Shown here one piece after another: positions 1 to 21,703 of a stretch of 21,703 bases of DNA (positions are counted from its first letter, which is position 1; the number at the start of each line of letters is the position of its first letter). A program made the position numbers and the translations under genes. The notes under the pieces are model-generated. The model was not told the origin of the DNA. It made no database searches and saw nothing but the letters and a program-made list of their open reading frames with translations. Source of the DNA: a virus; the IMG/VR virus record IMGVR_UViG_3300013089_000004, positions 1 to 21,703 of that record. One strand, written 5' to 3'.

Positions 1-419
1 ATTTTGTTTATTATCTTATTTTTAGAATAGTTGTACACAGTCTCTGACACTTTTCCTGAATAGGTCTCGTCTCCATTATCTTTGTTATACCATGTTTCCG
101 TCATAAGTGTGTTGTCTGAATAGCTTTTAACAAGATTATTACCTACCCCTGCAGTAGTAGCATTAAAACATGTGGTTTTCTCTTCTGAGGTCATCTCAAG
201 GATACCGGTTTCTCCTACAGGATCTATTTTCCAGTACTTACTGTCTACTCCTGTAGCTCCGGGAATAATGGGGTTGATAATGGCACCCGTCACTCCTAAG
301 TCACCCGTCACTCCTAAGTAATCCGGAGTATGTGCTCTAGGAAAATATTGGTACACTCTATTCTGAATACCTGTGAAACGAGCTTCAAATCCAGGTGTGT
401 ATAAGACTACTCTAGACAC
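1..419 (-). CDS. Fibre-like structural protein, 5' part only (cut by the window edge)
   Basis: An open frame of 139 codons begins at a GTG at 417-419 and runs without a stop to the window edge. A strong AAGGAGG lies seven bases before the GTG, which fixes the start; no ATG is near. The protein begins MSRVVLYTPGFEARFTG. Residues 35-46 are a perfect hexapeptide duplication (LGVTGD, LGVTGA) encoded by an 18-base tandem repeat, so there is a very short Gly-X-Y stretch, followed by GATG and GETG. The rest of the visible part is polar (Asn, Thr, Tyr) with no membrane segment. It follows the collagen-like and laminin-G-like genes in the same operon, so I infer another tail fibre, spike or appendage protein. 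No family is recognised and the C-terminal domain lies outside the window. Confidence 0.75.
   Translation of the reverse strand, partial: MSRVVLYTPGFEARFTGIQNRVYQYFPRAHTPDYLGVTGDLGVTGAIINPIIPGATGVDSKYWKIDPVGETGILEMTSEEKTTCFNATTAGVGNNLVKSYSDNTLMTETWYNKDNGDETYSGKVSETVYNYSKNKIINK
284..319 (-). repeat. 18-bp perfect tandem duplication inside the partial fibre gene
   Basis: The 18 bases at 284-301 are repeated exactly at 302-319. On the coding strand the two copies give Leu-Gly-Val-Thr-Gly twice in frame. Because codons are identical as well as residues, the duplication is probably recent. Confidence 0.95.
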
Positions 420-458
420 AGTGCTGCCTCCTTATTTAAAAATCTAAATTCATTGTTA

Positions 459-1187
459 TTATTTATAGGCATAACGTGTTCTTCGTCTTTTAAAAAGGAA
501 ACTCTCCTGATAGTACTCCGGAGAGCCATATACATTTCCATTCCTATTCCCCATCATATCTTTTATTGATCCGGCACCCGACATGGCCTGACCAGGATAC
601 CCTTCGCTAAATGTCCATCTAGTTATTAGATTATTATTAATATTGTCTCGACCTCTGCCAAGGTAAATTGCACTAATTTCAGGTTGAAGAAGCTCTATGT
701 TATAAAATCTGAAATCAGCATGCTGGCCATTAAATTGGGACCAGTCCGCTCCGTCTGTTCCAATCCTCAGCCCAAATCCTGATGTTGAATCTGTGTTTAA
801 AGATGTCGGAGATGTATTTGTATTCAGTAAAGCACCATTGGTATAGAATTTAAGGTCATAAGAAGAGTTTACCGTTATAGTATGGTGATACCAGGTATTT
901 ATGTAATCCATGATTTTACCATCAACTTGATGCCAACTTCCAGCTGCATCAATGAAATGAAAAATTGGTAAAGTTGCCCCACCACCAGAATAGGTATGAA
1001 GAACGTATGAATAATAGTTAGTAAAAGACCCTAGCCTAGCAAATCCTATTACCCATCCCCCCTGTGATTGCTGAGCATTCATTCTCAACCAAAAAGAGAT
1101 GGAAAATGGAACAGTATAAAAGGAAGGGACATCCTCATACTGCACCAAATTTGCTGTTCCCGCAGTAACTGGAAAATTTATAGCCAT
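459..1187 (-). CDS. Laminin-G/concanavalin-A-like virion protein (putative receptor-binding protein)
   Basis: This 242-residue protein starts at ATG 1187 with AAGGA nine bases upstream, ten bases after the collagen-like gene stops. Its residue pattern matches the LamG/concanavalin A-like jelly-roll fold (Laminin_G_3 type): FSISFWLRMN near residues 28-37, WYHHTITV near 98-105, a KFYTNGALL strand, LRIGTDG, and FNGQHADFRFYNIEL near 153-167, followed by an Ile-rich helix. In known proteins this fold usually binds carbohydrate, and in phages it occurs in tail fibres and spikes. Position among fibre genes supports a virion surface role. The tail end is strongly basic (FKRRRTRYAYK), which is unusual for the fold and could be an attachment tag. 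There is no signal peptide. The fold call is fairly secure; receptor binding is inference. Confidence 0.78.
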   Translation of the reverse strand: MAINFPVTAGTANLVQYEDVPSFYTVPFSISFWLRMNAQQSQGGWVIGFARLGSFTNYYSYVLHTYSGGGATLPIFHFIDAAGSWHQVDGKIMDYINTWYHHTITVNSSYDLKFYTNGALLNTNTSPTSLNTDSTSGFGLRIGTDGADWSQFNGQHADFRFYNIELLQPEISAIYLGRGRDNINNNLITRWTFSEGYPGQAMSGAGSIKDMMGNRNGNVYGSPEYYQESFLFKRRRTRYAYK

Positions 1188-1196
1188 AATGTTTCC

Positions 1197-2177
1197 TTAG
1201 GACAGTTGGATCAATACTTCTAGTAATGCCCAGTCTCCTATTAAAGTATCGTTGCCATCTGCACCATTTCTAGTTAACTGAAATTGAGTTACAGTACCAG
1301 CAGTTAAGCCTAAAGTGGCATATGTTAATGTCTGTGAATAATACTGGAAATAAGTATGTATAGGTGTTACCAATAGCGTCGTAAGTGTTACTCCAGCACT
1401 CCATGACCCAACAGCTGCATTGTCAGGGATATCTCGATTATATAGCTTTAGTACAACCCCCCAAGGGAACATAGGAAAAGGAGGTGTTACAGCTCTAGCT
1501 CTAATGGATATTCTTAAATTTGATTTCTCTGGAGGTAGTTCAAGAGAAAACCCTACACCCTCTTCTAAAGTATCATCAAAATTCCTGACGAACAAGGCTG
1601 GATTAAGAGTATCAGCACCCATTACTGCGTAGTCCGTAATAGCCCAGTCAGAGCTAAAAGGATAATCCAGTTGATCCGAAAAAAACTGATAGGAATACTC
1701 TGCTATCGTCCCCCCTATGCCAGTATCACCTCGAAGACCATCTACACCCGTTTCACCTTGAAGTCCTGTATCTCCTTTAGATCCTTGAAGTCCTGTATCC
1801 CCCTGGTCACCTTGCACTCCGGCTACGCCGGTATCGCCCTGTGATCCTGTATCTCCTTTAGATCCTTGAAGTCCTGTATCTCCCTGGTCACCTTGACTAC
1901 CTGTCTCTCCTTGGGATCCTGTGTCTCCTTGAAGTCCTGTCTCACCTTGTACGCCTGTACCGGTCTCTCCTTGAGATCCAGTCTCTCCTTGAAGCCCAGT
2001 AGCCCCGTTGATACCAGAACCGGTCTCACCTTGGGCACCTGTATCACCCTGGTCTCCAGTTGCACCGGCACCTTCCGCTATACAGGAAGCTAGGCCTGTC
2101 AGAGCTGCATTTATCTTATATGCATCTCTTACGGTTGTATTAGTGAACGGATAGTATGCAATACCTGTGTAAGTCAT
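1197..2177 (-). CDS. Collagen-like tail fibre protein with proline-free Gly-X-Thr repeats
   Basis: A 326-residue protein in three parts. Residues 1-35 form a short N-terminal region that may anchor to the virion. Residues 36-155 are nearly uninterrupted Gly-X-Y triplets ([18 protein letters not shown]), broken only by GSG near 53-55 and GTG near 73-75. Residues 156-326 look like a beta-rich globular head (alternating hydrophobic strands, [19 protein letters not shown]). Collagen-like stalks are common in phage fibres, where they form trimeric rods. This stalk has no proline at all and places Thr or Gln in most Y positions. The ATG at 2177 directly abuts the previous stop (TAAATG), with GGAG inside the end of the upstream gene, so translation is probably coupled. 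Confidence in a fibre is high; the target is unknown. Confidence 0.88.
1713..2072 (-). repeat. Collagen-like Gly-X-Y coding repeat array
   Basis: About forty 9-base codon triplets encode the Gly-X-Y stalk. The array contains a longer near-identical duplication: 1765-1814 and 1846-1895 are 50-base copies, 81 bases apart, differing at one base. This indicates growth by slippage or unequal exchange in steps of whole triplets. Confidence 0.9.
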
Positions 2178-3710
2178 TTAGTCTCCAAGTCCAGATAATA
2201 TCCTAAGTACTCCATACCCACCAGCTCCTGCCCCACCTATTTTCATTACTGGTTTAGCTATACTCCAAGCCTTTTGGGCAAGTTTCTTATTAGCAACTTC
2301 TTTAGGCATATTCTCGAACATCACCCGTTCCAGTTGTCTTATGCGTTCCAAATTTACTGCATCACAAATAACACTAGGATCAGAGCTTCTATTTAGTCGA
2401 GGATACATAGCAAAATCAATTTGCCTCATATACTCCTCGTACACCGTTTTAAGGGTCGTGTTCTGCTCGAAAGCTAACTCCTGATTGAGTTGGCGCTGCA
2501 AAGTCTGAAGCTCTCCGAAATCAAGTACACCATCAGGGGCTAGAGCTTTTATATTATTATTAATTTTATTGACTGTATTTTGTACGGAAGTGGCATCCCC
2601 AAGACGCCTGCCTTGGATACCCTGTAAGTTATCTGATGCTGCCCCTAATGCATTACTGATATCAAAGCCGGCTAAACCCTCTTTACTTAGATCTTCTGTA
2701 GCCACTTCAATGATAGTTTTATAAGACTGATCTGTAACACTGAGCATGTCCTCAATAGACTTCACAAGAGGCATATTATCCTTACCCACATCCAAACCAA
2801 CTTCGTGGGATGCTTTTTTCATTGCATCACGGAAAGACTTATTAGCAGTAGTTTTCTTAAGCGTTTTCTTAAGTGAACGCATATATGTAGGAGTCACTAA
2901 TTTAGAACCCCCTTTAGTAAGAGCTGCTAATACAAAATCGATACCAAGACCAGTACCCCACTCATTCAAAGCTTCTTTAGAACCCCCCTCATCAAGAGCT
3001 TGTACAGCATAAGGGATAGAGGCTGCAGTGCTTTGAATAGCTAGATTTGTTCCACCAGCTAGAAGACCGGTGCCTGCTACTCCAGGTGCAGTGGCCATCA
3101 GTGCTGCAGACTGCCCTAATCTATGACCGAACTCCCCAACTCCCTTAGCCCGAGCTTCCTGCTCTGTCTTGGGTTCATATGGAGTAGCATAATCATGCTT
3201 GGTACTTGTTATATCCTCCATTAACCCTGCAAGATTGCGTTTACCTTCAGGAAGTGGGCCCTTCTCCATTAAATTTTGCCTATATTTAGGGTCAGCACTA
3301 AGAAGATCGACTATACTTCCCAGATTTTGTTGCCACTTTGACTTGGGCTCTATTACACCGGGGGATGCTTCATAAGCACCCTCTGCCAACGCCCTGAGCG
3401 TCCCTGCAGGCTCCTTTACTGTGCCCCCAATAAACTTACCAGTCTCTGATGCAAAATTACCCGCTACATTTCCAATAGTCCCAAGTATTCCAGGTTTCTT
3501 AGGTTCATTCTCTATAGGAGGTCCCATAGCAATGGAACCTGTAGACTGTGGCGTGATGGTTACATTATCCTTAAAGGTAGTCCTAAGATCAGGTTTATCT
3601 GGTCTGTAGATTGTTAGAGGATCAGACGCTACTAAGTCTTTCTCTGGAGGAGACCAACCCTCTGTGTCACCTATTAGAATTTTGTCTGTTTCCGGTGGTT
3701 TCCAAGCCAT
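2178..3710 (-). CDS. Putative internal virion (DNA ejection) protein, 510 aa
   Basis: No family is recognised with certainty. The N-terminus carries two copies of a W-x-P-P-E-x-D motif (residues 3-9 and 19-25) in a Pro/Asp-rich leader. Residues 70-115 are Gly/Ala-rich and amphipathic. Residues 198-236 form a long Ala/Gly/Ile/Leu stretch able to enter a membrane, residues 254-264 are also hydrophobic, and 272-295 is a Lys-rich helix. The second half is helical (GELQTLQRQLNQELAFEQN near 398-416), and the C-terminus (490-510) is Gly-rich and hydrophobic. Size, helical content, hydrophobic segments and position between the neck proteins and the fibres match ejection proteins of podoviruses, which leave the capsid and cross the envelope with the DNA. 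ATG 3710 lies two bases after the preceding stop, with AAGGGTGAG upstream. Confidence 0.6.
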   Translation of the reverse strand: MAWKPPETDKILIGDTEGWSPPEKDLVASDPLTIYRPDKPDLRTTFKDNVTITPQSTGSIAMGPPIENEPKKPGILGTIGNVAGNFASETGKFIGGTVKEPAGTLRALAEGAYEASPGVIEPKSKWQQNLGSIVDLLSADPKYRQNLMEKGPLPEGKRNLAGLMEDITSTKHDYATPYEPKTEQEARAKGVGEFGHRLGQSAALMATAPGVAGTGLLAGGTNLAIQSTAASIPYAVQALDEGGSKEALNEWGTGLGIDFVLAALTKGGSKLVTPTYMRSLKKTLKKTTANKSFRDAMKKASHEVGLDVGKDNMPLVKSIEDMLSVTDQSYKTIIEVATEDLSKEGLAGFDISNALGAASDNLQGIQGRRLGDATSVQNTVNKINNNIKALAPDGVLDFGELQTLQRQLNQELAFEQNTTLKTVYEEYMRQIDFAMYPRLNRSSDPSVICDAVNLERIRQLERVMFENMPKEVANKKLAQKAWSIAKPVMKIGGAGAGGYGVLRILSGLGD

Positions 3711-3712
3711 TT

Positions 3713-5053
3713 TTACTCACCCTTCATTCTTATTTGTCCATCAGAATCTCTATACTTCTGCCCAGGTGCCAGGTTTTCATACTCAAACTGGCTAGTCACT
3801 TCTGGTATAATTACCCCGCCACCAAAAGCAGTCTCAATCATATCCGAAACTTGGCCAGCTGATAATGTTTTGTCTACCAAAGCTTTAAGAAGAGTAACCT
3901 TGATCTGGCGTTCCTCTGGGGTATCATACACAGAAGGGGCCATACCCTGTACTCTCCTGATATCAAAATCAGATAATCTTCCGGAGTCTCCAAAAGCCTT
4001 AGCTAATGTACCAGCTAAAGCCCCACGCATATCCATCATAATTTTTGCGTTTGGATCAGCACCTACTATAGCTGCTAGGTTAGTCCCTAGACCTTGAAGC
4101 TTACCCTTAGCAGGAGATGCCTCAGAAGCCTTTATAAATGCTTCTAAGCTTCCAGCCGCTGCTTGAGCATCTGCAGCTTTCTTACGATCTTCTTTTCTAG
4201 TTACCACTCCTTCTTGTATATCAGCCCTACCCTGAGTCATCATCATAGCCTCAGCCATGGTCTCTTCGAAGGATTTACCAGTCTTATAGATCAATTTACG
4301 TACACCTTCTGGATCAAAGGCTGCTCTGGCGATTAATGCTGCTTTTTCTGGACCAGTAAACCGATCACTAAAGCTTATAAGTTGTGCTTCTTGCTCGGTG
4401 AGTGGGGTTGCAGAATTAGTCTTACTGAGCAATGCAGCAGCACTCTTCTCTGGGTAATACTTACCATACAAGCTACGTACTTCACTCTCATATGTAGGTG
4501 CATTAGGATCTAGACTAGATATTCCGGATCTGAACTCTTTCTGCAACTGACGTTCCCGGGCTCTTCCCCTAGCTTCTTCCTCTGCTTCACCCAACTGAGC
4601 ATTTTGTATCTTCCTGGTCTGTTGGTCTTGCATCCCCTGCTTGTACCGATCAGCAAACTCTACAGTATTACTGGATTTACCTTTATTAGCAATAGCCTCA
4701 GCTGCTGCTAAAAGACCAAAGAATAAACCTGAAGGATCTACACCTCTATCCCGTAAGCTGTCACCTTGGGTCTTAGCCCAGTTATCTGATCCACCATCTG
4801 TAGGAGCTTCTGGAGCTTGGGGTTTGTCCTTTATCTGATCAACTAGATTATAGATCGACTCATCCGGGGGAGCGGGTATAGAAGGAGGCTGTGCACCTTC
4901 GTAAGCCGGTACGGTAGAGGCTGGCTCTCCGCCCATCCCTTCCAGGTTGAGTGCTTCCGGTTGATAGCTACCATAAAAAGAAGCATCTTCGCCCTTAAGC
5001 CTATTCTCCAAGACTCTGCGTCTAATATCATTACTTCTGTCCATTATTGCCAT
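3713..5053 (-). CDS. Putative internal virion (DNA ejection) protein, 446 aa
   Basis: This is a mostly helical protein. A Pro-rich, disordered N-terminal part (residues 35-90) is followed by a short hydrophobic helix (GLFFGLLAAAEAIA, near 109-122), then a highly charged coiled-coil stretch (143-173, rich in Glu, Arg, Gln). The C-terminal part has a conserved-looking block, GTLAKAFGDSGRLSDFDIRR near 348-367, followed by a helix with DTPEERQIK. I recall similar 'gdsGrLSd.D' blocks in large phage internal proteins, but cannot name a family. ATG 5053 has AGAGG six bases upstream; a second ATG is three codons in. Role in ejection is inferred from position and composition. Confidence 0.6.
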   Translation of the reverse strand: MAIMDRSNDIRRRVLENRLKGEDASFYGSYQPEALNLEGMGGEPASTVPAYEGAQPPSIPAPPDESIYNLVDQIKDKPQAPEAPTDGGSDNWAKTQGDSLRDRGVDPSGLFFGLLAAAEAIANKGKSSNTVEFADRYKQGMQDQQTRKIQNAQLGEAEEEARGRARERQLQKEFRSGISSLDPNAPTYESEVRSLYGKYYPEKSAAALLSKTNSATPLTEQEAQLISFSDRFTGPEKAALIARAAFDPEGVRKLIYKTGKSFEETMAEAMMMTQGRADIQEGVVTRKEDRKKAADAQAAAGSLEAFIKASEASPAKGKLQGLGTNLAAIVGADPNAKIMMDMRGALAGTLAKAFGDSGRLSDFDIRRVQGMAPSVYDTPEERQIKVTLLKALVDKTLSAGQVSDMIETAFGGGVIIPEVTSQFEYENLAPGQKYRDSDGQIRMKGE

Positions 5054-5063
5054 GATTTACCTC

Positions 5064-5504
5064 TTACGCATAAAGGTTCGAGTTTCTTTTTCCTGTATAA
5101 TTAAGGTTCATATCATTCCCGTAGGAACTAGAACCCGATGATGATCCAATGCTTGATGAGCCACTAGGAGAGTTAAGTGCCCCACCAAATAACTGTGCTG
5201 CATCCACTAAACCACGGGTAGTGTCCATCCATTCAGGTTTCTTATATGGATCCATGGGATCCGGATAGTCCGGAGACTCTATGGGCATATTAAGAGGTGC
5301 CCTTGAATGTATAGCGTTACCTAGAGCTGTTCTTCTTGCTCTTGCTTCTTCTCTTGATTTATAACCTTTTTGAAGGTCAAGTGTTTCAGCATCCTGGGCC
5401 AGCTGCTTCTTGTTATACTCTTCAACACTCTTCCTTTCCTGTGAGTCAGTATAAGTGTTAGCTAACCACCCGAGTACTGCTAGTACAGCTCCTAATGCTT
5501 CCAT
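5064..5504 (-). CDS. Small virion protein with N-terminal hydrophobic helix and Ser/Gly tail, 146 aa
   Basis: Residues 3-15 (ALGAVLAVLGWLA) are a short hydrophobic helix, followed by a charged helix (20-62, rich in Glu, Lys, Arg), a Pro/Asp linker (PIESPDYPDPMDPYKKP, 74-90), and a Ser/Gly run near 112-128. There is no signal peptidase site, and the hydrophobic segment is too short for a confident membrane span. It sits between two larger candidate ejection proteins, so a small ejection or internal virion protein is likely, by analogy with the mix of small and large ejection proteins in P22 (gp7, gp16, gp20) and T7 (gp14). The start is supported by AAGGAG six to seven bases before ATG 5504. 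No family is recognised. Confidence 0.6.
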   Translation of the reverse strand: MEALGAVLAVLGWLANTYTDSQERKSVEEYNKKQLAQDAETLDLQKGYKSREEARARRTALGNAIHSRAPLNMPIESPDYPDPMDPYKKPEWMDTTRGLVDAAQLFGGALNSPSGSSSIGSSSGSSSYGNDMNLNYTGKRNSNLYA

Positions 5505-5514
5505 GATTTACTCC

Positions 5515-7884
5515 TTATCTTGTATAGCCTACGCCATTTTCAAGGTTCACTGTGAATATCTCCCCTTCACCGCCACGTACGATGTACATAGGAGAGAATC
5601 CTCTATTACCCATGTCATCGGATAGCAACACTACACTACCTTGAAGGGCTGTTCTTTCTGCATTAGTTAAACCCTCAAGTTCATCCAATGTTACGAATCT
5701 GATTGAGGATGGATTTGAGGTAACAATGTCCCTGGCAGCTACCATGCTAGCAAACTCATCAGATGAGATATCTTTATCATGAGGCTGATTAGGGGCATCT
5801 ATTGGATCAGTAAGTGTATCAGGCCATCCATTTATACGATAATGGGCACCAACTACCTGTTCCACTGGAACGCCTTGTGGACGTCTGGATATGGAGTCAT
5901 TAAGAGCGTTCCCGGCATAGTAACCATCTGTCTGACCTTGATACAAGTCAACAGTGATCGGTATCCCTGAGGTTTCATCTATCTGAGTACCACCCGTTTC
6001 AACTTGTTCAAGCATATATCCACCATCCGGGGCATATGCTGATTTATCTGGTACTAACATCATACCCTCTGGGACTGTTGCACCACTTAACCGGTCACTT
6101 AAAGTAGACCTAGTGGCATTATCAGTTGTATACCCAGTAGTAGGAGACATACCTACTAGAGGAGGAGGATTTGCTGTGATTACTGGCGTGACACCTATTG
6201 TCCTGGCACCGGCCGGAGCTGCTGCAGTACCACCAGGCAATTCAAGACCTAACTCCTGGTATAGAGCATTTAGTCTCTTAGTAAACTCATCACCCTTATA
6301 TTCTGCAAGGTTCATGATGGCTGCATCCAGGAATTGCTGACTCTGGAATGCTCTAGCCTCTACGTTTGCTAGAGCCTCACCGGCTTTACCGCCCATATAA
6401 GCATCATAAGCTGCTGGGTCCGTTTTCTGAAGAAGAGATAACTCATCCGTAGATAACTCTTGTCCACTTACACCCATATTGTAATATCTTTCACGATGTA
6501 TCTTATTGATCTCTGCTTGTTCAGCTATCGTACCATCAAGATTCTTTAGACCTACCTCGAGACGGGTGTTTAATAGAGCCATAGCTCTCTGACCCTCTAC
6601 ACCTTGTATATTCAGGAAGTATTGGTCTACAGCTTTCTGATGTTCGAGCTTAGTATCAGCATCAATCTTCATAGTAAGCTGATTGGTAGATTCTTGAAGT
6701 TGATTACGGGCTATCATCATATCCTGGTACAGCTGTTCTTTCTCTAAGCCTTGAGCTGCATCAAATTGATACTTAGTCTCTTCGAACTTAGCCAGATCAA
6801 CTTGCATCTGATTGTACATCTTGCTGTCTTCAAGGGATAGAGTCTTACCCAGTTCTTCTTGCCTGAATGCTAACTCTGCTGAGGCCAATTCGGCATCCAT
6901 CATGAGACCAGCATCAAACTGACGTGCTGACTCTGCACTTTGCATGTATGCCAACTTCTCAGTACTGGCCAGATTAGCCCTTAACGTATCAGCAGTAGCA
7001 TTGAGTGCTCTTTCCTGCATAACAAGGTCCTGCCCGAGACGTTGTTTCTCAAGTCCTGTGGCGATATCATACTGATACTGAGTCTCTTCGAAGGCTCTAA
7101 GCTGTTGTTGATATTGTTGGTACTGTCCTTGAGACTCAAGATCAAAGAATGATTCTTTAAGACCCATATCACGTTCGAATTGCTGTTGCTCATACTGCTG
7201 GGTACCAACTCTTTCTTCCCGGGCGAACGCATGCTCTTGCTCCGCTGCCATTTGTTCCTGTTGGTAGCCGAGTTCCTGTTGCGTGATATCACTGAGGGAA
7301 GCTTGTGTCTCCTGTCCCAGTTGCTGAGTCATTTGATTCATCTGTTGTAAGGCTATACCTGAATCATCAAGACCTTGACCACCTAGATAACGATTCATGG
7401 CTTCAGTACGCCGTTGGCGTTCCATCTCGGCATCTGCCTGGACTCTCTGTCTTTGAAGATCATAAGCCGTATTGCCCTGTGAGTCCTTAGGAAGCTCTAC
7501 AAGGCCTCCTGAAGTTCTAGCCTGGTTGAATTCACTGGGAGCCCCAGGAGCTGCCACAGGTGCCCTAGTGACCTGATCACCGGCATCATAGGTATTATCT
7601 CTGACAGTAGCTGTCGTAGGGATACTATCCCCATAGTTATAATTCTGTACTTGAGTAGTGCCTCCGGTATTACCGGCATACTGGTTACTACCAAGTATCT
7701 GGTTGGTAGAGGCAGGTATGCTTGAGGCATAATCAGTCACATTCGTATCTACGCCTTGATAACCTACAGCAGCCGAAGTTCTTTCGGTAGTAGGAGTAGT
7801 TGGAGCATTCCAATCCAAAGGAGTAGTCTGTGCCCCGGTATTGGTAGCTGCTGAACTGGTAAAATATGTAGCAGGAGTCGGCAT
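5515..7884 (-). CDS. Large Gln-rich coiled-coil virion protein, 789 aa, with internal duplication
   Basis: Residues 1-130 are Thr/Ser/Asn/Gly-rich and probably disordered. Residues 140-440 form a long Gln/Glu-rich helical region. It begins with the block GGQGLDDSGIALQQM near 168-182; similar 'Gl.dSGia' blocks are familiar from phage internal proteins. Within it, FEETQYQYDIATGLEK (265-280) recurs as FEETKYQFDAAQGLEK (367-382), exactly 102 residues later. Residues 545-585 are an Ala/Pro linker, and 586-789 form a compact mixed domain with several Gly/Asp turns. There are no membrane segments. It directly follows the gp10-like protein with a two-base gap and precedes smaller candidate ejection proteins. 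It may be an ejection protein or an elongated neck/tail component; enzymatic motifs were not seen. Start: GAGG five bases before ATG 7884. Confidence 0.65.
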   Translation of the reverse strand: MPTPATYFTSSAATNTGAQTTPLDWNAPTTPTTERTSAAVGYQGVDTNVTDYASSIPASTNQILGSNQYAGNTGGTTQVQNYNYGDSIPTTATVRDNTYDAGDQVTRAPVAAPGAPSEFNQARTSGGLVELPKDSQGNTAYDLQRQRVQADAEMERQRRTEAMNRYLGGQGLDDSGIALQQMNQMTQQLGQETQASLSDITQQELGYQQEQMAAEQEHAFAREERVGTQQYEQQQFERDMGLKESFFDLESQGQYQQYQQQLRAFEETQYQYDIATGLEKQRLGQDLVMQERALNATADTLRANLASTEKLAYMQSAESARQFDAGLMMDAELASAELAFRQEELGKTLSLEDSKMYNQMQVDLAKFEETKYQFDAAQGLEKEQLYQDMMIARNQLQESTNQLTMKIDADTKLEHQKAVDQYFLNIQGVEGQRAMALLNTRLEVGLKNLDGTIAEQAEINKIHRERYYNMGVSGQELSTDELSLLQKTDPAAYDAYMGGKAGEALANVEARAFQSQQFLDAAIMNLAEYKGDEFTKRLNALYQELGLELPGGTAAAPAGARTIGVTPVITANPPPLVGMSPTTGYTTDNATRSTLSDRLSGATVPEGMMLVPDKSAYAPDGGYMLEQVETGGTQIDETSGIPITVDLYQGQTDGYYAGNALNDSISRRPQGVPVEQVVGAHYRINGWPDTLTDPIDAPNQPHDKDISSDEFASMVAARDIVTSNPSSIRFVTLDELEGLTNAERTALQGSVVLLSDDMGNRGFSPMYIVRGGEGEIFTVNLENGVGYTR
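6721..7092 (-). repeat. Two diverged copies, 306 bp apart, in the 789-aa coiled-coil gene
   Basis: The segments 7027-7092 and 6721-6786 encode homologous 22-residue blocks (both begin FEET and contain GLEK and a final QD). The offset is exactly 306 bases (102 codons). The 12 bases at 7081-7092 are identical to those at 6775-6786. Flanking helices align more weakly, which indicates an old duplication of a helical unit. Confidence 0.8.
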
Positions 7885-7886
7885 GT

Positions 7887-9806
7887 TTACCTCATCGATC
7901 TAAGATTGTATAATAACTCAATTTCGTGTACTTTAAACCATTGATCAGCAGTATTAGTGGCAAATTTGAACTGTATCGATTTACCTACTGCATTCACAAG
8001 TGTAACACGTACTTTTTTCTTTTGAAGGCTTCCACCCCAGGTGCTAGTACCCAAAACACTGGTACCCCACAAAGATCCACCACCATCTAAGTCTACTGTG
8101 GTAAGTGTGTCTCCTGTGTCCCTGAAGTCCATCTTATATGACAAATTCATATCCCAATCACCAGTACAGGAGACTGTGATAAACAATTGTCTAAATACTT
8201 TAGTGAAATCACGATGTTCTTCTATCCCACTGATAGAAGCTGTCCAATAATACGAGTCTATGGCAGAATCGTCATAGTTATACTCGTTAGTCATCTTGTA
8301 AATGAGTCCGTCATCATTTGCTGACCCAAAAAGAAGATCACCTTCATGAATGGTGAAGTTGTTAGCCTCTACCCCGTCCATGTAGCTCCATGCACCATTG
8401 TTCTTGTCCTGTGCACTTGCTCTTACATAATCATAGATGTATACCCGGTTATTTCCGGACGCTTGAGAGCCGTAAGGAGCAGCTAAGTAGATCTTATTCT
8501 CGAAGTTTATCGCTGCTGCCTTGTGTATGTATGAATTCTTGAATGCTAGTACGTCTGGCTCAATATCAAAGGTATGAGAGTCTACTGCGAACTTCCCACT
8601 AGAGCCTTGTGATGCACTTTCTGCAATATCTGTCCCGGCGAATGCATATCCACCTGACTTATTGAGAAAGAATAGCACATTGTTGAAGAAATCCATTGCT
8701 TTATCACTCTGAGTCCCATAAGCTGATGGAGACTTGGTCAAATACCAGTTACTCGAGTCAGCTGTGCCCGTAGAGTCTGCAACATAGAGTAACCATATCG
8801 ATCCTTGACCTCTTCCATCGTTCTTATGGATCACTATGGAGTTTCCGTAAGCAGTTATACCCGATATGGGGAAACCATCTCCATCACCGATATCAACAAA
8901 GTTAGTACTCTTCCAGGTCTCAGGCTCTAAGGCATCTGAGTAGTAGAGTCTCATTGGGTTTGCTAATTCACCGGCTGCATAGACTCTACCGCGGTACTCA
9001 ACCATGTATTTGCACTTCGGCATCGTGCCATTATCGGCCGGCATAAGTGTTACCAGGTTTGCATCAGCGTTATTGTCTACGTAAGATGTTTGGTTAGCTG
9101 TTAAAGCTGTTACACGGTAATATATCCCGCCAACAGTTGATGTGTTCCTGTACAGGTACTTAGAATCTACTCCAGCACTTGCGGGAGAGACTGGTATACC
9201 AGTAAGGGTGAGCTGCCCTGATGAAGCGGAGACGGCGGTAGGAGTGATCAGAGCATACTCACCCTCATTACCCGAGGCATTGATACCGGTTAGTGCATAA
9301 CGATAGGATCCAGTCAATACTCCTGCTCCAGTACTTGCAGCAGAGGCTTCACCTATAGTAGGTGCTGGGACTCCTATGGTAGTAAGTTCACCACCGTTGT
9401 ATTTATATGGATTCGCATACCCATCTGATAAATAGGCATAGTCATTTACTGTGACAATCTTAACATCTACACCAGCAGTATAGACATTAGTTGATCCTGT
9501 GACCTGTGAGAATACCCCACCCGATTCAGAGTAGAGGCTACGATCGCATACAGCTAGAAGTGTACGTTCACCACTATTTTTTACATAAGAGTGAAGTCCT
9601 TCAATAGCTGAGGAGGCTATACCAGTGGCATTTACCTTCTGGAATCCTTGGGTAGTAGCTACTGCACCGTAGTCATCGAACACAACATTCTGGAGATCCG
9701 GACTCTGATTAAGAGGCATTGACACATCGGTATACTTTGTGTTCAAACCGCCATCAAAGAGAGGTATCCTTATCTGTTGCTTATACGTTCTTGGCTGAAA
9801 TGCCAC
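7887..9806 (-). CDS. Large beta-rich tail hub / DNA-stabilisation-like protein (P22 gp10-like position), 639 aa
   Basis: The N-terminal block (residues 14-57: PLFDGGLNTK, PLNQSPDLQNVVFDDYGA, QGF) is typical of phage proteins that plug or cap the neck, where a 'gGl...d....l...g.l.dg.g.l..RkGf' pattern precedes a beta-propeller. The body is rich in Tyr, Gly and Asp turns with blade-like repeats such as VYAAGELANPMRLYYSD, IWLLYVADS and KIYLAAPYGS, consistent with a propeller. Residues 160-255 resemble an inserted fibronectin-like beta domain (SYRYALTGINASGNEG). The gene follows the adaptor, as P22 gene 10 follows gene 4. The start is GTG 9806, with GGGGG six bases upstream; this G-run SD recurs in the window. 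Structural role is likely; homology to gp10 itself is not proved. Confidence 0.72.
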   Translation of the reverse strand: MAFQPRTYKQQIRIPLFDGGLNTKYTDVSMPLNQSPDLQNVVFDDYGAVATTQGFQKVNATGIASSAIEGLHSYVKNSGERTLLAVCDRSLYSESGGVFSQVTGSTNVYTAGVDVKIVTVNDYAYLSDGYANPYKYNGGELTTIGVPAPTIGEASAASTGAGVLTGSYRYALTGINASGNEGEYALITPTAVSASSGQLTLTGIPVSPASAGVDSKYLYRNTSTVGGIYYRVTALTANQTSYVDNNADANLVTLMPADNGTMPKCKYMVEYRGRVYAAGELANPMRLYYSDALEPETWKSTNFVDIGDGDGFPISGITAYGNSIVIHKNDGRGQGSIWLLYVADSTGTADSSNWYLTKSPSAYGTQSDKAMDFFNNVLFFLNKSGGYAFAGTDIAESASQGSSGKFAVDSHTFDIEPDVLAFKNSYIHKAAAINFENKIYLAAPYGSQASGNNRVYIYDYVRASAQDKNNGAWSYMDGVEANNFTIHEGDLLFGSANDDGLIYKMTNEYNYDDSAIDSYYWTASISGIEEHRDFTKVFRQLFITVSCTGDWDMNLSYKMDFRDTGDTLTTVDLDGGGSLWGTSVLGTSTWGGSLQKKKVRVTLVNAVGKSIQFKFATNTADQWFKVHEIELLYNLRSMR

Positions 9807-9818
9807 GAGATACCCCCG

Positions 9819-9827
9819 ATTATATCA
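9819..9827 (-). promoter_or_regulatory. Candidate extended -10 promoter element before the gp10-like gene
   Basis: On the minus strand the last codons of the adaptor gene spell TGATATAAT, a perfect extended -10 (TGnTATAAT). A start about seven bases downstream would fall in the G-run that serves as SD, leaving only a very short leader. No good -35 box is seen 17 bases upstream, although extended -10 promoters can do without one. It may be chance. Confidence 0.3.
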
Positions 9828-10476
9828 TACCCAGCTCGGTCTCTGGGTACTTGTCTGAGTCCTTTACTACTAGAAGTGCATCTTTGAATTGACGTTGACT
9901 CCACAGTTGCTTTGCACTGAGTATGTTACCTGACCATAGTCCCTGATGGAACTTAGCTCTACCATCGTCCTGATCCTTAGCGTACATCCTTGACAAACAA
10001 AAGTCTGGGATGTACTTAGCAAAGAATGAGGGCACAGTAAAAGCAGACGATGCGGTAACTATCTGTGCTGGTTCTTGTATATAATGTAATGCTACTGTCT
10101 TAGCCTCTTGAGGTACCGGGAATAGGCCAATCTGAGACCCATACTGATAATAGCAGTAAGGATCACCCTTATCAAGATCACCACCGTATCCTCCACCATT
10201 GACGGAGTCTCTATCACGATAGTCTATCTTCTTAAGCTTGGTATTATTCCATTCTACTCTTTCAACATATAGCACATCAGCAGGAAGCGAATAGTACTCA
10301 GTATTTGTAACAGAAGAGATGCTCGTAGAGTCTCTGACCTCTGTACATACCACCTGATTAGCTATCTCTTGCTCTGCCTGCCACATGTAAGAGTAAATCT
10401 CGGCATCCGTATAGAATGCCGCTGTAGCCTCATAGACCTGAGCTCTAACTGTTGCCAGTATCTGCGCTGGAGTCAT
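9820..10476 (-). CDS. Head-tail adaptor protein (P22 gp4-like position), 218 aa
   Basis: The pattern of this protein fits phage head-tail adaptors. An N-terminal helix (MTPAQILATVRAQVYEA) is followed by YTDAEIYSYMWQAEQEIANQVV (residues 22-43, matching the common 'wtdaell.ylN.aq.ei' motif), a short beta stretch with EYYSLPADVLYVERVEW (60-76), then GLFPVPQEAKTVALHYI (117-133) and a helical C-terminus. Such proteins bind below the portal ring. Its place between small head proteins and the gp10-like gene agrees. It overlaps the upstream gene by 32 bases, which suggests coupled translation; GAAGGG lies about eight bases before ATG 10476. A link to the DUF6682 adaptor family is my impression and needs a profile search. 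Confidence 0.75.
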   Translation of the reverse strand: MTPAQILATVRAQVYEATAAFYTDAEIYSYMWQAEQEIANQVVCTEVRDSTSISSVTNTEYYSLPADVLYVERVEWNNTKLKKIDYRDRDSVNGGGYGGDLDKGDPYCYYQYGSQIGLFPVPQEAKTVALHYIQEPAQIVTASSAFTVPSFFAKYIPDFCLSRMYAKDQDDGRAKFHQGLWSGNILSAKQLWSQRQFKDALLVVKDSDKYPETELGMI

Positions 10477-10864
10477 TTCCTTCGCCCTTCTTGTCGAGTG
10501 ACCTCAAGTATGACATTAATCCTGCCTTACTTTTGAATTCCTTACCGTCCGGTGCTACATATACCTTACCAGTATCTCCTTCAGTTGTCTTTCCTCTTAG
10601 AATCTCAAGATGTGCATCAAGAGACGCCTTATCCTGAAATTCCATGCCGTCTAACTGGCACACATACTGCGCGTCTGAAGCGTCACCTATATGCTTCATA
10701 ACGAGCGTCACTTTACGGGTCCCGCAGTACTGACCTCTGATAGCTACTGCTTTGCGCCGGGGTACAGTGATACTTTCACCCGGTTCAATTGTGTAATGAT
10801 CACCGTCTACTACTTCGTTGTAAACTGCTGTGCCTGTATTAGTCAATGTTGACTTCTGAGCCAT
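10445..10864 (-). CDS. Small protein with duplicated degenerate zinc-finger-like unit, 139 aa
   Basis: The N-terminal half (residues 1-58) looks like a small beta domain (TIEPGESITVPRRKAVAI; RKVTLVMK). The C-terminal half holds two related units: YVCQLDGMEFQDKASLDAHL (67-86) and YVAPDGKEFKSKAGLMSYLR (102-121). Each reads like a C2H2 finger core (aromatic-Val-Cys, Gly-x-Glu-Phe, Lys-x-x-Leu, His-Leu), but most metal-binding Cys and His are lost: one Cys and one His remain in the first, none in the second. The Ser/Asp-rich end overlaps the next gene. Position suggests a head, neck or connector role, but no family is named. Start ATG 10864 has AGGGGG six bases upstream. Confidence 0.7.
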   Translation of the reverse strand: MAQKSTLTNTGTAVYNEVVDGDHYTIEPGESITVPRRKAVAIRGQYCGTRKVTLVMKHIGDASDAQYVCQLDGMEFQDKASLDAHLEILRGKTTEGDTGKVYVAPDGKEFKSKAGLMSYLRSLDKKGEGNDSSADTGNS

Positions 10865-10884
10865 ACCGAACCCCCTGAAAGTTA

Positions 10885-11241
10885 TTATTGGTAAACATGA
10901 ACATAGCAGGTCATGTCAGCAGAAGCTGCAGTACCTACCTCTAATTTTACATAATTCAGACCTTCTGCAGGTGGACAAGCTATCATGCCGTTACCGCCAC
11001 AAAGTCTGTTGTAGTCCACCCTGAAGTAGTCAGCGTAATTCGAAAATGCCGATGGTGCCGTTGGTACAGTAAAATGCATAAGTCTGTTGTACGTGACATC
11101 GTCCTGGGAACCTTGTACGTAAACTACGTATGAACCAGGTACCTGTAAGGCGATTTTACTCCACCCTTTGATAGATACTCCATCAGTGGATGTTGCAGCA
11201 CTCGAAAGTGTAAGTGCCAGTCTTTTGTGTATCCCAGCCAT
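10885..11241 (-). CDS. Small beta-rich head protein, possible decoration protein, 118 aa
   Basis: I chose ATG 11241, which has a strong GGGAGG six bases upstream and lies eleven bases after the upstream stop; an in-frame ATG at 11268 would overlap the upstream gene and lacks such a site. The protein is beta-rich with alternating hydrophobic residues: GWSKIALQVPGSYVVYVQGS (about 25-44), DDVTYNRLMHFTVP, YADYFRVDYN, LNYVKLEVGTAASADMTCYVHVY at the end. The pattern suggests a single jelly-roll or Ig-like domain, as in decoration or small lectin-like virion proteins. It follows another small structural gene downstream of the capsid gene. No signal peptide or membrane segment. Function is inferred from fold impression and position only. 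Confidence 0.7.
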   Translation of the reverse strand: MAGIHKRLALTLSSAATSTDGVSIKGWSKIALQVPGSYVVYVQGSQDDVTYNRLMHFTVPTAPSAFSNYADYFRVDYNRLCGGNGMIACPPAEGLNYVKLEVGTAASADMTCYVHVYQ

Positions 11242-11252
11242 TTGAGCCTCCC

Positions 11253-11531
11253 TTATGCCTGGCCCCATGCCATGACGGAAAAGGAATCTCCGGCGGTAGC
11301 TGACCCAATGAATAACATACCATCAATAGAGGTAGCAGCTGATCCAGTGTTATACGCTACAGAGAAAGTGTTCTCACCATCGATAAGAGCTTTCTTACTA
11401 ACAACAGCTCCATCAATCTTACCAATAGGTAATAGTACCGCACCAGAAGAGATCCCAGTGATAACTACATCACCTAATGCCATCGCTTTGTTACCGAAAA
11501 CGGTACGTTGCCCAGCAAATTCTACAGCCAT
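11253..11531 (-). CDS. Small Gly/Ala-rich head protein, candidate capsid decoration protein, 92 aa
   Basis: A 92-residue beta-rich protein with many Gly, Ala, Val and Ser (GDVVITGISSGAVLLPIGKI; LIDGENTFSVAYNTGSAA; DGMLFIGSATAGDSFSVMAWG). It has no charged helix, membrane span or catalytic motif. Its composition and place two genes after the major capsid protein fit a head decoration, stabilisation or fibre protein, but family membership is not established. The start is very well supported by AAGGAG followed by seven bases and ATG 11531. The spacing to the DUF115-like gene is 14 bases. Confidence 0.7.
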   Translation of the reverse strand: MAVEFAGQRTVFGNKAMALGDVVITGISSGAVLLPIGKIDGAVVSKKALIDGENTFSVAYNTGSAATSIDGMLFIGSATAGDSFSVMAWGQA

Positions 11532-11545
11532 CGTTAACTCCTTAC

Positions 11546-12676
11546 TTAAAATAAATATGTTGGTCTTTCATTTTCTTTAATCATCTGAGCTAGGACCTCA
11601 TGGTGCCGATACATGTCAATAAAGACCTTCAGCTCCATCTGCTCTATGCTTTGGATGTTCCCATCAGCATAGGCTCCTAGTATCCCACCTTCAGTACAGT
11701 TTATCATGTGCATGGGATGTTGTGCTTTCCCTCCCATAGACAGATGATCGAACCAGGCTTTAAAGTTATAGTATGACTGCCAGGTATAAACCCTATTGCC
11801 ATAAATATCAGTAGCCGGTACCAGCCCCATATACTGCTTATCATAAGGACTGTCAAAAGGGTGAAACTTCTGCATATAGTCGAAACTGAAATCAGCTCCT
11901 ACCATGGCGATCGGCATAGACCCCAAAATTGCTCTAGCATGATAAACGCATGCTCCAAGCGTATTTCCTCCCACATTGTAGAAGACATTAAGAGGCGTTA
12001 TAGCTCTTATCTTCTCAATGAAGTCGGGAGAGGGGGCTAATGTGTTATACCACAGAATCTTCCCTTGCCACTTTTCAATGAGCTCCGGATTTGACACTAA
12101 ACCTGCAACGAGAGTCTTATCCTTCGTCGATCCCCAGTAATACTTGGCACTTTTTCTCCCACCTTGAGAGACCTCTTCAATTGTAATCGGGCCTGCGTCA
12201 AGATTCACATAATAGTCAACTTTGATGCCCTTATCCTCAAAGAATCCATAGTTATGAAGGCACGATACTATCGGCATCCATTCTGGGAGCCTTAGGAGCT
12301 CATCAGCGTTCTTTTTAAGACTAGGTCCACTTCCAGCAACTATACAGGGTCTTCCTGCATTCTTGCCATGCTCAGACATTACTGAGTTACACACTACATC
12401 GTTCTTTTCGCAGTTCTCTTTAGTATGGTCCAACCACATCTGAGCGAAAGAGTTAGTAGTTACATTATCATTCTGACATGCTTGGGCCCATAATGCTTCT
12501 TTCGGGACAGGAGGACTCGGGATGTACTGCTGATATTGCAGTTTCATCTTCACAGTATCCTTAAGTCTTTCTTTAAGCTCATCGGCCTCTTTCTTCAACT
12601 CTTCAATCCTGAATAAGTAGTTATCTATCGTTAGTTGATCGGTCTCTACTTTATCAATCTTTGTATACTCTGACAC
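11546..12676 (-). CDS. DUF115 / MptE-like (motility accessory factor-type) putative glycosyltransferase
   Basis: The protein has the signature of the 6-hydroxymethylpterin pyrophosphokinase MptE-like / DUF115 family, which includes Maf proteins that attach nonulosonic acids to flagellin. Numbered from the chosen start (376 aa), it has a coiled-coil-like N-terminus (16-44), CIVAGSGPSLKKN (111-123), DYYVNLDA (154-161), NVGGNTLGACVYHAR (234-248), IAMVGADFSFD (256-266) and INCTEGGILGAY (325-336). The frame is open to GTG 12748 (400 aa), and ATG 12739 is also possible. I prefer GTG 12676: AGGGGG lies five bases upstream, as at other genes here, and the 75 bases above it are unusually GC-rich (46 of 75) and foldable. 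It sits between capsid and decoration-like genes, so a virion protein is a reasonable substrate. Catalysis and acceptor are inference. Confidence 0.75.
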   Translation of the reverse strand: MSEYTKIDKVETDQLTIDNYLFRIEELKKEADELKERLKDTVKMKLQYQQYIPSPPVPKEALWAQACQNDNVTTNSFAQMWLDHTKENCEKNDVVCNSVMSEHGKNAGRPCIVAGSGPSLKKNADELLRLPEWMPIVSCLHNYGFFEDKGIKVDYYVNLDAGPITIEEVSQGGRKSAKYYWGSTKDKTLVAGLVSNPELIEKWQGKILWYNTLAPSPDFIEKIRAITPLNVFYNVGGNTLGACVYHARAILGSMPIAMVGADFSFDYMQKFHPFDSPYDKQYMGLVPATDIYGNRVYTWQSYYNFKAWFDHLSMGGKAQHPMHMINCTEGGILGAYADGNIQSIEQMELKVFIDMYRHHEVLAQMIKENERPTYLF

Positions 12677-12681
12677 CACAT

Positions 12682-12738
12682 CCCCCTGAAGGATATAGAG
12701 TGGGGTCGAATGCCGCCTATCCAGGGGGACGGCGGACA
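12682..12738 (-). promoter_or_regulatory. Putative SD-sequestering hairpin/pseudoknot before the DUF115-like gene
   Basis: On the transcribed strand a hairpin can form between 12731-12738 (TGTCCGCC) and 12711-12717 (GGCGGCA), with a one-base bulge. Its 13-base loop (12718-12730) contains CCCCCTG. That heptamer is perfectly complementary to CAGGGGG at 12682-12688, the SD of the GTG at 12676. The loop could therefore pair with the SD as a pseudoknot, or an alternative long hairpin with the same seven pairs could form. Either would block initiation at 12676. The structure is deduced by eye. Confidence 0.4.
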
Positions 12739-12757
12739 TCCGATCCACTCTTTTTGT

Positions 12758-12835
12758 TTATAGGTACGCTTTAACTGCTGTAGACCCTGAAGCTACTGCA
12801 AGTAATACTCCAGCGTTTACTTATGACTTAAACAT
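12758..12835 (-). pseudogene. 26-codon reading frame interrupted by TAA, just after the capsid gene
   Basis: Five bases after the capsid stop, ATG 12835 opens a frame reading MFKS, a TAA stop (12821-12823), then VNAGVLLAVASGSTAVKAYL and a second TAA (12758-12760). The second part has the look of a real protein C-terminus: hydrophobic, Ala/Gly/Val/Ser-rich, ending in KAYL. No start codon follows the internal stop and no SD precedes the ATG. It may be the remnant of a small decoration gene or chance. The surrounding 163 bases down to GTG 12676 hold no other gene. Confidence 0.35.
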
Positions 12836-12839
12836 CAGC

Positions 12840-13757
12840 TTACACTAATGCGTTCATCTTACCCTGCATTCTGCAGTTAGAAGAGGTAAGAGCACCAGCG
12901 AAGTAGATCTTCGCGGAGCTTACATTCTGGTTAAGAGGCTTCTGGAACGGTTCGAACCTGAAGTTCTCTTTGGTGTGGATGTACAGCTTTAGGTAATCCT
13001 CATTCAGCATAAACATGTGACTCGCAGGACACTTGTTGTCAACAACAATAGGTACGCCGCGGAAAAGCAAGTTGTTAAAACCAGCATTTGCTGTATTGCT
13101 ATCCTGGAAGCGCTGTTGAGGCTGAAGAAGAGCGAAGTAGTCATCAAAAATGTCTTGGGTAGTCACGATGACAGAAGGCTTATCGTTACCGATAGTGCAA
13201 TCGCCATAGAGAGCCTGCATAGCGCTGAGAGAAAGAGCAGTAGTACTGGAATCTTCCTGTGAAGCCCACCAAGTGTAAGTAGAACGGTCAATACCACCAT
13301 ACGTGCCAGTGCTATCAATGGCAAGACGAAGACCTACAATAGCGTCTGCATCAGTACCAAGGTTATAAAGACCAGTACCAATTTTGTCGGCAAGAGTCTT
13401 CTCAGCAACCTGTACTTTAGACTTAACAAAGTTAACAGTGGCAAGTTTGCCAGAGTTCTTCAGGTCATCAAGACGGGTGATGGTGATGTTGGCATATGCC
13501 TGCTTCCACTCGAACTCTGCAGATGTGATCTGATCGTTAGCAGTGATATCGAGTGTGTCAGCTCCAGAATACCAGTCACTGGCTGAAGTTGTAGCATACA
13601 TAACAGGACACATGATGCGTTCTCCGCCATCTTGAGTCTGCATGAATTTCTTCCGTGCGCGTTGAAGCAACACGTTGGACGTAAAAATATTATCCACTAA
13701 TTTAGGGATAAAGTACTTCTCAGTAATTGCACTGATTTCACCATATGTGAGTGCCAT
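12840..13757 (-). CDS. Major capsid protein (HK97-fold type), 305 aa
   Basis: The protein follows the scaffold gene and has the features of a compact HK97-fold coat protein. The N-terminal arm contains ITEKYFIPKLVDNIFTSNVL (residues 11-30) and RARKKFMQTQDGGERIMCPV. A beta/spine-like part has YSGADTLDIT, AEFEWKQAYANITITRLDD and LKNSGKLATVNFVKSKV, with AEKTLADKIGTGLY as a long helix. A P/A-like domain follows, with DKPSVIVTTQDIFDDYFALLQ and LLFRGVPIVVDNKCP. The C-terminal tail ends GKMNALV. These blocks are familiar from coat proteins of podoviruses and other phages whose scaffold is a separate gene. There is no protease gene nearby, consistent with assembly without cleavage. Start ATG 13757 has AGAGGAG upstream, giving a strong initiation site as expected for the most abundant virion protein. 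Confidence 0.85.
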   Translation of the reverse strand: MALTYGEISAITEKYFIPKLVDNIFTSNVLLQRARKKFMQTQDGGERIMCPVMYATTSASDWYSGADTLDITANDQITSAEFEWKQAYANITITRLDDLKNSGKLATVNFVKSKVQVAEKTLADKIGTGLYNLGTDADAIVGLRLAIDSTGTYGGIDRSTYTWWASQEDSSTTALSLSAMQALYGDCTIGNDKPSVIVTTQDIFDDYFALLQPQQRFQDSNTANAGFNNLLFRGVPIVVDNKCPASHMFMLNEDYLKLYIHTKENFRFEPFQKPLNQNVSSAKIYFAGALTSSNCRMQGKMNALV

Positions 13758-13770
13758 GATTTTTCTCCTC

Positions 13771-14676
13771 TTACTTTAGGTTTCCTTCCATGACTTGGGC
13801 AGCTATCTGATCATAATTCATCTCCCGCACATTGGGCATTGGTCTTGCAGCTTGGGCCTGGGAACCCTTGGAAGTTACCACTCCTTGCTTATGCAGCTTT
13901 TGTTGCTGTTCAGCTTGAGCTTTTAAGGTATTCGCCTTTGTCCTGGTCTGTACTGTATCCCACATCATATCCCGATAGGCCTGTTCTAAGGTCTTAAAGT
14001 TATTCTGATGTGCATGATTCAATACTTCCCACTCAAAAGTTCTACCGGCTTCGTTGGGTATGTCCCATTGACTGTCCGGATACTTATCCTTGAGTCCTTT
14101 TATCTCACTCTGCAATTCCTTGTCCGCCTGACGATCATCATATGACCGTAGACGCTGCTCCAACTGATCGATCTTCTGAACATAAGGTTGGAACGCCTGT
14201 GTTGGATCTGGTTGACCGGGTTGTTGCTGTTGTCCCGTCATAGATTCATTGTACAAGCCCATGATCTTCTTTTGAAGGTCAGGATTCGCTTGGAATGCTT
14301 CTGCCAACTTCTGGTATTGCTCATACTTAGTAGACTGTTGGTTAAGCTGTTCTTCACGAGTTTTTAACTCCTGTGCACGCTGGCTATACAGGTATCCCTG
14401 CTGGGCCAAATTAACTAGGTGCTGCCGATCTCTTGGCACTACGTCTCTACCTCTGAATTTGAGTGTCCACGCTGCGGAATCAAAATCATCAGCTGAGGGT
14501 TGTGCTGCAGCAGGATCTAACTCCTGCTCGGCTCCTTCTTCTACTATAGGCTGCTCTTCAGTAGCCACTTCTTCTTGACTGCTTGTCTCTTCTGCTGCTT
14601 CGGGTGACTCGTTGATGTCCATACCACCATCAAGTGCTTCTACGGCGTCCGATTCTGCTTGGTCATATCCTGGCAT
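13771..14676 (-). CDS. Capsid scaffold protein, 301 aa
   Basis: The composition is that of a scaffold: a very acidic N-terminus (residues 7-65, packed with Glu/Asp), a recurring scaffold block (AWTLKFRGRDVVPRDRQHLV, 69-88, then NLAQQGYLYSQRAQELK), Gln-rich coiled coil (100-150), a second helical region (165-250) and a basic Lys/Gln-rich tail (251-275) followed by NVREMNYDQIAAQVMEG. Scaffolds direct coat assembly and then leave or are degraded. The gene lies immediately upstream of the capsid gene, 13 bases apart, the usual order. ATG 14676 has AAGGAG eight bases upstream. The 65-base gap before it contains no gene. Confidence 0.82.
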   Translation of the reverse strand: MPGYDQAESDAVEALDGGMDINESPEAAEETSSQEEVATEEQPIVEEGAEQELDPAAAQPSADDFDSAAWTLKFRGRDVVPRDRQHLVNLAQQGYLYSQRAQELKTREEQLNQQSTKYEQYQKLAEAFQANPDLQKKIMGLYNESMTGQQQQPGQPDPTQAFQPYVQKIDQLEQRLRSYDDRQADKELQSEIKGLKDKYPDSQWDIPNEAGRTFEWEVLNHAHQNNFKTLEQAYRDMMWDTVQTRTKANTLKAQAEQQQKLHKQGVVTSKGSQAQAARPMPNVREMNYDQIAAQVMEGNLK

Positions 14677-14741
14677 AATAATCTCTCCTTCTGGGACGCA
14701 ACTAAATGCGGTGCCCGTATCCCCCTGTTAAGGTATTTATA

Positions 14742-14966
14742 TTAAACGTCCGTGGGTGACTGCATTTTACCACCGCGTGGTACTTCACCGGTAGCATCCC
14801 ACGAAGGACTGGTTTTCGAGAAACTGTGACTTTCAGGCTGTGCACCAGCACTCTCAACTAACGGTCCACCTGTTTCAGTCTTAGGCTGATCAGGTACTAC
14901 ACTGTAGCTAGGGTTCTTGACATCACCTTCACTACCACCTTTGTAAAACGATACACCTTCACCCAT
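14742..14966 (-). CDS. Small polar protein of unknown function, 74 aa
   Basis: A 74-residue, Gly/Ser/Pro-rich protein (MGEGVSFYKGGSEGDVK at the start, PRGGKMQSPTDV at the end) with no hydrophobic core, no cysteine and no recognisable motif; probably disordered. An excellent SD (AGGAGG, then four bases, then ATG) supports real translation. It sits ten bases after the preceding gene and between portal and scaffold. Many phages carry small unassigned genes in this interval, some of which are internal head or portal-associated proteins. Nothing more can be said from sequence. Confidence 0.65.
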   Translation of the reverse strand: MGEGVSFYKGGSEGDVKNPSYSVVPDQPKTETGGPLVESAGAQPESHSFSKTSPSWDATGEVPRGGKMQSPTDV

Positions 14967-14976
14967 ACTGTCCTCC

Positions 14977-15510
14977 TTAGAACAAAACTCTGGTTTGATT
15001 CTTCTGTGATTTCATAGGTTTCTTAGCAATCATAGGTTCCGGAGGAGCCTCTAACGCATTGAAAGCAGGTTTAATGGCCCCAGCATCCATGGATGGCATA
15101 GGAGTTTCAGCTGCACTTGACTCGGGCCCCATTGGAGCGGGAGGTGCACCAGCGGGAGCTCCCATAGGAGATGCAGGTGCTTCCAGTGCCGGTTCCCCGC
15201 CTAGTCCTGCTGGAGCCATAGCATTAGGATCCATACTACTAGGTGCTCCCCCTTCAGATAACATAGACTCTACGAACCCCTTTAGATGCTGCATAAGTAA
15301 GTCAGCCTTAGGGTCTCCCTGCTTCGCAGCAGCGGAAGTGTATAGAGTTAATGTTCTTAGAGCCTGCATGACCGGGTTGTCTTCACCCTCCATACTGGCG
15401 GCATTGGTATCTGTCATCTCAGGCATTTGATCCATACTCGGATAAGGCTGTGGGCCCTGTTCCATTGGTGCCGGAGCTGGCATTCCGCCAGCAGGTTTTA
15501 TTTGCATCAT
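14977..15510 (-). CDS. Pro/Ala/Met-rich low-complexity protein, 177 aa
   Basis: Residues 1-40 and 85-160 are dominated by Pro, Ala, Met and Gly (GGMPAPAP; PAGAPPAPMGP). Between them lies one probable amphipathic helix pair, NPVMQALRTLTLYTSAAAKQ near 45-64 and ADLLMQHLKGFVESMLSEGG. The C-terminus is basic (IAKKPMKSQKNQTRVLF). The start overlaps the upstream stop as ATGATGA, and GAGGACAC precedes it. Similar Pro/Met/Ala-rich proteins with a short helical core occur next to portals in several phages, but I know no function. It could be an internal head protein or an accessory to the portal or scaffold. Confidence 0.65.
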   Translation of the reverse strand: MMQIKPAGGMPAPAPMEQGPQPYPSMDQMPEMTDTNAASMEGEDNPVMQALRTLTLYTSAAAKQGDPKADLLMQHLKGFVESMLSEGGAPSSMDPNAMAPAGLGGEPALEAPASPMGAPAGAPPAPMGPESSAAETPMPSMDAGAIKPAFNALEAPPEPMIAKKPMKSQKNQTRVLF

Positions 15511-15746
15511 TGTGTCCTCATCTTTCGTTCACGTGCTCCTTGGATTCTACCCTGCTCGGAGACTGCGATTGCTTTTGCTTGTTTAGGATTGGTGACTATG
15601 TTGCCAGCCCCACTCTTTAAATTACCTGTCTTGAATTCACCCATCACTGATCCAAATTTATTCTGTGGTGACATCTGGTTCTCCACTGCCTGTGGCTGCT
15701 GTGAGTACTTATCAGCTTCAGGGGTCTGTTGTATGACTGATGCCAT
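15507..15746 (-). CDS. DUF6496-like small protein, 79 aa
   Basis: Residues 30-66 contain the pattern FGSVMGEFKTGNLKSG, then a Gly-rich turn and NPKQAKAIAVSEQ. This agrees with the small domain I know as DUF6496 ('vMhEFk.G.L.Sg.gkkV..rkQAiAIAlSea'), found in short bacterial and phage proteins. No molecular function is established for it. The first 29 residues are Gln/Pro-rich and disordered; the C-terminus is basic. ATG 15746 shares one base with the portal stop (TAATG), so it is probably translated by reinitiation from the portal gene and made in proportion to it. It could bind the portal or a nucleic acid; this is inference. Confidence 0.72.
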   Translation of the reverse strand: MASVIQQTPEADKYSQQPQAVENQMSPQNKFGSVMGEFKTGNLKSGAGNIVTNPKQAKAIAVSEQGRIQGARERKMRTQ

Positions 15747-17608
15747 TACATGCCCCCCACTCCACCCATAGGTGCTGCTGGCGGTGCCTGTTGGGCTGCT
15801 GCCTGATCAGCTTCCTGTTTACGTCTTAATACTTCTTCCTTACGAGGCCACTCTAATACAGTCAAAAGTTCCTCGGCATCTATTACCTGATCCTGAAAGA
15901 GATTCCTGGCTAACTGACCACGTTTCTCTTTCATGAATGGTAAAGATGTACCAGCTTGTACACTTATATCAAACATCCCCTTAGAGGTTCCGTCCGGAGA
16001 CTGCCACTCAGCAGGATAGTATGTTTTAGTTTCTTCATCAAACTCATAGTCTCGGTAAGTATACCCGAATCCGTCTTCCTTCTCTTCTACAAAGAACTCC
16101 AGGTACTGAGGATATTCCGTGTCTCCGGATATCTTTAGCATCCTTGGTGTAGAATAATACTGCATCATTCTGCTTATAACCAAGTATCCCATCTTAGTCA
16201 TGGAGGTCTGCAGGTTACGCTCTTTTAATCTGATACGAGTCTGAGCTGCATCCTGTAAGCTATTGATTGCTTCCGCTGCTGTGACTCCTGCTGGCTTACG
16301 GCCCTGAGTTACATCATGCACCCCTGACTGTGTATCGGCCAATTGCCGGAACAGGCCATACATCTCAAACATCTGAGGAGGCATAGATGGTGCAGGTTCC
16401 CTGGTTACCATGCTCCCTCTATTCTTAGGGATGATAGCTCCAACCTGGTTAGTAAGTGTCCGGGGATCTACTCCCGAATCATTGTCCACGATCCACACTG
16501 GATTAGTCATCATGTTCATCCAGTCAACTAACGTGGCCATATTCTTATTGATAAGCTTCTGAGTCTCTATTAGAGGCTCTACCTCACCTTCACCCCAGAA
16601 CTTTCTTGGGACTAGGGTATCAACGAAGCGAGTAAAAGGCTTCTTTCCATCCTTGTACGGGTTAGCTTTAGTCTGTAGTACTAAGCGTCTATCCGGTAGT
16701 ACAGTTATTACTTTGCCTGTAGGATACTTCCTCTTTTGAGTCTTTTCCTTAGAGCCATCATCATTCTCAAGCTCATACTCTTCCATAGAGAAATCATCTA
16801 ACCAGCATTCAAGTACCATGACCTCTTTATCATCATTACCTGAGCCTTCTGGGTTCTGCATATCCCCTGAGTCTATTGAACTCTTACGATCAGTAGGACT
16901 TACCAGTAGTACTTCACCATTATAGGCTTCTTCTTTAGGCTGCTTAGAGTCTTCGCCTCTGTCCTGGAATGTACCTGTGATGTCCTCAGCTTTATCCGGG
17001 AACATCCTCTTCAGTTCACCCACTGACATGTATAGTCTTTGGATGACCCATGCACATTTCTTATCGAAGTCTTCAGCATCCTGAGGTAAGTAGATATTAC
17101 GGGGATCAACCACCATGCATGTGATGTCACCTAGACCTTCTTCAGCTTCTGAGTCCCAACAAGTCTTAAGGATAGCTGCATCATATATCAAACTGTCAAA
17201 GATCACGTCTACGATAGTGTGCTGCATACTGGTTCTCTCCCACCAAACTTGAACAGCTTTGGATAGGATATCAGCGAACTTATAATCAGTAGGATCCCGA
17301 GGCTCTACGTCAAAACCTGGGGATGCATCGGTCATGATCGGGAGTATAGTCTGTACTGTAGCTCGTATGATGTTGATATTGGGACTAGCCTTGTAAGAAG
17401 GACGCTTCACTTCCCACTGATTTCCTTTATAAAAGCTCCAGTACTTATCCCAACTGCCATCTACAGATTTACGTGCGGCCTTACCTTTCTCAAGGAGGGC
17501 CATGACCATCTTATAATCCTTTTTACTGGTATCATCCTGCTTAGGAGCAGGTTTACCATTAGGATTGTTCACTTCATTAGACTGCGCATTTATATCTAAA
17601 TAAGCCAT
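15746..17608 (-). CDS. Portal protein, 620 aa
   Basis: Size, position after the terminase and motifs identify the portal, the dodecameric ring through which DNA enters and leaves the capsid. Visible blocks are the N-terminal helix with SWDKYWSFYKGNQW (residues 51-64), PNINIIRATVQTILPIMTDA (76-95), a wing region with VVDPRNIYLP, the stretch TLVPRKFWGEGEVEPLI, ETQKLINKNMATLVDWMNMM, and a long helix with GVTAAEAINSLQDAAQTRIR. This is the arrangement of podovirus-type portals. The Glu-rich segment with VEEKEDGFGYTYRDYEFD lies near 540-557. The tail is Gln/Ala/Pro-rich and ends GGVGGM. The start ATG overlaps the previous stop (TAATG). Confidence 0.88.
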   Translation of the reverse strand: MAYLDINAQSNEVNNPNGKPAPKQDDTSKKDYKMVMALLEKGKAARKSVDGSWDKYWSFYKGNQWEVKRPSYKASPNINIIRATVQTILPIMTDASPGFDVEPRDPTDYKFADILSKAVQVWWERTSMQHTIVDVIFDSLIYDAAILKTCWDSEAEEGLGDITCMVVDPRNIYLPQDAEDFDKKCAWVIQRLYMSVGELKRMFPDKAEDITGTFQDRGEDSKQPKEEAYNGEVLLVSPTDRKSSIDSGDMQNPEGSGNDDKEVMVLECWLDDFSMEEYELENDDGSKEKTQKRKYPTGKVITVLPDRRLVLQTKANPYKDGKKPFTRFVDTLVPRKFWGEGEVEPLIETQKLINKNMATLVDWMNMMTNPVWIVDNDSGVDPRTLTNQVGAIIPKNRGSMVTREPAPSMPPQMFEMYGLFRQLADTQSGVHDVTQGRKPAGVTAAEAINSLQDAAQTRIRLKERNLQTSMTKMGYLVISRMMQYYSTPRMLKISGDTEYPQYLEFFVEEKEDGFGYTYRDYEFDEETKTYYPAEWQSPDGTSKGMFDISVQAGTSLPFMKEKRGQLARNLFQDQVIDAEELLTVLEWPRKEEVLRRKQEADQAAAQQAPPAAPMGGVGGM

Positions 17609-17925
17609 TAAATGTCCTCTAGCTTACGTTTGATCTCCCGAGGGATATCATCATATGATTGTTTCTTCGGTGCTAGCTTACGGCCATATTCCCGATCGTT
17701 ACCGATGGGTACCATCTCTGACCCATCATTGGCAGCCATGTACTTCTTATTGGCCTCACTGAAATCTCTTTTACTACCCAAGGGCACTGATACCATGGGT
17801 ACCGTGTATACTCTTTGCAGTGTAAGGTTGCAGTCTTCACAGACTTCTTCCCGGGCACAGTCCTTAGAGGCTTTGACTATCTCGTAGTCTCTACCGCACT
17901 GGATGCATGAGTATGGGTATATCAT
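17608..17925 (-). CDS. FmdB-type zinc ribbon protein, 105 aa
   Basis: I chose ATG 17925, which overlaps the upstream stop as ATGA, with GAAGG about ten bases upstream; the frame also extends to a TTG at 17934. The N-terminus is a compact zinc ribbon: Y-P-Y-x-C7-x-x-C10-G, then C29-x-x-C32, with an extra Cys at 23, followed by LQRVYTVP. This is the FmdB/regulatory zinc-ribbon pattern. The C-terminal 60 residues are charged and probably helical (REYGRKLAPKK, IPREIKRKLEDI). Such genes recur between terminase and portal in phages with no assigned role; a structural zinc site for protein or DNA contact during packaging is possible. The gene runs straight into the portal start. Confidence 0.75.
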   Translation of the reverse strand: MIYPYSCIQCGRDYEIVKASKDCAREEVCEDCNLTLQRVYTVPMVSVPLGSKRDFSEANKKYMAANDGSEMVPIGNDREYGRKLAPKKQSYDDIPREIKRKLEDI

Positions 17926-18167
17926 CTTACACAACCCTTCTCCATGTACCTTATGACCATGTCTAACTTTTGGTCTACTCTTATCTCAAGCCTCTTGATC
18001 TGATCTTTATTCTCAAGTGTACGCTCTTCAACTCGTGCCACTGTGGTAGAGGCTACAGCCGCTACGGTAAGGGCTGCAAGTATTGTACCTGCCATTGTTA
18101 GCGCGAACCATCTCCAAGGCACGAATATCCTGCCACAAGTTTCTATCTTATCATGTTCTTCGGCCAT
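17922..18167 (-). CDS. Small single-span membrane protein with coiled-coil tail, 81 aa
   Basis: Residues 19-42 form one strong hydrophobic segment (FALTMAGTILAALTVAAVAS), followed by a charged heptad-like helix from 45 to 76 (RVEERTLENKDQIKRLEIRV). One Cys precedes the membrane segment and one lies near the end. This topology (short N-terminus, one span, coiled coil) is seen in holin-like, spanin-like and assorted phage accessory proteins. Its place between the large terminase and portal genes is unusual for a lysis gene. ATG 18167 has GAGG five bases upstream, and the gene overlaps the zinc-ribbon gene by four bases. Role uncertain. Confidence 0.65.
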   Translation of the reverse strand: MAEEHDKIETCGRIFVPWRWFALTMAGTILAALTVAAVASTTVARVEERTLENKDQIKRLEIRVDQKLDMVIRYMEKGCVR

Positions 18168-18182
18168 ATTTACCTCTGCGTG

Positions 18183-19565
18183 CTATAAGTTGTACCAGTC
18201 TACCGATTCCCTCTGTGCTAATATCGTATTGACCTGGGTATTAATGTGAACCTTTTTACGCTCAAGAGCTTGTTCACTGTATACCCCAAGTACTCCATAT
18301 CGGCATTCATCTGCTGTGTCATCACCGTCCATCTTCAGTGTTATGTCCCTATTGTTAGGATCAGTGATTACTGTCTGCATACCTTCAAGGAATGTGCTAT
18401 TGTATCCATCCCAGTAAAACATCGTAGGCATGCCATCAACTTCATTCATCACCTGTCTTAGTAAGCTGCACCCATTCTTTTTGTCATTGTTGGCCTTCTG
18501 GAAGATGGTGCGTGCTCCACCTTTCTGGAATCGGTCTATGTACTCATCAATGATAGCCCGTGAAAACTGTTCATTTACCTTAGACTTAGTCCACATGGAG
18601 GGATCAGCGAAGATCTTTACGGGCATCTGCCCGTATGAGCCTGTGAAGCTGGCTAACCGTTGATATATCTCATCTGCATGAGTTTCTGCTGTGCCTCCGT
18701 CATTCAGATAACTGAATAAGCGGTACATATTGCCATTTGGTGCTGAGTACCATAGTCCGAAAGAAGTGGAATGGGTAGTACCGTGGTCGAGACTACCGTA
18801 GAGCCTCTCCATACATTCTGACTCTTCAATGTGAAATGGTTTCACTAGGCTCAAAGGGGATATATTATAAAATTGTCCCTCAAACACAGTAAAGTCCCCA
18901 TGTAACATGGCAGACCTCATTGGTTCTGGTAGAGCCTCTAGTCTTCTGATGTACTCCGGGTCATTCTCCATCAAGGATGGATTATCATACACTAGAGCCT
19001 TCAGAAATGCAAAGTGCTGTGGATCCTCACCTACTTCCATCTGCTTATCGATGAACATCCTCTTTAACCACATGTGACCTACGCCACCTGGGTTAAATGT
19101 CATTAACATGCGAGGTTTGATCTCTGATGTAGTACGAAGGCAGGCTCTAAGGTCCTGGAAGATCTTCTTACGATGGAACTGTGCCTCATCCAGGATGATC
19201 GTATCATACTCACCACCCTGAAACTTTATAAGATCCTTCTCACCTTCACAGTATCCTAATTCAATGATGCTCCCATTCGGGAATACCAGTTGGTGTCGTC
19301 TCTCGATGTACTTACATACTCCAATGTTCACATAATCACTGATGAATCGGTCGATATGGTTACGCTGTAGTTCAGGAAAGGTCTTCCTGACTAGAAGGTG
19401 CTTAGACTTGGGGTATTTCAAAGAACGTGCTATCAAGTAAATTCGTGCTAGGTGGGATTTCCCACCACCTCTAGCTCCGCCGTATCCTAGTATCTCGGTC
19501 TTAGCTAAAAGTTTTAGAGCCTCACCCTGTTTCGGATGCAGCTCTACGTTAAGCTCTAATGCCAC
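18183..19565 (-). CDS. terL: Terminase large subunit (DNA packaging ATPase/nuclease), 460 aa
   Basis: The motor that pumps DNA into the prohead and cuts it. The ATPase domain shows Walker A GGARGGGKS (residues 29-37, Lys36), Walker B TIILDEAQF (122-130, Asp126-Glu127) and the coupling motif TFNPGG (156-161). The RNase H-like nuclease domain shows its acidic residues in LDHGTT (Asp260), FADPS (Asp321) and DDTADECRYG (around 415-423). The length fits complete TerL proteins, so it appears intact. The start is GTG 19565; AGGGGGG lies three to four bases upstream, and no better start exists. It follows TerS by 14 bases. Confidence 0.95.
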   Translation of the reverse strand: MALELNVELHPKQGEALKLLAKTEILGYGGARGGGKSHLARIYLIARSLKYPKSKHLLVRKTFPELQRNHIDRFISDYVNIGVCKYIERRHQLVFPNGSIIELGYCEGEKDLIKFQGGEYDTIILDEAQFHRKKIFQDLRACLRTTSEIKPRMLMTFNPGGVGHMWLKRMFIDKQMEVGEDPQHFAFLKALVYDNPSLMENDPEYIRRLEALPEPMRSAMLHGDFTVFEGQFYNISPLSLVKPFHIEESECMERLYGSLDHGTTHSTSFGLWYSAPNGNMYRLFSYLNDGGTAETHADEIYQRLASFTGSYGQMPVKIFADPSMWTKSKVNEQFSRAIIDEYIDRFQKGGARTIFQKANNDKKNGCSLLRQVMNEVDGMPTMFYWDGYNSTFLEGMQTVITDPNNRDITLKMDGDDTADECRYGVLGVYSEQALERKKVHINTQVNTILAQRESVDWYNL

Positions 19566-19579
19566 TTGCCCCCCTGGGC

Positions 19580-19960
19580 TTATACTTCAATATCACCAGA
19601 TATCTTGATTGTCATGGTGATGTCACCTGTATGTTCCTGGATTATGGTCTCATTTTGTCCCATAACGCTCTTTAACCAGTAGATCGACCCAGTGCATCTG
19701 CCATCAAACAGCCTTTTTGCGTGTTTATCGGCGATTTGACTCCTTGCGCCCCTTATAATGCCGGAAAAGGGGCCTTTACCATCTTTCTCTGACATCCACT
19801 CTGTCAAGGTATCTCTATCAATACCCATGTGAACTGCAAGACCAAAAAGTGTTGGTCGGTCTCCATCTTTTACGAAATAGCTATCAACTAACTCCTGACA
19901 TTTCTTAACAGTCAGCTTTCTTGGTCGGCCTTTAACGTGAGTCTTAGACGTTCTAGGCAT
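19580..19960 (-). CDS. terS: Terminase small subunit, 126 aa
   Basis: Small, basic DNA-recognition subunit placed directly before TerL. The N-terminal GRPRKLT (11-17) and a helix-turn-helix (LFGLAVHMGIDRDTLTEWM, residues 38-56) are followed by a second helical part with ARSQIADKHAKRLFDGRCTG (73-92) and SIYWLKSVMG, the pattern common to small terminases of the gp3/DNA-packaging type. The end (EHTGDITMTIKISGDIEV) is a beta segment that often contacts the large subunit. ATG 19960 has GAGG seven bases upstream. Confidence 0.85.
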   Translation of the reverse strand: MPRTSKTHVKGRPRKLTVKKCQELVDSYFVKDGDRPTLFGLAVHMGIDRDTLTEWMSEKDGKGPFSGIIRGARSQIADKHAKRLFDGRCTGSIYWLKSVMGQNETIIQEHTGDITMTIKISGDIEV

Positions 19961-19964
19961 ATTG

Positions 19965-20144
19965 TTACCTCTTGATGATGGCGGTATCAGTTATCAGTCT
20001 TAGTCCAGTATTCAATAAGACTATGATGACTACAGCTACCTTAGGGTTTATCACTGATCCACCGGCTAGCTCTTGAATTCCAAGTGCTATAGCAGATAGG
20101 ACATTTACCCAGATTGTTTTACTTTTATACCACTTCTTAGTCAC
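19965..20144 (-). CDS. Small membrane protein, candidate holin, 59 aa
   Basis: I chose GTG 20144, which has AGGA seven bases upstream; the frame is open to a TTG at 20198 but no SD supports it. The protein begins MTKKWYKSKTIWVN and has two hydrophobic segments, about residues 11-25 (TIWVNVLSAIALGIQ) and 33-48 (NPKVAVVIIVLLNTGL), followed by a short polar end (RLITDTAIIKR). The 'K.WYKSKT.W.N...' start and 'P......I...N.gLR..T' end are familiar from short phage membrane proteins usually annotated as holin-like. Holins set lysis timing by making holes in the inner membrane. No endolysin gene is visible in the window, so the assignment stays tentative. Confidence 0.6.
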   Translation of the reverse strand: MTKKWYKSKTIWVNVLSAIALGIQELAGGSVINPKVAVVIIVLLNTGLRLITDTAIIKR

Positions 20145-20228
20145 GTATAGATCCTGTCGAAGATGCTTCTTTTCGTACACAGGTACATAGTATACCAATA
20201 TACCAGGGTATTTCAGGATTCTACATTA

Positions 20229-20579
20229 TTATTTTGTATTATTTTTGATGAGTTCTTGCTTTGTAAGTATTCCGTGCTTCACTTTGTCATATGCTCCCCG
20301 AACTCCTGAGCTTATAAGATCCATTTGGGTATGGTTCATCATGAAGATTTCTTCCTTGTCGGGGTACTGCCTTGAGTAGCCACATCCCGATAAGAAGATG
20401 GCTCCCTCCATTAGTTCATGGTGCAAGTAGTCTAGGAAAGTCTCTATGTTATATTTAGCGTTGATGTTCACTTTCTTTTCATATATGGAACATTCTCCGC
20501 CTAGTAGGTCTCCCTTTGATATGACCCTATTGCATGTCCATGTCTGTCCGAACCAAAAGAACTCAGCTTGTTTTCTCAT
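20229..20579 (-). CDS. Zincin-like small protein with HExxE motif, 116 aa
   Basis: The central helix reads FLDYLHHELMEGAI (residues 48-61), containing His54-Glu55-x-x-Glu58, followed by NHTQMDLIS at 82-90. Short phage proteins with 'LLHEilEAi ... H..is.l' have this layout and are usually treated as putative metallopeptidases related to the zincin fold; the third ligand is Glu rather than the usual His. The N-terminus is beta-rich (EFFWFGQTWTCNRVI; GGECSIYEKKVNINAK). Whether it cleaves peptide bonds is unknown. ATG 20579 overlaps the sigma-like gene by 17 bases, with AAGGG upstream, so it belongs to the same operon. It might act in lysis, host takeover or virion maturation; I cannot choose. 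Confidence 0.6.
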   Translation of the reverse strand: MRKQAEFFWFGQTWTCNRVISKGDLLGGECSIYEKKVNINAKYNIETFLDYLHHELMEGAIFLSGCGYSRQYPDKEEIFMMNHTQMDLISSGVRGAYDKVKHGILTKQELIKNNTK

Positions 20580-21072
20580 TGAATAGGGCCCTTATCTTCT
20601 TGCGGATGCTTTGACGTATATGGCACTCTGACATGAGTGATATCTCCATTACCTCACAGATCTCTCTGCCTTTGAGTCCAGATTCCCTGAGGTCCAACAC
20701 TCTCAGTTCTTTCTCAGTAAGTTGTGCCTTGACCTTTTTTAAACTGAGTTCGCCAAGTAAGGCGTCTGTCCAGTCAGGGGTGACTTTGTGGGTCTCTACG
20801 AAAGAGTCATAATTTTTGAGGTCTATCTGTGAGCGTTTACCGTAGATGCTCTTAAGCTTTCGTTTGATCACCGAGAACATATAAACCTGGAATAACCCCT
20901 CTGAAGGCTTATACCTACCGAGGGCGTTATATCTCAGTATGTGTAGGACTACCTCACTTACCAGGTCTTCGAGTTGGTCCGGATCATGTATGTGGGTGAT
21001 CCAGTGTATGATCATTTCTAACTCTTCCCTATTTTCCTTATAGAATTTGGTTATATCGGTTGTTTGATTCAT
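20563..21072 (-). CDS. Sigma-70-like factor (second of a pair), 169 aa
   Basis: ATG 21072 overlaps the upstream stop as ATGA; the frame extends to a TTG at 21123, which would overlap the upstream gene by 55 bases and is less likely. Residues 30-76 resemble sigma region 2: DPDQLEDLVSEVVLHILRY (the acidic 'aedl.qev...' helix), then FQVYMFSVIKRKLKS in the place of the 2.3-2.4 helix. Residues 115-163 resemble region 4: LTEKELRVLDLRESGLKGREI (helix before and within the helix-turn-helix) and a basic recognition helix, RQSIRKKIRAL. The layout is that of small ECF-type factors, though the match is weak. It likely directs host RNA polymerase to phage late promoters, judging from its place at the head of the late operon. 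Confidence 0.65.
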   Translation of the reverse strand: MNQTTDITKFYKENREELEMIIHWITHIHDPDQLEDLVSEVVLHILRYNALGRYKPSEGLFQVYMFSVIKRKLKSIYGKRSQIDLKNYDSFVETHKVTPDWTDALLGELSLKKVKAQLTEKELRVLDLRESGLKGREICEVMEISLMSECHIRQSIRKKIRALFNEKTS

Positions 21073-21581
21073 CCTTTGTAATACCTCTTGAATTTCTTTC
21101 GGATACTTTTCATGAGTGCCCAAGCATGCCCACGATTTAATCCTATAAGCTTTTCGGCCTCTCCTTGAGTACTACCAGCTAGTAGTTGATCCCATAATGC
21201 GAGTTCTAAGCCCCCTAGGAGCCCTCTGAATCTTTCGAGGTCTAGTTTTAGGTTGACGTTCATTTCGTGGCTTGGCTGTACCTCTATGTAGCTCTCATCG
21301 AATTCTGTGTGTTTATTCCCGTAAGCATTACCTTTCCTGTTTCTTTTTTTATAGATGTTCGATATATAGAAATCCATGGTCCGAGTAAGATAGCATGATG
21401 GGTTCCTCAAAGGATCAATATTCTCACAAACCTGCAGCCTTATAACATTACATACCCAGCTATTGAATTCTTCAGTCTTATGATCATCAGGTAAGTTTCC
21501 TTTTACCTTCCATAGCCATATCTTGAGAAGATCCATATAATTCTCTTTGATAGTCTTTATTGTATTTGATGAGATGTTCAT
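21069..21581 (-). CDS. Sigma-70-like factor (first of a pair), 170 aa
   Basis: A divergent sigma-like protein. Residues 15-82 can be read as region 2 (LLKIWLWKVKGNL; EEFNSWVCNVIRLQVCENID; YLTRTMDFYISNIYKKRNR), and residues 118-165 as region 4 with a helix-turn-helix (LGGLELALWDQLLAGSTQGE, then EKLIGLNRGHAWALMKSIRK). Both proteins of the pair end with the same short basic stretch (SIRKK), and their domain order is alike, so they may be old duplicates. The start at ATG 21581 has only a poor SD (GGGG too close); ATG at 21536 is a possible alternative. Confidence in the sigma assignment is moderate. Confidence 0.55.
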   Translation of the reverse strand: MNISSNTIKTIKENYMDLLKIWLWKVKGNLPDDHKTEEFNSWVCNVIRLQVCENIDPLRNPSCYLTRTMDFYISNIYKKRNRKGNAYGNKHTEFDESYIEVQPSHEMNVNLKLDLERFRGLLGGLELALWDQLLAGSTQGEAEKLIGLNRGHAWALMKSIRKKFKRYYKG

Positions 21582-21703
21582 ACCCCAATATACTCTAAAA
21601 GATGAAGTTTTTACCGGGGGCTCAGCAAATAGTTACCCTTCCCCATGTAAGAGTATTCACTGAGTACCTTTAACTATGACCTCTGTCCTCCGATGCTTTT
21701 GTG
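21582..21703 (-). other. Leader of the operon; no gene supported
   Basis: All three minus-strand frames entering from the window edge meet a stop within 50 bases (21674, 21670, 21658), so at most a few C-terminal residues of an upstream gene are present and its frame cannot be chosen. No convincing -35/-10 pair, operator or terminator was found in the rest. Confidence 0.5.

Follow-up and report, generated by a model that had tools for sequence, protein, structure and literature searches.

A phage sigma-factor-like gene and a putative diverged paralogue overlap at the start of a run of structural genes in an IMG/VR virus record

Genes 33 and 34 of phage SPO1 serve as a late sigma unit. Gene 33 (111740-112045) is annotated as "sigma factor accessory" and gene 34 (112042-112635) as "sigma factor". 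Phages phiEco32 and 7-11 are podophages. As described in excerpts of PMC8948821, each has a single sigma factor, phiEco32 gp36 and 7-11 gp47, through which the host's RNA polymerase is recruited to promoters of middle and late genes, or of late genes, and phiEco32 also makes gp79, a small polypeptide with a dual action, inhibitory on sigma-70 and stimulatory on the phage sigma. An excerpted account of T4 has gp33 and gp55 taking the place of sigma-70 in late gene transcription. Adjacent sigma genes of the SigF/SigG-like type occur in phage Bcp1 (bcp25,26; excerpts of PMC2716549) and in phage Eldridge (g168/g169), where the two have differing transcriptional profiles (excerpts of PMC9429907). 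In the SigO-RsoA system, finally, two proteins form one promoter-recognition unit to which SigO contributes domain 4 and RsoA domain 2 (excerpts of PMC10028694).

The window analyzed here is the whole 21,703-base virus record IMGVR_UViG_3300013089_000004. All 25 of its selected genes lie on the minus strand, from the gene that we call P0002 down to position 459, and the run comprises P0002, its neighbor P0001, both terminase subunits, portal, capsid and tail genes (Table 1). A sequence-only reading had proposed a translationally coupled pair of sigma-like genes at the start of the late operon, ahead of the terminase. The two open reading frames, their strand and lengths and the ATGA overlap are as it described them. 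The pair does lie upstream of the terminase but is not adjacent to it; the intervening genes encode a 116-aa product with no matches in Pfam, PHROGs or NCBIfam and a 77-aa protein that weakly matches holin-like families (phrog_34682, E 0.19; PF04531, E 0.057). That the run headed by the pair is a late operon is plausible from its gene contents, although only 122 nt of the record remain upstream of P0002, so the position of the pair at the operon's start is likewise no firmer than plausible.

Table 1. Positions in the window of the P0002-P0001 pair, of segments within it and of neighboring features
Feature	Position	Strand	Remarks
Candidate leader/promoter region	21582-21703	-	122 nt upstream of P0002, to the record end
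P0002	21069-21581	-	170 aa; upstream gene of the pair; putative diverged paralogue of P0001
P0002 residues 136-165, aligned with P0001 region 4	21087-21176	-	NF003257, E 0.05
SIRKK of P0002, residues 159-163	21093-21107	-	
ATGA overlap, P0002 stop and P0001 start	21069-21072	-	
P0001	20563-21072	-	169 aa; downstream gene of the pair; probable ECF-like sigma-70 family protein
P0001 sigma-70 region 2-like segment, residues 28-77	20842-20991	-	PF04542, E 0.0016, 18.7 bits, cut-off 24
P0001 region 4-like helix-turn-helix, residues 113-146	20635-20736	-	PF08281, E 0.03, below cut-off
SIRKK of P0001, residues 155-159	20596-20610	-	
116-aa gene after P0001	20229-20579	-	17-nt overlap with P0001
77-aa protein before terminase small subunit	19965-20198	-	weakly holin-like
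Terminase small subunit	19580-19960	-	phrog_606, 3.3e-8
Terminase large subunit	18183-19565	-	phrog_979, 6.5e-42

Residues 9-161 of P0001 match the sigma70-ECF model TIGR02937 over model positions 5-162 of 165 with an E value of 2.4e-10, at a score of 40.3 bits that falls 2.6 bits under the cut-off of 42.9. Residues 4-167 match phrog_1740 (sigma factor; E 1.8e-7, 31.1 bits), and the two segments in Table 1 place region 2 and region 4 signals together in a protein of 169 aa, which has no room for regions 1.1 and 3. As a yardstick, the annotated sigma factor SPO1 gp34 scores 34.7 bits with TIGR02937 and 15.3 with phrog_1740, both below P0001. With a profile made from 17 ECF sigmas of at most 176 aa, taken from 30 sequences fetched from five bacterial genomes, P0001 ranks 2nd of 26,303 ORFs and is equaled by none of 2000 shuffles; the hhalign probability against the ECF alignment is 87%, and the best BLOSUM45 local score with any of the 17 is 105. 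For want of relatives to align, structures were modeled from single sequences only. The P0001 model has a mean pLDDT of 55.4, is best, though only fairly, predicted at the C-terminus, and gives zero Foldseek matches at E<=0.001. Its residues 103-169 reach a Z of up to 9.6 with sigma region 4 and of 9.1 with the response regulator DesR, values around 9 being common for helical models, and this C-terminus resembles sigma region 4 and the response-regulator helix-turn-helix alike. Judged from its sequence, P0001 is very probably a phage sigma factor and is credible as a minimal one of the ECF type that narrowly misses the curated cut-off.

The sequence-only reading had seen parts resembling regions 2 and 4 in both proteins. 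This is confirmed for P0001, with its Pfam, PHROGs and TIGR02937 signals, but not for P0002, which no sigma model recognizes; the profile comparison with sigma-70 that had been suggested as a check divides the two in the same way. P0002 has no sigma model match in Pfam. Its only PHROGs match is to phrog_1740 at E 0.065 (residues 47-169 to profile positions 90-217), colinear with that of P0001, and its one NCBIfam match is a weak one, to a model named "hypothetical protein" (NF003257). The segment concerned may be a helix-turn-helix, as its alignment with P0001 suggests. With the 17-sequence ECF profile, 203 of 2000 shuffled versions of P0002 do at least as well as P0002 itself; the hhalign probability with the ECF alignment is 0.7%, and P0001 and P0002 combined in a joint profile give 33%, down from the value for P0001 alone. 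The best score of P0002 with an individual ECF sigma is 73 (L277), barely over the decoy maximum of 69, while the other 16 give 48 or less, and the earlier description of the pair as two sigma factors is not supported for P0002. The silence of the ECF profile is in itself weak evidence, since the same profile omits SPO1 gp34 from its top 40, but the curated libraries agree with it in leaving P0002 unrecognized as a sigma. The single-sequence model of P0002 has a mean pLDDT of 44.

Direct comparison of the two proteins gives a colinear alignment over the full length (P0001 residues 1-164 with P0002 residues 1-168) with a BLOSUM45 local score of 111. By this measure P0002 ranks 1st of 1,760 candidates against P0001, and the pair comes first in both directions; the 1,759 decoys, ORFs of 120-220 aa translated in six frames and trimmed to begin at the first M, in many cases not genes, have a mean score of 37.5 and peak at 71 in one direction and 69 in the other, and reversing the partner gives 45. 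The highest of 5000 shuffles reaches 84, for a Gumbel P of about 7e-6. The N-terminal halves score 79 with each other, matched by none of 2000 shuffles, and the C-terminal halves 50, matched by 29 of 2000; crossed halves score 29 and 41, matched by 1449 and 100 of 2000. P0002 thus appears to retain more likeness to P0001 on its region 2 side than on its region 4 side. Other statistics are weaker: BLASTP between the two gives E 0.030, phmmer gives E 12 among 27,396 ORFs, and the BLOSUM62 local score exceeds the decoy maximum by a small margin (56 versus 53), though in global BLOSUM62 alignment the pair is still first (43 versus 1 or 6). The SIRKK near both ends, to which the sequence-only reading had pointed, is present; the chance of any 5-mer being common to both proteins is ~0.03, and ~0.002 within the last 30 residues, and we regard the motif as part of the pair alignment and by itself as weak evidence. 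The proposal of a duplication, by contrast, is well supported by the full-length match, and the alignments and profiles together suggest an origin by tandem duplication in which P0002 would be the copy further removed from sigma factors.

The ATG at 21072 is preferred as the start of P0001 because it fits both the ATGA overlap and the profile matches, although a longer form from an in-frame TTG at 21123 is possible. An AAGAGG ending 11 nt before this ATG could be the ribosome site. Only one other same-strand ORF of at least 20 aa touches the 122 nt upstream of P0002; it encodes 33 aa, starts at 21588 and lies nearly all inside the start of P0002. No minus-strand promoter-like sites were listed in this upstream region, and in positions 9700-21703 sigma-70 type sites are at chance level, with 20 found versus 22.6 expected. 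The longest words shared within four pairs of upstream or gap regions, including the gap between the capsid gene and 11546-12748 and the one upstream of 13771-14676, are likewise at chance level, matched by 21 to 200 of 200 shuffles. The repeated promoter motif that had been suggested as a check did not emerge: neither the site scan of 9700-21703 nor the shared-word comparison found one tied to P0001 or P0002.

No relatives of P0001 or P0002 were confirmed in viral_contigs, none were found by tblastn against phages except for one P0001 match at E 4, and a P0001 query of genome_contigs returned none; these single-protein scans are sensitive to close relatives only. The neighborhoods of other genes of the run were a second source, comprising 80 of 576 confirmed terminase relatives and 80 of 586 capsid relatives, each among the matches listed, plus 68 capsid loci in bacterial genomes. 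Identity of the capsid relatives is up to 54% in IMG/VR, among the matches listed, and 37% or less for the 68 bacterial loci, 35 of which have "Alphaproteobacteria" in their titles. Across 181 sequences, terminase and capsid loci among them but not the 68 bacterial ones, no P0001 or P0002 match appeared at E<=1 apart from the record's own entries (L001/L092). With filters off, 280 sequences gave no significant match to either protein outside the record itself; the next-best matches were ECF sigma loci for P0001 (E 0.29, 0.44 and 0.93) and an ORF at E 2.6 for P0002. The sigma profile phrog_1740 was found in 6 of 50 whole records (44 of the 80 listed terminase loci and six named phages), most strongly in L093 (5.5e-9, profile positions 161-227 only), and in none of 50 whole records that represent 49 of the 80 listed capsid loci and Mx9. 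L010, the closest relative by portal (626 bits; IMG/VR, among the matches listed), shows no match to P0001 or P0002 in a stretch that includes 6 kb upstream of its terminase and no match to phrog_1740 in its 27.7-kb record, and conservation of the pair in the phage group is therefore unsupported. The region upstream of the L010 terminase holds a replication-initiation-like gene as well as an ORF whose zinc-ribbon matches are weak. So far, no record other than this one is known to carry the pair, and among the matches listed from open-licence papers no description of the pair, or of a duplicated sigma gene ahead of a terminase, stood out.

Several other genes of the window and of related phages were noted alongside. 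A small FmdB-like zinc-ribbon protein (17608-17934) adjoins the portal gene and has matches in L010, L102, L110 and L089 with E values no higher than 0.0007. An MptE-like protein (11546-12748; PF01973, E 1.3e-17) lies between the genes for capsid and head completion. The MptE-like domain is also found in Maf-type flagellin glycosylation proteins, and a sugar-related role would be our guess. Upstream of the terminase, L110 (3626-4552) and L010 (1445-2095) carry putative N-acetylneuraminate synthase (NeuB-like) ORFs, so judged by eye; taken with the MptE-like gene of the window, they may point to a nonulosonic-acid theme among these phages. A 796-aa terminase-like ORF in L116 (672-3062) has an insertion that is intein-like by eye (ending ...VVTHNT). 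At the far end of the run, a collagen-repeat protein (1197-2177) is followed by a concanavalin-like lectin-domain protein (459-1187), and the two probably belong to a tail fibre or serve in receptor binding; the latter also has a Pfam receptor-binding match, which is taken to reflect the lectin fold in common.

Set against the described systems, the locus most resembles SPO1 33/34, where two small neighboring transcription genes also share an ATGA overlap, the less sigma-like gene also comes first, and gp34, like P0001, matches TIGR02937 below threshold. The resemblance does not extend to the proteins. SPO1 gp33, of 101 aa, shows no likeness (scores of 31 with P0002 and 37 with P0001), gp34 gives 46 against P0001 and 55 against P0002, where the best decoys reach 71 and 69, and P0001 and P0002, unlike gp33 and gp34, are about equal in length and alike throughout. 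Bcp1 and Eldridge share with this record the presence of neighboring sigma genes within one phage, but as described in the excerpts the two genes of those phages are both similar to sporulation sigmas and were investigated for host effects, whereas here an ECF-like sigma and an unrecognizable paralogue head a structural gene run. The phiEco32 and 7-11 systems, compared by their excerpted descriptions, differ in having one sigma each. SigO-RsoA resembles the pair in that two proteins would act in one promoter-recognition unit, but a split of that type, with one protein supplying region 2 and the other region 4, is not what we find, as P0001 carries both signals. The earlier view that two coupled sigma genes would be unusual was thus too strong, given the SPO1 overlap and the tandem or neighboring genes in excerpts of PMC2716549 and PMC9429907. 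Since coupled and neighboring sigma genes have phage counterparts, we regard the pair as an interesting variant and not as a new kind of system, its distinctive feature, so far as the sequences tell, being a pair alike over the full length of which one member is recognizable as a sigma and the other is not.

Several explanations of P0002 deserve weighing. Were both proteins working sigmas with different promoter preferences and different gene sets, their full-length alignment would fit, as would the score of P0002 with L277 just over the decoy maximum and the differing profiles of the adjacent Eldridge genes in the PMC9429907 excerpts; P0002, however, lacks a profile-detectable region 2, its scores with the other 16 ECF sigmas are low, and coupled translation would give both proteins the same time of expression, and we regard this explanation as unlikely, if with an appreciable chance of being right. 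We know of no sigma-derived antagonist, and a role for P0002 as a pseudo-sigma, bound to core or to P0001 and acting as a sigma-derived anti-sigma to restrain P0001 or the host sigma, is quite unlikely, even though a protein that lost the family signature while keeping its length and colinear likeness would suit such a part. The dual action of phiEco32 gp79 offers a precedent in function, weakened by the description of gp79 as a small polypeptide (excerpts of PMC8948821).

A more deflationary account makes P0002 a small helical protein that resembles P0001 by chance, with P0001 as the only sigma. The weak BLASTP, phmmer and BLOSUM62 statistics and the lack of a significant sigma profile match for P0002 are consistent with it, but the colinear BLOSUM45 match beats every one of the ORF decoys and shuffles, and we think it very unlikely. 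Regulation of host genes, such as those for dormancy or stress, in place of phage late genes is suggested by the sigma loci of phages Bcp1 and Wip4, which alter host sporulation and biofilm traits (excerpts of PMC2716549); against this, the pair heads a structural gene run and the best models for P0001 are ECF and not of the SigF/SigG type of those loci, which leaves such a role highly improbable.

The explanation that we favor, and consider reasonably probable as a whole, is that of a phage sigma factor made together with a co-translated, diverged paralogue. P0001, a minimal ECF-like sigma with regions 2 and 4 only, would attach to the core RNA polymerase of the host and turn it toward phage promoters of middle or late genes; its gene is the second in the run for packaging, capsid and tail proteins. 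P0002 would be the product of an old tandem duplication of the P0001 gene, both of its halves having diverged beyond recognition by sigma profiles, and would be made from the same message through coupled translation. Its likeliest part is that of an accessory subunit or a second specificity factor that works with P0001 in one transcription switch. A heteromeric phage sigma that arose by whole-gene duplication and needs both proteins in one holoenzyme is, on our assessment, quite unlikely; in it P0001 might, for instance, engage the core and the -10 element and P0002 add a second core or promoter contact, with coupled translation fixing the ratio of the two.

If both proteins act simply as sigmas, the locus adds one more phage sigma pair. 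A heteromer, if true, would represent a route to a two-subunit sigma unlike the split type of SigO-RsoA or the unlike-partner type of SPO1 gp33-gp34. Should P0002 be an obligate partner or an antagonist of P0001, the locus would show how duplication can convert a complete sigma factor into a dedicated cofactor, and the pair would constitute a compact two-protein switch for phage transcription.
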